Source: Streptomyces coeruleorubidus (lineage in GTDB: Bacteria > Actinomycetota > Actinomycetes > Streptomycetales > Streptomycetaceae). From it: a DNA stretch of 64,000 nucleotides. The notes below the pieces were generated by a model that was not told the DNA's origin, did not search any database, and saw only the letters and a program-made list of their open reading frames with translations. A program made the translations under genes and the position numbers. Shown here in pieces: positions 1-64,000 of this stretch. The stretch is taken from positions 4,526,001-4,590,000 of the forward strand of contig NZ_CP118527.1 of NCBI RefSeq assembly GCF_028885415.1, written 5' to 3'. The stretch's first letter is position 1; every line of letters starts with the position of its first letter.

Positions 1-494
1 ACGAACGCCTGCACGTCGGCTACCGCGCACAGTCGGCCCGGCCGGAGCATGGGGACAGCCCAGTACGACGCTTGCGTCTGCTCGTCGAACTCCGTGCGGT
101 CGCCTCGCGGCACACCGAGGAGGGTGCCTTCCCCCAAGCACTCGGCGACCGGCTCGCGCCACGTCCGTGCGGTGCCGGGCGGGACGAGAACGTAGTAGCG
201 GCGGAACCCTGGGTCATGGATGACCGGCGCACCGCCGAGACACCGAGTCAGCCGATCGCTCACGGTGTACCGCTCAGCGCTGGCGACTGCCCGATGCACA
301 ACCCGCTCGGGCAGACGAACCGCCTCGAAGACCTTCCCCAACGGCACCACGGCCAGCCTCGCGGCGCCGCTCCACTCTCTGTGCGCGGTGTCGGGTGACG
401 GATGGGCGGATGCCAGCCACCGCTCAACAGCCCCCCATTCCGGCGCATTCGCCGGGGATGGGCAAGAAGCCCCCGGAAACTTAATCTCTCTCAT
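1..494 (-). CDS. Hypothetical protein, partial (3' end beyond window)
   Basis: An uninterrupted minus-strand frame opens with ATG at 494 (MREIKFPG...) and is still open at position 1, giving 164 N-terminal residues. A GAGGAG ribosome binding site lies 7 nt before the ATG, which supports the start. The product has no signal peptide or membrane segment and looks soluble, rich in Arg, Val and Pro. I do not recognise a family. It is divergent from the XRE/TPR regulator at 630, and the shared intergenic region holds a palindrome, so the regulator may control it. Confidence 0.7.
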   Translation of the reverse strand, partial: MREIKFPGASCPSPANAPEWGAVERWLASAHPSPDTAHREWSGAARLAVVPLGKVFEAVRLPERVVHRAVASAERYTVSDRLTRCLGGAPVIHDPGFRRYYVLVPPGTARTWREPVAECLGEGTLLGVPRGDRTEFDEQTQASYWAVPMLRPGRLCAVADVQAF

Positions 495-604
495 GTCGAC
501 GCTCCTCAGCAGCGTTGGCCACGCCCCGGGACCGGTCGCACGGTCGCCGGGGTCCTTGCAGGAAGACCCTTGCGCCAAGCACCACTTACTCCCATCCCAA
601 GCCC

Positions 605-621
605 TATAGGGCCGCCCTATA
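605..621. promoter_or_regulatory. Palindromic operator candidate between divergent genes
   Basis: TATAGGG and CCCTATA form a perfect 7-bp inverted repeat around a CCG spacer. The overlapping TATATT (618-623) is a good -10 whose transcript would start at about the A of the ATG at 630, implying a leaderless mRNA. A repressor bound here would cover the regulator's own promoter, which suggests autoregulation. This is inferred from position and symmetry. Confidence 0.5.
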
Positions 622-629
622 TTGGGGTT

Positions 630-1877
630 ATGGGGGACTTCCGCACGGACCTCTGGTCCCATCCCGCACTCGCCACAGCGGTCACCGACGAAGACTGGGG
701 CCAGGTCTTCCGCACCTACCGCAAGCTCACTGGCCTGAGCCAGACCAAGCTGGGTGAACTCGTCGGCCTGGTCCAGCCCGACGTCTCCGACATCGAACGC
801 GGCCGACGGCGAGTGACCTCGCTCGAAGTACGGCAGCGCATCGCCACCGGGCTCGGTATCCCACCGTCCCTTCACACCCCGGGGGCACAAGCGAAGACGG
901 CACCGGTCCCCGCACTCGCGCTTACCGGTCCGGGCCCCGACGAAGACCTCCTGGCCCGCCTGACGAGCGTCGTCGACACAACGCACCGCGTGGATGCACC
1001 CACCCTGGACTGGCTGGACCGCCTGCTCGCCGAACACCGCCGCGCCGAGGACGTGATCGGCTCCCGCCCCCTCGTCGACGTCATGCGCAACCAGCTCCAC
1101 ACCGTCGTCGACCTCTACGCGGGCGCCCGAGGCCCCCTCGCCGACCGCGTGGTCCGCCTCGCCTCCGAACACGCCCAGTTCCTCGCCTGGATGGCCCAGG
1201 ACCAAGGCCGGACGGCAGCCGCACTGGCCTGGTACGACCGCAGCCACGAATGGGCCCTGGAAGCCGGCGACCCCAACATGGCCGCCACCACCCTCAGCAT
1301 GAAGGCCCACATGGCCTGGTCCGGCGGACGCGGCACCCGATGCGTACGCCTCGCCGAAGCCGCCCGCTGGTCCGCTCCAGGCACCTCCCTCGGCGTCCAG
1401 GGCATGGCCGCCCAAATGGCCGCCCGAGGCCACGCCCTCAACGGCGACGCCGACGACGCCCAACGCCTCCTGGACGAAGCACAGACCCTCATCAACCGGG
1501 CCGCCGAACACCCGGAGGACGAACCACCGTGGATGTACTTCTACGGCGAAACCTGGTTCACCCTCCAACGCGGCATGGCCGCACTGCACCTACGCAACTG
1601 GCAGACAGCCATCGACCATCTCACCACCGGACTGGACGCCCTGCCCGAGGAGTACCGCCGTGACAAAACCTGGTACCAGGCCTGCCTAGCTCACGCCCTC
1701 GCCTGCGCCGGTGAAGCAGCTCAGGCCCACTCGGTAGCCGCAACAACCGTCCCCGACGCCGCAGCCATCGGCCGCCCCCACTCCTGGAACGAACTCCACA
1801 CCACAGCAGCCGTACTCCTACGCCACGGGGCCAGGGAAGGACACCAACTAGTGGCTGCACTTCGAGAACACGACTGA
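630..1877 (+). CDS. XRE-family helix-turn-helix regulator with TPR-like C-terminus
   Basis: Predicted DNA-binding regulator of 415 aa. The N-terminal HTH (about residues 30-75) includes LSQTKLGELVGLVQPDVSDI followed by ERGRRRV, a typical XRE recognition region. The long C-terminal half is Ala/Leu-rich helical repeat sequence with TPR character (blocks such as AALAWYDRSHEWALEAG and AIDHLTTGLDALPEE). The ATG at 630 is chosen because the HTH starts soon after it and TATATT lies exactly where a leaderless promoter should be. Streptomyces XRE/TPR proteins of this build often control an adjacent divergent gene. The ligand is unknown. Confidence 0.85.
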   Translation: MGDFRTDLWSHPALATAVTDEDWGQVFRTYRKLTGLSQTKLGELVGLVQPDVSDIERGRRRVTSLEVRQRIATGLGIPPSLHTPGAQAKTAPVPALALTGPGPDEDLLARLTSVVDTTHRVDAPTLDWLDRLLAEHRRAEDVIGSRPLVDVMRNQLHTVVDLYAGARGPLADRVVRLASEHAQFLAWMAQDQGRTAAALAWYDRSHEWALEAGDPNMAATTLSMKAHMAWSGGRGTRCVRLAEAARWSAPGTSLGVQGMAAQMAARGHALNGDADDAQRLLDEAQTLINRAAEHPEDEPPWMYFYGETWFTLQRGMAALHLRNWQTAIDHLTTGLDALPEEYRRDKTWYQACLAHALACAGEAAQAHSVAATTVPDAAAIGRPHSWNELHTTAAVLLRHGAREGHQLVAALREHD

Positions 1878-1981
1878 ACAGGCTCCCACTGCAGCCCCAT
1901 CCATTCGCGTTTCCACCCAGGGGTGTCGGTGCGGCAAGATGGGGCGTTTCTCATCAGTGCCCAGGAACACCAACCGCCAGG

Positions 1982-2668
1982 TCAAAGCGACCCCAACCGC
2001 GCCCTCTCCATGAGATCAATTACGTAGTGGACCAGTTCGACAGGCGCGGTAGTGGCAGCGAAGATCCTGCGATCAACGCCCCTCTCTGGATCGAACCGCC
2101 CTGTGTAGATCAGCACGGGCACGTCGATCTTGTACTGTTCCAGCAGCCGCAGCATCTTGATCCCTGCTTGCCGATCGCCGTCCCGGTCGATGTCGCTCAC
2201 GATGATGTCGTACGGCCTGCGGCGAAACAGAGGTGTGGCCTCCTCAGTCGACTGGGTCACATCGATATGCATGCCGGCGGTGCGGAAGAGCTCGACCAGC
2301 GGGGCATTGCCCTCGGGGCGGTCATCAACCCACAGCACTCTGCCGCCTCGCAGAACGTCGGCGGCATGCTCAAGCCTGCCCAACGCCGTACGCCTGGCAG
2401 TCGCAGTGACAGTCGTCGTGCTCTCATCCTGTGCACGATCGAGCAACTCGCCAGCGAGCTCGACTTCAACTCCCAGTGCGCGTACGGCAGTCAACCGAGG
2501 CACCATGCGTTGAACGATCGTCCCTCGCAGAGTGAAGTACACCGTCGCGGCGAAGGCTACCCAAAGTACTGCGGGGACCGTTCCGATGAGCTTGATCCAT
2601 AAGGCGTCGGACATCTCAACATCATCAGAGACAAGGACGCTCTGTGCGACCACTTCCCGGAACATCAT
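1982..2668 (-). CDS. Membrane-anchored receiver-domain protein
   Basis: Product of 228 aa with one hydrophobic segment near residues 25-47 (WIKLIGTVPAVLWVAF) followed by a linker and a CheY-like receiver from about residue 109. D115/D116 form the acidic pocket, D159 (in IIVSDID) fits the phosphoacceptor, and IYTG the switch threonine. The conserved lysine is not obvious, so phosphorylation is uncertain. There is no output domain. The start is set by its ATG overlapping the TAA of the upstream gene (TAATG); ATG at 2614 is the main alternative and would keep the membrane segment. A receiver tethered to the membrane without an effector domain is unusual. No sensor kinase is adjacent. Confidence 0.65.
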   Translation of the reverse strand: MMFREVVAQSVLVSDDVEMSDALWIKLIGTVPAVLWVAFAATVYFTLRGTIVQRMVPRLTAVRALGVEVELAGELLDRAQDESTTTVTATARRTALGRLEHAADVLRGGRVLWVDDRPEGNAPLVELFRTAGMHIDVTQSTEEATPLFRRRPYDIIVSDIDRDGDRQAGIKMLRLLEQYKIDVPVLIYTGRFDPERGVDRRIFAATTAPVELVHYVIDLMERARLGSL

Positions 2669-3024
2669 TAACTGACATCTAGTAGGGGTAAGCCGCGATG
2701 GACGAACGGCCCCGTGGCAGCCGTCAACATCAACACTGACGTGCCAGACACGTGCCAGATACAACGGGGAATCACGGAGAACACCTGGGTATCGAACGAC
2801 GGCCACCCAGGCACCACGAGCACTCCGCCGCAGGTCAGCACCGCAGCGAGCCCTAGATCACCTGAGCTTCCTGAGTGCGCGATTCTCAGCTCCCGCGACA
2901 CGGCCCTTGCGCTTGCAAGCGCCTCATACATCGTTCCCCAAGCGCCACTGGGCCAGTGCGTCTCAGCCTCCTCCGGGGTAACCGCCGCGCGCGCAGGCGA
3001 GACGACTCCGTGGATCCCAGCCAC
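2668..3024 (-). CDS. Small hypothetical protein coupled to receiver gene
   Basis: A GTG-started minus-strand frame of 118 codons whose TAA overlaps the ATG of the receiver gene by one base. The overlap is the main support that it is translated. The middle (about residues 58-75) is moderately hydrophobic. I recognise no family. Without the coupled start I would treat it as a chance frame. Confidence 0.4.
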   Translation of the reverse strand: MAGIHGVVSPARAAVTPEEAETHWPSGAWGTMYEALASARAVSRELRIAHSGSSGDLGLAAVLTCGGVLVVPGWPSFDTQVFSVIPRCIWHVSGTSVLMLTAATGPFVHRGLPLLDVS

Positions 3025-3096
3025 CTGCCTGCGGTCACGCGATCAATCGTGATAACTGCCCTACGCCTTAACGTAATTATTGGTAGCTTCCCGCGC

Positions 3097-3471
3097 ATGG
3101 CACCCGATTCCGGCATCGAACTCAGACGACTGCTCATGCAGATGAGCGGCTTCCCCATCGGCGACAGGGACTACGTCTCCTACTTCGTCAACGACACCGG
3201 GGAGCGAATGATCTTTGTGCAGAAGTGGGGCCAAGAGTCGGCCACGCTGCTTCACTCCGACCTGGATTGGGAGCCCAAGCCGGTACTGAGGCCCACGACG
3301 ACGATGGCCGACGCCGCGACTCCGGAGCAGAAGCAGACGCTGCTCAAGGTAAGCATCGACGGTGGGCTGCTAAGCACTCCCCTGTGCGGGGACGTCATCC
3401 TTGGCAGGGGCGAGGCAAAGTGGCTGGATGCCTGCTACGAGGCCAGTGAGCCTCTACGGGATCCCAGCTAA
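3097..3471 (+). CDS. Hypothetical protein, 124 aa
   Basis: Small soluble acidic protein beginning MAPDSGIELRRLLMQM, with a compact beta-rich pattern (YVSYFVNDTGERMIFVQKW). I do not recognise it. The ATG at 3097 is chosen over upstream alternatives because the sequence before it is not protein-like and an AT-rich stretch (TAACGTAATTATT, about 3070) could serve as the promoter. It is transcribed away from the receiver operon, so 3025-3096 is a short divergent promoter region. Confidence 0.55.
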   Translation: MAPDSGIELRRLLMQMSGFPIGDRDYVSYFVNDTGERMIFVQKWGQESATLLHSDLDWEPKPVLRPTTTMADAATPEQKQTLLKVSIDGGLLSTPLCGDVILGRGEAKWLDACYEASEPLRDPS

Positions 3472-3772
3472 CCGCTGGGCCGTCTCTGGGCCGTCCGAGG
3501 CCGCTCGACAGTGGCCAATGACGACCACCGTCGACCACCAGGCGCACAGGCCAACGGCTTCTGAACAGGAAAAACCCAGCTCACCAAGATCCCCGACAAC
3601 ACCCGGGGGAAGAAGAAGTAACTCCCGTCCGTATGCCGACCAGTCCCCTGCCCGCGGGTTCTTCGCTGGTGGGGGACTTCTCGGTGGGTGGGGCCAACCC
3701 AGGGATCGTAGAGGGGCCTCAGGCGTTCGATATTCAGTGTCGGAACCCTCCCCGCCCCTCCACCATCCCCGC
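3472..3772. other. Intergenic region without recognisable gene
   Basis: 301 bp between the unknown 124-aa gene and the DinB gene. No frame on either strand has convincing protein character. I see no strong hairpin and no tRNA-like structure. Confidence 0.5.
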
Positions 3773-4384
3773 ATGGCCTCGAACGAGCACGTCAGTGAAC
3801 CAGCAGTGGCTCGGTGGACGCGGGCGAGCGTCTATCCCGACATGTGGGTGGATCCCGATGACGACCCGCGCGAGACCGGGGTGGAGATCGTCGATGAACG
3901 TGGGGCGTTGCTCGATGCCCTGCGGCACTATCGCCTCACCCTGGAGATGAAGTGCGCGGGGCTGGACGCGGAGCAGATGGCTCGGCGGTCCGCGCCGCCG
4001 TCCACGATGTCGTTGCTCGGGCTGGTGCGGCATCTGACCGAGGAGGAGCGGCACTTCCGGCGGGTGATGGCCGGGGACGACGCCCCGAAGCCGTACCGGA
4101 CCGAGCAGGACCGGGACGGTGACTTCAACGGGGCCGTCGCGGACGCGGCGGTCGTGGAGGAGGCGTGGCGGCAGTGGCGGACCGAGGTGGAACGCAACGA
4201 GCGGTATCTGGCCGGTGTCAGCGACCTCGCCACACGGAACGCCGGGTACTCCGATCTCGGGCCCGAGCCCGGTGGGCAGCTCCAGCTGCGTGACGTGCTG
4301 GTGGCGCAGATCGGGGAGTACGCGCGCCACTGCGGTCACGCCGACCTGCTGCGCGAGCTGATCGACGGACGGGTCGGGCAGTGA
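3773..4384 (+). CDS. DinB-family protein (DUF664)
   Basis: 203-aa soluble helical protein. The run GALLDALRHYRLTLEMKCAG, then TMSLLGLVRHLTEEERHFRR and a late GEYARHCGHADLLRE give the three spaced histidines (VRHL..., ARHCGHAD) of the DinB/YfiT metal-binding four-helix bundle. The family includes thiol-dependent S-transferases, for which mycothiol would be the natural cofactor here, but the substrate is unknown. ATG at 3773 gives a normal family length with about 25 residues before the first domain motif. Confidence 0.85.
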   Translation: MASNEHVSEPAVARWTRASVYPDMWVDPDDDPRETGVEIVDERGALLDALRHYRLTLEMKCAGLDAEQMARRSAPPSTMSLLGLVRHLTEEERHFRRVMAGDDAPKPYRTEQDRDGDFNGAVADAAVVEEAWRQWRTEVERNERYLAGVSDLATRNAGYSDLGPEPGGQLQLRDVLVAQIGEYARHCGHADLLRELIDGRVGQ

Positions 4385-4587
4385 TCGCCGGAGCACGGCG
4401 GCGGGGGCGCCGAAGTCCGGTTGGCATAGAGGGTGTTGACGTCTCGTGTGGGCCGTCGGTCCAGCGAGGACGCGCCCACGCCCTCTGATAGGTTCCCACC
4501 TGCAACGTGCGGCGGAACGGGGGAACGTTCGCGCCTTCTCCCGGCATGCCCGCACCCGACCTCGCAGGTTCAAGGGGGAAGATCCAA

Positions 4588-4959
4588 ATGACCAAGCGTC
4601 TCCTGATTCCCGTGGTCATCGCCACATGCGCGATGCTCGGCACCAGCACCGCAACGGCTGCGGCAGGCACCGTCGCGGCCGGGAAGGCCTCGGCCGCCAC
4701 GGCTGCGGCCGGCTGCACGGCGGACTTTCCGATGGGGCACGCCATCACCAATGTGAAGATCCGCAACAAGCCGAAGACGAGCGCCACCGCCCTGCGCCTC
4801 TGGTACAAGAACACCAACGGCTGCATGTCCAGTGGAACCGTCAAGGGCAGCGTCTACAGCTCGTGCGGTGGAGACAGCTCGCCGCACTGGCGCAAGGTGA
4901 AGTACCGCGGCACCACCGGGTACGTGCCCATGGACTGCATCTACTCGGGCGCTGCGTAG
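4588..4959 (+). CDS. Small secreted SH3-like protein
   Basis: 123-aa precursor. The first 35 residues are a Sec-type signal peptide (MTKRLLIPVVIATCAMLG, then an Ala-rich cleavage region). The mature part of about 85 aa has four cysteines and the pattern VKIRNKPKTSATALRLWYKN...HWRKVKYRGTTGYV, resembling a bacterial SH3 fold. A GGGGGAAG ribosome site precedes the ATG. It is probably extracellular, with the cysteines in disulfides. No enzyme motif is visible. Confidence 0.8.
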   Translation: MTKRLLIPVVIATCAMLGTSTATAAAGTVAAGKASAATAAAGCTADFPMGHAITNVKIRNKPKTSATALRLWYKNTNGCMSSGTVKGSVYSSCGGDSSPHWRKVKYRGTTGYVPMDCIYSGAA

Positions 4960-5025
4960 AAGCGTCCACGTCCTTACCTCCGACGTAATCGACGGGGCTT
5001 CGGCGTCCCCGGCAGGCTGGCTCCC

Positions 5026-5451
5026 ATGACAGCCACCAGCACCGCGGACGCCACCCGCGCCACCGTCCAGAAGTTCCTCGAACTCCGGCTCGCCGGCGAC
5101 ACCGAAGGGCTCACCGGGCTCTTCGCGGACAAGGTCGACTGGATGCTGGCCGAGAACCCCGGCGTTCCCTGGATCCGGCCTCGGTCCACGGCCGCCGAAT
5201 GTGCCGCTCAGGCAGACGAGTTGGCCCAGTACACCGTGCCGGAGGACGCCCGCGCGTCCATCGACACGATCCTCGTCGACGGCACCGACGCCGTACTGAC
5301 GGGGCATCTCTCCGGGACCGTCCGTGCGACCGGCAAGTCCTTCTCGGGGCCCTTCGCGCTGCGGCTCACCGTCGAGGGCGGGCGGATCACCCGGCACCAC
5401 CTCTACGAGAACAGCGCCTCGATCGCCGCTGCGTGCACCCCCGACGCCTAG
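5026..5451 (+). CDS. SnoaL-like / nuclear transport factor 2 family protein
   Basis: 141-aa soluble protein with the SnoaL/NTF2 cone-fold pattern: an N-terminal helix (VQKFLELRLAGDTEGLTGLF) followed by KVDW and a C-terminal strand GRITRHHLYENS. The family includes small-molecule isomerases, hydrolases and ligand binders. No catalytic assignment is possible. Its last 4 bases overlap the end of the convergent small membrane gene. Confidence 0.85.
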   Translation: MTATSTADATRATVQKFLELRLAGDTEGLTGLFADKVDWMLAENPGVPWIRPRSTAAECAAQADELAQYTVPEDARASIDTILVDGTDAVLTGHLSGTVRATGKSFSGPFALRLTVEGGRITRHHLYENSASIAAACTPDA

Positions 5452-5660
5452 TTCGCGCTGTCGCCCCTGCTCAGCGCCTGGGCGCACATGCCGGTGATCA
5501 GGGAGTTCGCCAGCGCCCCGAGCACGACGGCGGCGACAAGCATCGAGCCGTGGTCCGGGAGTACGAGCAGGACCACCGGCACCTGGTACGTCTCGGCGCT
5601 GGCGACGGGCGAGGACGGCGACACGACGTTCGTGCCCCAGGCCGCCGCGTTCGAGGTCAC
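5448..5660 (-). CDS. Small hydrophobic protein coupled to YqeB-like gene
   Basis: 70-aa product with a hydrophobic centre (VPVVLLVLP and MLVAAVVLGALANSLI), likely one or two membrane segments. Its ATG overlaps the stop of the upstream YqeB-like gene by 4 bp, typical translational coupling, which supports it as a real gene. The function is unknown; it may act with its membrane-protein neighbour. Confidence 0.55.
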   Translation of the reverse strand: MTSNAAAWGTNVVSPSSPVASAETYQVPVVLLVLPDHGSMLVAAVVLGALANSLITGMCAQALSRGDSAN

Positions 5661-6364
5661 CCGCTGACGTCACCGCTGACGAGCCGCCAGTACTGTCGCT
5701 TCTCCTCGTCCCGTACGACCACGCCCAGCCGCAGCAGCTCGCGGCGCAGCTCACGGGCGTCCTCGGCGTGGTCGTCGCTCTTGCGAGCCTGGGCGCGGGC
5801 CCTGAGCAGGGCGTCCGCACCCTCGGGGAGACCGGGGGTGCCGGGGACCCAGCGGCGGAACTCGGCGCGGTACGGGTCCTCCTCCGCCCAGCGGTAGTCG
5901 TGCTCGGCGAGGGCACCGGCCAGGCGGGGCCAGGGCAGGCCGCAGTGCTCCCGGGCCAGTTCCATACCGTCCGGGGCCAGCACCACGAGTTGCTTGCCGT
6001 CCCTGCACAGCACCGCGATCTCCTCGCGGGTGAACTCCTGCGTGCTGTCCCTGATGGTCAGGGCCAGGTGCGTGTCGCAGACGCGGACCGACAGCGACTC
6101 GTGCACGGCGGTGAGGCCCAGGAGCAGGCCGCCGAGTGCGCCCACCGCGACCGTGCCGAGGGTGAGGGCGGGTTCCGGGATCGAGGTCAGCAGTTCGGCC
6201 GGGCCCTCCAGCGGTGCCCACGGCAGCTTCAGCAGCAAGCGGGCGAGGAGCGGGAGCACCGCGCCGATGCCGGCGCCGCAGGCCACGCAGAAGAGTGTGA
6301 TCACCCAGGCCGACTCGGCCAGTTCCGTGTCCTTGCCCGTCGGCGGCACCTGCTTCTTCCCCAT
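5657..6364 (-). CDS. YqeB-like membrane protein
   Basis: 235-aa protein with two predicted membrane hairpin segments (WVITLFCVACGAGIGAVLPL and LTLGTVAVGALGGLLLGL) followed by a cytoplasmic domain of about 150 aa that starts with SVRVCDTHLALTIRD, resembling the YqeB family common in actinobacteria. The start at 6364 (MGKKQVPP) is preceded by GAGGA with good spacing; an ATG at 6388 is the alternative. It is the first gene of a two-gene unit. Confidence 0.75.
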   Translation of the reverse strand: MGKKQVPPTGKDTELAESAWVITLFCVACGAGIGAVLPLLARLLLKLPWAPLEGPAELLTSIPEPALTLGTVAVGALGGLLLGLTAVHESLSVRVCDTHLALTIRDSTQEFTREEIAVLCRDGKQLVVLAPDGMELAREHCGLPWPRLAGALAEHDYRWAEEDPYRAEFRRWVPGTPGLPEGADALLRARAQARKSDDHAEDARELRRELLRLGVVVRDEEKRQYWRLVSGDVSG

Positions 6365-6532
6365 CTGAACGTTCCTCGCGTCCTCCATGAGGAGAGTCTC
6401 GGCGGGCAGGGCCTGGGCTGTCGTCAGTCGTTGGTCTACGCGTCCGCGACTTTGGTCGCCGGCCACGGCCCCTCCCGCCTCACGACCACGCAACGCCTCA
6501 CGAACCCGCACCGCCTCACGAACGCCACCGCC

Positions 6533-6976
6533 TCAGGGGTGCATCCGCGCCCCCTTCACCACCTTGTCCACCGCGTTCTTCGGGCCGTACACCACGAGCC
6601 CGACCAGATCCAGATCCGCCGTCGGCACCGACCGTACGGCCGCGCGGTTGTCGCGGTCGTTGCCCGTGGCGAAGAGGTCCGAGGTGAAGATCGCGCGGGG
6701 CAGGGAGCGGGACAGGGCGCGGGCGTGGGCCGTGGTCAGGGTTTCCTTCGTGGCCTCGAAGACCAGGACCGGCTGGCGGAACATCGGCAGGTAGGGCACG
6801 CCGTCCGCGTCCTCGTACGGTTCGCCGATCACCTCGGGGAGCTGCGTTCCCAGGCCGCTGACCAGGAACGACGTCACGTTGAGGCGCTGCCAGGGCTCCA
6901 GGTCGGAGCGCAGCAGCACGGCGATCTTCGTGTCGAAGCGGATCGGCTCCGGAGCCGGTTCGGTGTGCGTGTTCAT
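6533..6976 (-). CDS. DUF2000 family protein
   Basis: 147-aa soluble protein. The pattern TKIAVLLRSDLEPWQRLNVT...FLVSGL followed by YLPMFRQPVLVFEA and ATGND matches DUF2000, a fold related to peptidyl-tRNA hydrolase II. The activity is unknown. It starts at ATG 6976, 49 bp from and divergent to the AraC regulator, which probably controls it. Confidence 0.85.
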   Translation of the reverse strand: MNTHTEPAPEPIRFDTKIAVLLRSDLEPWQRLNVTSFLVSGLGTQLPEVIGEPYEDADGVPYLPMFRQPVLVFEATKETLTTAHARALSRSLPRAIFTSDLFATGNDRDNRAAVRSVPTADLDLVGLVVYGPKNAVDKVVKGARMHP

Positions 6977-7025
6977 GATGCGAGCGTGCCCGGCGGCCCT
7001 CGCCGGGGTCTTGTACGTTCTTTGC

Positions 7026-7892
7026 ATGGCCTCACAGCCCGTCGGCAGCACGAACCGACCGGACCGGCCGAACCAGCCGGACCGGCAGCGGATCATCTCC
7101 GCCTGGCGGCCCGCCGTCCCGGGCGTCGTCGAAGTCTTCCACGCTCGTTTCACCGATTACGCGTATCCGATGCACGTCCACGACGCCTGGACGCTGCTGA
7201 TCGTCGATACCGGCGCCGTACGGTACGACCTCGACCGGCAAGAGCACGGCACCCCGCACGACACCGTGTCGCTGCTGCCGCCGCACGTGCCGCACAACGG
7301 CTCCCCCGTCACCCCTGAGGGCTTCCGCAAGCGGGTGCTGTACCTCGACGGGACTTATCTCGGGGACGAGCTCATCGGGACCGCCGTCGACCGGCCGGGC
7401 CTGCGCGATCCGCTGCTGCGACGGCGCGTGGGGCAGTTGCACGGCGCGCTGGTGCGGCCCGGTGAGGAGCTGGAGGCCGAGAGCAGGCTGATGTTCGTCG
7501 GCGAGCGGTTGCGCGGGCATCTGCGGGCCGACGTCGACCGGACGTCCTCTCGTCCCGTCGACCCCGTCGTCGCGCGCAGACTGCGGGAGTTGCTGGACGA
7601 GCGGGTCGTGGAGGGTGTCGGGCTCCAGGAGGCGGCAGGGCTCGTTGGCGCTCATCCCGCCCATCTCGTACGGGCGTTCAGCGCCGCCTACGGCATCGCC
7701 CCGCACCAGTACCTGACGTCCCTGCGCGTGGGACGCGCCCGGCGGCTGCTCCTTGAAGGGCGCTCGCCGGGAGAGGTGGCGGCCGAGACCGGGTTCTACG
7801 ACCAGTCCCACCTCACCCGGCACTTCCGCAGGCTGGTGGGCGTGCCGCCGGGGCGTTACCGAAGGGGGCGGCCTGGTGCCCCGCGCCCATAG
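7026..7892 (+). CDS. AraC-family transcriptional regulator
   Basis: 288-aa regulator. The N-terminal cupin sensing domain (about residues 20-110) has MHVHDAWTLLIVDTGA and LLPPHVPHNG. The C-terminal double HTH (about residues 180-285) contains LQEAAGLVGAHPAHLVRAF, then GIAPHQYLTSLRVGRAR and YDQSHLTRHFRRLVGVPPGR, the AraC signature. TACGTT sits at -10 spacing from the ATG, so the mRNA may be leaderless. The short 49-bp gap to the DUF2000 gene suggests one shared operator. Confidence 0.92.
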   Translation: MASQPVGSTNRPDRPNQPDRQRIISAWRPAVPGVVEVFHARFTDYAYPMHVHDAWTLLIVDTGAVRYDLDRQEHGTPHDTVSLLPPHVPHNGSPVTPEGFRKRVLYLDGTYLGDELIGTAVDRPGLRDPLLRRRVGQLHGALVRPGEELEAESRLMFVGERLRGHLRADVDRTSSRPVDPVVARRLRELLDERVVEGVGLQEAAGLVGAHPAHLVRAFSAAYGIAPHQYLTSLRVGRARRLLLEGRSPGEVAAETGFYDQSHLTRHFRRLVGVPPGRYRRGRPGAPRP

Positions 7893-8175
7893 TTGATCGT
7901 TGGATGTGGTGTGGGATCGCCGTCACCGCCGACACCCGTCACATCCATGCGGACCGGCGCCCGCATGTGCTGGTGAGCACCGGGCGCCGGTCCCTCCCCT
8001 CGCGGGTTGCCCTGTCGCCAGCCGCTGAGACCGGCGCTCCGGTTCCTTGGGACCGAGAGCAGTCTTCGGCCGCGGCCAGTGGGCGCTTGATGAAGTCGGC
8101 CGGGGCTGGAGCGCGGCGATCTTCCCGGGTTCTCCGCATCGCACGCCACACCCTGTCGGCGTCGAGCGCGCTGGA

Positions 8176-9099
8176 TCAGCGGTTCCTGCGGCTTCGCCTG
8201 CCGGCGAGTGCGGCGGCTGTTCCGCCCGCGGTGACCAGCACCGCCCCGACTGCCAGGAGGTACGGCGTCATGGGGCTGCCACCGGTCTCCGCCAGATCGG
8301 TCTTCGGGGAAGGCGCGACCGACTGCGCGAGGGGTGCCGACCGGCCGGACGGTGCCGGGCTCTCGGAGGCCGGCTGAGGAGACCGGCAGGTGGCCTGCGC
8401 CAGGGTCACGGTGCCTTCCACCTTCTCAACGCCCAGCCGCAAGGGATCCACGGACACCTGCAGGCGGAGTGACGTGGCGGCGGCGGTGGCACTGGTCGTC
8501 TCCCTCTGGGACAGGGAAAGCCGGACCGTGCCGACGCCTGGGACCTCGACGGTGGCGGTGCCGCCGGCTGCCAGCGGCACCCGCTTGCCGAGAGCAGTGA
8601 CGGGACCCAGCACCTGGGACTCGGCGACCGGTTTCTGTCCGGAGGCACAAGTTGCCGTGGCGGTGACCTGTTCGACCTCCACCAGGGACAGTGCAGGCAG
8701 GCCAGGCACATGGACTCGCGCCCGTTCGAGACGGGACGTCGCTTCGGCTCGGCCGTCGGCGACATCGGCTTTTGCCCTGACGGCGTCGGCCTGGAGCAGC
8801 CGGACCGGGCGGTCGCGGTTGACCTGGTCGAGGGTGACGTCGAGGGTCTTCTTCTCCGCGGTCCCCGGAGCTCGAACCTCATTGAGCGTGGCCCGCAGAG
8901 GCGTCGTTCCGTCCGCCCCGGCCCGGGAGACGTCCAGCGCTGCGCGGAAAGCCACTGCCGTGGCGCTGCCCCGGGAAGTGCCGGTCGCGGGAACCGCAGT
9001 GGCTTCGGCGGCGAGTGCTGAGCCTGCCAGGAGAAGGCCCGTGGCTGACACGGCAGCGAGGCGACGGGCGTATGCAGTCCGAGGCGAATTTCTGGTCAA
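8176..9099 (-). CDS. LAETG-anchored surface protein (SCO1860-like)
   Basis: 307-aa exported protein: signal peptide (RRLAAVSATGLLLAGSALA), a beta-rich middle, a Ser/Pro linker and a C-terminal sorting signal of LAETG, a hydrophobic stretch (PYLLAVGAVLVTAGGTAAAL) and a basic tail RRSRRNR. LAxTG is the substrate motif of class E sortases in Streptomyces, so the protein is expected to be covalently attached to peptidoglycan. The architecture matches the SCO1860-type LAETG family as I recall it. The ligand is unknown. Confidence 0.85.
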   Translation of the reverse strand: MTRNSPRTAYARRLAAVSATGLLLAGSALAAEATAVPATGTSRGSATAVAFRAALDVSRAGADGTTPLRATLNEVRAPGTAEKKTLDVTLDQVNRDRPVRLLQADAVRAKADVADGRAEATSRLERARVHVPGLPALSLVEVEQVTATATCASGQKPVAESQVLGPVTALGKRVPLAAGGTATVEVPGVGTVRLSLSQRETTSATAAATSLRLQVSVDPLRLGVEKVEGTVTLAQATCRSPQPASESPAPSGRSAPLAQSVAPSPKTDLAETGGSPMTPYLLAVGAVLVTAGGTAAALAGRRSRRNR

Positions 9100-9441
9100 C
9101 GCGGTGTCCTTGCGTACGGAGAGGTGAGGGCCGCCCGGAACCAGCCGGTGACCGGCAGGCTGGGCAAGGCTCTATCTTGCTCGGGCGAAAGCTGCCAGTT
9201 GGGTGCAATACGGATGCTTCACTACAAGGAAGACGTTTGCGGGCAAGAGTTCTAATCTTGGCTTTCCTGGCTACCACGGCGTGAACGCCAGGTGCGTCTG
9301 CACGTTCTGCTGGTCGCACAGTCCGCGACCGCGCGTCATCGGTGGGGCAGACCAACCATGCGAGTACGCGTGGCGTCGTGTTCCCCGGCACCACGCGGGT
9401 GAGCATGTGTGGACCCACCCCACTTCCCGCACCGAGGCGAT
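9100..9441. other. Intergenic region, no gene recognised
   Basis: 342 bp between the divergently transcribed LAETG protein and a membrane-protein gene. It must hold both promoters. Somewhat AT-richer tracts occur at about 9205-9260. No convincing coding frame or structured RNA was found. Confidence 0.5.
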
Positions 9442-9981
9442 ATGATGTCCGACCGCGCCGGCCAGGTCCGTCCCGACAGCGTTGCCCGAAGGCGGATCGT
9501 GCGGCGCCGACCGCCGCAGCAGTCGCTGTTCAGCGGTATCTACGGACTGGTGATGGCCAGCGCACTGGTGGCCGCCCTGGACGCGACGGGCGGGAGGGCC
9601 GAGCCCGGCCCGGACGCGCTGTGGGTCCTGCTCACCGCGCTGGCGTCAGGCGCCGCCCATGGGTACGCGCACGTCATCGCCCAGCGCGCGTCCGGCGACG
9701 GAGCTGCCACCACGAGCAGACTGCGGTCGGTGCTCGCCGAGTGGCCACTGGTCGCCGCCGTGCTGCCCACGGTGGGGGTCCTGCTCGTCGCGGTAGCCGG
9801 GTGGTGGGCGGAGGCCACAGCTGTGGACGCGGCCCTGCTGTTCAACACCGTCGCCTTGTTCGGCTGCGGCGCCTGGGCCGCCCGCACCGCCGGGCACGGA
9901 TGGCCGTCCTCGTGCCGGGCAGGGGGCCTGGACATGCTGATCGGCCTAGCGATCATTGTCGCGAACTCCCTGCTCAAGTAG
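9442..9981 (+). CDS. Integral membrane protein, unknown function
   Basis: 179-aa protein (MMSDRAGQ...) with a basic N-terminus and four hydrophobic segments: FSGIYGLVMASALVAAL, LWVLLTALASGAAHGY, WPLVAAVLPTVGVLLVAVAG and LLFNTVALFGCGAWAA, with a last one at LDMLIGLAIIVANSLL. GAGG lies upstream of the paired ATGs at 9442 and 9445. No family is recognised. Confidence 0.7.
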   Translation: MMSDRAGQVRPDSVARRRIVRRRPPQQSLFSGIYGLVMASALVAALDATGGRAEPGPDALWVLLTALASGAAHGYAHVIAQRASGDGAATTSRLRSVLAEWPLVAAVLPTVGVLLVAVAGWWAEATAVDAALLFNTVALFGCGAWAARTAGHGWPSSCRAGGLDMLIGLAIIVANSLLK

Positions 9982-10037
9982 CCAGGCCGTCGGGTGCTAT
10001 GCCAGCGAGAGGGGCTGCGGTTCCCGATGGAAACCGC

Positions 10038-10547
10038 CTAGCGGCCGGGGCGTTGCGTGAGGTGCGCGAACGCGTCCAGGTTGCGTGTCGACTCCCCGCG
10101 GGACACCCGCCACTCGTACTCCTTGCGGATCGCCGAGGCGAAGCCGAGCTCCAGGAGGGTGTTGAAGCTGCCGTCCGCGGCCTGAAGGACCTGGCCGAGC
10201 AGGCGGTCGATCTCGTCGGCGGTGACGGCGGACAGGGAGAGGCGGCCGGTGACGTAGACGTCGCCGTGCTGGTCGACGGCGTAACTCACGCCGTAGAGCT
10301 TGAGGTTGCGTTCCAGGAGCCAGCGGTGGACGCCCTGCTCGTTCTCGTCGGGGTGGCGGATGACGAAGGCGTTGAGCGAGAGGGAGTGGCGGCCGACGAT
10401 CAGGGAGACCGTCGTCTTGAGCTTGCGGGTGCCGGGGAGCTGCGCGACGTAGGTGCCGGGCTCGGGGCTCTCCCACTCCAGGTCGGCGTCCTTCAGCACT
10501 CCCTCGATGACCTGTGCCGCACGCTGTTCCAGATCGGTTTCACCCAT
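10038..10547 (-). CDS. YbjN domain-containing protein
   Basis: 169-aa soluble protein of the YbjN/SCP chaperone-like fold: [40 protein letters not shown] and [20 protein letters not shown] are the family's conserved strands and helices. Its start overlaps the end of mshA by 8 bp, so it is the second gene of an mshA operon. This pairing is conserved in actinobacteria. Its role in mycothiol metabolism, if any, is unknown. Confidence 0.9.
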
Positions 10548-11877
10548 GCTGCGAGCGTACGCGACGGCGGTGGGCCTGCATCGCGGCCGTGTAGACGTCC
10601 GCCGTGCCGGCGGCCGCGGTGTCCCAGCCGAAGGACTGGGCGTGGCGGGCGGCCTGCCCGCCCAGCCGGGGCGACAGCCGCGGGTCGTCGGCGAAATCGC
10701 GCAGCACGCGCGCGTAGTCGGCGGGATTGTGGCCGCGTACGAGGAAGCCGGTGTGGCCGTCGCGCACGGCGACCGGCAGGCCGCCGACCGCTGCCGCCAG
10801 CACCGGGGTGCCCGCCGCCTGCGCCTCTACGGCGACCAGGCCGAACGACTCGCTGTAGGAGGGCATGACCAGGACGGAAGCGGCGCGGAACCAGTCCGCC
10901 AGCTGGTCCTGGCCGACCGGCGGGTGGAACCGTACGACGTCCGCGATGCCGAGGCGTGCGGCCAGCTTCTGCAGGCCCTCGGGCTTGGCGAGGCCGCTGC
11001 CGCTGGGGCCGCCGACGACGGGGACGAGGACGCGCGAGCGCAGCTCCGGGCGCTCGTCGAGGAGGACGGCGACGGCACGCAGCAGCACGTCGGGGGCCTT
11101 CAGGGGCTGGATGCGGCCCGCGAAGAGCGGGATCAGCGCGTCCTGGGGCAGGCCGAGACGGGCCCGGGCGGCGGCGCGGCCGTCGGCGGGCGAGAAGCGG
11201 CTGAGGTTCACGCCCGGGTGGACGACGGCGACCTTGTCGGTGTCGGCCGCGTAGTGCCGTACCAGCTCGTCGGCCTCTTCGGTGGTGTTGGCGATGAGCC
11301 GGTCGGCGGCGGCGACGATCTGGGTCTCGCCGATGACGCGGGCGGCCGGTTCGGGGGTGTCGCCGTCGGCCAGGTTGGCGTTCTTGACCTTGGCCATGGT
11401 GTGCATGGCGTGCACCAGGGGGGCGCCCCAGCGCTGGGCGGCGAGCCAGCCGACGTGGCCGGAGAGCCAGTAGTGGGAGTGGACCAGGTCGTAGTAGTCG
11501 GGGCGGTGGCCGGCCCAGGCCTGCATCACGCCGTGGGTGAAAGCGCACAGCTGGGCGGGGAGGTCCTCCTTGTTGAGGCCCTCGTAAGGGCCGGCGTCGA
11601 CGTGCCGGACGAGGACGCCGGGGGCCAGCTCGACGGTCGGCGGGAGGGCGGCCGAGGTCGCGCGCGTGAAGATCTCGACCTCGATGTTGATCGCGGCCAG
11701 GCGCTGCGCCAGCTCCACGATGTAGACGTTCATGCCGCCGGCGTCGCCGGTGCCCGGCTGGTGGAGCGGGGAGGTGTGCACGGAGAGCATGGCCACCCGG
11801 CGGGGCCTGCGGTGCAGCCGGAGGCGCGAGGGTGCGGACGCGGAGCGCCGCCCGAGCCTGCCGATGTACTGGCTCAC
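10540..11877 (-). CDS. mshA: D-inositol 3-phosphate glycosyltransferase (mycothiol biosynthesis)
   Basis: 445-aa GT-B glycosyltransferase that transfers GlcNAc from UDP-GlcNAc to 1D-myo-inositol 3-phosphate, the first step of mycothiol synthesis in the cytosol. Recognisable are [20 protein letters not shown] near the N-terminus, [21 protein letters not shown] and the nucleotide-sugar motif [20 protein letters not shown] with LVRGHNP after it. A GTG start at 11877 is preceded by GAGGAGG. The pathway partner mshD lies at the other end of the window. Confidence 0.95.
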
Positions 11878-12219
11878 GTGGCGTTCCTCCTCGCTCCGGG
11901 CATGCCTTTGCAGGGCGCACGTGCCCTCCAGGGGCTGCAACATCGGAGGGGCGGGCTCCATTTCCTGATTCGCGAGTTTTACCGAATCATTACCGAGTCC
12001 CGCTCAACCGTTCGAAGGCGATGGATTCCCGCATTCCCTGACCCCTGGGGGGAGTGACAGGCAGGTGAACCTGATCGGAAATCGCAGGTCACTCGCGCTG
12101 TCTCCGCCGTGAAAAGGCCGTGGAAAGGCTGACGAGCCCGGTACCGCGGACAACCTGGCGCCTGCCCCGTCGGTCACAGCGTGCGAAAGGATCCACAACT
12201 GCCTCACGGAGGTTACGCA
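11878..12219. other. Divergent promoter region of mshA and RTX gene
   Basis: 342 bp without a coding frame I trust. An AT-richer patch (TTTTACCGAATCATTACCGA, about 11977-11996) is the likeliest place for mshA promoter elements. A CGGAGG ribosome site precedes the RTX gene at 12220. Confidence 0.45.
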
Positions 12220-13086
12220 ATGCCCTCTCGCCTGGTCAGCCGCCGGCTGTTACGCGCCTCATCGGTTCTGACGCCGGTTCTCGGCATGGTTCTGGCCGTT
12301 CCGATCGCCCTGGCCGGTCCGGCCGGTGCCGCGGAGCCGACGGCCACCGCCGCGGTGAACGAGTACGGCTGGCAGCTCACCTACACGGCCGCCCCCGGGC
12401 AGGCCAACAAGGTGGCCATCACGCAGTCGTTCACCGGCGACCGCTCCCGGTTCACCTACGTGATCGACGACGTCGTCCCGATCGACGCCGGGAACGGCTG
12501 CGGCCACCCCGACAGCGCGGACCACACCAAGATCTCCTGCACGGTCGAGGCCCCTGAGAGCCAGTCCCCGCTCAGCTCCATGGAGATGGACCTCGCCGAC
12601 GGCGACGACACCGTCTCCTTCGACAACGCCACCGACCAGGTCTACTACTTCAACGCGGTCGAGCTGGGCGACGGCAACGACAAGTGGACCGGCGCCACCG
12701 ACCGGCGAGTCGACGGAAGTACCGTCCGGGGCGGCGCGGGCGACGACATCATCAGGGCGGGCGCGCTGGCGTTCGCCGGGGGCGGTGCCGGCGACGACAC
12801 CCTCCACGCCGGCATCGACGGCGAGATCGTGGACGGCGGCGCGGGCGACGACGTCCTCCACGGCGGCGCGGGCGCCCAGATCCTGCGAGCCGACGACGGG
12901 GCCGACACGGTGTACGGCGGGGCCGGCGACGACGAGCTGTACGGCGGCAGGGGCAACGACATCCTGCACGGAAACAGCGGCGCCGACCGGATATGGGGGA
13001 ACAGCGGCGACGACGAGCTGTACGGCGGGCCCGGAGCGGACACGCTCTCCGGCGGGCCCGGCACCGACATCGTCCGGCAGGACTGA
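12220..13086 (+). CDS. Exported RTX-type calcium-binding repeat protein with TTA codon
   Basis: 288-aa precursor with a signal peptide (LTPVLGMVLAVPIALAGPAG). From about residue 170 it has seven or more nonapeptides of the GGxGxDxxx type (GGAGDDIIRAG, GGAGDDVLHGG, GGRGNDILHGN, GNSGDDELYGG), which bind Ca2+ in a beta-roll. The middle (DLADGDDTVSFDNA) begins the Asp-rich part. It lacks a type I secretion partner; the Sec signal peptide implies folding outside the cell where Ca2+ is high. Codon 11 (12250-12252) is TTA, so translation should need the bldA tRNA and be tied to development. Confidence 0.88.
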   Translation: MPSRLVSRRLLRASSVLTPVLGMVLAVPIALAGPAGAAEPTATAAVNEYGWQLTYTAAPGQANKVAITQSFTGDRSRFTYVIDDVVPIDAGNGCGHPDSADHTKISCTVEAPESQSPLSSMEMDLADGDDTVSFDNATDQVYYFNAVELGDGNDKWTGATDRRVDGSTVRGGAGDDIIRAGALAFAGGGAGDDTLHAGIDGEIVDGGAGDDVLHGGAGAQILRADDGADTVYGGAGDDELYGGRGNDILHGNSGADRIWGNSGDDELYGGPGADTLSGGPGTDIVRQD

Positions 13087-13111
13087 CGGTCTCCCCGTCC
13101 GGGGAGACCGT
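13086..13111 (+). terminator. Terminator after RTX gene
   Basis: Perfect 11-bp arms, ACGGTCTCCCC and GGGGAGACCGT, around a 4-nt loop, beginning at the RTX stop codon. A strong GC stem without a U tract, as is usual in Streptomyces. Confidence 0.75.
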
Positions 13112-13235
13112 CCGGGGAACCGCGCGCTCACCCGGGCGGTTCCCCGGGACAAGGATCGTCGGCATGTGACCAGGGCCGATGAGTTTCCGCTCCCCACGGC
13201 GTCCCATGAAGTGACGGCTGTGAGCGAGAAAAGAG

Positions 13236-13685
13236 ATGGGGTGCGCGTACCAGAACTTCGCCCGGGACTGGCCGGCGATGACCGACCATCCCCTCGCCGG
13301 GATCATGAACGGCCTGCCGAAGTACGTCGCCTCCCACAGCCTGACCACGGCCGGCTGGGACCCGACCACGATCCTGTCCGGCGACGTCCCCGCCCAGGTG
13401 GCGGAGCTGAAGCGGCCCGGCCGGGAGCGCCAGATCCACGGCAGCGCCCGGCTCGCCCAGTCCCTGCTGGCCGCCGGCCTGATCGACACGCCGCGGCTCG
13501 TGATCGCCCCGGTCGTGGTCGGCCAGGGCCGCCGCCTCTTCCCGGACGGCGGCGCACCGGCCGGGCTGCGGCTGGCCGACCACCGGACGACGCCGGGCGG
13601 TCTGTCGGTGCATGTGTTCGAGTCGGCGGGGGTTCCGGAGTTCGGGACGTACGGGGGCGGGGGCGGGCCCGGGGCCGGGTCCTGA
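13236..13685 (+). pseudogene. 3' fragment of a dihydrofolate-reductase-family (RibD C-terminal) gene
   Basis: The 149-codon frame aligns in pattern with the second half of RibD_C-type reductases: FARDWPAMTDHPLAGIMNGL, PKYVASHSL, then GSARLAQSLLAAGLID and APVVVGQGRRLFPDG. The N-terminal NADPH-binding part that these proteins need (normally about 60-70 residues including a DGF motif) is absent. The frame begins at YQNF where a full-length protein would be mid-domain. It is best read as a 5'-truncated remnant. Expression from ATG 13236 is possible but the product would be inactive. Confidence 0.7.
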
Positions 13686-13688
13686 GGA

Positions 13689-13768
13689 GCCGTTCAACCC
13701 TGGGTGCCGTTCAACAGCTGAGGGCCGTTCAACCCTGGGGGCCGTTCACCCCTGAGGGCCGCTTAACC
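13689..13768. repeat. Five tandem 17-18 bp units upstream of methyltransferase
   Basis: Units starting GCCGTTCAAC at 13689, 13706, 13724 and 13741, with a degenerate fifth (GCCGCTTAACC) at 13758, fill the gap between the RibD fragment and the ATG at 13777. The unit is close to GCCGTTCAACCCTGGGG. The last copy ends only 8 bp before the start codon. Confidence 0.8.
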
Positions 13769-13776
13769 TCGTACGC

Positions 13777-14595
13777 ATGACATCCCGCGCGGCGCCCCGC
13801 CCCCAGGGAACGGTGACGCGCGGGACGACCAACCCCAACCGCCTGCGCCGTATGGACCGCTGGATCGCGGCCACGCACGGCGCCGAACTGCGCCGTGCCG
13901 CCGACCCCGTGGCGGTCGACCTCGGGTACGGCGCCGCCCCCTGGACGGCCGTCGAGCTGCTGCACCGCCTCCGTGGGGTCGCGCCACGCGCGCGCGTGGT
14001 GGGCGTGGAGATCGAGCCGGCCCGGGTCGCGGCGGCACTGCCCTACGAGCGGACGGGGCTCGTCTTCCGGCACGGCGGCTTCGAGATCCCGATCCCGCAG
14101 CGGCCCCTGCTGGTCCGGGCGGCGAACGTGCTGCGGCAGTACGAGGAGGGCGAGGTCGCGGCCGTCTGGCACCGGCTGTGCGGGCGGCTCGCGCCGGCCG
14201 ATCCCGCGACCGGGGCGCGCGGCGGGCTGCTGGTCGAGGGGACCTGCGACGAGATCGGACGCCGGCACGTGTGGGTCGCGCTCGGCCCGGAGGGACCACG
14301 CACGGTCACCTTCGCGACCCGGCTCGGCTCCCTGGAACGCCCCTCTGACCTGGCCGAACGCCTGCCGAAGGCGCTCATCCACCGCAACGTCCCGGGCGAG
14401 CCGGTGCACGCCTTCCTACGCGACTTCGACCGCGCCTGGGCGGCCGCCGCGCCCTACGCGTCCTACGGCGCCCGCCAGCGCTGGATCCGGGCGGTGCGGC
14501 ACCTGACCGCCGACTGGCCGGTGGCGGACGGGCCGGTGCGGTGGCGGCAGGGCGAAGTGACGGTGCGGTGGGAGGCGTTGGCGCCGCGGGGCTGA
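13777..14595 (+). CDS. Class I SAM-dependent methyltransferase-like protein
   Basis: 272-aa protein. DPVAVDLGYGAAPWTAVELL fits SAM motif I (DxGxG) and VVGVEIEPARVAAAL motif II. A later segment GGLLVEGTCDEIGRRHVW resembles the post-motif region. The substrate is unknown. The gene is immediately preceded by the tandem repeats at 13689-13768. ATG 13777 leaves about 35 basic residues before motif I. Confidence 0.8.
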   Translation: MTSRAAPRPQGTVTRGTTNPNRLRRMDRWIAATHGAELRRAADPVAVDLGYGAAPWTAVELLHRLRGVAPRARVVGVEIEPARVAAALPYERTGLVFRHGGFEIPIPQRPLLVRAANVLRQYEEGEVAAVWHRLCGRLAPADPATGARGGLLVEGTCDEIGRRHVWVALGPEGPRTVTFATRLGSLERPSDLAERLPKALIHRNVPGEPVHAFLRDFDRAWAAAAPYASYGARQRWIRAVRHLTADWPVADGPVRWRQGEVTVRWEALAPRG

Positions 14596-14605
14596 ATGCC
14601 TCTAG

Positions 14606-14675
14606 CCGACCCGGACCGGCCCGACTCGGCCCGACCCGGCCCGGCCCGACCCGGCCCGGCCCGACCGGGCCCGCC
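14606..14675. repeat. CCCGGCCCGA low-complexity tandem tract
   Basis: About 70 bp built of repeated CCCGACCCGG / CCCGGCCCGA decamers, directly after the methyltransferase stop. It consists almost wholly of C and G with a regular A. Such tracts expand by slippage; some function as terminators, which I cannot show here. Confidence 0.75.
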
Positions 14676-14846
14676 GGGAACGATCACTTTGAGTCGTTCG
14701 TCACACAGGCGGGGAGATCTCATGCCGGGGGCATACCGGGGAAGGGGCCGCGGGAAGTACTCCCCCTGTCGCTTCGCGCGCCGACGTGGCAGCATCCCCG
14801 GGCGAGCCGGACGTTACTGACGGTTAATCAGTTTGGGGGCTGAAGT

Positions 14847-15929
14847 ATGGGAACGGGCAAGCGTGGCCTGATCGCGACGGCGGTGACCGTGGTCTGCGCG
14901 GTCACCGTGCTGGCGGCACCGGGCACGGCGTTCGCGAGCCCCAGCCCCACCCCCAGCGCGGGCCCGACACTCGCGCCCGGCAAGGACCTGGAGGCCGTAC
15001 GCGAGAAGCTCGACAAGCTCTACCGCGCCGCGGCCCGCGCCACCGACGAGTACAACGCCGCCGAGGAGAAGGCGGACAAGCAGTCCGCCGAGATCGTCAA
15101 GCTGGCCAAGAAGATCGTCAAGGGCCAGGAGAAGCTGGAGAGGCTGAAGGACCGCGCGGGCGCCTCGGCCGCCGCCCAGTACCGCGGCGGCGGACTGCCG
15201 CCCGAGGCCCATCTGATGCTGAGCGACGACCCGCAGGAGTTCCTCGACGGGGCGGGCCGGGTGCGCCAGGGCCAGCACGCGGCCAAGGGCCTGATCGGCG
15301 AACTGACCCGCACCCAGGAGGACTTGAAGCAGTACGCGCAGGACGCCTCCGCCCAGTGGAAGAAACTGGAGGCGGGCCGCAAGGCCAAGGCCGCCGCGCA
15401 GAAGGAGATCGAGAAGCAGATCGCGCTGGCGGAGAAGCTCGAGTCCGAGCTCCAGAAGGAGGAGCAGGAGCGCCTCGCCGAGCTGGAGAAGGAGGCGGCC
15501 CACAAGGCGCAGACCGCCTGGCTCGACTCCGGCGTCCTCGACGAGATCAGCACAAAGGCCTCCGAGCAGGGCAAGAAGGCCGTCGCGTACGCCACGGCGC
15601 AGATCGGCAAGCCGTACCAGTGGGGCGCCGAGGGCCCGAGGACCTACGACTGCTCCGGCCTGACCTCACAGGCCTGGATATCCGCCGGACAGGGCATTCC
15701 GCGCACGTCGCAGGAGCAGTGGAAGCAGTTGCGGCACATCGACATCCAGGACATGCGGCCCGGCGACCTCATCATCTACTTCGACGACGCCAGCCATGTC
15801 GCGATGTACGTCGGCGACGGGGCGATCGTGCACGCGCCGCGGCCCGGGCGGACGGTGACCATCGCGGGAGCGGGGACGATGCCCATCCTCGGGGTGGTAC
15901 GGCCGGACGCCGACGCCGGCACCGACTGA
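14847..15929 (+). CDS. Secreted NlpC/P60 peptidoglycan hydrolase
   Basis: 360-aa precursor: signal peptide (ATAVTVVCAVTVLAAPGTAF), a long coiled coil (about residues 45-220, with Lys/Glu/Ala heptads such as EKLDKLYRAAARATDEYNAA), and a C-terminal NlpC/P60 domain (about residues 240-355). Catalytic Cys is in YDCSGLTSQAW and the catalytic His in SHVAMYVGDGAIVHAP. The family cleaves D-Glu to diamino-acid bonds in stem peptides. The coiled coil usually masks the active site until an activator relieves it. The gene stands alone. Confidence 0.93.
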   Translation: MGTGKRGLIATAVTVVCAVTVLAAPGTAFASPSPTPSAGPTLAPGKDLEAVREKLDKLYRAAARATDEYNAAEEKADKQSAEIVKLAKKIVKGQEKLERLKDRAGASAAAQYRGGGLPPEAHLMLSDDPQEFLDGAGRVRQGQHAAKGLIGELTRTQEDLKQYAQDASAQWKKLEAGRKAKAAAQKEIEKQIALAEKLESELQKEEQERLAELEKEAAHKAQTAWLDSGVLDEISTKASEQGKKAVAYATAQIGKPYQWGAEGPRTYDCSGLTSQAWISAGQGIPRTSQEQWKQLRHIDIQDMRPGDLIIYFDDASHVAMYVGDGAIVHAPRPGRTVTIAGAGTMPILGVVRPDADAGTD

Positions 15930-16265
15930 GCGGAACCGGCACCGACCGGCCGGTCATCGGCACAGCACCGGACGCCGGATATCGGACAACAGGTCGCAGT
16001 CTCCCTGCCGGTGACCTGGCGCACGTGACCCAGCCCACCCCGCCCCCGCCGCCAAACCGCGCGCCGACGTGACGTTCGTCATCCCCACAGCATCCCGGCG
16101 GTGTCCAACTGCGGGGCATATCGCGGCATATGACACTGGCCGATGGCGCAGCGGCGTGGCTCACACCATTCCAATGCGGCGCCGACACCCGCTATGGTCC
16201 CGGTCGGTGGGTCGAGGTCCCTCGCCCCCGCCATGCCCTCGGGGGGAGGGAAGGAACCCAAGACG
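15930..16265. other. Intergenic region before receiver-phosphatase gene
   Basis: 336 bp with no convincing coding frame. A short direct repeat GGGGCATATCGC / GCGGCATATGAC lies near 16115-16135. CGCTATGGTCC (about 16190) has a -10-like TATGGT for the downstream gene. Confidence 0.4.
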
Positions 16266-17636
16266 ATGCCCGTACCCATACCGCGGCAGAGAGCGATCCC
16301 GGCCGTGGAGAGTGGTCAGGCGCAGGCCGAGTCCCCGTGCGACGGCCCCGCCGAGCAGTCCGTCACGGGCGCCTCGGCAACGGCCCCGCGCACGCCGAAC
16401 ACCACCGGGAAGACCACGGACCAGGCCGGGAACACCAGGGACAAGGTGGAGAACAACACCGCCCACAGCAACCTGACCCTGCTGCTGATCGAGGACGACC
16501 CGGCCGGTTCGCCGATCGTGCCCGACATGCTCGACCAGGCAGGCAAGCCGATCCGCGTCCGCACGGCCCGCAACCTGACCGAGGCCGGGCGGCTGCTGAC
16601 CGACGACGTCCACTGCATCCTGCTGGACCTCGCGCTGCCGGCTCCGGGCCGCAGCGACGCCGATGACGAGCTCGCCGTGCTCAAGCACGTGCTGGAGCTC
16701 GCGCCCCGGCATGCCGTCCTGGCGCTGACCGCCTCGGGCGACGCCGAGCGCGGCGCCGAGGCGGTGCGCGTGGGCGCCCAGGACTATCTCTTCCGCGACG
16801 AGCTGGACGGCCGGCTGCTGAGCCGGGCGATCCGCTACGCGGTGGAGCGCAAGCGCTCCGAGTCGGCCGAGCGCCGGCTCGCCGAGGGCAAGCTGCGGGC
16901 CCAGGAGAACCGCCGTCTGGAGCGCGGTCTGCTGCCGACCCCGCTGCTGGACGGCTCCCCGCTCCGGTTCGCCGCCCGCTACCGCCCGGGCCGCTCGCGC
17001 GCCCTGCTCGGCGGCGACTTCTACGACGTCGTGCGCACGCCGGACGGCACCGTGCACGCCATGATCGGTGACGTCTGCGGCCACGGCCCGGACGAGGCCG
17101 CCCTGGGCGTGGAGCTGCGGATCGCGTGGCGCGCGCTGACGCTGGCGGGCCTGTGCGGGGACCAGCTGCTGGGCACGCTCCAGCAGGTGCTGGAGCACGA
17201 GCGGGCCGACGACGAGATCTTCGCGACCCTGTGCACGGTGGACATCGCGCCGGACGGCCGCCGCGCCGGCCTGTGCCTGGCGGGCCACCCCTCGCCGCTG
17301 CTGGCCCGCCCGGGCAAACCGGCCCGCCTGCTGCCGTACGACAACAACGGGCCGGCCCTCGGGCTGCTGCCGGGTGCCCGCTGGCCTCGTATGCAGGTGG
17401 AGCTGGGCGCCGAGTGGAGCCTGATGCTCTACACCGACGGCCTGATCGAGGGCCATGTCGGCGAGGGCCGGGAGCGGCTCGGCCAGGACGGCATGACTCA
17501 GATGGTGCGCCGCCAGATCGCCGAGGGACTGCGGGGCGAGCAGCTGCTGAGGGCGGCGGTGAACGAGGTGCGCGACCTCAACGGTGGCGAGCTGACGGAC
17601 GACGTGGCGGTACTGCTGCTGGACCGGGTGCCGTAG
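16266..17636 (+). CDS. Response-regulator receiver fused to PP2C-type phosphatase (RsbU/SpoIIE-like)
   Basis: 456-aa signalling protein. After a low-complexity N-terminus, a receiver spans about residues 70-190 (LTLLLIEDDPAGSPIV acidic pocket; CILLDLAL phosphoacceptor Asp; LTASGD switch). A helical linker is followed by a PP2C/SpoIIE phosphatase domain with metal-binding GGDFYDVV and GDVCGHGPDEAALG, then LMLYTDGLIEG and LTDDVAVLLLD. Such proteins dephosphorylate anti-anti-sigma factors. The partner is not in this window. ATG 16266 follows an AAGGAA site. Confidence 0.92.
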   Translation: MPVPIPRQRAIPAVESGQAQAESPCDGPAEQSVTGASATAPRTPNTTGKTTDQAGNTRDKVENNTAHSNLTLLLIEDDPAGSPIVPDMLDQAGKPIRVRTARNLTEAGRLLTDDVHCILLDLALPAPGRSDADDELAVLKHVLELAPRHAVLALTASGDAERGAEAVRVGAQDYLFRDELDGRLLSRAIRYAVERKRSESAERRLAEGKLRAQENRRLERGLLPTPLLDGSPLRFAARYRPGRSRALLGGDFYDVVRTPDGTVHAMIGDVCGHGPDEAALGVELRIAWRALTLAGLCGDQLLGTLQQVLEHERADDEIFATLCTVDIAPDGRRAGLCLAGHPSPLLARPGKPARLLPYDNNGPALGLLPGARWPRMQVELGAEWSLMLYTDGLIEGHVGEGRERLGQDGMTQMVRRQIAEGLRGEQLLRAAVNEVRDLNGGELTDDVAVLLLDRVP

Positions 17637-17664
17637 CCCCCGGCTCCAGTGCTGTCAGGGGGGC

Positions 17665-18015
17665 CTACCGGCCGCCGTTCCAGGGGCCGTACGGACCGTC
17701 GCTGCTGGAGCCGCGCCGGCTGCGGCCGCCGCCGGGGAGCGCCCGGATGGCGGGACGGACGTCGACCATGTACACGATCGTCGCGATGAGCCCGATGATC
17801 GGCAGGAACGACAGGATCGGGAAGAGCAGGTTCACCACGAAGGCGAGCCCGAGGATGATCAGCCAGAACGGCTTGGTCTTCTTGTCGGCCGCGCGGTAGG
17901 CGTCCTCCCGCCGCACGGCAGCGTCGAGCAACGCGAAGCCGCTGAAAATGATCAGGGCCATGCTCAGAAGCCACATGAACCCTGCGAAGCCCTGCATCAG
18001 CACTACGTCCACCAC
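17665..18015 (-). CDS. DUF2516 family membrane protein
   Basis: 116-aa protein with membrane segments at FAGFMWLLSMALIIFSGFAL and FWLIILGLAFVVNLLFPI plus IIGLIATIVYMVDVRPAI, ending in a Gly/Arg/Ser-rich tail. This is the conserved actinobacterial DUF2516 layout. GTG start at 18015. It follows the HBHA-like and XRE genes in the same orientation but is separated from them by a hairpin. Function unknown. Confidence 0.88.
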   Translation of the reverse strand: MVDVVLMQGFAGFMWLLSMALIIFSGFALLDAAVRREDAYRAADKKTKPFWLIILGLAFVVNLLFPILSFLPIIGLIATIVYMVDVRPAIRALPGGGRSRRGSSSDGPYGPWNGGR

Positions 18016-18056
18016 CTGACTCGGCTCGTCCCTACGCGGTCACCGTACCCGTACAA

Positions 18057-18087
18057 CGGGCCGGACACCCCCAGGGTGCCCGGCCCG
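18057..18087 (-). terminator. Hairpin terminator after HBHA-like gene
   Basis: CGGGCCGG...CCGGCCCG with an inner CACCC/GGGTG continuation and a CCA loop, one mismatch in the stem. It lies between the stop of the HBHA-like gene and the DUF2516 start, so the two are probably separate transcripts. Confidence 0.6.
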
Positions 18088-18125
18088 TGTGGTCGCTCTG
18101 TGCCGCTGTGTGCCCTGAAGCCGTC

Positions 18126-18788
18126 CTACTTGGCCGGCGGGGTGGTCTTCTTGGCGGTGGTGGCCTTGCGCGCCGGGGCCTTCTTGGCGGGGGCCTTCTT
18201 CGCCGGGGCGGTCGTGGCACCGGCGGGCTTCGGCTCCTCCTTGACCTCGACCGGCTCGGCCTTCGGCTCGACGGCCACGGCCAGCTCCTCCACGCCCTCG
18301 GCGACGTCCTCGATGCCCTCGGCGGCCTCGCCGCGCCAGGTCCGCACGGCCTGCTCGCCGTGCTCGGCGACCTTCTCGTAGGTCTCCCGGGCCTTGACGG
18401 CGTACTCGGCGGCCACGCCGACGCTGCGCAGCGCGATGTCCTGGGCGGTCTCGCCGATCTTCTTCAGGTCCGCGTCGATCGTGCTGCCGAGCTTCTTGAT
18501 GTCGACGTCGATGGAGCCGATGAACTCCGTGACCTTGTTCTGGAGGGTCTCCTGCGTCTCCTTGACGCGGGTGGTGGCCTCCTTGGCCCGGGCGGAGGCC
18601 TTCTCCTGGACGGCCTTGGTGTCGGTGTTGCGTACGGCCTCGATCCGCGCGGGGGCCTCGGAGCGCAGCTGCTCCACCAGGGCCGGCACCTTCTTGGCCT
18701 GCTGAAGGGCGAGGTCGGCGGTGCCTGCGGCGAAGTAGAGCGGGGTCGGGTCGCTGAGGGTCTTGCGCAGGTCGTCGGTGATGGCCAT
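18126..18788 (-). CDS. HBHA-like coiled-coil protein with Lys/Ala/Pro tail
   Basis: 220-aa protein. The N-terminal two thirds are charged helical coiled coil (FAAGTADLALQQAKKVPALV, then TRVKETQETLQNKVTEFIG). The C-terminal 30 residues are a basic low-complexity tail of PAKKAPAKK-type repeats. This matches mycobacterial heparin-binding haemagglutinin in layout, including the ADLAL motif near the N-terminus. In Streptomyces the protein may act in DNA or surface binding. No signal peptide is visible. It lies 89 bp downstream of the XRE gene, same strand. Confidence 0.8.
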   Translation of the reverse strand: MAITDDLRKTLSDPTPLYFAAGTADLALQQAKKVPALVEQLRSEAPARIEAVRNTDTKAVQEKASARAKEATTRVKETQETLQNKVTEFIGSIDVDIKKLGSTIDADLKKIGETAQDIALRSVGVAAEYAVKARETYEKVAEHGEQAVRTWRGEAAEGIEDVAEGVEELAVAVEPKAEPVEVKEEPKPAGATTAPAKKAPAKKAPARKATTAKKTTPPAK

Positions 18789-18877
18789 GGTGATGGTCCT
18801 CCCGGATTCTGTTTCGCTTGAGGGTTCGGCTGAGGGTGGTGTGATCCGCAGCGGTACGGCCGGTGCCCTGGTCCGGC

Positions 18878-19561
18878 TCAGCCGGCCGTCTGCTGCGGGT
18901 CGGTGTCACTGCCGCCGGTGTCCTTGCGGGCCCGGCGGGCGGCTGACGTACCGCCGGTGCCCTTACGGGCACGACGGGCGGGCGACGGTGACGTAGCGCT
19001 GTCGTCCTTGTCGTCCTTGCGCGTACGGCGGGTGGCCGACGGTGACGCGGACGCGGCGACGTCGCTGTCGCGGGTGCGGCGCTCGGCGGGCCTGCCGCCG
19101 TCGGCCGTGCGGGTTCGTCGTATCCCGGTGCCGCCGTCCGGAGCGTCCCCGTCCCTGTCCGCCTCGCCTTCGGCGACCACGAGGTCGACGACCGCGGAGC
19201 CATCGCCGGTCCCGAACCCGTTCTCCTTGCGGAAGGACTCGTAGATCTGCAACAGCACCTGCTTCTGCCGCTCGTTCAGCGTCGGGTCCGCGAGGATGAC
19301 GGCACGCGTCTCGACCTCGTCCCGGTCCCGCTCCGCGTCGAGGATGCCGGCCCGGACGTACAGCGTCTCGGCGGAGATCCGCAGGGCCTTGGCGACCTGC
19401 TGCAACACCTCCGCGCTCGGCTTGCGCAGCCCGCGCTCGATCTGGCTCAGGTACGGATTGGACACCCCGGCGGCGTCGGCGAGCTGCCGCAGCGACAGCT
19501 GCGCGTTGCGCCGCTGTTCGCGCAGGTAGTCACCGAGATTGCCGACGTTGAGCGATGCCAT
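18878..19561 (-). CDS. XRE-family regulator with long charged tail
   Basis: 227-aa protein. The N-terminal HTH (about residues 8-65: DYLREQRRNAQLSLRQLADA, then AGVSNPYLSQIERGLRKPS) is a classical Cro/C1 domain. The next segment (ADPTLNERQKQVLLQIYESF) is a conserved helix. The C-terminal 100 residues are Arg/Asp/Ser/Gly low complexity. ATG 19561 is chosen because the HTH begins at once. A perfect palindrome sits 30 bp upstream, in promoter position, suggesting autoregulation. The HBHA-like gene is a likely co-regulated neighbour. Confidence 0.9.
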   Translation of the reverse strand: MASLNVGNLGDYLREQRRNAQLSLRQLADAAGVSNPYLSQIERGLRKPSAEVLQQVAKALRISAETLYVRAGILDAERDRDEVETRAVILADPTLNERQKQVLLQIYESFRKENGFGTGDGSAVVDLVVAEGEADRDGDAPDGGTGIRRTRTADGGRPAERRTRDSDVAASASPSATRRTRKDDKDDSATSPSPARRARKGTGGTSAARRARKDTGGSDTDPQQTAG

Positions 19562-19590
19562 GGCTCCACAGTGCCGCACCGCGCTAACTA

Positions 19591-19610
19591 TTGCAAGCAC
19601 CCGCTTGCAA
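19591..19610. promoter_or_regulatory. Perfect palindromic operator upstream of XRE gene
   Basis: TTGCAAGC and GCTTGCAA flank a 4-nt ACCC spacer. On the minus strand the outer TTGCAA is near -35 and TAGTTA just downstream fits -10, so a bound protein would block the XRE promoter. The transposon end begins only 45 bp further upstream and leaves the site intact. Confidence 0.7.
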
Positions 19611-19661
19611 AAGTGCGCCACACCACGCCCCCGGGGCGCTGAGACTGAGCACGGTTGACCT

Positions 19662-19761
19662 GTCTCTGCGAAGTTGAGGCAGTCCCGGTCTTCGTGGGGC
19701 ATCCGCCCGCACGTCTCGCTCAATCTCGGGCATCTGGTGTGACGTCTCGATCAATCTGAGG
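19662..19761. repeat. Left-end transposase-binding repeats (L1-L3)
   Basis: Three directly oriented copies of the 18-bp end repeat lie at 19662-19679 (GTCTCTGCGAAGTTGAGG), 19713-19730 (GTCTCGCTCAATCTCGGG) and 19744-19761 (GTCTCGATCAATCTGAGG). Multiple spaced repeats at each end are the layout recognised by TnsB/TniA-type transposases. Confidence 0.85.
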
Positions 19762-19813
19762 TGCTGGCTTCTTCCACCCCCTCCACCTGGTCAGCGCCGA
19801 GTGGGGGTGGCTG

Positions 19814-20590
19814 GTGGAAGCGGAGGACTTCTGGCTGGAGTACGCCGACGCCCGAGGAGAGGTGCATGGCGGGCCGCTTGAGGTGATGTGGCCGACTCGG
19901 TTCGAGGCGGCCGGACAGGTGCGTGCGTTCCCGTCCTACCGCGGGCAGCGGAACTTCCCCGGCTGGTACTGGGCTGTGACCTGCTCCGAGCTGGTGGGTT
20001 ACGAGTCCTGGGTGGAACTCGGGCACTTGATGCGACTGGACGCCGAGCCGGACGTGGTGGCAGTGGCCTCGCAACCATTCCGACTGTCGTGGCGGTACGG
20101 CGGCCAGGGTCGGCGGATCAAGCACACGCCGGACTACTTCGTACGTCGGCGGGACGGCACGGCCGTGGTGCTGGACGTGCGCCCGGACGAGCGCATCGAG
20201 CCCGAGGACGCGGCGAAGTTCGCAGCGACGGCTGCGGCCTGCCCCCGGGTCGGCTGGGGCTACGAACGGGTCGGAGTGCTCGATCCGGTGTCGGTGGCGA
20301 ACCTGCGGTGGCTGTCGGGCTACCGACATCCCAGAGTTCGGCAGGAACCGGTGGCCGACGCTCTGCTGGCGGTATTCAGCGAGCCACTGGGGCTGCTGGC
20401 GGGGGCTCGGGCGGTCGGTGATCCTCTCGCGGTACTGCCGGTGCTCTACCACCTGCTCTGGCACCACGAGCTGACGACGGAGATGCGGACGGAGCGCTTG
20501 TCAGCCGCGTCGCTGGTGCGGCTGGTGCCTGCGGCCGTGAAGGAGGTGGGCTGGGATGCCGACGCGTCCGCGGCTGCTGTCGCTGGGTGA
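19814..20590 (+). CDS. TnsA-like transposon endonuclease subunit
   Basis: 258-aa protein of the TnsA-like family, which in Tn7 relatives makes the 5' strand cuts at transposon ends. A restriction-endonuclease-like core is visible: E64 in GYESWVELGH, D107 in HTPDYFVRRRDG and a DVR triad (121-123) in VVLDVRPDE, where Tn7 TnsA has QxK. The DVR variant occurs widely in actinobacterial homologues, as I recall. It starts with GTG at 19814, 53 bp inside the left repeat array, and overlaps the next gene by 35 bp. Confidence 0.85.
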   Translation: MEAEDFWLEYADARGEVHGGPLEVMWPTRFEAAGQVRAFPSYRGQRNFPGWYWAVTCSELVGYESWVELGHLMRLDAEPDVVAVASQPFRLSWRYGGQGRRIKHTPDYFVRRRDGTAVVLDVRPDERIEPEDAAKFAATAAACPRVGWGYERVGVLDPVSVANLRWLSGYRHPRVRQEPVADALLAVFSEPLGLLAGARAVGDPLAVLPVLYHLLWHHELTTEMRTERLSAASLVRLVPAAVKEVGWDADASAAAVAG

Positions 20591-22684
20591 CCGGGTCCAC
20601 TACGACGGGCGTGAGCACACCGTCGCCGCCCTGCACGGCACATCGGTTCGCCTGGTCGATGACGCCCAGGCCGCGAGCGTCGTGCTGCTCGGGCATCTGC
20701 TGGCTTCGGAGGGCTTCGCAGTGCTCAGCACCGGCCCTGCCCGCCCGCCGCTGCCCGAGGAGGGAGTACTGGACGGGCTGCCCGAGGAGGCGGCGGAGCG
20801 GGCCCGGTGGTGGCAGCGGCACCTGACCGAGCTGATGACGGGCCGCCCGGACGCGACTCCTGGCACGGCTGTGAGGCGGGAGTACGACCCGGAGGTGCAC
20901 TCGGTGCGCCAGCGGGAGTTGGCCAAGCTCGCCGAGCTGCGCGAGGCCGGTGAGGAGGTGTCTTTGAGCACCCTGCAGCGGCTGCGCACCCGTTTCGAGC
21001 GCGAGGGGGTGGCGGGGCTGGTGGACCGGCGGCTGGTCAAGCCCTCCACCGGCACGAGCCGGGCGGATCCGCGGGTGGTGGCCGCGATCGAGCAGGTCGT
21101 GAACAGCCGGACCGACGAGGCGACGGTGTCGGCGCAGGTGCTGCGGCGCAAGGTCGAACGGCTCCTGGCGGCCGAGCACGGTGCCGGAGCGGTGGCGATG
21201 CCGTCGCGGGCCGCGTTCTACCGGCTGCTGGAGGCGGTTTCGACGGGACGGCATCTGCTGGGGTCGGCCCGCACCCGCCGCTCGCTGGGCAAGCAGCCGA
21301 AGCGGATGTTCGGACAGCTGACGGCGGCCCGGCCGGGCGAGGTGATGAGATCGACTCCACGCCGCTGGACGTCATGGTGATCCACGACGACGGCGAGGTG
21401 GACCGCTGCGAGCTGACCGGGCTGGTGGACGTGGCCACCAGGACACTGGCGGCGGTGGTGCTGCGGCCGTCGACGAAGGCGGTGGACGCCGCGCTCCTGC
21501 TGGCCCGCGCGATGACACCGGAGCCGATGCGGCCGGGCTGGTCGGACGCCCTGCGCATGTCGCGCTCCGTGCTGCCCTACGCTTCGCTTCTGCCGCTGGA
21601 CGAGCGGCTGGCCCAGGCCGCCGCGAAACCAGTGATCGTCCCGGAGACGGTGGTCAGCGACCACGGCAAAGCATACATCTCGGACAAATTCCGCAACGCC
21701 TGCCGCCACTTGGGGATTTCGTTCCAGCCCGCGCACCCGAACACCCCGACCGACAAACCGCACGTCGAGCGGACGCTGGGCTCGGTGGCGACGATGTTCG
21801 CCCAGTACGTGGCCGGCTACACCGGCCGCAGCGCGGAAATGCGCGGCAAAGACCCGGCCGCGCAGGCAGCCTGGTCCGTCCACGAACTCCAGGAGCTTCT
21901 CCAGGAATGGGCCGTCGCCATCTGGCAGACCAGGCCCCATGACGGACTGCGCGACCCGCTGATGCCAGGCCGTCCGCTCAGTCCGAACGAGAAGTACGCC
22001 GCGCTGGTGTCGGCGGCCGGATACGTCCCAGTCGCGCTCAGCCAGGAGGAATACATCCAGCTCATGCCTCGCGAATGGCGGGTCATCGGCCCCAGCGGGG
22101 TGCGGATCAGCAACCGCACCTACGACGCCCACGAACTCAGCCCCTATCGGAGGCAGCCCTCGGGGGCAGGGCCGGACGGCAAGAGATGGGCAGTCCACTA
22201 CGACCCCTACGACATCTCCTGCGTCTGGGTACGCAACCACCGCGGCCAAGGGTGGATCACCGCGACCTGGCGCCACCTGCGCACTTCTCCGGTCCCGATG
22301 GGCGAGCTGGTCTTCGACCGAGCCCACCAGGTGCTGACCGAACGCGAACGACGCCGACCGCACGAGGAGGAAATCGCACAGGCCGCCGTCAAGCTGCTGG
22401 ACCGCGCGGCCGACGGTCCCGAAGGAGGAGTCGAAGGGCCCGCAGGCCAGAGCAAGGGCAGGCGCCGAGCGGTCGGTCGGCGCGACCGGAAGGTGGCCGC
22501 CCGCACCCGTGCCACCAGCACCCCCACCTGGCCTCGTCCGGAACTGCCGGCGGCCAACCAGGCACCCCAGCCCGAACCGGACCCGGACCCGGACCCCGAA
22601 GCAGCCGAGGAGAACGAAGAGGTGGCCAAGGTGGTGCCGTTGGGCATCTTCAACGCCCGTGAGGAGGCAAAACGATGGTGGTGA
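20556..22684 (+). pseudogene. tniA: TniA/TnsB-type DDE transposase, disrupted by frameshift
   Basis: Two frames together encode a Mu/TniA-type integrase. The 5' part (20556-21380) has HTH-like LSTLQRLRTRFEREGVAGLV and KPSTGTSRADPRVV. The 3' part (open from before 21347 to 22684) has the core with second catalytic Asp in VVSDHGKAYISD and Glu in KPHVERTLGSV, then a Mu C-terminal beta barrel. The first catalytic Asp (IDSTPLDV, Asp codon 21353-21355) is in the 3' frame just after the break at about 21341-21349. Total length 2129 nt is one base short of a whole number of codons, so a single-base deletion explains it. No slippery sequence is evident. Confidence 0.85.
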
Positions 22685-23703
22685 ACACGCCCGACGAACG
22701 CGAACCACCGACGGGCGACGACGAACGGATCGAACCGCCCACTTCCCTGAGCGGCTGGCGCCGTTTCGTCGAGAAGGACCCCGCGACCTTCGATCTCGCC
22801 CCGCCCAGACGCTGGGAGGCCATGGACGACAAAGCGCGCGCCGACTACGACGAGGCTCGCATCGATTACCACTCCGAACTCCAGGTCGTGCGCACATCCA
22901 CCGTCAAAGAAGTCGCCCACCAAGGGCGCCTTCTGACCTTGCTGAACCGGCGCGAGCACGGCGCCCGCCGCGGCCTGATCATCTCCGGGGAGCGCACCAC
23001 CGGGAAGACCACCGCACTGCGGCAACTCGGCCGCCTACACGAGCTTCGCATCCGACAGCGTTACAGAGACAGCCGACGCATCCCGGTGGTCTACGTGACG
23101 GCCCCGCCCAAGGGCTCGGCCCGCAAGCTCGCGCTGGAGTTCGCCCGATTCCTCAAGCTCCCGACCATTTCCCCCAGGCACAACACCGCCGACATCACCA
23201 GCTCCGTCTGCCAAGTACTCACGGAGGCCCGCACCGATCTCGTTCTAGTCGATGAGATCCACCTGATGGACCTCGCCACCATCGCGGGTGAGGAGTTGTC
23301 CGACCACCTGAAGTACTTCATCGAGCACCTGCCCGCCACATTTGTCTATGCGGGCATCGACGTCGAGCATTCCGGGCTGTTCACCGGAATCCGGGGCGGC
23401 CAGATCGCTGGCCGTTGCACACTCCTGCACACCGGCCCTTTCCCGCCCGGAGCCGAATGGGAAGGGCTGGTGGCGACCATGGAGGACACCCTCCGCCTGC
23501 ATCACCACACTCCAGGAACCCTGACCAAGCTGCACGCCTACCTCCATCAACGCACCGGTGGCATGATCGGCAGCCTCTCCCACCTCATCCGGGCCGCCGC
23601 CATCTCGGCAATCCTCGACGGCAGTGAGCGGATCACCCGCCGCCAGCTGCACACCATTCACGTCGACCACGCCAGTGAGAGCGCCTACAGGACATCGGCA
23701 TGA
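22675..23703 (+). CDS. tniB: TniB/TnsC-type AAA+ ATPase
   Basis: 342-aa ATPase that links target selection to the transposase in Tn5053/Tn7-type elements. Walker A is GERTTGKTT (about residues 105-113) and Walker B is DLVLVDEIH (about 188-196). The N-terminal 60 residues carry PPTSLSGWRRFVEKDPATFD, likely the transposase contact. The C-terminal HLIRAAAISAILDGSERITR is the AAA lid. The start overlaps the transposase stop by 10 bp and the stop overlaps tniQ by 4 bp, a coupled operon. Confidence 0.92.
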   Translation: MVVNTPDEREPPTGDDERIEPPTSLSGWRRFVEKDPATFDLAPPRRWEAMDDKARADYDEARIDYHSELQVVRTSTVKEVAHQGRLLTLLNRREHGARRGLIISGERTTGKTTALRQLGRLHELRIRQRYRDSRRIPVVYVTAPPKGSARKLALEFARFLKLPTISPRHNTADITSSVCQVLTEARTDLVLVDEIHLMDLATIAGEELSDHLKYFIEHLPATFVYAGIDVEHSGLFTGIRGGQIAGRCTLLHTGPFPPGAEWEGLVATMEDTLRLHHHTPGTLTKLHAYLHQRTGGMIGSLSHLIRAAAISAILDGSERITRRQLHTIHVDHASESAYRTSA

Positions 23704-24701
23704 CCCCATCCGCGGACCTCTACGGACCAGTCTGGCCGCTCCCCCTCACCACCACCCCCTTCCCGAACGAGACCCTGCGGTCCGACATTGCACGGCTCGC
23801 CCTGCTCAACAGGCTTCCGCCCGAACGCATACTCCGCCGCTTCTACACAGCGGAATCGCCCCGGGACAACGTGAAACTCCTAGCATCGCGCAGCGGGCAG
23901 GCCCCTCTTCTGCTGATGCGGAAATTGCCCGAGCTGGCCACTCCAGGCCCCTGGCCCCACGAGCAGTACGAAGGTCTCGCCCGCAGCTGGGCCTGCCATC
24001 CCTGCGTTGCGGCACGCACCGGACGGGACGACTGGAAAGTCGAAATTTGGGTCATCAATGGACACCACCACCTCTGTGTCAAACACCGCCGATGGACGGG
24101 CACCCACCACGGGCACTACATGGCCAACTTCGCCGGCCCCATCGACGGCCAGTTCAGCCTCAACCGGGCCCCTGAGATCGTCCACGCGCAGCGGAGGCTC
24201 CATCGGCTGTTTCGGCGGCGGACACCCCGAAGGGTTCTGGCCGCCTACCAGGAATGCGTCGACTTCTGGCGCGAGCTGGCCAAGCACGGATATGCCGTCA
24301 ACAGGACCGAACGCCTTCTCGACCTCATCGCTCCCGACGAGCCCCTTGCTCGCCAAAGTTACGCGATGCGCGAGGCCGCTCTCCTGCCAGACCTCGTCGA
24401 AGTCCTGGGGATCTACACATCTCCGGTCTGGCGCCACCGAGCTCTCGGCAGCCCCCGCGATGTTCAGCTCTTTCACCGAGAGTTCGAGCGGCGGTTGCCT
24501 CCCGAACGACGGCTGAGAACGACCGCCATCCCATGGTTCACAAGCGAAATCACACTGGTCGCGGAAAGGATCAATGAACGGATGGACGAACAGGAACGTC
24601 AACTGATGCGGGTGGCGTCGGCTGCACCAGGCACGCCAGAGTGGTGGCCTCCACTCATCATGCGCAGACTTCTGCGGCACGCCCCCTCTCATGCACGGTG
24701 A
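23700..24701 (+). CDS. tniQ: TniQ-family target-selection protein
   Basis: 333-aa protein, related to TnsD. It opens with the TniQ pattern WPLPLTTTPFPNETLRSDIA and LALLNRLPPERILRR. The zinc-finger region has CHPCVA and HHHLCVKHRRW, a C-x2-C...C-x3-H arrangement. The rest is a helical C-terminal domain. In the family TniQ/TnsD proteins choose the target site and recruit the ATPase. It ends the transposition operon. The GC and codon use are a little lower than the host's flanks. Confidence 0.88.
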   Translation: MTPSADLYGPVWPLPLTTTPFPNETLRSDIARLALLNRLPPERILRRFYTAESPRDNVKLLASRSGQAPLLLMRKLPELATPGPWPHEQYEGLARSWACHPCVAARTGRDDWKVEIWVINGHHHLCVKHRRWTGTHHGHYMANFAGPIDGQFSLNRAPEIVHAQRRLHRLFRRRTPRRVLAAYQECVDFWRELAKHGYAVNRTERLLDLIAPDEPLARQSYAMREAALLPDLVEVLGIYTSPVWRHRALGSPRDVQLFHREFERRLPPERRLRTTAIPWFTSEITLVAERINERMDEQERQLMRVASAAPGTPEWWPPLIMRRLLRHAPSHAR

Positions 24702-24845
24702 AGCACCACGTGGTCGAGGTCGAGGCGCTACCTGTCCGGCGTGGGACGAAAGGACCGCACAGAGTTGATCAGGTTCGTCAACGGTGATCATCCGTCACAC
24801 CGACTCTGCACGACATCCTGATCACTGAGGCTACTGTGTCGAGGC

Positions 24846-25490
24846 ATGAAAACGGACCAGTGGTTAGCAGACACCCGCACGTCCTACGACACGGTCGCGG
24901 TCAGCTATGCCGACCAGCTGCGCGAGGCTCTGGCCGGGGAGCCCTACCTTCGAGCAGCTCTGGCGTTGTTCGCCGAGTTGGTGCACGCCACCGGCGGCGG
25001 GCCGGTGGCGGACGTGGGCTGCGGACCTGGACACGTCACCGCTCACCTGCACGAGCTGGGCGTGGACGCGTTCGGCGTCGATCTTTCACCCGCGATGATC
25101 GACATCGCTCGGCGCGACCACCCCAGCCTGCGCTTCGAAGTCGGCTCGATGACGGACCTCCACCTCGCCGACGCTTCGCTCGCCGGCCTGCTCGCCTTCT
25201 GGTCGTTGATACACGTCCCCGACGATGCCGTCCCCACGGTCTTCAGCCACTTCCACCGGGCGCTACGCCCTGGCGGACCACTGCTGCTCGGCTTTCACGT
25301 CGGTGACGAGTCGAGGCTGAAGACGCAGGGCTACGGTGGTCGCCCGATGAACGTTTACGTCCACCGCCGCCAGCCTGACCAAGTGACGACCTGGCTTCGC
25401 GATGCTGGCTTCACGGTCGAGGCCCACATGCTCCTCGACCTTGACGAGAGCACTCCAGGGGCGGTCCTTTTTGCACACCGTCAGCCCTAG
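24846..25490 (+). CDS. Transposon cargo: class I SAM methyltransferase with TTA codon
   Basis: 214-aa methyltransferase. Motif I is VADVGCGPGHVTAHLHELGV, motif II FGVDLSPAMIDIA, motif III-like GSMTDLHLADASLAGLLAFW and post-motif RALRPGGPLLLGFHVG. The substrate is unknown. It closely resembles in pattern the chromosomal methyltransferase at 27625-28278 (shared SYDTVA, AELV, GCGPGxVTAHL, GSMT). Codon 7 (24864-24866) is TTA, so expression should depend on the bldA tRNA. TACTGT at 24832-24837 fits a leaderless -10. Confidence 0.9.
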   Translation: MKTDQWLADTRTSYDTVAVSYADQLREALAGEPYLRAALALFAELVHATGGGPVADVGCGPGHVTAHLHELGVDAFGVDLSPAMIDIARRDHPSLRFEVGSMTDLHLADASLAGLLAFWSLIHVPDDAVPTVFSHFHRALRPGGPLLLGFHVGDESRLKTQGYGGRPMNVYVHRRQPDQVTTWLRDAGFTVEAHMLLDLDESTPGAVLFAHRQP

Positions 25491-25649
25491 CTCAATCGGC
25501 AGTCCGTGTCCCCCGAACACGTCAACCACCTGATGAGCAGGCTGGCCTCATCTTGGGCGCCCAGATGGTCCGTACATCCGATGTGAGCGTGAAACCCTGA
25601 GTGCCTGTTTGCGCGGTCGGCTGATCCATCGTGGCAGCGAATACCGATC

Positions 25650-25669
25650 TTCGTGATTCATCCCACGAA
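25650..25669. promoter_or_regulatory. Inverted repeat near promoter of the Cys leader
   Basis: TTCGTG and CACGAA, perfect 6-bp arms with an 8-nt spacer, end 22 bp before the TATGGT -10 element, so they overlap the -35 region. It may be an operator; the weak -35 would fit an activated or repressed promoter. The symmetry is visible, the role inferred. Confidence 0.35.
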
Positions 25670-25703
25670 ATGGTCCGCCGACGCTGTCGGCTATGGTGAA
25701 AGC

Positions 25704-25745
25704 ATGTGTTGCTGCGCTGCCATGACCACCCGTACCGCCGCCTAG
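25704..25745 (+). CDS. Leaderless poly-cysteine leader peptide MCCCAAMTTRTAA
   Basis: A 13-codon frame, ATG TGT TGC TGC ... TAG, encodes three consecutive cysteines at positions 2-4. TATGGT at 25692-25697 places the transcription start at about the A of its ATG, so the message would be leaderless. The stop codon lies in the loop/arm of a 10-bp perfect hairpin. Leaderless short frames with tandem Cys codons act as cysteine-responsive attenuators in mycobacteria, and this one has the same features. It is too short to be significant by frame length alone; the promoter, Cys run and RNA structures are the support. Confidence 0.55.
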   Translation: MCCCAAMTTRTAA

Positions 25746-25823
25746 CGGCGGTACCCGCGGTTGCCCATAACCGAGGCCTCGTTGCTGACCCCGGCCGGGG
25801 TCAGTGCCACGACGTACCGCCGG
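25732..25823 (+). promoter_or_regulatory. Attenuator-like alternative hairpins downstream of Cys leader
   Basis: Arm A GTACCGCCGC (25732-25741) pairs perfectly with arm B GCGGCGGTAC (25745-25754). A second copy of A, CGTACCGCCG (25813-25822), is arm C and can pair with B over 9 bp instead. Between B and C lies a perfect 20-bp palindrome CTGACCCCGGCCGGGGTCAG (25785-25804). A:B and B:C are mutually exclusive. A ribosome stalled at the Cys codons or released at the stop inside A:B would decide which forms. The layout is visible; the regulatory role is inferred. Confidence 0.5.
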
Positions 25824-25893
25824 ATCAGTGTCCTGCCGGCAGCCACTCGCTTATTGCTGTGCTGCCGGGCCATCCTGCCTGATCAGGGGAGTT

Positions 25894-26562
25894 ATGTCTC
25901 AGTCGCAGCGCTTCGATTCACAGCACGAAACCCCATCCTCTTGCCCGCATAGGGCCGGCCCCATCGTCGCGCAGGATCCGCCTGTCGCCACCCTGTTCCT
26001 GATGGTCGGACTCCCCGGAGCCGGGAAAACCACCCGGGCCAAAGAGCTCGCCGCAACGCACCGGGCACTGCGGCTGACCCCAGACCACTGGATGATCCCG
26101 CTGTTCGGCGATTCGATGGCCGACGGAAAGCGCTGGGTACTCGAAGGGCGGCTCATCTCGGTCGCCCTCCAGGCGCTGCGGCTGGGGACCAGCGTCGTGC
26201 TCGACTACGGGCTCTGGGGCCGCGATGAACGGTCGGCACTGCGCTGGCTGGCACGCTCGGCCGGAGCAGCATGTCAGGTGGTCTACGTGCCCGTGGACAA
26301 GGACGTCCAGCTCGCCCGCATCGCGCACCGCCAGGCGACGACACCGCATCAGACATTTCCCATGAGCGAGACCGACGTAGACCAATGGCGCGAGCAGTTC
26401 CAGGTGCCTGACGCCGCCGAACTCGCCGGGAGGGAGATCCCCAACCCGCCGGCGGGCTGGCCAGGTTGGCCGGAGTGGGCGGTAGACCACTGGCCCTCGT
26501 GCACCGACAGCCAACAGGGCCAGCAGGGTTTCTGCCTGGCCGACAAGCCCAGGAAATCGTGA
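25894..26562 (+). CDS. Transposon cargo: P-loop kinase-like AAA protein
   Basis: 222-aa protein with Walker A GLPGAGKTT (about residues 38-46), THRALRLTPDHW and GLWGRDERSALRWLARSAGA, then a late lid-type HRQATTPHQTFPMSE. This matches the AAA_33 group of small-molecule kinases, which includes chloramphenicol phosphotransferase-like and zeta-toxin-like proteins. Substrate unknown: resistance by phosphorylation is possible but unproven. ATG 25894 follows AGGGGAG. It is preceded by the Cys leader and alternative hairpins and followed by a hairpin made of transposon end repeats. Confidence 0.82.
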   Translation: MSQSQRFDSQHETPSSCPHRAGPIVAQDPPVATLFLMVGLPGAGKTTRAKELAATHRALRLTPDHWMIPLFGDSMADGKRWVLEGRLISVALQALRLGTSVVLDYGLWGRDERSALRWLARSAGAACQVVYVPVDKDVQLARIAHRQATTPHQTFPMSETDVDQWREQFQVPDAAELAGREIPNPPAGWPGWPEWAVDHWPSCTDSQQGQQGFCLADKPRKS

Positions 26563-26569
26563 CGGAAAG

Positions 26570-26664
26570 CCTCAGGTTGAGCGAGACCCGACGAACACCC
26601 AACGTCTCGCTCAACCTGAAGCACCCCAGGTCAGAGCGCTGCCCTGCCTCACCTTCAGCGAGAC
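26570..26664. repeat. Right-end repeats (R3, R2, R1) with built-in hairpin
   Basis: Copies of the end repeat lie at 26570-26587 (minus orientation), 26604-26621 (plus orientation) and 26647-26664 (minus orientation, terminal). R3 and R2 face each other and form a stem of about 15 bp, CAGGTTGAGCGAGAC with GTCTCGCTCAACCTG, starting 10 bp after the kinase stop codon. It may double as the cargo terminator. Confidence 0.8.
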
Positions 26665-26669
26665 GGGAC

Positions 26670-26744
26670 ACCGGTGGCCGCCTGGTAGAACGCCGCCGGC
26701 GCCGGCGGATCGGGGCAGTCCAGGGTTATCACGCTCAACTTCAT
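26670..26744 (-). pseudogene. VOC/glyoxalase gene, 5' remnant cut by transposon right end
   Basis: From ATG at 26744 the minus strand reads MKLSVITLDCPDPPAPAAFY followed by QAATG, the typical start of an actinobacterial VOC (glyoxalase) protein. The frame then runs into the transposon terminal repeat and stops after four foreign codons (VPSR). The remaining roughly 90 residues of such a protein are absent on this side and are not found left of the element at 19655 either, so the insertion was accompanied or followed by a deletion or rearrangement. Confidence 0.75.
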
Positions 26745-26874
26745 CCGCACGGACACGCATCCTCCAGGCCGGTCATCGGGTGGGCATTCTCGCGATCGCC
26801 CCAGAACCGACCGAGAGGTGACCGGTCCTGAAACCGTTCGACGAGCCGGGCCCGTCCGGCCATGATCCGTACTC

Positions 26875-27603
26875 GTGACGACTTCGCAGCAGTCCCTGGT
26901 CCGTGCCGCCGCCCGTAACAACGCCGAGTGGTGCGCGGCGATGTGCCGGGCCCACGGCGTGGCGGGGGAGTTCGGAAGCGAGGCGTGGGCCGCCGCGGGG
27001 CGGGCGCCGCTCTTCTACCCCGACGCCGTGACGCTGGAGCCGGGCGCCGACCCGGACGCGCTCGTGGCACGGATCGACACGGGCTCGCCCGGCGCCTCGG
27101 TCAAGGACAGCTTCGCCGATCTCGATCTGACCGGGGCCGGTTTCCGGGTGCTCTTCGAGGCGCAGTGGATCCACCGTCCGGCGGGTGCGGACGCGCTCGC
27201 CCGCCCGCCGGAGCCGGCGGATCTCGCGTGGGACGTGGCGGGCGATCCGGACACGCTGCGGGCCTGGGCGCTGGCCTGGGACGGCGGCGCCGGGAACGCC
27301 GGCCTCTTCCAGGACGGGCTGCTCGACGACCCGGAGACCTTCCTGATCCTCGGGCGGTCCGATGACGGGCGAGTCGTCGCGGGAGCGGAGGCCGGCCGCA
27401 GCGAGCACGTGGTCGGCGTCTCCAACGTCTTCGGTCGGGACGGCGGGCCCGGCGCGGCCTGGCCGCTCGTGCTGCACGCGCTCGACCGGCTCTTCCCCAC
27501 CCTGCCCGTGGTCGGCTACGAGAGCGGCGACGACCTGGAGACCGCCGTCCGGCACGGATTCGAGCCGGTCGGTCCGTTGCGGGTGTGGCTGCACGACGGG
27601 TAG
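26875..27603 (+). CDS. Hypothetical protein, GNAT-like C-terminal pattern
   Basis: 242-aa soluble protein starting with GTG. The first half (NNAEWCAAMCRAHGVAGEFG) resembles proteins that bind small molecules. The second half (NVFGRDGGPGAAWPLVLHAL, then LPVVGYESGDDLETAVRHGF) ends like a GNAT acetyltransferase, with VGYE and HGF near the end. I cannot place it in a named family with confidence. It is divergent from the VOC remnant. Confidence 0.75.
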   Translation: MTTSQQSLVRAAARNNAEWCAAMCRAHGVAGEFGSEAWAAAGRAPLFYPDAVTLEPGADPDALVARIDTGSPGASVKDSFADLDLTGAGFRVLFEAQWIHRPAGADALARPPEPADLAWDVAGDPDTLRAWALAWDGGAGNAGLFQDGLLDDPETFLILGRSDDGRVVAGAEAGRSEHVVGVSNVFGRDGGPGAAWPLVLHALDRLFPTLPVVGYESGDDLETAVRHGFEPVGPLRVWLHDG

Positions 27604-27624
27604 CGGAGGCGGGGCCCGGGTCCG

Positions 27625-28278
27625 CTACCGCGGCTTGTACGCCAGGAACGTGCCGGTCTGCCTCTTGGTCCCCTCCTCCGGCTCCTGCACCACACGCGTC
27701 GTGACGACCAGCCCGGCCCGGTGGAGCAGTTCGGCGATCCGGTCCGGCGGCAGCAGGTACGACTCGTAGGACACCGGGTGGTCGCCGTAGGCGTGCGTCG
27801 GGCGCAGGTGCTCGCCGTGGCCCACCGGGCCCGCCAGCATCAGCCGGCCGCCGGGCGCGAGGGTGCGGTGGAACTCGGCGTACACGGTCGGCAGCCACTG
27901 CGGCGGGGTGTGGTGGGTGGCGTAGTAGGCCAGGATGCCGCCGAGTTCGCCGCTGCCGATCTCCAGTGCGGTCATCGAGCCGACGGTGAAGCGCAGATCC
28001 GGGTACGCGGCCCGGGCCAGTTCGACCATCTCCGGCGACACGTCCACGCCGAACACCGGCACTCCCAGCGCGGCCAGGTGTGCCGTCACCTTGCCCGGTC
28101 CGCAGCCCAGGTCGGCCACCGGCCCGGGGTGCGGCGGCCGTACGAGCTCGGCGAAGGCGGCCAGCATCGCGCGGGACACCGGGTCCAGCTCGGCCGGCTG
28201 CTTGACCAGTCGGGCGTATTCGGCGGCGACGGTGTCGTAGGACTGTCGGACGGCGGTGACGTGGGAGGGTTCGGTCAT
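27625..28278 (-). CDS. Class I SAM-dependent methyltransferase
   Basis: 217-aa methyltransferase. Motif I is VADLGCGPGKVTAHLAALGV, motif II FGVDVSPEMVELARAAYPDL, then FTVGSMTALEIG and a post-motif RTLAPGGRLMLAGPVGHGEH. It lies tail to tail with the 242-aa gene. It is paralogous in pattern to the transposon cargo methyltransferase 2.1 kb away. Its ATG at 28278 is divergent from the membrane protein at 28428. Substrate unknown. Confidence 0.92.
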   Translation of the reverse strand: MTEPSHVTAVRQSYDTVAAEYARLVKQPAELDPVSRAMLAAFAELVRPPHPGPVADLGCGPGKVTAHLAALGVPVFGVDVSPEMVELARAAYPDLRFTVGSMTALEIGSGELGGILAYYATHHTPPQWLPTVYAEFHRTLAPGGRLMLAGPVGHGEHLRPTHAYGDHPVSYESYLLPPDRIAELLHRAGLVVTTRVVQEPEEGTKRQTGTFLAYKPR

Positions 28279-28427
28279 GCCGTGAAGCTAGACGACGCCG
28301 CTGACAGGGCCGGGCCGTCACGCCGGGCGAGTACGTGCTGGTACCCCACCCGTACGCCGACGCCAGTACGCCGGTTTACTCCCGCCGTCAGACGCCTTCA
28401 CCACCCCCCTCCCGGCACGGTGGCAGC

Positions 28428-28976
28428 GTGAAGCCGAAGCAGAAGCCCCACACCATTCCGAAACTCGGCCGCCGGGCGCGGCGGGCCGTTCTCGTCGTCC
28501 ACGTCACCGCCTCCGCGAGCTGGCTCGGGCTCACCCTCGGACTGCTCGCGCTCGGGACCACCGCGGCCACCACCGGGTCCGCCGTGACCGTGGAGGCGTC
28601 CGTCCGGGCCATGAAGCTCTTCGCCGACTGGCTCCTGCTCCCCGTCGCGTTCCTCACGCTGCTCAGCGGACTGGTGCTGTCCCTGGGCACGCCGTGGGGA
28701 CTCGCCCGGTACCGCTGGATTTGCACGAAGTTCTGGCTGACCCTCGCCACGACCACCGCCACGGTGTTCGCCCTGCGCCCCGGGGTGAACTCCGCGGTCA
28801 CCGCCGTCGCGGCGGGCGGGCCCCTGCCCGACGCCGGGGACGTCCTGTTCGGGCCGGTCGTCTCGCTGTCCGCGTACGTCTTCATGACGGTGATCTCCGT
28901 CCTGAAGCCCTGGGGTCTGACCAGGCGGGGCAGGAGGCTGCGGGCGCCCGTCCGGCGTGCTCTCCAAGACGCCTAA
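28428..28976 (+). CDS. Integral membrane protein (DUF2269-like)
   Basis: 182-aa protein with four hydrophobic segments: AVLVVHVTASASWLGLTLGL, WLLLPVAFLTLLSGLVLSLG, FWLTLATTTATVFAL and VVSLSAYVFMTVISVLKPWG. VVHVTASASWLG is the usual first helix of the DUF2269 group of small membrane proteins. GTG start at 28428. Its stop codon lies inside the first of two direct repeats that precede the TetR gene, so the two genes may share regulation. Confidence 0.8.
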   Translation: MKPKQKPHTIPKLGRRARRAVLVVHVTASASWLGLTLGLLALGTTAATTGSAVTVEASVRAMKLFADWLLLPVAFLTLLSGLVLSLGTPWGLARYRWICTKFWLTLATTTATVFALRPGVNSAVTAVAAGGPLPDAGDVLFGPVVSLSAYVFMTVISVLKPWGLTRRGRRLRAPVRRALQDA

Positions 28977-29031
28977 GCCAGATCGGAATTTGCCCTAAGC
29001 CAGACCGGAATTTGCCTAACACTATTAGGCA
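28973..29031. promoter_or_regulatory. Direct repeats and palindrome upstream of TetR gene
   Basis: Two adjacent 22-bp direct repeats, 28973-28994 and 28995-29016 (consensus CTAAGCCAGAYCGGAATTTG then CC), differ at one base. They run into a perfect palindrome TGCCTAA-CACTA-TTAGGCA (29013-29031). The palindrome is the likely TetR operator. Direct repeats of two helical turns suggest cooperative binding of a second protein or dimer. Confidence 0.7.
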
Positions 29032-29067
29032 GATGCACACTTCCTTCTGGCAGAAGGGAGCGCCCGT

Positions 29068-29655
29068 ATGGCCCGCGTAGGACTGACACCGGAACGCCTG
29101 ACCCAGGCAGGTGCCGAACTCGCCGACGAGGTCGGCTTCGAGCAGGTCACCGTCTCGGCGCTCGCCCGCCGGTTCGACGTCAAGGTCGCGAGCCTGTACT
29201 CGCACGTGAAGAACTCCCAGGACCTCAGGACCCGGATCGCCCTGCTCGCGCTCACGGAACTCGCCGACCGGGCCGCCGACGCCCTGGCCGGGCGGTCCGG
29301 CAAGGAAGCCCTGGCCGCCCTCGCGAACGTCTACCGCGACTACGCCCGGGAGCACCCCGGCCGGTACGCCGCGGCCCAGTTGCGGCTCGACCCGCGGACG
29401 GCGGCGGCGAGCGCCGGCGTCCGGCACGCGCAGATGACGCGGGCGCTGCTGCGCGGCTACGACCTGACGGAACCGGACCAGACCCACGCGGTCCGGCTGC
29501 TGGGCAGCGTCTTCCACGGCTACGTCAGCCTGGAGATGGGCGGCGGGTTCAGCCACAGCGCCCCCGACACCGACGACACCTGGGCCCGGATCCTCGACGC
29601 CCTCGACACGCTGCTGCGGAACTGGCCCGCGCCCCCCACCGACCCCCGAGGCTGA
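29068..29655 (+). CDS. TetR/AcrR-family regulator (WHG domain)
   Basis: 195-aa regulator. The N-terminal HTH includes LTQAGAELADEVGFEQVTVS, ALARRFDVKVASLYSHVKN. The C-terminal part has YRDYAREHPGRYAAAQ and LLGSVFHGYVSLEMGGGF, the WHG-type ligand domain. An AAGGGAG ribosome site precedes the ATG. The GDSL hydrolase follows 4 bp after the stop, so the two are an operon, and the operator elements lie just upstream. Confidence 0.92.
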   Translation: MARVGLTPERLTQAGAELADEVGFEQVTVSALARRFDVKVASLYSHVKNSQDLRTRIALLALTELADRAADALAGRSGKEALAALANVYRDYAREHPGRYAAAQLRLDPRTAAASAGVRHAQMTRALLRGYDLTEPDQTHAVRLLGSVFHGYVSLEMGGGFSHSAPDTDDTWARILDALDTLLRNWPAPPTDPRG

Positions 29656-29659
29656 CACC

Positions 29660-30832
29660 ATGCACACCGAGCGCGACTGGATCACAACCCCCCTCACGGC
29701 GGACCTGCTGCGCGGCGCCCTCGACCTGGAGCACACCGAACACGGGCTGCTCCCGCACCGGCTGCCCGCCCGGGCCCGCGCGCAGAACACCAACGCCCAG
29801 CTGGCCATGGCCGAGGCCCAGCCGTCCGGCGTACGGCTGGCGTTCCGTACCGCCGCGACCGCCGTCGAGCTGGACACCCTGCGCACCAAGCGCGACTACG
29901 CCGGCTTCCCGCCCCGCCCGGACGGCCTGTACGACCTGCTCGTCGACGGCCGCCCGGCCGGCCAGGCCCCCGGGACCGGCGGCAACGTCCTCACGATCGA
30001 CATGGCCACCTGGGACGGCGAGGTCACGCCGGGCCCGGTCGGCACCGTCCGCTTCACCGGCCTGCCCGCGCGCGAGAAGGACGTCGAGATCTGGCTGCCG
30101 CACAACGAGACCACCGAACTCGTCGCCCTGCGCACGGACGCGCCCGTGGAGCCCGTGCCGGACCGGGGCCGCAGGGTGTGGCTGCACCACGGCAGTTCGA
30201 TCAGCCACGGCTCCGACGCCGCGAGCCCCACGGCCATCTGGCCCGCGATCGCCGCGTCCCTGGGCGGTGTGGAACTGATCAACCTCGGTCTGGGCGGCAG
30301 CGCGATGCTCGACCCGTTCACCGCGCGTGCCATGCGGGACACCCCGGCCGACCTGATCAGCGTCAAGATGGGCATCAACATCGTCAATGGGGACGTGATG
30401 CGGCTGCGCGCCTTCGGCCCGGCCGTGCACGGTTTCCTCGACACGATCCGCGAGGGGCACCCCGACGCCCCCCTGCTGGTCGTCTCCTCCATCCACTGCG
30501 CCATCCACGAGGACACGCCCGGCCCCACGGCCCCGGACCTCAGCGGGCTCGGCGAGGGCCGGCTGCGGTTCTCCGCGATGGGCGACCCGGCGGAGGTGGC
30601 CGCCGGGAAGCTGACGCTCGGTGTCATCCGTGAGGAACTGTCGCGCATCGTCAAGCAGCGCGCCGCCGAGGACCCCAACCTCCACTACCTCGACGGTCTC
30701 GACCTCTACGGCGAGTCGGACGCGGCCGAACTCCCCCTCCCCGACGAGGTCCACCCGGACGCCGCCACCCACCGCCACATCGGCGAGCGCTTCGCCGACC
30801 TGACCTTCGGCCCTGGAGGGGCCTTCGCTTGA
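29660..30832 (+). CDS. SGNH/GDSL-family hydrolase
   Basis: 390-aa enzyme. The N-terminal 170 residues form a beta-sandwich often seen before the catalytic domain. The SGNH part has block I HHGSSISHGSDA (Ser nucleophile), block III-like KMGINIVNGD (Asn) and block V LPDEVHPDAATHRH with the Asp and His. The family covers esterases and carbohydrate deacylases. No signal peptide is seen, so it should be cytoplasmic. It is coupled to TetR and probably its regulated enzyme. Confidence 0.9.
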   Translation: MHTERDWITTPLTADLLRGALDLEHTEHGLLPHRLPARARAQNTNAQLAMAEAQPSGVRLAFRTAATAVELDTLRTKRDYAGFPPRPDGLYDLLVDGRPAGQAPGTGGNVLTIDMATWDGEVTPGPVGTVRFTGLPAREKDVEIWLPHNETTELVALRTDAPVEPVPDRGRRVWLHHGSSISHGSDAASPTAIWPAIAASLGGVELINLGLGGSAMLDPFTARAMRDTPADLISVKMGINIVNGDVMRLRAFGPAVHGFLDTIREGHPDAPLLVVSSIHCAIHEDTPGPTAPDLSGLGEGRLRFSAMGDPAEVAAGKLTLGVIREELSRIVKQRAAEDPNLHYLDGLDLYGESDAAELPLPDEVHPDAATHRHIGERFADLTFGPGGAFA

Positions 30833-30882
30833 AGAGGGCTGAGCGGGGCGCGTGTCAGACCCGCCCCCTACGCTCCCGGTCC

Positions 30883-31713
30883 ATGACCGCCGACGCGCTC
30901 GACTACTCCCGCCCCGGCCCTCACACCCGCCTGGCGGCCGGGCAGTCGGCGCTCCTGGAGCGGCTCCCGGACGACCCGGTCGAGATCTGCGCCGCCGTCA
31001 CGGGCCTGGTCATCCAGCCCTCGGACGGCGCTCGGCTCGGGCTTCCCGAGGCGCGAATCGCCGAGAAGGACATCCGGCCTGCCGCCGGGCTGGTCGCGGC
31101 GCTGGCCGCCCTCGACGCCGCCCCGCTGCACCACCCCAGGAGCCCGGAGCAGCGGGTCGTGGGCACCTGCCGCCACTTCGCCACCCTGGCCTGCGCGTTC
31201 CTGCGGGCCAGGGGCGTTCCGGCCCGGGCCCACTGCGGCTTCGGCACCTACTTCTCCGAGGGCCGCGGCCTCGACCACTGGATCACCGAGTACTGGCACA
31301 CCGCCGAGGCCCGCTGGGTGCGCGTCGACACCGAGCACCTCGGCAGCGGCTACGTCGAACACCCCGAGGACCTCGCGCCCGGCGAGTTCCTGACCGGGGG
31401 TGAGGCGTGGGTCCGCTGCCGCGCCGGGCTCCTCGACCCCGGCCTGTTCGGCGTGGCCGGCACCGAACACGCCTGGGGCCCCCACGAGATCAGCGGCAAC
31501 GCCGTCCGCGACCTCGCCGCCCTGTGCAAGCACGAGATGCTCCCCTGGGACGAGTGGGGCCGGATGACGGAGGCGTACGAGGGCCGGACGGGCCCCGGCT
31601 ACGACCGCCGCATCGACCTGCTCGCCGCCACCTGCGCCGCCGACGAACCGGCGGCTCTGGCCCGCCTGTTCACGGACCCGCACTTCGCGGTGCCACCGCA
31701 CCTCACCCCGTAG
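30883..31713 (+). CDS. Transglutaminase-like domain protein
   Basis: 276-aa protein. The transglutaminase-like triad is visible: Cys in VVGTCRHFATLACAFLRARG, His in GLDHWITEYWHT and Asp in WVRVDTEHLG. These families contain cysteine proteases and peptidases as well as cross-linking enzymes. ATG 30883 is preferred; a TTG at 30829 overlapping the previous stop (TTGA) with GGAGGGG upstream is an alternative. Its end is followed by a small hairpin. Confidence 0.85.
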   Translation: MTADALDYSRPGPHTRLAAGQSALLERLPDDPVEICAAVTGLVIQPSDGARLGLPEARIAEKDIRPAAGLVAALAALDAAPLHHPRSPEQRVVGTCRHFATLACAFLRARGVPARAHCGFGTYFSEGRGLDHWITEYWHTAEARWVRVDTEHLGSGYVEHPEDLAPGEFLTGGEAWVRCRAGLLDPGLFGVAGTEHAWGPHEISGNAVRDLAALCKHEMLPWDEWGRMTEAYEGRTGPGYDRRIDLLAATCAADEPAALARLFTDPHFAVPPHLTP

Positions 31714-31727
31714 CCGGCCGGGCGAAC

Positions 31728-31745
31728 ACCCACTTTCTTGTGGGT
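31728..31745 (+). terminator. Short hairpin after transglutaminase-like gene
   Basis: ACCCAC-TTTCTT-GTGGGT, perfect 6-bp arms with a T-rich loop, 15 bp after the stop. Weak but correctly placed between convergent genes. Confidence 0.45.
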
Positions 31746-31834
31746 ACTGGGCAACGCCCGGACGCCGGGGGAAGCTGGTCGCAGGGCGGCCGGAAAGACG
31801 CCGGAGCGGGCAGAGGACGGAGGTGACGTACGGG

Positions 31835-32224
31835 TCAGGAGGCCGGCCGGGCGGCCTCGGACAGTTTCTCCAGGCGACGGTGGCCCCAGTCGGACAACGG
31901 GGCCAGCGCCTCGGCCAGTTCGCGGCCGAACTCCGTCAGGGAGTAGACGGTCTTCGGCGGCCGCACGTCGTAAACCTCCCGGTGCACCAGCCCGTCCGCC
32001 TCCATCTCCCGCAACGCCTCGGTCAGCACCTTCTCGGTGAGACCGGGCAGTTGCCGGCGCAGTTCCCCCGGGCGGCGCGGACCCGACTCCAGGAGCCAGA
32101 GCAGGGTCGTCTTCCACTTGCCGTCGATCACGGCGATCGCGGCGGTCACTCCGCAGACGTTCGCATCCTGGCGCCGGCGCGTCATCTTCGCCCCATTCGT
32201 CATCCATTCGTCGTCCATGGTCAT
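31835..32224 (-). CDS. HxlR-family regulator
   Basis: 129-aa winged-helix regulator. The HxlR signature CGVTAAIAVIDGKWKTTLLW is followed by RRPGELRRQLPGLTEKVLTE and the wing PPKTVYSLTEFGRELAEAL. The single Cys in this position is often a redox sensor in the family. The ATG at 32224 is only 21 bp from the divergent dehydrogenase start, so the promoters must overlap the coding sequences. It is the likely regulator of that neighbour. Confidence 0.92.
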   Translation of the reverse strand: MTMDDEWMTNGAKMTRRRQDANVCGVTAAIAVIDGKWKTTLLWLLESGPRRPGELRRQLPGLTEKVLTEALREMEADGLVHREVYDVRPPKTVYSLTEFGRELAEALAPLSDWGHRRLEKLSEAARPAS

Positions 32225-32245
32225 GGCACTCGAAGGAGTTCAAGC

Positions 32246-33175
32246 GTGTCCACGTACAGCACATCCCCGGCCCCGGGCTATTCCGGCCGGCCGCCCGCCG
32301 AAGGCGCCGCCACGGTCACCGTCCTCGGTCTCGGCCCGATGGGCCGGGCCCTGGCCGGGGCGTTCCTGGACGCGGGCCTGCGCACCACGGTGTGGAACCG
32401 CACGCCGGGCCGGGACCGGGAGCTCGTCGACCGCGGTGCGGCGGGCGCCGCGTCGGCGGCGGAGGCGGTGGCCGCGAGCGAGGTGACCGTCGTCTGCGTG
32501 GTGAACTACGACGCCGCCGACGCCGTCCTGCGCCAGGACGAGGTCGCCACCGCCCTCAAGGGCCGCACGGTCGTGAACCTGACCGCCGACACCCCGGCCC
32601 GGGCCCGGGACACCGCCGGCTGGGCCGCCGCGCACGGCGTCCGCTACCTGGACGGCGCCATCATGACCCCGGCGACCACCATCGGCACCCCCGACGCCGT
32701 CTTCCTGCACAGCGGACCGGCGGACCTCTACGCCGAACTGGCCCCCGTCCGGGAGGCGCTGGGCGGCACGCACACCCACCTCGGCGAGGACGTGGGCCGG
32801 GCCGCGGCCTACGACGTCGCCCTGCTCGACATCTTCTGGACGGCGATGGCCGGCTACGCGCACGCCCTGGCGGTGGCCCGGGCCGAGGGCGTCACCGCGA
32901 GCGAACTCGCGCCCTTCGCCCAGGGCATCGGGGCGATCCTCCCACCGGTGTTCGCCGAGGCCGCGGCGGACGTGGACGCCGGCACCTACACCGGCGACGG
33001 CAATCCGCTCACCTCGGCCGTGTCGAGCATGTCCCACGTCGTCGAGGTCTCCGAGACCCACGGCATCGACGCCGGCGTCATGCGCGCGGCCGAGGGCATG
33101 GCCCGCCGCACCATCGGTCTCGGCCACGGAGGGGACGGCTTCATCCGCATCGCGGAGGTCATCGGGCGGCGCTGA
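32246..33175 (+). CDS. NAD(P)-binding beta-hydroxyacid dehydrogenase / imine-reductase-like protein
   Basis: 309-aa enzyme. The Rossmann NADP motif is VTVLGLGPMGRALAGAFLDA with TTVWNRTPGR after beta-2 (R suggests NADPH). The C-terminal half (GRAAAYDVALLDIFWTAMAG) is the helical dimer domain of the family. The usual catalytic Lys of beta-hydroxyacid dehydrogenases is not evident, which points to imine-reductase-type relatives. GTG start at 32246 after AAGGAG. Confidence 0.88.
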   Translation: MSTYSTSPAPGYSGRPPAEGAATVTVLGLGPMGRALAGAFLDAGLRTTVWNRTPGRDRELVDRGAAGAASAAEAVAASEVTVVCVVNYDAADAVLRQDEVATALKGRTVVNLTADTPARARDTAGWAAAHGVRYLDGAIMTPATTIGTPDAVFLHSGPADLYAELAPVREALGGTHTHLGEDVGRAAAYDVALLDIFWTAMAGYAHALAVARAEGVTASELAPFAQGIGAILPPVFAEAAADVDAGTYTGDGNPLTSAVSSMSHVVEVSETHGIDAGVMRAAEGMARRTIGLGHGGDGFIRIAEVIGRR

Positions 33176-33261
33176 GGCGGGAGTCGTGGTCAGCTCTGGG
33201 GACCGGCCACGCGCGGCACCGGCACCCACAGCGGCCGGATGCCGATGTCCGGCGCCGGTCC

Positions 33262-35277
33262 CTAGAACGGCAACGGCCACCCCCGCACCACCTCCAGCCG
33301 CGACACCGCCCGCGTCAGCACCACGTACAGCCGGTGCAGCCCCCGTTCCTCCGCCTCGGCGATCGCCGCCGGCTCGACGGCCACGACATGGTCGTACTCG
33401 AGGCCCTTGACGACGCTCGCGGGCACCAGGGACACGCGGGCACCGAGTTCGTCCGGGCCCGCGGCCTCGATGCCGGCCGCCTCCAGGGCCGCCCGGACCC
33501 GGGGCACGTCGGCGTCCGCCGCGACGACCCCGACCGAGCCCTCCCGCCCCAGCGCGTCCCGGACGGCCGCCACGACCGCCCCGGGCACGTCGTCCACCGT
33601 GGTCTCCCGCTCCCGCAACTCCCCGTCCCCGCGCAGCGAACGGGCCGCCGGGACGTCCACGTCCAGTCGCTCCAGCAGCCGGTTGGCGAGACCGACGACC
33701 GCATTCGGCACGCGGAAGCCGGTGGTCAGCTCGACCACGGCCGCGTCCGGTTTCCCCAGGTGCGACAGGACCGTCCGCCACGACCGTGCCGCCCACGGCG
33801 TCGTCCCCTGCGCCAGGTCGCCCAGTACCGTCAGCGAACCGAAGCGCGCCCGGCGGGCGATGGCCCGGCACTCCATCGGGGACAGGTCCTGCGCCTCGTC
33901 GACGACGACGTGCCCGTATCCCTCCGGGTGCTCGATCAGCCCGGCGACCTCGTCGAGGAGCACCAGATCGGCGGCCGACCAGCGCGCCGACTTCCACGAC
34001 CGCGGCGGCCTGGTCCACAGCAGCGCCCGCTGCTCACCGGCGTCGAGCAGCCCCTCGGCGGCCGACGCCAACGCCGCCTCGCCGCCGAGCAGTTCGGCCA
34101 CGACCTCCTCGGGCCGCACCCGGGGGCAGACGGCATCGACGTACGCGGACACGGGCCGGGCCCGCTCGACCCGGCGCACCCAGGCCTGGCCCGGCGGACC
34201 GGCCCGCCGCTCGACCTGCTCGCGCAGACTCCGCACGATCCGCGCCCGCACCCGCTCCCGCCCCACTCCGTACGGCGGTTCCTCCTCCCGCACGCCGGCC
34301 ACGATCCGCGCCAGTTCCGCCTCGGGCACCCGCCACCGGTAGGACCCGTCCGGCACGGCGAGCGAACCGGCCCCCTCGGTGCGCACCCGCGCGTACAGCG
34401 CCCGCCGCAGCACCTCCGCCATCCGGACGTCGTGCTTGACGACGGCGGCGGCCTCGTCGTCCACACCACGGACCGGCCACCGCGCGATCTCCTCCCCCAG
34501 GGTCGACTGCCGGACCCCCGTCTCGCCGAGCGCGGGCAGCACTTCGGCGATGTACGACAGGAAGGTGCGGTTGGGCCCGAGGATCAGCAGACCGCCGCGC
34601 CGGATGCGCTGCGGGTGCGTGTACAGCAGATACGCCGCCCGGTGCAGTCCCACGGCGGTCTTGCCGGTGCCGGGCGCCCCCTGCACGCACACCGACACCG
34701 CCAGGTCCCCGCGTACGAGGTCGTCCTGCTCGGGCTGGATGGTCGCGGCGATGTCCCGCATGGGCCCGACGCGGGGCCGTTCGATCTCCCGGGCGACGAT
34801 CTCACTGTCGCGGACCTCCCCCTGCCCCAGCTGCTCGTCCTCCAGGCCGGTGAGGTCACCGGAGTCGCCCCGGCTGCCGGGCGCCCACCCGAACCGCCGG
34901 CGCACGGCGACGCCCTGCGGGTCACGGGCGGAGGCCTGGTAGAAGGCGCGCGAGACGGGTGCCCGCCAGTCGACGACGAGGGGCGGTTTTGCCGGGTGCT
35001 CGGAGATCCGCAGCCGCCCGATGTGCAACTGCCCGTCCCCACCGTGCAGGGCCCCGAAGAACAGCGGCCCCTCGGGCAGTTCCCGCAGCGCCTTGGCCCG
35101 GCTGCGCAGCCGGTACCCGAGGACTTCGGCATCGGCACCGGACGCGGAGACGTCCTCCCCGATGACGACCTGCTCACCGGCGCCCTCGACCATCGCGGCG
35201 AGGGCGGCCCGGCAGCGTTCGTGGTGGGCGCGTTCCTGGTCGAGGACGTGCTGAAGGGCAGGCTCGGTCGACGTCAT
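33262..35277 (-). CDS. HelD-family UvrD/Rep-like helicase (RNA polymerase-associated)
   Basis: 671-aa superfamily 1 ATPase. N-terminal coiled coil (residues about 5-30), then the HelD inserted region (GPLFFGALHGGDGQLHIGRL, VDWRAPVSRAFYQA), Walker A VQGAPGTGKTAVGLHR, Walker B YGHVVVDEAQDLSPME, motif III LTVLGDLAQGTTPW and motif VI-like LYVVLTRAVSRLEVV. HelD proteins pull stalled RNA polymerase off DNA; the HelR relatives of Streptomyces displace rifampicin. I cannot separate the two from sequence alone. It lies 49 bp downstream of a TetR gene in an unusually AT-rich gap. Confidence 0.88.
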   Translation of the reverse strand: MTSTEPALQHVLDQERAHHERCRAALAAMVEGAGEQVVIGEDVSASGADAEVLGYRLRSRAKALRELPEGPLFFGALHGGDGQLHIGRLRISEHPAKPPLVVDWRAPVSRAFYQASARDPQGVAVRRRFGWAPGSRGDSGDLTGLEDEQLGQGEVRDSEIVAREIERPRVGPMRDIAATIQPEQDDLVRGDLAVSVCVQGAPGTGKTAVGLHRAAYLLYTHPQRIRRGGLLILGPNRTFLSYIAEVLPALGETGVRQSTLGEEIARWPVRGVDDEAAAVVKHDVRMAEVLRRALYARVRTEGAGSLAVPDGSYRWRVPEAELARIVAGVREEEPPYGVGRERVRARIVRSLREQVERRAGPPGQAWVRRVERARPVSAYVDAVCPRVRPEEVVAELLGGEAALASAAEGLLDAGEQRALLWTRPPRSWKSARWSAADLVLLDEVAGLIEHPEGYGHVVVDEAQDLSPMECRAIARRARFGSLTVLGDLAQGTTPWAARSWRTVLSHLGKPDAAVVELTTGFRVPNAVVGLANRLLERLDVDVPAARSLRGDGELRERETTVDDVPGAVVAAVRDALGREGSVGVVAADADVPRVRAALEAAGIEAAGPDELGARVSLVPASVVKGLEYDHVVAVEPAAIAEAEERGLHRLYVVLTRAVSRLEVVRGWPLPF

Positions 35278-35326
35278 TCCACCGAGCGTACGCGAAAAAT
35301 ATGACCGAGTTAAATTTATTACCGTG

Positions 35327-35959
35327 TTACGTCTGGCTGGCCCTGCCGCCCTGGACGGTCGGCGGCAGCCCCGCCGCCAGCCACCCGAACGCCCGCTCCG
35401 CCGCCGCCACCGCATCCGGCCGCACGTCCGCCACCCGCTCCCCCGCCGCGATCCGCCGCCAGTTCTCCAGCGCGAGCACCCGCAGCACGGCCATGATCTG
35501 CCCGGCCGCCAGCCGCGCGTCCAGATCCCCGCCCAGCACCTCGGCGAGCGCGGCCTCGGACCGCTCCTGATGCGTGTGCGCCCGGGCGACCAGGGAGGGC
35601 GTCCCGTAGAGCAGCCTGTGGAAGGCGAGCACCCGGGGGTCGTCGTTGAGTCCGGTCACGGGATCCCCCCGCTCCAGCCCCTCCAGGAAATGCCGCCGCA
35701 AGGCCTCCACGGGCGGCTCCTCCGCTCCCGCCACCACCCGCGCGGCCTCCCCCTCGTGGTCGGCGATCCGGTACAGCACCAGATCCTCCTTCGCCGGGAA
35801 GTACCGGAACAGCGTCGGCTTGGAGATCTCGGCCGCCGCCGCCACCTCGGCGACGGACACCGCGTCGAAACCCTTCTCCAGGAAGAGCCGGATCGCGGTG
35901 TCCGACACGACCTGGTACATCCGCTGCTTCTTGCGCTCGCGCAGCCCGATCTCGCTCAT
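35327..35959 (-). CDS. TetR-family regulator
   Basis: 210-aa regulator. HTH: YQVVSDTAIRLFLEKGFDAV, SVAEVAAAAEISKPTLFRYF followed by PAKEDLV. The C-terminal domain is helical. ATG 35959 is preceded by a gene-free stretch of 40 bp that ends at the antibiotic-phosphotransferase-like gene's stop. It reads into the HelD gene and may control it. Confidence 0.92.
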   Translation of the reverse strand: MSEIGLRERKKQRMYQVVSDTAIRLFLEKGFDAVSVAEVAAAAEISKPTLFRYFPAKEDLVLYRIADHEGEAARVVAGAEEPPVEALRRHFLEGLERGDPVTGLNDDPRVLAFHRLLYGTPSLVARAHTHQERSEAALAEVLGGDLDARLAAGQIMAVLRVLALENWRRIAAGERVADVRPDAVAAAERAFGWLAAGLPPTVQGGRASQT

Positions 35960-35998
35960 GCGGCGAGCCTACGCAGTACGGCGAGACGGGAGTCCGCC

Positions 35999-37129
35999 TC
36001 AGGAAGTGCCCGACTCGGTGAGCACGGGCCGGTCCCCCTGTGCCGCCTCTCGATCTCCCCGCGCCGCCTCCATCTCACCGTGCCAGCGGATCAGTGCGGC
36101 CATGATCTGCGCACGGCTCGGCACCTGCGCCAGGCCGAGCGGCTGTGCGGCGGCGGCGAGGATCTTCTGCAGCTTGCCGGCGGCCACGGGCAGGGCCACC
36201 CAGTTGAAGCCGGCGTCCTCGCGCAGGGACAGCGACACCCGGATGACATCGGTGAAGACCGACTGCGCCCGCTTGAAGCCGAGGATCAGCGGCAGGTCCC
36301 GCTCCCACCCCGACGAGCTGCCCGGCCGGATCCGCTCGACCAGGTCGCACCATTCACGGACGATACGGCTCTCCTGATCGCCCGGATAGCGCATCAGGTA
36401 GAGGTGGGTGGCCAGGTCGTAGAGCGGATCGCCCAGCATCGCGAGCTCCCAGTCGATGGCCCAGAGCCGGCCCTTCGGATCGAGGACGAAGTTCTCACGG
36501 TGCAGATCCGCGTGCAGAAGGCAGAACGGGCGCTCCTGGAGCCCCAGCACGTGCTTCCTCAGAAGGGTGAACGATTCCTCCGAGATACCGAGCGCGCTGA
36601 ACAGGCCGGCGAACGCCGTGTGGTTCTTCCTGTAGACCTGCTCCTCGACGAAGACGATCAGACGTTCCAGAAAGCCGGCGCTGTCCCCGTCCTCGGCGCG
36701 GTCCCGGTGCTCACAGCGCCGCTCCACGCTCAGCATCTCCGGCGTGATGCGCACCATCTCCCGGAAGAGATCGACGATCTGGTCGAACGCCGAGTCGGGA
36801 ACGCGCCGCCCCGGCCGCCGCTGCTCACCGAGTGTCCGTCCCTCGATGAAGCCCTGAAGTGCCATGCCTGCGACATCGACGATGCCGGGGACCCGGCCGA
36901 TGTGCCCCTGGAGGGCGCGGAGCAGCTCCTCCTCCGACCTGAAGCACCTCCGGTCGAACCACAGGATCTCCGAGCGCGGCTCACGGACCTTGACGGTTCG
37001 TGTCCCACCGGGCAACGCGAGGACGTAGGTCTCGTGGTGGTACCCCTTGAGCGGTCCCTTGACCAGGTTCGGGTCGCCGCTCATCTCGACTGCTCGCTGC
37101 CGAGCCCCGGAGACCGATGGGGGTGTCAT
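35999..37129 (-). CDS. Aminoglycoside phosphotransferase (APH)-fold kinase
   Basis: 376-aa kinase-like protein. The APH/choline-kinase catalytic motif LLHADLHRENFVLDPKG (His-x-Asp-x4-Asn) and the metal-binding WAIDWELAMLGDPLYDLA are complete. The nucleotide-binding lobe has KVREPRSEILWFDRR. The substrate may be an antibiotic, a sugar or a small metabolite. The start is uncertain: ATG 37129 or 37084 (MSGDPNLVKG). It is transcribed alone, 39 bp before the TetR gene. Confidence 0.85.
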   Translation of the reverse strand: MTPPSVSGARQRAVEMSGDPNLVKGPLKGYHHETYVLALPGGTRTVKVREPRSEILWFDRRCFRSEEELLRALQGHIGRVPGIVDVAGMALQGFIEGRTLGEQRRPGRRVPDSAFDQIVDLFREMVRITPEMLSVERRCEHRDRAEDGDSAGFLERLIVFVEEQVYRKNHTAFAGLFSALGISEESFTLLRKHVLGLQERPFCLLHADLHRENFVLDPKGRLWAIDWELAMLGDPLYDLATHLYLMRYPGDQESRIVREWCDLVERIRPGSSSGWERDLPLILGFKRAQSVFTDVIRVSLSLREDAGFNWVALPVAAGKLQKILAAAAQPLGLAQVPSRAQIMAALIRWHGEMEAARGDREAAQGDRPVLTESGTS

Positions 37130-37289
37130 TGGGTGGTTCAGCCTGCCCCGGTGGTGCGGATGGTGTAAGGGGGAAGGCACGTTACTCCACCGCACGCCGT
37201 GATCAGGGGAGAACCCGGCTATCGAGCCGAACTCGTCCCCTCCCAGGTGATCCCAGGTGAACCGGCGCCCGCCCCGGACAGCGGCAGAC

Positions 37290-38036
37290 CTAGCCGCGCC
37301 GCAGCAGCTCCAGTACGGGCTCCAGGGATTCGACGACGGTGTCGGCTCCCGCTTCCCTCAGGATCTTGGCTTTCCGGGGGTTGCGCGCGTACCCGAGGAA
37401 CGGCACCCCGGCCTGTGCCGCGGCCTCGTGGTCCGAGGGGGTGTCGCCGATCATCAGGGCGTCGGCGGGGGCGGCGCCCGTGGCGTTCAGCGCACGGTTG
37501 AGGCAGTGGGGGTCCGGCTTCAGGTGGTGGAGCTCCTGGGTGCGGCCGTAGACGTGGGGGGCGAAGCAGCCGACGAGGCCGCGGCTGTCGAGGTACTTGC
37601 GCACCACCCGCGGGGAGTTGTTGGTGGCGATCGCGAGGCGGGAGCCCACCGCCGACCAGGTGCGTATCAGCGGATCCGCGTACGGGGTCGGCATCGCCGA
37701 GGACGCGGCCCGCAGTTCCTCCTGGGTGAGGCGTTCCTCCAGCTCGGCGACGAGGTCGCTGCCGGGATGCCGGCGGTCCACGGCGCGCAGGACGACATGC
37801 GGGTCGAGCGACTCGCGTTCCGCGTCCGTCAGCAGGCCGTGCAGGCCCCGGCCCTCCAGCCAGGACACCAGGTCGCTCGCCACCCGGTCCGCCGAGTGCC
37901 CGGCGAACAGACGGCAGATGGGCCCGTCGAAGTCCCAGAGCACGACACGGGCGCCTTTGATCAGAGTCAGGAGATGGTGCTGATCGTTCTCGGTCTCGAC
38001 CGTCACCGAACCAGTCTGCGTCGTATCAGAAGTCAC
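37290..38036 (-). CDS. HAD-superfamily hydrolase
   Basis: 248-aa phosphatase-like enzyme. HAD motif I is VVLWDFDGPICRLF (nucleophile and acid Asp), motif II IATNNSPR, motif III Lys in HHLKPDPHCLN and motif IV MIGDTPSDHEAA. The GTG start overlaps the GntR stop (TAGTG), so translation is coupled to the regulator. Substrate unknown; phosphoglycolate or beta-phosphoglucomutase-type activity is common in this group. Confidence 0.9.
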   Translation of the reverse strand: MTSDTTQTGSVTVETENDQHHLLTLIKGARVVLWDFDGPICRLFAGHSADRVASDLVSWLEGRGLHGLLTDAERESLDPHVVLRAVDRRHPGSDLVAELEERLTQEELRAASSAMPTPYADPLIRTWSAVGSRLAIATNNSPRVVRKYLDSRGLVGCFAPHVYGRTQELHHLKPDPHCLNRALNATGAAPADALMIGDTPSDHEAAAQAGVPFLGYARNPRKAKILREAGADTVVESLEPVLELLRRG

Positions 38037-38920
38037 TAGGAGAGTGTCAGGTCCGAGGTGATGGTTTCCCAGAGGGCGTCGAACCACTTCTGGGATTCCT
38101 GTACGAACGCCGCGTCCCGCAGGCCCGCCCGTGTCACGAAGGAGAAGAGGAGCGACTGGGAGCCGAGGACGTCGTACATGTCCAGGGTCTGGCTGCCCCA
38201 CTCCTCCGCGCGCCTGGTCAGCATGTAGTAACCGATCAGCGCTTCCTCCTGGTTGAGCAGGTACAGCTTCACCGGCGGGGTGAAGGGCAGCGCGCGGAAC
38301 GTGACGTGGACGTCGATGCCGTGCGTGGAGCGCAGGGCCAGCAGGTTGTGCTGGAGGACCTGACCCTGGGCGTTGCGCATGGCGAGCCAGCGCTGGTGGA
38401 CCGGGTTGTCGTCGCCGTGCGCCTCCACGGGCACGGGGAAGGCCAGCTCGATGTCCCGGGAGGGGACCAGGATGCGGACGTCGATCGACTCGGGGTGGAT
38501 ACGGCCCTCGTGGATCAGGCGGAGCGGCTCGCCGATGGCGATCATCAGGGTCTCCGCGGTGTGGCAGACGACGTCGACGCGGACGCGGCGGGCCGAGAAC
38601 GCCTCGGTGAGCCGCGGTGCCAGGCCCACCATGGTCGGCTGGGGCTCGCCGCGGGCCGGGGCGGGCGCGGCGATCCGCGGCGGGCTGCCCTTGCTGACGT
38701 TGGTGAGGAGACCGTCCTCCTGGAGTGCCCGCAGGGCTTGGCGGACGGCACCGCGTTCCACGCCGAACTCCTCGGCCAGTTCGGCCTGGGTGGGCAGGCG
38801 GTCCCCCGGCTTGAGGTCTCCGGCGCGGATGCGGTCCCGCAGGATGCCGGCGATCTCCTGGGGCGAGAGCCTGCTGCTGCCGTTCACTGCCACGTTCTCC
38901 GCCACATTCTCCTGGGTCAC
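38036..38920 (-). CDS. GntR-family regulator A
   Basis: 294-aa winged-helix regulator. The GntR wHTH is visible as AGILRDRIRAGDLKPGDRLP, TQAELAEEFGVERGAVRQAL. The C-terminal domain (about residues 90-290) has a family-specific pattern (LAMRNAQGQVLQHNLLALRS, THGIDVHVTFRALPF) shared almost word for word with the GntR at 39264. A GTG start at 38920 is chosen because its upstream sequence (AGTTGTAGCGTTTGGTCGTG) is conserved in the paralogue and places a -10 at leaderless spacing. Confidence 0.9.
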   Translation of the reverse strand: MTQENVAENVAVNGSSRLSPQEIAGILRDRIRAGDLKPGDRLPTQAELAEEFGVERGAVRQALRALQEDGLLTNVSKGSPPRIAAPAPARGEPQPTMVGLAPRLTEAFSARRVRVDVVCHTAETLMIAIGEPLRLIHEGRIHPESIDVRILVPSRDIELAFPVPVEAHGDDNPVHQRWLAMRNAQGQVLQHNLLALRSTHGIDVHVTFRALPFTPPVKLYLLNQEEALIGYYMLTRRAEEWGSQTLDMYDVLGSQSLLFSFVTRAGLRDAAFVQESQKWFDALWETITSDLTLS

Positions 38921-39007
38921 GACCAAACGCTACAACTCTGATCCATCTGACGGGAGTTGTTTGAAAGTTGTTTATAACTAGGGGCCAAGTGGGGACAACT
39001 TAATCAG

Positions 39008-39022
39008 AGTTGGTTGCCAACT
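39008..39022. promoter_or_regulatory. Operator-like palindrome AGTTGG-TTG-CCAACT
   Basis: Perfect 6-bp arms with a 3-nt spacer, 88 bp upstream of GntR A and 52 bp upstream of the small membrane gene at 39074. The same AGTTGG-N3-CCAACT site occurs 85 bp upstream of GntR B. More AAGTT half sites lie at 38965-39001. The shared design suggests cross- or auto-regulation. Confidence 0.6.
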
Positions 39023-39073
39023 TACCCGAGTTGGCGGAAGTTTTGCCTCCGAACTTCCGAAGGGGGAAGACCA

Positions 39074-39262
39074 ATGCCCGCCCTCGCTCTCCTCTCCGCC
39101 GCCTTCGTCGTCGCCTTCGAGCAGCTCGTCCAGTGGAAGTACGGCCCGGCAGGAATCGTCGGCCTGATCCTTCTCACCGTAGGCATCAAGGCCAAGAGCC
39201 CGGCCGTCAGCTCCGCCGGAGCGGTCGTGCTCGCGCTGCTGATGACCGGCCCTGCCCGATAA
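39074..39262 (+). CDS. Small membrane protein, 62 aa, between GntR paralogues
   Basis: 62-residue hydrophobic protein: ALALLSAAFVVAFEQLV, then PAGIVGLILLTVGI, and SSAGAVVLALLMTGP. Two or three membrane helices. A good ribosome site AAGGGGGAAG precedes the ATG. It ends one base before the GntR B stop codon, tail to tail. Homologous-looking proteins sit beside GntR genes in Streptomyces as I recall; function unknown. Confidence 0.75.
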   Translation: MPALALLSAAFVVAFEQLVQWKYGPAGIVGLILLTVGIKAKSPAVSSAGAVVLALLMTGPAR

Positions 39263-39263
39263 G

Positions 39264-40166
39264 TCAGCTGGTGAGCACCAGTTCCGAACTGATCGTCTCC
39301 CACAGCGCGTTGAACCACAGGTGCGACTGCTCGACGAACGTCGTGTCGCGCAGGCCGGGGCCCTGCTGGAAGGAGAACAGCATCGACTGGGTGCCCTGGG
39401 CGTCGTACATCTCCAGGTGCTCGTGGTCGATCTCGGCCTCCCGGCGCATCAGCGTGTAGTACGCGAACAGCGCCTCCGCGTTGTTGAGCAGGTACAGCTT
39501 CACCGGCGGGGTGAAGGGCAGCGCCCGGAACGTGACGTGCACGTCGATGCCGTGCGTGGAGCGCAGGGCCAGCAGGTTGTGCCGGAGGACCTGCCCCTGG
39601 GCGTTGCGCATCGCCAGCCACCGGTCGTGCACCCAGTCGTCGCCGCGCCCCTCGACCGGCACCGGGAAGGCGAGGTCGATGTCCCGGCTCGGCAGCAGGA
39701 CCCGGACGTCGACCTTGGCCGGTTTCAGCCGTCCGGCGTGGATCTGCCGCAGCGGCTCACCGATGGCGAGCGTGAGGGAGATGGAGGTCAGGCACACGGC
39801 GTCTATCTCGACGTGCTCCGCCGCGAAGGCCGCCGCGATCCGGGGCGCGAGGGCCACCGTGGTGGGCAGGGGCGGAGCTTCCGGGCCGGTCAGCGCCCTG
39901 GCGAGGTCGGGGGCGACGGTCGCCGGGCTGCCCTTGGACACGTTGGTGAGCAACCGCTCCGACTGGAGGATGCGCAGGGCCTGGCGTACGGCACCGCGCT
40001 CGACGCCGAACTCGTGGGCCAGCTGGGCCTGGGTGGGCATGCGCTCACCGGGCCGCAGCGCTCCCGACCTGATCCGGGCGCGCAGTTCGTCGGCCACCTC
40101 GTGATGTGTTCTCTGTGGCCGTTGCGACCTCTTCCGTCCATTGACGGAGGCGTGTTCCGGGTCCAC
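39264..40166 (-). CDS. GntR-family regulator B (paralogue of regulator A)
   Basis: 300-aa regulator with wHTH ADELRARIRSGALRPGERMP, TQAQLAHEFGVERGAVRQAL and the same C-terminal domain as regulator A (LAMRNAQGQVLRHNLLALRS, THGIDVHVTFRALPFTPPVK). It starts with GTG at 40166, with AGTTGTACTGTTTGGTTGTG around the start as in A (17 of 20 identical). The pair most likely arose by duplication, with the 62-aa gene in between. Confidence 0.9.
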   Translation of the reverse strand: MDPEHASVNGRKRSQRPQRTHHEVADELRARIRSGALRPGERMPTQAQLAHEFGVERGAVRQALRILQSERLLTNVSKGSPATVAPDLARALTGPEAPPLPTTVALAPRIAAAFAAEHVEIDAVCLTSISLTLAIGEPLRQIHAGRLKPAKVDVRVLLPSRDIDLAFPVPVEGRGDDWVHDRWLAMRNAQGQVLRHNLLALRSTHGIDVHVTFRALPFTPPVKLYLLNNAEALFAYYTLMRREAEIDHEHLEMYDAQGTQSMLFSFQQGPGLRDTTFVEQSHLWFNALWETISSELVLTS

Positions 40167-40250
40167 AACCAAACAGTACAACTTCCCGCCATCTTTCGGC
40201 AGTTCACCACTAGGTGGTTATGAGCCGCTTCCAAGCGGAGATAAGTACAG

Positions 40251-40271
40251 TGAAGTTGGTCACCAACTTCA
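40251..40271. promoter_or_regulatory. Operator-like palindrome TGAAGTTGG-TCA-CCAACTTCA
   Basis: Perfect 9-bp arms with a 3-nt spacer, 85 bp upstream of the GntR B start. It contains the same core as the site at 39008. The arrangement around both paralogues (core palindrome 85-88 bp upstream of a leaderless start) is the strongest hint that they bind the same operators. Confidence 0.6.
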
Positions 40272-40311
40272 GCGACATGGTCAGACCTTCAGAGGGTTGG
40301 CCATCCGCCGT

Positions 40312-40344
40312 GGGGCTCCCTTCCGGAGGGGAGCCGGGAGCCCC
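40312..40344 (-). terminator. Hairpin terminator downstream of GNAT gene
   Basis: GGGGCTCCC and GGGAGCCCC form a perfect 9-bp stem with a 15-nt loop that itself can fold. It lies about 100 bp after the GNAT stop on the minus strand and before the GntR B promoter region. Confidence 0.55.
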
Positions 40345-40445
40345 GGCCGGCCGGCATCACCGCCGGCAGGCACCACCGCACAACAACCACAACCGAACAG
40401 CTCGCTACGGATGCGGGATCCCTGTCGTCGGCGGAAGGGAGCGGT

Positions 40446-41708
40446 TCAGAACAGGTCCGGGCACCAAGGCCGCCTGGACGTACGCAGCAGGGCGTCGGCC
40501 TTCCGGGCGGCGCCCGCTCGTTCTTCTTGCACCCGGCCCAGCGCCGCCAGCCGCACCGCCGACTCGTCCCCGAGCCACAGCGCCCCCAACTCGACCAGCC
40601 CGAGCGTGAGTTCCGCGCTCTCGGTGGTCGGCGTACAGGACGCCCCGTCGCCCGAGGCCTCCAGCCGGTAGCGCCCGCCGGTCAGACCGTCGACGCCGGC
40701 GACCTCCAGCACCAGCGTCCCCTCCCCCTCGTACGTCCGCGCCTGCAGAGCGCCTGCGACGTCGAGGATCCGCACCCACAGCCAGTCCGCCAGCGAGGTG
40801 ATCCTGGCCGCCCGCGGATCCGGCAGGAGGAACGGGAGCAGGTCGTCGGGCGCCCGCCAGCCGCTCTTGACCTGCACGACCCAGTCGATGGAGCACAGGT
40901 AATGCCACAGGGCGCGCTCCGCGGCCGGTGTCGCGCCCAGCAGCCACTTCACGGTGGCCGTGTTCAACGGCTGCTTGGCGTCACCCCAGTTGTCGTCGAC
41001 CTCGTAGGCGGCCATGCCCTCGACCTCGCCGGACGCCGAGCGGTACACGGCGAAGAAGGGCAGCTTCCACGACGGGTCGAACCGCAGGGCGCCGGTGTTG
41101 AGCTTCCACCACACCTCGTCGCGGGTGATGAGGCCGGGCCGGGCGCGGCGCAGCCGCTCGTACAGCTCCGGGCCGAGCTTGCGGACGTCCTCGCCGTCCA
41201 CCAGGTCGATCCGCCCGCCGTCCGCCGGGCCCGCCCAGCGGGCGTCGAGACCGGCGCGCGGCACGTCGACCGTCCACTCGGCCGTCCAGGTCGCCGGTCC
41301 GAAGCCGTACCGGCCGTAGATCGGGTACTCGGCGGCGATCAGCGTCGCGACGACGTCCCCGCGCTCCTTCGCGGCGGCCAGGTCCTGCGCCATCATCCGG
41401 CTGAGCAGCCCGCGGCGGCGGTGCGTGGCGGTGACGGTGACGCCCGAGACGGCGTCGGCCGGGACGCTCGCCCCGCCCACGGCCGTGAGCTCCTGGTCGA
41501 AGGAGCGGAAGGTCGCCACGCACCGGCCGCCGTCGAAGGCACCGAGGTAACGGCCGGGGACGAACTGCCGGCGGCGCCCCTCGATCTCCTCCTCGGACAG
41601 GACCGGCACCCGCAGGAAGCCGGTGCTCACGGCCCGCAGCCAGTCGGTGAACTCGGCTTCGGTGATCGGGCGTACGTCGATGCCGTCGGCACGGGGAGTG
41701 GGGGTCAT
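40446..41708 (-). CDS. Eis-type GNAT N-acetyltransferase
   Basis: 420-aa protein of the enhanced-intracellular-survival (Eis) layout: a GNAT domain ([20 protein letters not shown] is the acetyl-CoA motif; [14 protein letters not shown] the following helix-strand), a second GNAT-like domain, and a SCP2-like C-terminus. Mycobacterial Eis acetylates aminoglycosides and other amines at many positions. ATG 41708 gives the family's full length. It follows rsiG, 74 bp away, same strand. Confidence 0.9.
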
Positions 41709-41782
41709 GGACTTCACGCTAGGCGGAGGGCCGGTCGGTGTCGCGTAAATATCCGACCGGTCCTCCCCGGACCCGCGGCGCC

Positions 41783-42415
41783 TCACACGAGCAGGTCGTC
41801 GACCTGAGCCTCCCCCTCGCGGTAGCGGCGCGCGATCTCCGCGCTGCACTCGTCGGCCGTGCGCTGGAGCCGCTGCCGCCGCTGGGAGACCTGCTGCTCG
41901 TAGCGCACGAGCCGCCGCATCGCGGTGTTCAGCTCCAGGTCCGTCCGGGCGTCCAGATCGGACAGCTCGACCTCGGCGAGCATCTCCGCGGCCAGCCGCC
42001 GGTACTCCTCGCCCTGCGGCGTCCCCAGGGTCAGGTGGCGGGCGGAGGAGCGGTGCCGGGCCGGGGCGTCCCGCAGGATCTCCGCGAGCCGCTCGACGAC
42101 GGACGCCTGAGCGGGTACGGCGACGGAGGCCGCGCCCACCGGGGTGCGCCGCGTCAGCTCCGCCCGCAGGATGTCGATCCGCCCCTGGAGCAGCCGCCGT
42201 ACGTAGCTGAGGTCGGCTTCGTCGCGCTGGGCCTCGCGGCGCAGCGAGCGCAGCTCGGACAGGTTCAGCGCGGTCAGATCGTGCCCGGGAGCGTCCGAGG
42301 GCAGCGGCGGGCTGTCGGTGCGCTGTGTGGGCGGCCGGTGGTACTCCGACGCCCCGGTCCCCGTGTGGCTCGACCAGGCAGCCTCCAGCGGATGCCCGGT
42401 ACTCGATGTGCTCAT
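41783..42415 (-). CDS. rsiG: Anti-sigma factor RsiG (c-di-GMP-binding)
   Basis: 210-aa helical protein. Two copies of the RsiG signature E-x3-S-x2-R-x3-Q-x3-D are complete: [16 protein letters not shown] (about residues 70-85) and [16 protein letters not shown] (near the C-terminus). In Streptomyces RsiG binds two c-di-GMP molecules through these motifs and then sequesters the sporulation sigma factor WhiG. The antiparallel coiled coil they form is evident in the helical pattern. ATG 42415 gives the expected length. The WhiG gene is not in this window. Confidence 0.93.
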
Positions 42416-42627
42416 GTGCCTCAACCGTCCCCTCGACCGGTGTGTGAAAGCATCGTGCCACCCCAAGTGGCCGCTATGGGGACGAGTGCCCCCGATAGGC
42501 CCCAGATGGGCGGGTAAGCAGCAAAATACGGCCGTGCGCGGCCTGTTGGCGCCCCGCGCAAACCACCCTTTCGGGCCATGCGCGAACCGCCCGCGATCGC
42601 GCGTTCACCGCCCTGCATGATGGACGT

Positions 42628-43053
42628 ATGCGAGCAGTGGTGCAGAGGGTGGACGGCGCGAGCGTCGTCGTGGACGGCGAGACGGTAGGGGCGATCGAAG
42701 GCGAAGGGCTGTGCGCCCTGGTCGGGGTCACGCACGAGGACACCAAGGAGAAGGCGGCCCAGCTGGCCCGCAAGCTCTGGTCGATCCGCATGCTGCACGA
42801 CGAGAAGTCGTGCAGCGACATCGACGCCCCGCTCCTGGTGATCAGCCAGTTCACCCTGTACGGCGACGCCCGCAAGGGCCGCCGCCCCACCTGGAACGCC
42901 GCCGCCCCCGGCGACGTCGCCGAACCGCTCGTCGACGAGGTGGTGGCCCAGCTGCGCTCGCTGGGCGCGACGGTGGCCACGGGCCGCTTCGGCGCGGCCA
43001 TGCGCGTATCACTGACGAACGACGGCCCGTTCACCGTGCTGATCGAGATCTGA
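42628..43053 (+). CDS. dtd: D-aminoacyl-tRNA deacylase
   Basis: 141-aa DTD: it hydrolyses D-aminoacyl-tRNAs and misacylated Gly-tRNA(Ala). The conserved motifs [19 protein letters not shown] and [11 protein letters not shown], with the Gly-cisPro-type substrate pocket (TNDGPFT), are complete. [18 protein letters not shown] is the usual start. It is divergent from rsiG and convergent with ygfZ. Confidence 0.96.
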
Positions 43054-43072
43054 CCCGAAAGAACTACAAGCC

Positions 43073-44038
43073 TTACGGCTCGACGACGACTTCCTGGGCC
43101 GCGGCCGTGTCCCCGGCCACCAGCGGCGCGTCCACGGCCACGTTCCGCTTCACCAGCGCGAGGGCGACCGGCCCGAGCTCGTGGTGGCGTACGGAGGTCG
43201 TGATGAAGCCGATCTTCCGGCCGTCGGGGCCGTCGTCGGCGAGCCGGAGCTCGGTGCCCGCCACCGGCAGGTGGACCTCGCTGCCGTCCAGGTGCAGGAA
43301 GACCAGCCGGCGCGGCGGCTTGCCCAGGTTCTGCACCCGGGCGACCGTCTCCTGGCCGCGGTAGCAGCCCTTCTGCAGGTGCACCGCCGAGCCGATCCAG
43401 CCCAGCTCGTGCGGGATGGTGCGGTGGTCGGTCTCGAAGCCGAGCCGGGGCCGGTGCTGCTCCACGCGCAGCGCCTCGTAGGCGAGGATCCCGGCGGGCG
43501 GCCCGGCCTGCCCGGCGTACGCCTCCAGGTCGGCGCGCGGCAGGAACAGGTCCCGGCCGTACGGCGTCTCCCGTACGGCCACTCCCTGAGGCACCTCGGC
43601 GATGGAGCCGGCCGGCAGGTGCACCACCGCGATGTCGGCCGTCCGGTCGGCGACCTCGACCTTGTAGAAGAACTTCATCGACTCCAGGTACGCGATCAGC
43701 GCGTCCTGGGTGCCCGGCTCGACATGGGCCCAGACCGTCTCGCCGTCGTCGACGAGGTAGAGGGCGTGCTCGATGTGGCCGTTCGCGGACAGGATCAGCG
43801 CCTCGGTGGCCCGGCCCGCCGGGAGGTCGCTGACGTGCTGGGTGAGCAGCAGGTGCAGCCAGGCGAGGCGGTCCTCGCCGGTGACGGTGACGACCCCCCG
43901 GTGCGAGAGGTCCACGAAACCGGTGCCGTCGGCGAGGGCGCGCTGCTCGCGGAACAGATCGCCGTAGTGGGCGGCGACGCCTTCGTCCACGCCCTCGGCG
44001 GGGACGGCGCCGGACAGGGTCAGCAGGGGGCTCTTCAT
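43073..44038 (-). CDS. ygfZ: YgfZ/GcvT-domain folate-binding protein
   Basis: 321-aa protein of the YgfZ family, which aids assembly or repair of Fe-S clusters using folate. The signature KGCYRGQETVARVQN is present, with the upstream GcvT-like VDLSHRGVVTVTGEDRLAWL. It lies 10 bp downstream of nur in the same direction, so it is probably co-transcribed with it. Confidence 0.9.
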   Translation of the reverse strand: MKSPLLTLSGAVPAEGVDEGVAAHYGDLFREQRALADGTGFVDLSHRGVVTVTGEDRLAWLHLLLTQHVSDLPAGRATEALILSANGHIEHALYLVDDGETVWAHVEPGTQDALIAYLESMKFFYKVEVADRTADIAVVHLPAGSIAEVPQGVAVRETPYGRDLFLPRADLEAYAGQAGPPAGILAYEALRVEQHRPRLGFETDHRTIPHELGWIGSAVHLQKGCYRGQETVARVQNLGKPPRRLVFLHLDGSEVHLPVAGTELRLADDGPDGRKIGFITTSVRHHELGPVALALVKRNVAVDAPLVAGDTAAAQEVVVEP

Positions 44039-44048
44039 ATCCGTAAGC

Positions 44049-44486
44049 CTACGACTCGGTAGTTGAAGCCTTGAGCGTGCAGTCCTCGCACCGGCCGAAG
44101 ATCGCGAAATGCTTCATGTCGGTGTCGAAGCCGAACGTCTGCCGCAGCTTCGCGGTGAACTCGGCGGCCACGGCGACGTCCGCCTCGATGACGTCCTGGC
44201 AGTCACGGCAGACCAGGTGGAGGTGGTGGTGCCGGTCCGCGAGGTGGTACGTCGGCGCCCCGTGCCCCAGATGGGCGTGGCTGACCAGGCCGAGCTCCTC
44301 CAGCAGTTCCAGCGTCCGGTACACCGTGGAAATGTTGACCCCCGACGCCGTCTTCCTCACTTCCACGAGGATGTCGTCGGGGGTCGCGTGCTCAAGGGTG
44401 TCCACGGCTTCGAGCACGAGTTGCCGCTGCGGGGTCAGCCGGTAGCCGCGCTGCCGCAGATCGCTCTTCCAGTCGGTGCTCACCAC
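44049..44486 (-). CDS. nur: Nickel-responsive Fur-family regulator Nur
   Basis: 145-aa Fur-family repressor. Its metal ligands match S. coelicolor Nur residue for residue: H70, H72, H126 of the Ni site, and H33, H86, H88, H90 of the second (M) site. The HTH (DDILVEVRKTASGVNISTVY) recognises Nur boxes. A CxxC (C93, C96) and a C-terminal CxxC bind structural zinc in relatives. In S. coelicolor Nur represses nickel uptake and Fe-SOD with nickel. It heads a nur-ygfZ unit. Confidence 0.95.
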   Translation of the reverse strand: MVSTDWKSDLRQRGYRLTPQRQLVLEAVDTLEHATPDDILVEVRKTASGVNISTVYRTLELLEELGLVSHAHLGHGAPTYHLADRHHHLHLVCRDCQDVIEADVAVAAEFTAKLRQTFGFDTDMKHFAIFGRCEDCTLKASTTES

Positions 44487-44602
44487 AGCACCCAGTGTAG
44501 AAGTGCCGACCCGATCACGGATACGGCGGCAGCCGGCCCGACATCAGGAGATCCGAGAGAGTGTCGCGCAGGACACCAGAGGAATGACCCTGACGCACAT
44601 GG

Positions 44603-44634
44603 AGTGGCCCCGGCCATGTCCGGCCGGGGCCACT
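44603..44634 (-). terminator. Strong hairpin between nitrobindin-like gene and nur
   Basis: AGTGGCCCCGGCC and GGCCGGGGCCACT, a perfect 13-bp stem with a 6-nt loop (ATGTCC). It lies about 22 bp downstream of the nitrobindin-like stop. Confidence 0.8.
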
Positions 44635-44655
44635 GGGAAGCGAGGGGCGCGGGGA

Positions 44656-45231
44656 CTACTTGAAGAAGGCGATGCCGTCGTCCGGCATGTCGTCGGGCAG
44701 GGCCTTGGCCCAGCGCTCGACCTCCTCCGGGGTGACGACCTTCTTCAGGTGGGCCGACATGTAGGGGCGCAGCTCGACCTCGGGGGTCTGCTTCTCGCCG
44801 ACCCACATCAGGTCGCTCTTGACGTAGCCGTACAGCCGCTTGCCGCCGGTGTACGGCTGGGAGGCGGCGGTGCGGGCCACCGCGTCCGTCACGAGGTCGA
44901 TCTGCGGCTTCTTGTCGGCCAGCTCGCCGTACCAGATCTCGATGACGCCGTCGTCGCGGGTCATCGTCACCTCGACCTTGCGGTCGGCGTAGATCCGCCA
45001 GTAGCCGTGCTCGGACTCCAGCGGCCGGACCTTGTTGCCGTCCTTGTCCAGCACCCAGCTGTGGGAGCGGTACTCGAGGAAGTCCCGGCCGTCGTGGGTG
45101 AAGGCGACCTCCTGCCCGAAGTTGCACTTCTCGGAGCCGGGGAAGTCGTGCACACCGGCACCGGCCCAGTTGCCGAGCAGGAAGGCGAGCGGGACGAGGT
45201 CTTTGTGAAGGTCGGACGGGATCTCGATCAT
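44656..45231 (-). CDS. Nitrobindin-like / FABP-family heme-binding protein
   Basis: 191-aa lipocalin-like beta barrel. PLAFLLGNWAGAGVHDFPG is the conserved GxWxGxG start of the family; strand patterns EVAFTHDGRDFLEYRSHSW and VEVTMTRDDGVIEIWYGEL follow. Members bind ferric heme and isomerise peroxynitrite; the proximal His of the family lies near the C-terminus (the region MSAHLKK). The 32-aa membrane protein gene is 20 bp upstream in the same direction. Confidence 0.88.
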   Translation of the reverse strand: MIEIPSDLHKDLVPLAFLLGNWAGAGVHDFPGSEKCNFGQEVAFTHDGRDFLEYRSHSWVLDKDGNKVRPLESEHGYWRIYADRKVEVTMTRDDGVIEIWYGELADKKPQIDLVTDAVARTAASQPYTGGKRLYGYVKSDLMWVGEKQTPEVELRPYMSAHLKKVVTPEEVERWAKALPDDMPDDGIAFFK

Positions 45232-45251
45232 GAGGAGTTCCTAGACGGGGG

Positions 45252-45350
45252 TCAGCGCTGGCCCTGGTACAGCTTCTTCACGGTCAGTCCGGCGAAGGCG
45301 AGAACGCCGACGGCGACCAGGACCAACAGGATTTCGAAGAAAAGCTCCAC
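45252..45350 (-). CDS. Conserved 32-aa single-span membrane protein
   Basis: GTG at 45350 and TGA at 45252-45254 enclose a 32-residue protein: ELFFEILLVLVAVGVLAFAG followed by LTVKKLYQGQR. It has one membrane helix with a basic C-terminus. AAGGAG precedes the start at good spacing. The composition is typical of a real gene rather than chance. It sits 20 bp upstream of the nitrobindin-like gene, a probable operon. Function unknown. Confidence 0.75.
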   Translation of the reverse strand: MELFFEILLVLVAVGVLAFAGLTVKKLYQGQR

Positions 45351-45389
45351 GGGGTGCTCCTTGAGCGGGGTGCGAATGGGTGCACAGGG

Positions 45390-45420
45390 CCGGGCCCCAG
45401 CTTACGCGGCCGGGGCCCGG
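45390..45420 (-). terminator. Hairpin terminator after three-gene membrane operon
   Basis: CCGGGCCCC and GGGGCCCGG, perfect 9-bp arms with a 13-nt loop, 31 bp after the last stop of the operon and before the 32-aa gene. Confidence 0.6.
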
Positions 45421-45450
45421 GCCTCGTTGTGAGGTAGACCCGGGCGGGAG

Positions 45451-46290
45451 TCAGCCGAGCAGCTGGCCCTGCAGGGTCACCGTCTGCTGGAAGGGCACGG
45501 CCCGCGCACCGCCCTTCCGGGACTGCACGACCAGCGCGAGGGTGTCACCGGCGGCGAAGTAGGCGTGGCGGACCTGTTCGCCGCCGTACGGCCTGGCCTC
45601 GTCGTAGACCACGCACTCGACGTCGTCCACCACGGCGTCGTCGGGGAACGTCTTGTCGTTCGCGGACGTCCCGGCGCCGCGCAGGGGGAACTTCGGCGCA
45701 CTGTAGGGGGCGAGGTAGGGCGCGAGCAGTCCGTCGACGACGGCCGCGGTGTCGAACCGGAGCAGGTAGATCCGCGTGCGGGTGCCGTCCGGCATGGTCC
45801 AGCCGCGGGCGGCGATGTGCCGCAGACCGTGGTCGGTGAGGTGCTGCCCGAGTTCCTCGCGGTCGTCCTTCGCGGCGTACTCCGCCAGGAGGTCCTTCTT
45901 CGCCGGCCAGCCGTCCGAGCCCCGTAGCGCCTTGTCCTCCCTGGCGCCCTCCGGAGCGGGCAGGAGGAGGGCACGCGGGTCGGCGTGGTGCGTGCCGGCC
46001 GTGTTCGCCTCGGCGAAGGGACCCGGACTGCCGGAGGGCAGCGGCGGGCGGGCGAGCACCGGGTACTCCCAGCGCCCGTCCGGCTCCGTCGCGAGCCCGG
46101 GTACGTCGGTCCGCTCCATTCGCGTGATGCCGAACGCCGTGGCCGCGCCTACCGCCGCGCAGACGGCCACGGCGGCGGTCCAGCGCAGGACGGCCCGCAG
46201 GACCCGGCGGTCCTTGCGCACCGGGCCCGATGGCACGTCCGGCCGCACCTCGGGCAGGGCCGGAACGGCGGTCTGCTGCTGCTCGGTCAT
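45451..46290 (-). CDS. Membrane-anchored protein, third gene of operon
   Basis: 279-aa protein with an N-terminal cytoplasmic stretch, one membrane helix (WTAAVAVCAAVGAATAFGI at about 38-57) and an extracellular domain of about 220 residues with Asp/Pro-rich strands. No family motif is recognised. It overlaps the previous gene by 4 bp (ATGA). The other two operon genes have the same layout, so they may form a surface complex. Confidence 0.8.
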   Translation of the reverse strand: MTEQQQTAVPALPEVRPDVPSGPVRKDRRVLRAVLRWTAAVAVCAAVGAATAFGITRMERTDVPGLATEPDGRWEYPVLARPPLPSGSPGPFAEANTAGTHHADPRALLLPAPEGAREDKALRGSDGWPAKKDLLAEYAAKDDREELGQHLTDHGLRHIAARGWTMPDGTRTRIYLLRFDTAAVVDGLLAPYLAPYSAPKFPLRGAGTSANDKTFPDDAVVDDVECVVYDEARPYGGEQVRHAYFAAGDTLALVVQSRKGGARAVPFQQTVTLQGQLLG

Positions 46291-47120
46291 ACCGCCTCCC
46301 CCGGCTCGGCTATACGGTCGAGCTGCTCGCGCAGCAGCATCGCGACCCCCTTGGTGTCGAGTGGCTCCGCGCCGTCCGCGACGGCGGTGACCAGGACGTT
46401 CCCGACGTGGGCCGAGCAGTACATCGACTCCAGGTCCCCGTCGGCGTCCTTCGGCGGCAGGAAGCAGTGGGCATTCTTGTGGCCCTTGATCTCCGGGCCC
46501 TTGCGGAAGGCGCCCAGGGCGTCGACGACCGCGCTCCGGAAACGTGAGGCGTCCCGGACTGCGGCCCTGTTGTCCATCTGGGAGAGCTCGACGCGCACCG
46601 TGTAGGCGTCGTCGGTGTAGGCGTCGGAGAGCTTGGTGGTGCTGAGGTAGCTGCGCATGGCGATGCCGGTGATGCGCAACCGGTCGACCGCCTTCTCCAA
46701 CCGCTTGCGCTGGGTGCGCGGCAGGCCGCTCAGGGACTCCTTGCGCAGGGCCGTGGCCTGCTCCCCGCTCAGCACGGCGTCCGAGCCGTACTCACCGAGG
46801 TCCGGGCCGCGCCCCCACCCGTTGGTCCCGGGGGCCCCGTACGGCACGAGCATGCCGGCGAGCCCGGAGGGGGCGGCCTGCTTGTCCGCCTCGGCCTTGG
46901 TCTTGTTCCGGGGAAACGTCCAGACGGGGGCGCCCGCGTCCCGGTCGGCGCCGTTCACGGCCACGACGGTGTAGCCCGCGCCGCCGGCGACGGCGACCGC
47001 CAGCAGCACGGACGCGGTGACGGCGGCGACACGACCCCGGCGTACGGGCTTCTTCTGCGGCTCGGGGACGGGCTCGGACACGGCCCTCGACTCCACCGGC
47101 TCCAAGTGGTTGTCGCTCAC
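46287..47120 (-). CDS. Membrane-anchored protein, second gene of operon
   Basis: 277-aa protein: Pro-rich N-terminus, one membrane helix (AAVTASVLLAVAVAGGAGYT at about 32-51) and an extracellular domain containing two Cys (HCFLPP, MYCSAHVGN) that may pair. Functional family not recognised. Overlaps both neighbours by 4 bp. Confidence 0.8.
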   Translation of the reverse strand: MSDNHLEPVESRAVSEPVPEPQKKPVRRGRVAAVTASVLLAVAVAGGAGYTVVAVNGADRDAGAPVWTFPRNKTKAEADKQAAPSGLAGMLVPYGAPGTNGWGRGPDLGEYGSDAVLSGEQATALRKESLSGLPRTQRKRLEKAVDRLRITGIAMRSYLSTTKLSDAYTDDAYTVRVELSQMDNRAAVRDASRFRSAVVDALGAFRKGPEIKGHKNAHCFLPPKDADGDLESMYCSAHVGNVLVTAVADGAEPLDTKGVAMLLREQLDRIAEPGEAV

Positions 47121-47908
47121 AGCCGCTCCATCTGCCGCTCGGCCAGGCCCATGATCTTCGCCTTGGGAATCGGCTTGGTGTCCGTCACCCAGATCTCCAC
47201 GGCGATGTCGCCACGCCAGGCGTGTGCCTCGGCGTTGTACACCGGCACGTAGCCGGGCTCGGTCTCGGGCCGGTTGTGGACGTAGGCCCGGCCCTCCCCG
47301 GTGCCGGGCACGGCCCAGCTGTCGGTGCCGCCCTCGGCCTCGGCCCAGTACTGGCTGTTGCCGGCCCTGTCGGCGGCTGCGAGCACCTCTTCCTGCCGGA
47401 ACTGCAGCAGGCGGATCTCCACCTGGTACGTGCCGTCGACCCGCCAGCCGGTGACGGCCGCGCGCCGGAACTCGTCGCTGACGAGCTTGCCGAACATCTC
47501 GCCCGGCTTCTTGTAGTACTCCGCGTAGCCCGCGAGGTCCAGCCAGCCTTCGTCGCCCATCAGGTACTCGGCGTCCCGCGCCCCGCGCGGTTTCCTCAGC
47601 AGCAGCTTCCGCAGGTCACCGTCGGTCTTCACGCGCCTGTCCCGCGCGGCCGACAGCGGCTCGGGACCGTCGCCCGTGGCCTGCGCGAGCGACGGTTGCG
47701 AGAGCGAGGGCAGCTCGGTGGGCGCGCGGTCCACCTGTACGAGGTAACCGGCGCAGGTGCCGGCGACCAGTCCGAGCACGGCGGCGGCACCGATCAGCGC
47801 GACCGTACGCCCCCGCCGACGGCGACGCGGCCCGGACTCGGCCACGGACTCGCCGGCCACTTCTTCGGGTACTTCCAAGACGTCCCCCACAGAACGTGAA
47901 GCGCGCAT
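47117..47908 (-). CDS. Membrane-anchored protein, first gene of operon
   Basis: 263-aa protein with a basic cytoplasmic segment (RRRRRGR), one membrane helix (VALIGAAAVLGLVAGTCAGY) and an extracellular domain (about residues 60-263) with WLDLAGYAEYYKKPGEMF and IAVEIWVTDTKPIPKAKIMG. The three genes overlap by 4 bp each, a tightly coupled unit. It is divergent from the DsrE gene 71 bp away. Confidence 0.8.
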   Translation of the reverse strand: MRASRSVGDVLEVPEEVAGESVAESGPRRRRRGRTVALIGAAAVLGLVAGTCAGYLVQVDRAPTELPSLSQPSLAQATGDGPEPLSAARDRRVKTDGDLRKLLLRKPRGARDAEYLMGDEGWLDLAGYAEYYKKPGEMFGKLVSDEFRRAAVTGWRVDGTYQVEIRLLQFRQEEVLAAADRAGNSQYWAEAEGGTDSWAVPGTGEGRAYVHNRPETEPGYVPVYNAEAHAWRGDIAVEIWVTDTKPIPKAKIMGLAERQMERL

Positions 47909-47979
47909 TCCGTATGCGCGCGCACAGGAGACCTTCAGGCAGTGCCCGGAGTTGTAGGGGCGTTGATTACGATTCGGCC

Positions 47980-48342
47980 ATGGCGAAAAAGCTCGTGATC
48001 AAGGTGACAGCGGGGGCCGACGCCCCCGAGCGGTGCTCGCAGGCGTTCACGGTGGCGGCGGTGGCCGTGGCCAGCGGCGTCGACGTCTCCCTGTGGCTGA
48101 CCGGCGAGTCCGCCTGGTACGCCCTCCCCGGCCGGGCCGCCGATTTCGAGCTGCCGCACGCGGCCCCGCTCCCCGACCTGCTCGACTCGATCCTGGCAGC
48201 CGGCCGCGTCACCCTGTGCACGCAGTGCGCGGCCCGCCGCGAGATCACGGAGCAGGACGTCATCAAGGGCGTCCGGATCGCCGGCGCCCAGGTCTTCGTC
48301 CAGGAGGCCATGGCGGAGGACACCCAGGCGCTCGTCTACTGA
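47980..48342 (+). CDS. DsrE-family protein
   Basis: 120-aa protein of the DsrE/TusD sulfur-carrier-like fold: LVIKVTAGADAPERCSQAF, ASGVDVSLWLTGESAWYAL and a conserved Cys pair in VTLCTQCAARRE. Family members relay persulfide sulfur. The ATG at 47980 has TACGAT 7 bp upstream of it, a leaderless promoter. It overlaps the end of the convergent VOC gene by 7 bp. Confidence 0.88.
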   Translation: MAKKLVIKVTAGADAPERCSQAFTVAAVAVASGVDVSLWLTGESAWYALPGRAADFELPHAAPLPDLLDSILAAGRVTLCTQCAARREITEQDVIKGVRIAGAQVFVQEAMAEDTQALVY

Positions 48343-48722
48343 GACGTCTCCCCAGCCTCCGTGTGGAGGCAGAAGGGGTGGCCCACCGGGTCCAGGAGCA
48401 CCCGGACACCGTCCTGCGGCTGGTGCTCGGCGAGCCGCGCGCCCTCGGCCAGGGCCCGTGCGGTCTCGCGTTCCAGGTCCTCGACCTCGATGTCGAGGTG
48501 GATCATCATCTGCTGCCGGTCCGGCGTGCTCGGCCAGACGGGCGGCCGGTAGGCGGGCTCGGTCTGGAAGGACAGTCCGGTACCACCGTCCGGCGGCCGG
48601 ATGTGCACCCAGTCCTGCCAGTCCTCCCCGCGCCACACCCGCCACCCGGGCAGCAGCCGCAGGTAGAAGGCGGCCAGCTCGCGGGCGTTCGGGGCGTCCA
48701 GGGTCGCCGCCGTCAGACGCAC
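48336..48722 (-). CDS. VOC-family (glyoxalase/dioxygenase fold) protein
   Basis: 128-aa VOC protein. It starts VRLTAATLDAPNARELAAFY and ends ARLAEHQPQDGVRVLLDPVG, HPFCLHT, a two-module metal-binding layout. The GTG at 48722 follows GGAGG; a GTG at 48746 overlapping the DUF3099 stop (TAGTG) is the alternative, adding VNRRGGGS. Substrate unknown. Confidence 0.85.
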   Translation of the reverse strand: MRLTAATLDAPNARELAAFYLRLLPGWRVWRGEDWQDWVHIRPPDGGTGLSFQTEPAYRPPVWPSTPDRQQMMIHLDIEVEDLERETARALAEGARLAEHQPQDGVRVLLDPVGHPFCLHTEAGETSQ

Positions 48723-48745
48723 GCTTCCTCCCCCTCGTCGGTTCA

Positions 48746-49003
48746 CTACCGGCGCTTCTTGCCGTCCAGTTCGTCCCACCACTCGTCGGACTTGGGGTCG
48801 CCGGAGGGGTCGTCCCACCAGCGGTCGTCCGGGCCCCGGCGGTTGGCGACCATCGCCGCGACGGGCGGGATGACCATGGCGACGAGGCACATCCCGACGG
48901 CGACGGGGACGGACCACAGGCGTACGACACCCCAGGCCAGGACGAACAGGGCGATGCAGCCGCCCATCATCGCGAAGTACGTGCGCCGCCGTCGTGCGTA
49001 CAT
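48746..49003 (-). CDS. DUF3099 membrane protein
   Basis: 85-aa protein with two membrane helices (FAMMGGCIALFVLAWGVVRL; VAVGMCLVAMVIPPVAAMVA) and a charged tail ending RWWDDPSGDPKSDEWWDEL, the DUF3099 pattern. ATG 49003 has GGAGGT immediately before it and TACGCT at leaderless spacing. Function unknown. Confidence 0.82.
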   Translation of the reverse strand: MYARRRRTYFAMMGGCIALFVLAWGVVRLWSVPVAVGMCLVAMVIPPVAAMVANRRGPDDRWWDDPSGDPKSDEWWDELDGKKRR

Positions 49004-49032
49004 ACCTCCAGCGTAGGTCCGGGCATGCCGAA

Positions 49033-49071
49033 GGGCCGCACCCCAGGCGTCCAACCCGTGGGATGCGGCCC
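49033..49071 (-). terminator. Hairpin after DUF1416/sulfurtransferase unit
   Basis: GGGCCGCA (49033-49040) and TGCGGCCC (49064-49071) form an 8-bp stem with a long loop, just after the DUF1416 stop. Confidence 0.5.
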
Positions 49072-49089
49072 CTCCTGGCACTGCCGCCC

Positions 49090-49377
49090 TCAGACGGCGA
49101 TCGCGACCTCCGCCAGGCCGCCCTTCTGGGCGACGACCGTGCGGTCGGCGGTGGCGCCGGGCACGAGGGCACGGACGGTCCAGGTGCCCTCCGCCGCGTA
49201 GAAGCGGAACTGTCCGGTCGCCGAGGTCGGCACCTCGGCCGTGAACTCGCCGGTCGAGTCCAGCAGACGGACGTAGCCGGTCACCGGCTCGCCGTCCTTG
49301 GTCACCTGACCCTGAATCGTGGTCTCACCGGGCTTGATCGTCGAGGCGTCCGGGCCGCCGGCCTTCGCTCCACACAT
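49090..49377 (-). CDS. DUF1416 domain protein, partner of sulfurtransferase
   Basis: 95-aa protein starting MCGAKAGGPDASTIKPGETT. The beta-sandwich (IQGQVTKDGEPVTGYVRLLD, then GEFTAEVPTSATGQFRFYAA) resembles a carboxypeptidase-regulatory fold. A conserved Cys at position 2 and the location directly after a rhodanese-type gene, as in other actinobacteria, suggest a sulfur-handling role. AGGAG precedes the start. Confidence 0.88.
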   Translation of the reverse strand: MCGAKAGGPDASTIKPGETTIQGQVTKDGEPVTGYVRLLDSTGEFTAEVPTSATGQFRFYAAEGTWTVRALVPGATADRTVVAQKGGLAEVAIAV

Positions 49378-49419
49378 GTCGTACTCCTGAAGAGAGGTCA
49401 ATAAGGTCGGTCGGTTTGC

Positions 49420-50265
49420 TTACTTGTTGGCGCCGAGCTCGATCGGCACACCGACGAGGGAGCCGTACTCGGTCCAGGAGCCGTCGTAGTTCTTGACGTT
49501 CTCCACGCCGAGCAGCTCGTGCAGCACGAACCAGGTCAGCGCGGAGCGCTCACCGATGCGGCAGTAGGCGATGGTGTCCTTGGCCAGGTCGACGCTCTCC
49601 GCGGCGTAGAGCTCCTTGAGCTCCTCGTCCGACTTGAAGGTGCCGTCGTCGTTGGCGTTCTTGGACCACGGGATGTTGCGGGCGCTCGGCACGTGGCCGG
49701 GGCGCTGGGACTGCTCCTGCGGCAGGTGGGCCGGGGCGAGCAGCTTGCCGGAGAACTCGTCGGGCGAGCGCACGTCGACGAGGTTCTGCGAGCCGATGGC
49801 CGCCACGACGTCGTCGCGGAACGCCCGGATGGACGTGTCCTGCGGCTTGGCCTTGTAGTCGGTCTTCGGGCGCTCCGGCACCTCGTCGCCGGCGACCAGC
49901 TCGCGGGCGTCGAGCTCCCACTTCTTGCGGCCGCCGTCGAGGAGCTTGACGTTGTCGTGGCCGTACAGCTTGAAGTACCAGTACGCGTAGGAGGCGAACC
50001 AGTTGTTGTTGCCGCCGTACAGGATCACCGTGTGGTCGTTGGCGATGCCCTTCTCCGACAGGAGCTTCTCGAAGCCCTCCTGGTCGACGAAGTCACGACG
50101 GACCGGGTCCTGGAGGTCCTGGGTCCAGTCGATGCGGATCGCGTTCCGGATGTGGTTCTTCTCGTAGGCGGACGTGTCCTCGTCCACCTCGACGATGGCG
50201 ATGGTCGGGTCGTCCAGGTGCTCCTGGAGCCAGTCGGCGTCGACCAGGACGTCGCTGCGGCTCAT
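49420..50265 (-). CDS. Thiosulfate sulfurtransferase (rhodanese-type, CysA-like)
   Basis: 281-aa enzyme with two rhodanese domains. The N-terminal one is inactive (Cys missing; HTVILYGGNNNW). The active-site loop of the second is CRIGERSALTWF with Cys near residue 234. It transfers sulfane sulfur from thiosulfate to thiol acceptors. A GGAGGAG ribosome site precedes ATG 50265. A Cys-containing leader peptide lies 138 bp upstream. DUF1416 follows 42 bp downstream as one operon. Confidence 0.95.
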   Translation of the reverse strand: MSRSDVLVDADWLQEHLDDPTIAIVEVDEDTSAYEKNHIRNAIRIDWTQDLQDPVRRDFVDQEGFEKLLSEKGIANDHTVILYGGNNNWFASYAYWYFKLYGHDNVKLLDGGRKKWELDARELVAGDEVPERPKTDYKAKPQDTSIRAFRDDVVAAIGSQNLVDVRSPDEFSGKLLAPAHLPQEQSQRPGHVPSARNIPWSKNANDDGTFKSDEELKELYAAESVDLAKDTIAYCRIGERSALTWFVLHELLGVENVKNYDGSWTEYGSLVGVPIELGANK

Positions 50266-50403
50266 GCTCTTTCTCCTCCGGGGCAGTTGCGGCGGGGCGT
50301 GCGAGATCTGCGGGGCGCGCGCCCATGACGAGGGCGGCGCACGGGTGCCCTTGGTGCAGGGCGGCGGGGATGCGCGCGCCGGCGCATGGGCCGACGCGGT
50401 CGC

Positions 50404-50484
50404 TCAGAAGGTGCGACAGAGCATGGCGGCGACGCGGCACAGGTCGACTGCCCGCCGCTTCGTGAGATCCGCCTGTCGCTTCAT
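50404..50484 (-). CDS. Cys leader peptide upstream of sulfurtransferase
   Basis: A 26-residue frame, ATG 50484 to TGA 50404-50406, starting MKRQADLTKRRAVDL and followed by CRVAAMLCRTF, with two Cys spaced by six residues. TACGAT ends 8 nt before the ATG, giving a leaderless start with TGACAC at -35 (17-bp spacing). Peptides of this R-x-VDLCRVxAxLCR type are annotated as putative leader peptides before sulfur genes in Streptomyces. They are expected to sense cysteine supply. Confidence 0.7.
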   Translation of the reverse strand: MKRQADLTKRRAVDLCRVAAMLCRTF

Positions 50485-50688
50485 GCCGTCGATCGTAGGG
50501 ACGGTCAGGCACGCGTGTCACCGGCGTGTCGCATACTGAGACGCGAAAATCCACGATGTGGGATCGAGAGGGTTCGCAGAGGCGCGGGACAAGGGTCGTG
50601 CCCGAATGTTTCCGCCGTCACCCCTGAGCTACGGACATCACTGTCTCGCCCACCGGACACTCCAGGTCCGGTCCACCCGACGCCTGTC

Positions 50689-51429
50689 CTACCCGGCCAG
50701 GCGGACGTTGGAACCCTTCACCGTGATCTCGACGCCGCCCGGCGCGGCCTGGACCTTGTCCAGCTGGATGCCGCCGGGCAGGCCGTCGATCTTCTGCTGG
50801 AAGTCGGTGATCGCCCGGACCCGGGACTCGGCGATCTCGACGCCGCCGAACTTGGGCAGGCCGTCGGCCTTCACCCGCACGGTGTCACCGTCGATCACCG
50901 TCACGGAGCTGAGCACGGAGACCGGTTCGGGCAGCTTGGTGCCGAGGACGGTGGCCTCGACGGTGACCTTGATCTTGCCGTTGCCGCCGTCGGAAAGGCC
51001 GACGATGTTGGCGGTGACGCCCGGGGCGACCTGGGTGGGCTCGGACTTCGCCGTCTTCAGCAGCTCGTCGTAGGCGATGGTCGCGGTGCCGGTGGCGCTG
51101 GTGGCGACGGCGGAGGTGTAGCCGCCGGAGAACTCGACGCCCCGCATGTCGGCCCGGAGGTCGTCGATACGGATCTTCTCGGCGCCGTTGCCCGCGGCGG
51201 CCTCGTAGTTCGTGATGCCGACCTCGATGTCGTCCAGGGAACCGCCGACGACCTGGGTGAGGAACGGGAAGCCCTTGATGGACACGTTCGGGGTGGCGGA
51301 GAGGTTCTCGGTGGTCTTCAGACGGTCGGCGGCCTCGCCCTCGGCGAAGTTCACGGCGACGCGGTCGGCGATCACGAAGAGCCCGCCGGAGATCACGACG
51401 ACGATCAGCAGTATTCGCAGTGCGCGCAT
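50689..51429 (-). CDS. LmeA-like / DUF2993 phospholipid-binding protein
   Basis: 246-aa exported protein: N-terminal signal anchor (RILLIVVVISGGLFVIADRV) and a DUF2993 domain of beta-strands (LSATPNVSIKGFPFLTQVVG is the conserved opening; IRIDDLRADMRGVEF later). Mycobacterial LmeA binds phospholipid and supports lipomannan maturation. Here the envelope function is inferred. Confidence 0.85.
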   Translation of the reverse strand: MRALRILLIVVVISGGLFVIADRVAVNFAEGEAADRLKTTENLSATPNVSIKGFPFLTQVVGGSLDDIEVGITNYEAAAGNGAEKIRIDDLRADMRGVEFSGGYTSAVATSATGTATIAYDELLKTAKSEPTQVAPGVTANIVGLSDGGNGKIKVTVEATVLGTKLPEPVSVLSSVTVIDGDTVRVKADGLPKFGGVEIAESRVRAITDFQQKIDGLPGGIQLDKVQAAPGGVEITVKGSNVRLAG

Positions 51430-51623
51430 GCGGTGTTTCCCCCACCTAGACGGTCGGACGGCGGTCCGGTGTTCGACGACCGAGCGGCCGTCCTTGCGTG
51501 AGGGTAACTCCGTGGGTGGTTTGGTCCCCGGGTTTGTCGATCATCTGTGACAGGTCAGGCACCCGGCGCCGGTGCTGAGGCCGGGTGGGTCCGCAGCCCG
51601 GCGGAGCGGGGTGCCGCCTAGCG

Positions 51624-52697
51624 CTAGACCAGGGCCCGCCCGAGTACGTAGACCACCGGGGCCGCTGCCGAGAGGGGCAGGGACACTCCCGCCGTGAAGT
51701 GGACGAAGCGGGACGGGTAGTCGTAGGAGGCGACTCGGTGGCCGATCAGGGCGCAGGCTGCCGCGCCCAGGCCCAGGAGGGCGCCCGACGTGCCCATTCC
51801 CGTCATCGAGCCGGCCGCGACACCGCCGCCCGCTCCCGCGAGCAGTGCCACCACCACCGACGCCGGGGTCGGCAGCGGCAGGGCGCGGGCCAGGACCGCG
51901 ACGGCCACCGCGATCGCGCCCACGGTCACCGCCTCCGCGTCGGCCGCGAGGTACCCGCCCGCCACGATCGCCAGGGCCGACGCCGCGACCGTCGCCATCA
52001 GGCCGTACATCCGCTCGTCCGGGTCGGCGTACGACCGCAGCTGGAGCACCAGCGCCAGAAGCACCCACACCCCGAGCGTGCCGAGGATCGCCGAGGGCGA
52101 GCGGCCCGAGGCCAGCAGCGCCGCGTCCGCGGCCAGCGCGCCCGCGAAGCCCAGCGCGATGCCCTGCCGCGCCGGCCACATCCCGTTCAGCCGGAACCAG
52201 CCCGCCGCGGTGACGGCCTGGAGGACGACGAGCGGCACCAGGAGCGCATACGTGCCGACCGCCGCCGCACCCGCCAGCAACAGCCCCAGCAGCACCGTCA
52301 GGGCGGCCGGCTGCATCCCGGGCTCGATGATCGGCGACCGCCCCTCCGCCCGCGCCCGCTGCGCGTCCGTGACCCGCGGGTTCCCGGCGACGGTGGCCGG
52401 GCCGTACCCGGCGGCGGAAGGAGGAGTGGGGGCAGAAGCAGGAGCCACGTACCCCTGCGGCGGCAGATACGCCGTCTCCTCCGCCGCCGTCACCTGCGCG
52501 GACACCGGCGGCTGCGACTGCGTCTGCGTCTCCCAGGTCTGACCCTGCCACTGCTGTGTGTACTGCTGGGCGGCGTACGGATCGTCGTACCCCTGATGCC
52601 CCTGCTGATAGCCCTGACCAGGCCACCCCTGCGGCGTCTGCGGCTGCTGCGGCTGCTGCCCGTAGGGGTCATAGCCGTCGTACGGCTGGTTGGTCAT
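51624..52697 (-). CDS. Multi-span membrane protein with Gln/Pro-rich N-terminus
   Basis: 357-aa protein: the first 110 residues are disordered (Gln/Tyr/Pro/Gly-rich), then about eight to nine hydrophobic segments (ALTVLLGLLLAGAAAVGTYA, LGTLGVWVLLALVLQL and others). No transport motif is recognised. It starts 3 bp after the MoaD/ThiS stop and is probably in its operon. Confidence 0.75.
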   Translation of the reverse strand: MTNQPYDGYDPYGQQPQQPQTPQGWPGQGYQQGHQGYDDPYAAQQYTQQWQGQTWETQTQSQPPVSAQVTAAEETAYLPPQGYVAPASAPTPPSAAGYGPATVAGNPRVTDAQRARAEGRSPIIEPGMQPAALTVLLGLLLAGAAAVGTYALLVPLVVLQAVTAAGWFRLNGMWPARQGIALGFAGALAADAALLASGRSPSAILGTLGVWVLLALVLQLRSYADPDERMYGLMATVAASALAIVAGGYLAADAEAVTVGAIAVAVAVLARALPLPTPASVVVALLAGAGGGVAAGSMTGMGTSGALLGLGAAACALIGHRVASYDYPSRFVHFTAGVSLPLSAAAPVVYVLGRALV

Positions 52698-52700
52698 CGC

Positions 52701-52955
52701 TCACCCTCCTGCGAACGGCGGGAGCACCTCGACCGTGCCGCCGTCGGCCAGCCGTACCGTCTCATGTCCGCGGGTGCCCACGGGGTCACCGTCCACGAGG
52801 AACGAGCATCGCCGCAGCACGCGCTCGAGTTCGCCGGGGTGTCGCTCACGCACTCCGTCGAGCGCCTCGGCGAGCGTGGCCGCCTCGTACGGCTCCTCGG
52901 CCACCCCGGCGGCGGCCTTGGCGGCGGCCCAGTAGCGCACCGTGACCTTTGGCAT
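52701..52955 (-). CDS. MoaD/ThiS-family sulfur carrier protein
   Basis: 84-aa ubiquitin-like protein ending VEVLPPFAGG, with the C-terminal diglycine that accepts sulfur as thiocarboxylate. VTVRYWAAAKAAAGVAEEPY is the MoaD-type start. Which of molybdopterin, thiamine or tungsten-cofactor synthesis it serves is not shown by neighbours. GAGGAAG precedes ATG 52955. Confidence 0.92.
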   Translation of the reverse strand: MPKVTVRYWAAAKAAAGVAEEPYEAATLAEALDGVRERHPGELERVLRRCSFLVDGDPVGTRGHETVRLADGGTVEVLPPFAGG

Positions 52956-52992
52956 CTGCTTCCTCGATTGCTTGTCGGTGAACCCCGTCAGG

Positions 52993-53865
52993 CTAGCCCG
53001 CCCGGCCCACGACCCACTCCCCGATCCGCCCCAGCAGTTCGTCGCTCGCCGCATGCTCGGCATGCCCCATGCCCGGCTCCAGCCACAGTTCGCCCTGGTC
53101 GGCGGCGGCCGCGGCCAGCATGCGGGGATGGTCGACGGGGAAGTAGCCGTCGGCGTCGCCGTGCACGATCAGCAGGGGCGTGGGTGCGATCCTCGGCACC
53201 GCCTCCACCGGAGAGAGCGGGACCGGGTCCCAGTCCCGGTGGTGGATGCGGGTACGGAAGCCGTACCTGCTCACCACCCGGCCCTCCGGCCGCGTCACCA
53301 GCCAGTGCAGCCGGCGCATGGGCGCCGTCCCCCGGTAGTACCAGCGTGCGGGGGCGCTGACGGACACCACCGCGTCCGTGCCCTCCTCGACCAGCGCCGC
53401 ATGGCGCAGCACCACCGAGCCCCCCATCGAGAACCCCACCGTGCCCACGCGCGCGTGCCCGAGCTCCCGGGCCCACCGCACCGCCGCCGCCAGGTCGAGC
53501 ACCTCCCGGTCCCCGACCGTCGACCGCCCGCCGGACGCCCCGTGGCCCCGGAAGGAGAACGTGACGACGGCCCCGTACCGGGTGAAGGCCTGAGCCACCC
53601 GCCGCACGTGCGGCCGGTCCACGGCACCGGTGAAGCCGTGGGCGACGACGAACACGGGGTGATCGGCAGGCGTCCGGGAGATGTCGTATACGACGTCATC
53701 CCGGTCGTATACGACGGCACCCGGGTCGTATACGGCGTCGATCGTCACACCGTCGGACGTGCGCAGAAACCTCCGCAATTGGGATCGCACAGACGTTCCT
53801 CGAGTCGTCTCGGAGTGCGGACGATCGGTGGAACGCGCCACATGACCTGCCGGACCAGTGCTCAT
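52993..53865 (-). CDS. Alpha/beta hydrolase
   Basis: 290-aa enzyme. Nucleophile elbow GFSMGGS, oxyanion region [13 protein letters not shown], acid Asp in [13 protein letters not shown] and His in GMGHAEHA. The start is 53865 (leaderless spacing to an AGAATA -10) or 53790, where a GAGG site fits. The N-terminus repeats the tripeptide VYD three times (AVYD, VVYD, VVYD), encoded by GTCGTATACGAC copies that are themselves palindromes. It precedes the MoaD/ThiS gene by 37 bp. Confidence 0.88.
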
Positions 53866-53945
53866 GTGGGCTATTCTGCTGGGCAGAGGACTCGGGCAGC
53901 GTAGCCCCCGGGTCCTTTTGTGCTTTCGGAAGCGTTGTATACGAC
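53683..53945. repeat. Four copies of palindrome GTCGTATACGAC
   Basis: Copies lie at 53683-53694 and 53704-53715 (both perfect), 53725-53736 (GTCGTATACGGC), all inside the hydrolase 5' coding region at 21-bp spacing, and 53934-53945 (GTTGTATACGAC) in the glnR leader. The 21-bp period equals two DNA turns, which would align bound protein dimers on one face. Confidence 0.7.
53888..53919 (+). promoter_or_regulatory. Hairpin followed by T-run in glnR upstream region
   Basis: GGACTCGGG (53888-53896) and CCCGGGTCC (53907-53915) form a 9-bp stem with one G-U pair, directly followed by TTTTGTG. This is an intrinsic-terminator shape. The gene upstream is divergent, so it cannot end a plus-strand message from a neighbour and may be an attenuator in the glnR leader. 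Confidence 0.45.
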
Positions 53946-54037
53946 GCGGGAAACCGCAGGTGTACGGGGCCTTCGGGATCGCAGAGCTGTGCTGTGCCAA
54001 CAAACGTCCTCGCAGGGACCGAGGAGGAACCAGACGT

Positions 54038-54817
54038 ATGAGTTCTCTGCTGCTCCTGACCAACGCCCTCCAGCCGTCGACGGAGGTGCTCCCCGCCCTC
54101 GGCCTGCTCCTGCACAACGTGCGGGTGGCCCCCGCGGAGGGCCCCGCCCTCGTCGACACCCCCGGCGCCGACGTCATCCTCGTCGACGGCCGCCGCGATC
54201 TGCCGCAGGTCCGCAGCCTGTGTCAGCTGCTCCGTTCGACCGGACCCGGCTGCCCGCTCGTCCTCATCGTCACGGAGGGCGGTCTCGCCGCCGTCACCGC
54301 CGACTGGGGCATCGACGACGTCCTGCTCGACACCGCCGGCCCGGCGGAGGTCGAGGCGCGGCTGCGGCTGGCCATGGGACGCCAGCAGATCGTCAGCGAC
54401 GACTCCCCGATGGAGATCCGCAACGGCGACCTGTCGGTCGACGAGGCGACGTACTCCGCCAAGCTCAAGGGTCGGGTCCTCGACCTCACCTTCAAGGAGT
54501 TCGAGCTCCTGAAGTACCTCGCGCAGCACCCCGGCCGCGTCTTCACGCGCGCCCAGCTGCTCCAGGAGGTCTGGGGCTACGACTACTTCGGCGGTACGCG
54601 CACGGTCGACGTGCACGTACGGCGGCTGCGCGCCAAGCTCGGCCCCGAGCACGAGTCGCTGATCGGCACCGTCCGGAACGTCGGTTATCGATTCGTTACG
54701 CCGGAGAAGGTGGAGCGCGCCGCCGAGGAGGCGAAGGCCAAGGCGGCCACGGAAAAGCCGGACAACGAGGACGAGTCGGTCGCTTTGGACGCCACCGAGG
54801 CGCGTACCAAGGCGTAA
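54038..54817 (+). CDS. glnR: Global nitrogen regulator GlnR
   Basis: 259-aa orphan OmpR-type regulator. It matches GlnR as remembered, from [20 protein letters not shown] through the atypical receiver, where Asp50 (VILVDG) is kept but the acidic pocket is absent, to the winged helix [20 protein letters not shown] and [15 protein letters not shown]. In Streptomyces it controls glnA, glnII, amtB and nir genes as a constitutive dimer without a kinase. GGAGGAAC precedes the ATG. The acidic C-terminus is variable between species. Confidence 0.95.
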
Positions 54818-54963
54818 AGAGGCGTATCGCGGTGCCCATCCGGGCATCGCTATCCGCACGGAGTGCGCGGGCGGCCGCCGGACGGCGGTCGGGATGTCGT
54901 ACGTAAGTACGGAAGCTCCCTTACGCCCTGCCCAGAGCGGGTATATCCGCGTAGACTCCGCGC

Positions 54964-55986
54964 GTGGCCAAGGTGACTCGGGATGATGTGGCGCGGCTGG
55001 CAGGGACTTCCACTGCCGTGGTCAGTTATGTCATCAACAACGGACCCCGGCCGGTCGCCCCGGCCACGCGCGAGCGTGTCCTCGCCGCGATCAAGGAGCT
55101 GGGGTACCGGCCCGACCGGGTCGCGCAAGCGATGGCGTCCCGGCGTACGGATCTCATAGGCCTGATCGTGCCGGACGCGCGCCAGCCCTTCTTCGGGGAG
55201 ATGGCGCACGCGGTCGAACAGGCCGCGTCCGAGCGCGGAAAGATGGTGCTCGTCGGGAACTCCGACTACGTCGGCGAGCGTGAGGTCCACTACCTGCGGG
55301 CCTTCCTGGGCATGCGCGTCTCCGGGCTCATCCTGGTCAGCCACGCGCTCAACGACCTGGCCGCCGCCGAGATCGACGCCTGGGACGCCCGGGTCGTGCT
55401 GCTGCACGAGCGGCCCGAGGCCATCGACGACGTCGCCGTCGTCACGGACGACCTGGGCGGCGCCCAGCTCGCCGTACGGCACCTGCTGGAGCACGGCTAC
55501 GAGTACGTCGCCTGTATGGGCGGCATAGCCGAGACCCCGGCCGTCGGCGACCCGGTCTCCGACCACGTCGAGGGCTGGCGGCGCGCGATGGACGAGGCGG
55601 GCATCTCCACGGAGGGCCGCCTCTTCGAGGCCCTCTACAACCGCTACGACGCCTACCAGGCCGCCCTGAAGATCCTCTCCGGTCCCGAGCGCCCGCCCGC
55701 GATCTTCTGCTCCACCGACGACCAGGCGATCGGCCTGCTGCGGGCCGCGCGCGAACTGCGGATCGACGTGCCCGGCGAGCTTGCGGTGGCCGGCTTCGAC
55801 GACATCAAGGAAGCGGCGCTGACCGACCCGCCCCTGACGACGATCGCCTCGGACCGTTCGGCGATGGCCCGCGCGGCGGTGGACCTCGTCCTCGACGACG
55901 GACTGCGCGTGGCGGGGGCCCGCCGGGAGCGGCTGAAGGTGTTCCCCTCGCGGCTGGTCGTACGGCACTCCTGCGGCTGCGCGTAG
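54964..55986 (+). CDS. LacI-family regulator
   Basis: 340-aa regulator. [23 protein letters not shown] followed by [16 protein letters not shown] and a hinge helix [17 protein letters not shown]. The periplasmic-binding-protein-like domain follows, with a C-terminal [13 protein letters not shown] 54964 has TAGACT 6 bp upstream, leaderless. It sits between glnR and a secreted protease, an order I recall from S. coelicolor. Effector unknown. Confidence 0.93.
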
Positions 55987-56106
55987 CCCCTTCGGGGCGC
56001 CTTGATGCGCCCCCCGAGGTGCCTTTATATCGGGCATACGAGGTTCTGTCGGGCTTCTCAGGATGGACTCAGGAAGCTCTCATGGTCGGGCTCCAAGCTC
56101 TGAGAC

Positions 56107-57102
56107 ATGACCGAGAGCTTCCACCGCAGTGGCGAGTACGAGAACCCTTACGAGGGTCAGCAGCAGGCCCCGGTGAACCCCGAGTGGCCGCCTCCGCCGG
56201 CGTACACCCCGGCACCCGCTCCGAAGAAGCGCAACCGTGGCACCGTCGCCCTGCTCGCCGCCGTGGCGATCGTCGCCGCGGCGATCGGCGGCGGCACCGC
56301 CTACGGCATACAGGAGCTGACGGGCAGCGACACCGTCGCCTCCAGCTCCACCAGCACCAACGTGGTGCCGTCCAGCCAGAAGGGCACGGTCGCCGGCGTC
56401 GCCAAGGCGGTCAGCCCCAGCATCGTCGAGATCAGCGCCGACTCCAACGCCGGTTCCTCCACCGGCTCGGGCGTGATCATCACGAGCGACGGCGAGATCA
56501 TCACCAACAACCACGTCGTCACCGGCGCCTCGCAGATCAAGGTGGCGACCAGCGACGGCGAGTCGTACTCCGCGAAGGTCGTCGGCACCGACAGCAAGAA
56601 GGACCTCGCGCTGATCAAGCTGGAGAACGCCTCCGGCCTGAAGGCGGCGACGCTCGGCGACTCCTCCGGGGTGCAGGTCGGCGACCAGGTCGTGGCGATC
56701 GGCTCCCCCGAGGGCCTGTCCGGCACCGTCACCAGCGGCATCATCTCGGCCCTCGACCGTGACGTCACGGTCCCGACGGACCAGGACCAGGGACAGCAGC
56801 AGTCTCAGCAGGGCGACGGGTGGCCGTTCGAGTTCGGCGGGCGGCAGTTCAACGGCGACACCGGCTCGGACACCACGACGTACAAGGCGCTCCAGACCGA
56901 CGCGTCCCTCAACCCGGGCAACTCCGGCGGCGCGCTGATCGACATGAACGGCAACATCATCGGGATCAACTCCGCGATGTACTCGCCGGCGGGCGCCGCC
57001 TCCTCGTCCTCCGACGCGGGCAGCGTGGGCCTGGGCTTCGCGATCCCGATCAACACCGTCAAGGCCGACCTCGCCAAGCTGCGGGCCGGCGCCACCGGCT
57101 GA
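56107..57102 (+). CDS. Membrane-anchored trypsin-like serine protease (HtrA-type, no PDZ)
   Basis: 331-aa protein: Pro-rich cytoplasmic segment, membrane helix (VALLAAVAIVAAAIGGGTAY) and a trypsin-like domain. Triad: His in ITNNHVV, Asp in DLALIKL, Ser in NPGNSGGAL. It lacks the PDZ domain usual in HtrA. A Gln/Ser-rich loop (DQDQGQQQSQQGD) lies before the Ser. It is expected to act outside the membrane on misfolded or surface proteins. Confidence 0.93.
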   Translation: MTESFHRSGEYENPYEGQQQAPVNPEWPPPPAYTPAPAPKKRNRGTVALLAAVAIVAAAIGGGTAYGIQELTGSDTVASSSTSTNVVPSSQKGTVAGVAKAVSPSIVEISADSNAGSSTGSGVIITSDGEIITNNHVVTGASQIKVATSDGESYSAKVVGTDSKKDLALIKLENASGLKAATLGDSSGVQVGDQVVAIGSPEGLSGTVTSGIISALDRDVTVPTDQDQGQQQSQQGDGWPFEFGGRQFNGDTGSDTTTYKALQTDASLNPGNSGGALIDMNGNIIGINSAMYSPAGAASSSSDAGSVGLGFAIPINTVKADLAKLRAGATG

Positions 57103-57140
57103 GTCCCACCGACCGAGTTCCCGGACTGAGGAGTACGGCG

Positions 57141-57344
57141 ATGATCCAGCAGGTTCCGCACACGGTGCCGGGGGCCGACCCGGCGGGGTTCGCACTGGCG
57201 CTGGCGGTGGCGTACGAACTGCACGCACCGGCATCGGCATCGACGACGCGAGCGCCCGAGGTGGCGACGGCCAAGGCCCGGCCCGCGCGCCGGGCCGCCG
57301 CCCGCCGGGCCGCCGCCGCCCGGCGCCGCGAGGTGCGGGGCTGA
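57141..57344 (+). CDS. Small basic protein, 67 aa
   Basis: 67-aa protein: MIQQVPHTVPGADPAGFALA then LAVAYELHAP, ending in an Arg/Ala run (ARRAAARRAAAARRREVRG). GAGGAG sits 7 bp before the ATG. The C-terminal tail resembles nucleic-acid-binding basic tails. It lies between the protease and a two-component pair, same strand. Function unknown. Confidence 0.65.
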   Translation: MIQQVPHTVPGADPAGFALALAVAYELHAPASASTTRAPEVATAKARPARRAAARRAAAARRREVRG

Positions 57345-57444
57345 TCCGGGGGTGATCCTTCTCCCGGCCCGCACCGCCGACATGCGAGGCTGAGAGCGTC
57401 AGCGACACCCCGCCCCGCCACACCACACCCGAGGACCCCGACCC

Positions 57445-58182
57445 ATGAGCCCCGCAGACGGCGACCGTGACTCCCAGCGCATCCTGATCGTCGACGACGA
57501 GCCGGCGGTACGCGAAGCACTCCAGCGCAGCCTCGCCTTCGAGGGGTACGAGACCGAGGTCGCCGTGGACGGCGCGGACGCCCTGGAGAAGGCCGCAGCG
57601 TACCGCCCCGACCTGGTCGTCCTGGACATCCAGATGCCCCGCATGGACGGCCTGACGGCAGCGCGCCGCATCCGCGGCACCGGCGACACGACCCCGATCC
57701 TCATGCTCACGGCCCGCGACACGGTCGGGGACCGGGTGACGGGCCTCGACGCGGGCGCCGACGACTACCTGGTCAAACCCTTCGAACTGGACGAACTCTT
57801 CGCCCGCATCCGGGCCCTGCTCCGCCGCAGCTCCTACGCGGCGGCCGTCGGCGCGGGGAACCCGGCCGACGAGGACGCCCTCACCTTCGCCGACCTGCGC
57901 ATGGACCTCGCGACGCGCGAGGTCACCCGGGGCGGCCGGCGAGTGGAGCTGACCCGCACGGAGTTCACGCTGCTGGAGATGTTCATGGCACACCCACGCC
58001 AGGTCCTCACCCGGGAGCAGATCCTGAAGGCGGTCTGGGGCTTCGACTTCGAGCCGTCGTCGAACTCCCTCGACGTCTACGTCATGTACCTGCGCCGCAA
58101 GACCGAGGCCGGTGGCGAGCCGCGCCTCGTGCACACGGTTCGGGGTGTGGGCTACGTGTTGCGGCAGGGCGGCGCGGAGTGA
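57445..58182 (+). CDS. OmpR-family response regulator
   Basis: 245-aa regulator. Receiver with acidic pair in [14 protein letters not shown], phosphoacceptor Asp in [14 protein letters not shown], switch Thr in MLTARD and Lys in YLVKPF. Winged helix: [20 protein letters not shown] and [14 protein letters not shown]. It overlaps the kinase gene start by 4 bp, so it is the cognate pair. MprA-like organisation. Confidence 0.95.
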
Positions 58183-59705
58183 ACAAGGTCGTACGCCGGT
58201 TCCGCTCCCTGCCGATCCGGTCCCGGCTGGCGCTGCTGGTGGCGGCAGCGGTGGCGTTCGCGGTGGCGGCGGTTTCGGTGACGTGCTGGTTCATCGTGCA
58301 GGGGAAGTTGTACGACCAGGTGGACGGCGATCTGAAGTCGTCGTTCCGGACCCTTCAGGCGGACGATTTCGACGCGCTGACGAAGACGTGTCCCCAGACG
58401 CCCTCGAACACGCTCGGCGGGGCCCCGCGCCCGCAGACCTACGCGCAGGTCGTCAGGGCCGACGGCAGGGTCTGCCTGTTCAGCAACCTCATGCCCCAGG
58501 TGAAGGTCACGAGTGGCGACAAGGCCGTGGCCAAGGACCCCGACCCCACGACGGCCAGGCTGCGCAACGGCACCGACAGCGACGGCAACTCCGTGCGGGT
58601 GCTGACCACGGCGGTCGTCGTGAAGGACGGCCCGTTCCAGCAGGGCGTGGCCGCCGACTACGCGCTGGTCATCGCGGTCCCTCTCAAGGGCACGGAGTCC
58701 ACGCTCAACGAACTGGCGCTGATCCTGCTGCTGGTCTCCGGCGTAGGGGTGCTGGGCGCCGGTGCGGCCGGCCTCGCGGTGGCCCGGGCGGGCCTGCGCC
58801 CGGTCGACAAACTCACGGAAGCCGTCGAGCACGTGGCCCGCACGGAGGATCTGGACATCCGCATCCCCGTGGACGACGCCGACGAGGACGAGGTGGCCCG
58901 CCTCTCCCGTTCCTTCAACTCCATGACCTCGGCCCTGGCCAGCTCCCGGGAGCTCCAGCAACAGCTCATCGCGGACGCCGGCCACGAACTCCGCACGCCG
59001 CTCACCTCGCTGCGCACCAACATCGAACTCCTCACCCGCAGCGAGGAGACGGGCCGCCCCATCCCCGAGGCCGACCGCAAGGCGCTCCTCGCGTCGGTGA
59101 AGGCACAGATGACGGAGCTGGCCGCGCTCATCGGCGACCTGCAGGAACTGTCCCGCCCGGACACCGGCCAGCACTCCGGCCGGACGCAGATCGTCTCCTG
59201 GCAGGACATCGTCGACTCGGCCCTGCGGCGGGCGCGGTTGCGCGGCCCGGAGCTGACGATCACGGCGGACGTCCAGCCGTGGTTCGTGCGCGCGGAACCC
59301 TCCGCCCTGGAACGGGCGGTGGTCAACATCCTCGACAACGCGGTGAAGTTCAGCCCGGAGGGCGGCAGGATCGAGGTGCGCCTGTCCGAGGGTGTCCTGA
59401 CGGTCCGCGACCACGGCCCGGGCATCCCCGCCGACGAACTCCCCCACGTCTTCGACCGCTTCTGGCGTTCGCCGAGTGCGCGCGCCCTGCCTGGCTCGGG
59501 ACTGGGCCTGTCGATCGTGGCACGGACCGTGCAGCAGGCGGGCGGCGAGGTGTCGCTGTCCCACGCCGAGGGGGGGCACGGTGGCGACGGTACGGCTGCC
59601 GGGGGCGGCGGTGCCTCCGCCGGACAGCCTCACCCTCGCCGACGAATAGCCCGGATCCGATATCGATATATCGTGGTGTGTCGCACTGACGGGCGAGGAG
59701 GGTGA
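58179..59705 (+). CDS. Sensor histidine kinase, C-terminus altered by frameshift
   Basis: Two membrane helices (about residues 18-40 and 178-202) flank a sensor domain, then HAMP, DHp with the phospho-His in [14 protein letters not shown], and an ATPase domain ([25 protein letters not shown]). After SHAEGG the frame diverges: removing one G from the G7 run at 59570-59576 restores [10 protein letters not shown] and a stop at 59647-59649 for a 489-aa protein. As written, 508 aa with a nonhomologous tail. It may be a sequencing error or a true frameshift. Confidence 0.85.
59658..59673. promoter_or_regulatory. ArsR operator candidate
   Basis: CGATATCGATATATCG, an AT-rich palindrome-rich stretch in an otherwise GC genome, 35 bp before the ArsR ATG. 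A related sequence CGATACGTCGATATG (60053-60067) precedes the next gene. Confidence 0.55.
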
Positions 59706-59708
59706 CGC

Positions 59709-60041
59709 ATGGCCGCGACGGCGGAACTGGATTCGGGCGATCTGATCGAGGTGTTCAAGGCCCTCGGCAACCCTGCCCGGCTACAGATCATGCAGTGGCT
59801 GAAGGATCCCGACGCGCACTTCGGTGAGTACGAGCCGATCGCGGACCGTCAGGCGGTCGGCGTGTGCGTCACGCACATCCAGGCGAAGGCGGGACTCGCG
59901 CAGTCGACGGTCTCCAGCTACATGAGCACGCTCGAACGGGCGGGACTCGTGCGTCCCACCCGGGTGGGCAAGTGGACCCACTACCGGCGCGACGAGGAGC
60001 GACTGGGCCAGTTGGCGCGGGCGATCGGCACGAGCCTCTAA
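59709..60041 (+). CDS. ArsR-family winged-helix regulator
   Basis: 110-aa regulator. DLIEVFKALGNPARLQIMQW is the usual start and GLAQSTVSSYMSTLERAGLV the recognition helix. A single Cys in VGVCVTHIQ is not a typical metal site, so it may sense a small molecule or redox state. It is followed 34 bp later by the oxidoreductase it probably controls. Confidence 0.93.
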   Translation: MAATAELDSGDLIEVFKALGNPARLQIMQWLKDPDAHFGEYEPIADRQAVGVCVTHIQAKAGLAQSTVSSYMSTLERAGLVRPTRVGKWTHYRRDEERLGQLARAIGTSL

Positions 60042-60075
60042 TTGACGAATCGCGATACGTCGATATGATCTGCCC

Positions 60076-60756
60076 ATGTCGACCTTCGCTGCTGCGCCCA
60101 CAGCCCTGATCGTTCACGCCCACCCCGAGCCTCACTCGTTCAGCACCGCCCAGATGGCGGCTGCGGCCCAGTCCCTGGGCGAGGCCGGGTACCGGGTCGA
60201 CGTACTGGACCTCTACGCCGACGGCTGGGCCCCGGTCCTCGCCCGCGAGGAGTTCGCTCCGGTGGACGGCCCGTTCAAGCCGCAGGCCGAGCAGATGCGC
60301 GCCGTCGAGGAGGGGACGCTGGACGCGGCCGTCAAAGCCCATCTGGACCGGCTGCTCGCCGCTGATCTGCTCGTATTGTCGTTCCCGATGTGGTGGTTCT
60401 CGCTGCCGGCCGTCCTCAAGGGATGGGTGGACCGGGTCTTCGTGATGGGCGGGGTCTTCGGCGGCGACCACGGGCTCTTCGGCGACGCGGCGCTCGCCGG
60501 GAAGCGCGCGATGCTGCTGTTCACGACGGGCGGGCCCAGCGAGTCGTTCCGACCCGGTGGAGCCTTCGGTCCGATGGACGACTTCCTGTTCCACATCCAC
60601 CGGGGAATGCTGGAGTTCGTCGGCTTCCAGGTCCTCGACCCCGTGATCACCTACGGCCCGGCCCGCATGACCGACCAGGAACGAACAGCGGCGCTGGACG
60701 CGGTCAGGGAGTCCGTCGCGCGCATCGCGGCCGATGCCGGAACCACCGTGGGCTGA
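60076..60756 (+). CDS. NAD(P)H-dependent oxidoreductase / quinone reductase (flavodoxin fold)
   Basis: 226-aa flavoprotein: LIVHAHPEPHSFSTAQ is the FMN/FAD phosphate loop, and LVLSFPMWWFSLPAVLKGWV plus DRVF the conserved NQO1/MdaB middle region. LLFTTGGP binds the flavin. It reduces quinones or related electrophiles, and its pairing with ArsR suggests induction by such a compound. Confidence 0.9.
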   Translation: MSTFAAAPTALIVHAHPEPHSFSTAQMAAAAQSLGEAGYRVDVLDLYADGWAPVLAREEFAPVDGPFKPQAEQMRAVEEGTLDAAVKAHLDRLLAADLLVLSFPMWWFSLPAVLKGWVDRVFVMGGVFGGDHGLFGDAALAGKRAMLLFTTGGPSESFRPGGAFGPMDDFLFHIHRGMLEFVGFQVLDPVITYGPARMTDQERTAALDAVRESVARIAADAGTTVG

Positions 60757-60783
60757 CGCCGACGCCGGCTGGAACCAGCACCG

Positions 60784-61710
60784 TCACGTCTCCGTCCGGT
60801 ACATCAGATCCACCTCGTGCGTGACGAACCCCAGCCGCTCGTACACCGACACCGCCGCCTTGTTGTCCGCGTCGACGTACAGCATCGCGGTCGGCACGCC
60901 CTGGTCCGCCAGGTGCCGCAGGCCGATCGTCGTGAGGGACTTGCCGAGGCCGCCGCCCTGGGCGCCGGGGGCGACGCCGAGGACGTACACCTCGCCCAGG
61001 CCCTCCTCGGCGTGGACCTTGGTCCAGTGGAAGCCGATGAGTTCGTCGCCGCGGAAGGCGAGGAAGAACCCCGCGGGATCGAACCACGACTCGGCCTTGC
61101 GGTCGTCGAGGTCCCGCTGGGTGAGCGAGCCCTGCTCGGGGTGGTGGGCGAAGGCGGCGGCGTTGACGGCGAGCCAGGCCGCGTCGTCCCGGCCGGGGAC
61201 GAAGGTGCGGACGGTGACGCCCTCGGGGAGGACCGGCTCGGGCGCGTCGAAGTCGGTCAAGGGGCGGCGCATCTGGCGCAGTTCGCGGAACAGGGTCAGG
61301 CCGAGGACCTGCGCGAGGTGCCGGGCGGCGGAGTGGCCGCCGTGCGCCCACACCCGCAGCCGCTTGCCGGACGCGGCCAGCAGCGCGGAGCCCAGTGCCC
61401 GCCCGTGGCCCTGGCCCCGGTGCCCGGGGTGCACGACGAGTTCGGCGGCCGGCGGCTCCACCGGGTCGGTGTCCTCCAGTTGGGCGTACCCGACGAGTTC
61501 GCCGTCGACGCTGAGCAGCAGATGGGCGACGCCCGCGCGTTCGCCCCCGCGCAACTGCAACCGGCCCTGTTCGGAGACCGCCTGCTGCCCGTCGGTGCGG
61601 GCGGCCTCGGCGAGCAGTTCGAGGACGGCCTCGGTCTGTTCCGGGGGAAGCGCGGCATATGTGTCGATCGAGCGGGGGCGGCCGGGCCGTGCGGTGTCGT
61701 CGCTGGTCAT
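60784..61710 (-). CDS. mshD: Mycothiol synthase (acetyltransferase)
   Basis: 308-aa tandem-GNAT enzyme that acetylates the cysteinyl amine of Cys-GlcN-Ins, the last step of mycothiol synthesis. The two acetyl-CoA loops are ELVVHPGHRGQGHGRALGSA and GVAPGAQGGGLGKSLTTIGL; the C-terminal YVDADNKAAVSVYERLGFVT is characteristic of mshD. ATG 61710. It shares the window with mshA. Confidence 0.94.
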   Translation of the reverse strand: MTSDDTARPGRPRSIDTYAALPPEQTEAVLELLAEAARTDGQQAVSEQGRLQLRGGERAGVAHLLLSVDGELVGYAQLEDTDPVEPPAAELVVHPGHRGQGHGRALGSALLAASGKRLRVWAHGGHSAARHLAQVLGLTLFRELRQMRRPLTDFDAPEPVLPEGVTVRTFVPGRDDAAWLAVNAAAFAHHPEQGSLTQRDLDDRKAESWFDPAGFFLAFRGDELIGFHWTKVHAEEGLGEVYVLGVAPGAQGGGLGKSLTTIGLRHLADQGVPTAMLYVDADNKAAVSVYERLGFVTHEVDLMYRTET

Positions 61711-61853
61711 GCGTACGAGGGTACGGGGGACTGCCGGTGAATCGGCGGCAAGAAGCAACCAGGATGTGACCCGAAAGCTCTGTCGCGCTACGCGCGTTGA
61801 CTCTAGGCTGCGCCGGACGACATCACTGTCCCAGCAGAACCACAGGGGGGCGT

Positions 61854-63680
61854 ATGCCAGCCACTTCACCGGCACCGGCGCACCAGGAGCGCCGCAGACG
61901 TCGCACGAACCGTCTCGTCGCTCTCGCCGCCGGTGTCGCCACCGTCGGCGCGCTGGCCGCGGCGACGGTGCCCGGGTCGGCGTCGGCCGGCGAGAACCGT
62001 AGCGGGGGCGGCCACTGGCCCGGCCGCTACCAGGACGTCCAGCTGCTGTCCTTCAACGACCTGCACGGCAACCTGGAGCCGCCCACCGGCTCCTCCGGCC
62101 GGGTCACCGAACACCAGCACGACGGCACGACGAAGCCCATCGACGCGGGCGGTGTCGAGTACCTCGCCACCCATCTGCGTCAGGCCCGCGAGGGCGAGAA
62201 GTACTCCATCACCGCGGCCGGCGGCGACATGGTCGGCGCCTCCCCGCTGATCTCCGGCCTCTTCCACGACGAGCCGACCATCGAGGCGCTGAACAAGCTC
62301 GACCTCGACGTCACCTCCGTCGGCAACCACGAGTTCGACGAGGGCGCCGAGGAGCTGGCCCGCCTCCAGAACGGCGGCTGCCACCCCAAGGACGGCTGCT
62401 ACACGGACCAGAAGTTCCAGGGCGCCGACTTCCCCTACCTGGCCGCCAACGTCCTCGACGAGAAGACGAAGGAGCCGATCCTCAAGCCCTACTGGGTGTG
62501 GAAGAAGAAGGACGTCAAGGTCGGCTTCATCGGCGTGACCCTGGAGGACACCCCGGGCGTCGTCTCCGCCGAGGGCGTCAAGGGCCTCTCCTTCAAGGAC
62601 GAGGTCGAGACCATCAACAAGTACGCCAAGGTGCTCCAGCGGCAGGGCGTGAAGTCGATCGTCGCGCTCATCCACGAGGGCGGCTTCCCGGCGTCGACGT
62701 CGTACAACTACGACTGTGACGCCCCGGGCGCCGGCGACGGCATCTCCGGCCCGATCGTCGACATCGCCAAGAACATCACCCCGCAGGTGGACGCGCTGGT
62801 CACCGGCCACACCCACGCCGCGTACGCGTGCACCATCAACGACCCGGCGGGCAACCCGCGTACGGTCACCTCGGCCGCGTCCTTCGGCCGGCTGTACACG
62901 GACACCACGCTGACGTACGACCGTTGGACGGGTGACATCGCCCGTACGGCCGTGGCGTCCGCGAACCACGTGGTCACCCGGACCGTCCGCCCGGCGAGGG
63001 ACATGACCGACCTGATCGACAAGTGGAACGCCCTCGCGGCGCCCATCGGCAACCGCCCGATCGGATACATCTCCGCCGACATATCCAGCACCGGCACCGA
63101 GTCCCCGATGGGCGACCTCATCGCCGACGCGCAACTCGCGTACGGCAAGGGGCTCGACCCGGAGACGGACCTCGCGCTGATGAACCCGGGCGGAATCCGG
63201 GGCCCGGGCCTCACCTACGCGGCCAAGGGGACCGAGGGCGACGGCGTGGTGACGTACGCCGAGGGCTTCACGGTGCAGCCGTTCTCCAACACCGTGAACC
63301 TCCAGGACTTCACGGGCGCCCAGCTGATCCAGGTGCTCAAGGAGCAGGTGACCGGCGCGAACGCGGCGGCGCCCAAGGTCCTCCAGGTGTCGTCCGGCCT
63401 CACCTACACGCTGGACCTCACCAAGTCCGGCGCCGACCGCGTGGTCACGGACTCGGTCAAGCTGAACGGCGCGGCCATCGACCCGGCGGCCACCTACCGC
63501 GTCGCGACGAACAGCTTCCTCGCGGGCGGCGGCGACGGCTTCCCCACGCTCGGCCAGGGCACGAACGACGTCGTCGGCGCCGACGACCTGACCGCGCTGG
63601 AGCAGTACCTGACGGCCAACTCGTCGGCCACGAACCCGCTTTCCCCGCCGAAGGCGGACCGCATCGCGATCGTGAAGTAA
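61854..63680 (+). CDS. Secreted 5'-nucleotidase / metallophosphoesterase
   Basis: 608-aa precursor. Signal peptide with twin Arg-rich start (RRRRRTNRLVALAAGVATVG). Metallophosphoesterase domain: QLLSFNDLHGNLEP, GGDMVGASPL, SVGNHEFDEG, ALVTGHTHAAY. C-terminal nucleotidase domain: GDLIADAQLAY, LMNPGGIRG, FLAGGGDGFPTL. It releases phosphate from extracellular nucleotides. GGGGGGCGT precedes the ATG. A homologue lies near mshD in S. coelicolor as I recall. Confidence 0.95.
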   Translation: MPATSPAPAHQERRRRRTNRLVALAAGVATVGALAAATVPGSASAGENRSGGGHWPGRYQDVQLLSFNDLHGNLEPPTGSSGRVTEHQHDGTTKPIDAGGVEYLATHLRQAREGEKYSITAAGGDMVGASPLISGLFHDEPTIEALNKLDLDVTSVGNHEFDEGAEELARLQNGGCHPKDGCYTDQKFQGADFPYLAANVLDEKTKEPILKPYWVWKKKDVKVGFIGVTLEDTPGVVSAEGVKGLSFKDEVETINKYAKVLQRQGVKSIVALIHEGGFPASTSYNYDCDAPGAGDGISGPIVDIAKNITPQVDALVTGHTHAAYACTINDPAGNPRTVTSAASFGRLYTDTTLTYDRWTGDIARTAVASANHVVTRTVRPARDMTDLIDKWNALAAPIGNRPIGYISADISSTGTESPMGDLIADAQLAYGKGLDPETDLALMNPGGIRGPGLTYAAKGTEGDGVVTYAEGFTVQPFSNTVNLQDFTGAQLIQVLKEQVTGANAAAPKVLQVSSGLTYTLDLTKSGADRVVTDSVKLNGAAIDPAATYRVATNSFLAGGGDGFPTLGQGTNDVVGADDLTALEQYLTANSSATNPLSPPKADRIAIVK

Positions 63681-63738
63681 ATCGCATACAGGGGATTCAA
63701 GTTGCGGGTAGGGGCGGTGCGCATGGTCGGATGAGACG

Positions 63739-64000
63739 ATGCGCACCCCCCACCGCGTAGACACGCAACACCTTCCCCAGGACCGCTCCGAGCAGCACCA
63801 CGACCGCTCCGAGCAGCCCCGCAACCCCTACGACGAACTCGGCGCACTCGACGACGGACCGCTGGAGGAGACCCCTCTGGAGGACTTCCTCGGCGAGGAC
63901 GCCGAGCGGCGGGACGAGCAGGAACCTCAGTGGTCGCCGCCCGACCACCGCCGTGGCGGCCGGCGTCGGCGGAATCGTTTCGCCGGGCTGCCGCTCGCGG
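63739..64000 (+). CDS. Hypothetical protein, partial (runs off right edge)
   Basis: Open from ATG 63739 through 64000, 87 codons. The N-terminal part is acidic and Arg/Gln/Pro-rich without a signal sequence (MRTPHRVDTQHLPQDRSEQH; LEDFLGEDAERRDEQEPQW). The last visible residues (RRRRNRFAGLPLA) look like the start of a membrane anchor. No family can be assigned. Confidence 0.6.
   Translation, partial: MRTPHRVDTQHLPQDRSEQHHDRSEQPRNPYDELGALDDGPLEETPLEDFLGEDAERRDEQEPQWSPPDHRRGGRRRRNRFAGLPLA

Follow-up and report, generated by a model that had tools for sequence, protein, structure and literature searches.

The short leader found upstream of a P-loop kinase gene in many soil actinomycetes looks like an uncatalogued ribosome-operated switch for that gene. 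Leader and gene were analysed in a stretch of 64,000 nucleotides from Streptomyces coeruleorubidus (contig NZ_CP118527.1, positions 4,526,001 to 4,590,000; hereafter the window). We favour, at a probability of about one half, a ribosome-operated translational attenuator in which the kinase is switched on when a ribosome dwells on a leaderless upstream open reading frame (uORF). Transcription would begin with the A of the uORF ATG, and in a leader whose uORF carries no ribosome the stretch 25721-25731 would pair with the ribosome-binding site (RBS) and start of the kinase gene, leaving little kinase to be made. A ribosome dwelling on the uORF would break this pairing; at codons 8-10 it would also cover arm A1, so that A2 would be free to pair with A3, the start site would open and kinase would be made. 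Anything that slows ribosomes on the short frame would be the trigger, be it a shortage of charged Cys-tRNA at the constant codon 3, an inhibitor of the ribosome or a general stress on translation. Both the closure of the kinase start site and its release are predictions from folding. The features of the leader and its target are as follows.

25692..25697, forward strand: TATGGT, the -10 element of a putative leaderless promoter, recognised by its TANNNT spacing
25704..25745, forward strand: leaderless uORF MCCCAAMTTRTAA with its TAG stop at 25743-25745, present in 37 of 55 relatives, with synonymous excess and a kept frame
25721..25731, forward strand: uORF stretch CATGACCACCC, able to base-pair with 25886-25896, where the RBS and start of the kinase gene lie
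25732..25754, forward strand: hairpin A1:A2 around the uORF stop codon (A1 25732-25741, A2 25745-25754)
25785..25804, forward strand: 20-bp palindrome forming a variable hairpin that lies between A2 and A3 and is missing from L005 and L014
25813..25822, forward strand: third arm A3 (CGTACCGCCG), complementary to A2
25836..25846, forward strand: arm A4 (CCGGCAGCCAC), pairing with A5 by covariation
25859..25868, forward strand: arm A5 (GTGCTGCCGG), pairing with A4 by covariation and by permutation of cognate arms
25885..25891, forward strand: Shine-Dalgarno sequence (SD) AGGGGAG of the kinase gene, within a conserved region
25894..26562, forward strand: AAA_33 P-loop kinase gene (PF13671), 222 aa, with its ATG at 25894

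With TATGGT at 25692-25697 and the ATG at 25704, a start seven nucleotides past the -10 element would fall on the A of the ATG, and promoter geometry points to this base as the start of the transcript. The leaderless distance, which the earlier note had seen in the window, is kept in all 38 leaders (the window and 37 relatives): the end of TANNNT lies 6 nt from the uORF ATG in 34 of them and 7 nt in four, against 58 of 3525 ATGs (1.6%) of the same loci taken as a control. Predicted promoter geometry in 38/38 fits the leaderless start by which the mycobacterial poly-Cys attenuators are recognised, and the spacing also fits the leaderless rule for S. lividans, in which TAnnnT stands a mean of 6.3 nt from the start and 17% of transcripts are leaderless (excerpts of PMC8079986). 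No consensus -35 element was found in 25600-26700. Directly before the -10 element, most leaders have GTCGG or GTCCG (25680-25697 in the window) and no conserved -35; this combination suggests an unusual type of promoter.

That the frame MCCCAAMTTRTAA, read in the sequence as the earlier note had it, is translated is indicated by comparative evidence, namely its codon changes and its kept reading frame. Among single-base codon differences in codons 2-10, 352 are synonymous and 287 are not, where 22.8% synonymous would be expected; the count covers 20 distinct frames of 13 residues, and the pairs are not independent. Arm A1 is in frame with the uORF ATG in 36 of 37 leaders by an automatic rule, and the exception, L029, seems to have been misplaced by that rule since its frame also ends in the hairpin. 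A translated short frame in the leader, the hallmark of uORF attenuators, is what this synonymous excess and kept frame argue for.

The distribution of the leader follows that of the kinase. Scanning species genomes for the kinase yielded 57 loci; with two tail-only fragments left out, a homologue search for the mini-ORF and its arms found the leader upstream of the kinase in 37 of the 55 inspected relatives and not in the other 18. Among these 18, L012 retains the leader from about codon 9 on, L007 and L055 retain only the last stretch before the start, in L033 the leader has decayed and in L034 it is cut by the contig end. Leaders are 150-211 nt long, and among the hosts are Streptomyces, Nonomuraea, Kutzneria, Catenulispora, Actinopolymorpha, Frankia and Actinoplanes. 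A covariance model built on the 3' part of the leader and searched with strict filters had hits in 9 of 394 genomes at the level of the family and in 8 of 394 at that of the class, the window's own genome being in both; 15 of the 16 distinct hits have this kinase after them (in L078 a fragment of it), and the exception, L075, is a remnant of A3-A4. In L075 (reverse strand, match 1501-1590) the A3-A4 piece stands without a uORF before an unrelated gene, either as a relic or as a borrowed arm. Within the order, the kinase search matched 47 of 391 genomes. Nine of 29 further loci from the order have the leader, these being all eight at 76% identity or above and L093 at 70%, and several of the nine are the same genomes as among the 57 loci; the other 20, at 70% identity or below, have no leader by the motif rule, which was also applied to the 55 relatives above and which diverged leaders could escape.

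Blastn of the leader in plasmids and phages gave no match; viral contigs hold at least 13 kinase relatives, and in the best of those listed, L112 (68%), the one examined for it, no leader was found. Against Rfam 15, the stretch 25600-25960 gave four matches at an E of 10 or less; none reaches the gathering score, and the best is CRISPR-DR20 (E 0.08) on the stop hairpin. A known Rfam family was discarded as the identity of the leader. We found no published report on this leader in the open-licence literature.

In the window, a Tn7-like element carries the kinase as cargo: before the leader and kinase come a TnsA-like frame, a TnsB-like protein spread over two frames, a TniB protein, a frame without Pfam match at the TniQ position and then a methyltransferase. 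The right end of the element is at 26670 by comparison with L002, and a left end near 19661 is a guess made by eye from TGT/ACA-type repeats. The earlier note had taken the attenuator to be transposon-borne. However, tblastn of the element proteins over the 57 loci (flanks up to 5 kb) matched only L002, also S. coeruleorubidus; elsewhere the leader accompanies the kinase in unrelated neighbourhoods, and no gene besides the kinase recurs in more than 4 of 43 of them (frames of at least 100 aa). We reject the transposon as owner of the leader, to which, on this comparison of loci, it is incidental. As to the element itself, the TnsB-like protein occupies overlapping frames (20556-21380 and 21374-22684), the same in L002, possibly a frameshift or a split transposase. 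Beside 26670 the window is without about 2.9 kb that are present in L002 (5777-8655 there), as would follow from a deletion beside the transposon or an insertion in L002. Directly after the kinase, at 26572-26619, lies a 16-bp inverted repeat (CAGGTTGAGCGAGAC-type) resembling repeats near 19700-19750; these are probably end repeats of the transposon.

The leader is structured. At 193 nt, that of the window folds with a z of -3.77, and none of 200 shuffles is as stable. Helices were tested over 36 leaders, L002 and L020 having been dropped as near copies; the relatedness of the leaders inflates all of these helix and permutation tests. A4:A5, absent from the earlier note, is the only helix with clear covariation: 93.1% of cells are paired, four pairs and seven cells are changed on both sides, none of 500 shuffles scores as high on any of five measures, and permutation of cognate against non-cognate arms gives 0/5000. 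The arms that had been proposed before are all present in the window, as a perfect hairpin over the stop codon at 25732-25754 (GTACCGCCGC-CTA-GCGGCGGTAC, with the uORF TAG at 25743-25745 inside), a 20-bp palindrome at 25785-25804 and a third arm at 25813-25822 able to compete for the second. The alternative pairings A1:A2 and A2:A3 are both kept as complementarity, with weak covariation. A1:A2 is paired in 88.0% of cells, with a score reached by 29 of 500 shuffles and a permutation p of 0.072; changes in A1 and A2 of L057 are unmatched, and the hairpin is weak or shifted in L049, L051 and L054. A2:A3 is paired in 96.9% of cells, with one compensatory change (L040), a score reached by 64 of 500 shuffles and a permutation p of 0.020. 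Covariation does not support four other candidates, which were set aside: an A3:A4 helix (96.1% of cells paired, permutation p 0.026), an A5:SD helix (79.2%), a small hairpin at the Shine-Dalgarno sequence (89.1%) and a linker:SD pairing (permutation p 0.44). A six-arm cascade (1:2, 3:4 and 5:SD against 2:3 and 4:5) fits the complementarities and was likewise set aside, resting as it does on unsupported helices.

The pairing of uORF and RBS, on which closure of the kinase start would depend, is present in 81.2% of cells over the same 36 leaders, with a score reached by 2 of 500 shuffles and a permutation p of 0.036; part of the score is trivial, coming from the start codon, and on some measures slid versions equal or exceed it. 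The pairing, which the earlier note does not mention, is not clear in the leaders whose uORF begins M-G-C. The real uORF codons pair better with the RBS than synonymous ones (mean -11.1 against -8.1 for flat and -9.6 for GC-rich codon choice), mainly in the poly-Cys group; for single leaders the test is weak (mean p 0.15 flat, 0.31 GC-rich).

The 36 leaders were also folded with ribosome footprints in place, pairing being expressed as a scaled sum of pair probabilities. When codon 4 occupies the A site, predicted A1:A2 pairing is 0.86 (0.91 in the free leader) and A2:A3 pairing is 0.11, as in the free leader. A ribosome on the Cys codons 2-4 therefore cannot act through the three-arm switch that had been claimed for it, since A1:A2 stays and A2:A3 does not form; these codons would need another route, for example the uORF:RBS pairing, which is predicted to fall from 0.63 to 0.04 with codon 4 in the A site. 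It is a ribosome at codons 8-10 that is predicted to flip A1:A2 to A2:A3, to about 0.5, and A4:A5 forms in all simulated ribosome states. The mean cost of opening the RBS is 11.97 kcal/mol in the free leader and 8.91, 8.72, 8.52 and 8.44 kcal/mol with a ribosome at codons 3, 4, 8 and 10, compared with 9.75 kcal/mol for a ribosome at the stop and 11.66 kcal/mol for an equal block elsewhere; with ribosomes at codons 3 to 10 the predicted cost is lowered in 28-30 of the 36 leaders. In the window the corresponding values are 11.62 free, 10.19, 9.46, 11.47 and 8.03 at these codons, 10.21 at the stop and 12.68 for the control block, so that here a ribosome at codon 8 alone changes nothing (11.62 to 11.47). 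The effect is small in the ten M-G-C leaders (10.62 to 9.36-10.15), and their stop state is higher, at 11.34.

Of the attenuator proposed before the kinase in the earlier note, the translated leaderless uORF and the structured, conserved leader stand, while the transposon, the cysteine signal and the three-arm mechanism are not supported in the form given there. A cysteine-specific attenuator, in which low Cys-tRNA stalls ribosomes at codons 2-4 and releases the RBS, not by the three-arm switch, is a sub-case of translational attenuation with cysteine as the signal, and we regard it as possible and no better than tentative. Codon 3 is Cys in all 41 leaders counted (37 from the set, L002 included and L020 excluded, together with L069, L072, L084 and L093) and always TGC in the 37 checked; 28 leaders have three Cys and one has four, making three or more in 29/41; a ribosome at codon 3 or 4 cuts the mean RBS cost by about 3 kcal/mol; and Cys uORFs are described in mycobacteria (excerpts of PMC4633059 and PMC9094748). 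A conserved run of Cys codons of the mycobacterial type is nevertheless not found, six of the 41 leaders having two Cys and six a single one, and homologues thus in part lack the Cys codons, an outcome named beforehand as counting against a cysteine response. M-G-C is the start of all eight leaders outside the poly-Cys kinase clade (L035, L036, L037, L046, L049, L051, L054 and L057), and of L013 and L040 inside it; the C-C form is restricted to one branch of the kinase tree, with 27 rows including L013 and L040 and an SH-aLRT of 96, in a quickly built, unrooted tree with weak deep forks. Also against cysteine specificity are the small RBS effect in M-G-C leaders, a target that is not a sulfur gene and a host genome scan that gave no second TANNNT-N6-ATG-TGY-TGY; no sulfur gene linked to the leader and kinase was found among neighbours that are partly annotated. 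Cysteine is a possible signal.

If instead the uORF sensed an inhibitor, or arrested its own nascent peptide, the stall would fall in the first ten codons and the kinase would be part of the response. Outside the hairpin arm the residues stay the same through synonymous changes, with three of its codons in use for Arg10 among the 20 distinct frames, and ribosomes at codons 8-10 are those predicted to flip the arms; inhibitor-responsive uORFs exist in Streptomyces, LSAP antibiotics stall ribosomes at the start codon (excerpts of PMC12421871), and there is a likeness to wblC-type and ABC-F leaders. This reading, which we hold to be about as likely as the cysteine one, is weakened by a peptide length that varies from 11 to 16 residues (21 in L014, where the stop is lost), by the absence of Arg10 from the 11 leaders of MCCCAPMTTTAA form, by the lack of a known inhibitor and by the finding of no gene family beside leader and kinase in more than 4 of 43 loci. 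Control of transcription, probably as Rho-dependent polarity with A4:A5 or the vacated leader stopping RNA polymerase where ribosomes are missing, seems unlikely: no helix has better support than A4:A5, which forms ahead of the RBS, and Rho has been proposed for mycobacterial cys leaders (excerpts of PMC1262725), whereas the predicted fold of the leader has few structure-free stretches and no intrinsic terminator was found in 25600-26700, which also counts for translational attenuation. Finally, the closely similar leaders in different genera suggest transfer, and a cassette recently spread among actinomycetes might keep its leader by descent with no regulation at all. We consider this very improbable, as promoter spacing, frame and A4:A5 complementarity are kept amid freely varying inter-arm sequence, and as the same features precede kinases only 60-66% identical to that of the window (L051, L035).

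The target claimed in the earlier note, a P-loop kinase, is borne out by a match to PF13671 (AAA_33) at 94.1 bits, against a curated Pfam cut-off of 27. The fold is predicted to be nearest to O-phosphoseryl-tRNA kinase (PSTK) and the polynucleotide kinases, though not decisively. Polynucleotide kinases such as T4 Pnkp and Pnkp1 have Asp-x-x-Arg after the P-loop strand; this motif is not found here, the profile alignment to Pnkp1 keeping the Asp and placing Met for the Arg, and D64, W66 and M67 are invariant among 44 kinases. The family has 3074 database relatives, and we know of no substrate for it. The kinase had no hit in PADLOC, and its matches in PHROGs, to ATPase/polynucleotide kinase, are all weak. 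A longer frame from GTG 25804 was rejected: the spacing between A3 and the kinase start does not keep to one reading frame but is spread over all three. At 222 aa the kinase of the window is 16 residues longer (26512-26559) than the 206 aa of L002, the stop codon of L002 reading CAA in the window.

Earlier work describes attenuation by uORFs, leaderless leader peptides of Streptomyces and mycobacterial Cys leaders (excerpts of the papers cited here). The mycobacterial polycysteine uORF attenuators (Canestrari et al., 2020, as cited in excerpts of PMC9094748) likewise have a leaderless short frame with several Cys codons in a row before another gene. In the cysA2 frame, as far as excerpts of PMC4633059 describe it, the Cys cluster is C-terminal and a sulfur gene lies downstream, whereas here Cys is at codons 2-4 and sometimes single, and the target is a P-loop kinase behind a conserved multi-arm leader. 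LeuL, TrpL and IlvL of S. lividans resemble it in being leaderless frames (12-18 residues) with TAnnnT promoters, some without a typical terminator; the S. lividans leader peptides precede amino-acid or tRNA-ligase genes matching their codons, and none of the eight listed is a Cys leader (excerpts of PMC8079986). From the LEU element of actinobacterial leuA, with leucine codons and a pseudoknot (excerpts of PMC1262725), the leader differs in arms, frame and target. The likeness that we propose to the wblC, are5sc and tiaA leaders is that disturbed translation of a uORF in a Streptomyces leader would switch a gene on; those leaders are described with terminators, antiterminators and known inducers (excerpts of PMC12421871 and PMC11550727), whereas the present leader showed no intrinsic terminator and has no known inducer.

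A bolder extension of the translational attenuator, which we offer as a long shot, is a mobile stress switch in which a kinase of PSTK/polynucleotide-kinase fold, acting on RNA or tRNA, is turned on by ribosomes that falter on the first codons of the leaderless Cys uORF because tRNA is uncharged or damaged or an inhibitor is present. If this were true, the uORF would report the damage that the kinase answers, and both the leader family and its kind of target would be new. A Cys-rich frame before a kinase, with an inconstant Cys run, indicates that codon content alone is a poor guide to the signal of a leader. For the kinase family, the leader provides an experimental handle: what stalls the uORF points to the purpose of the kinase.
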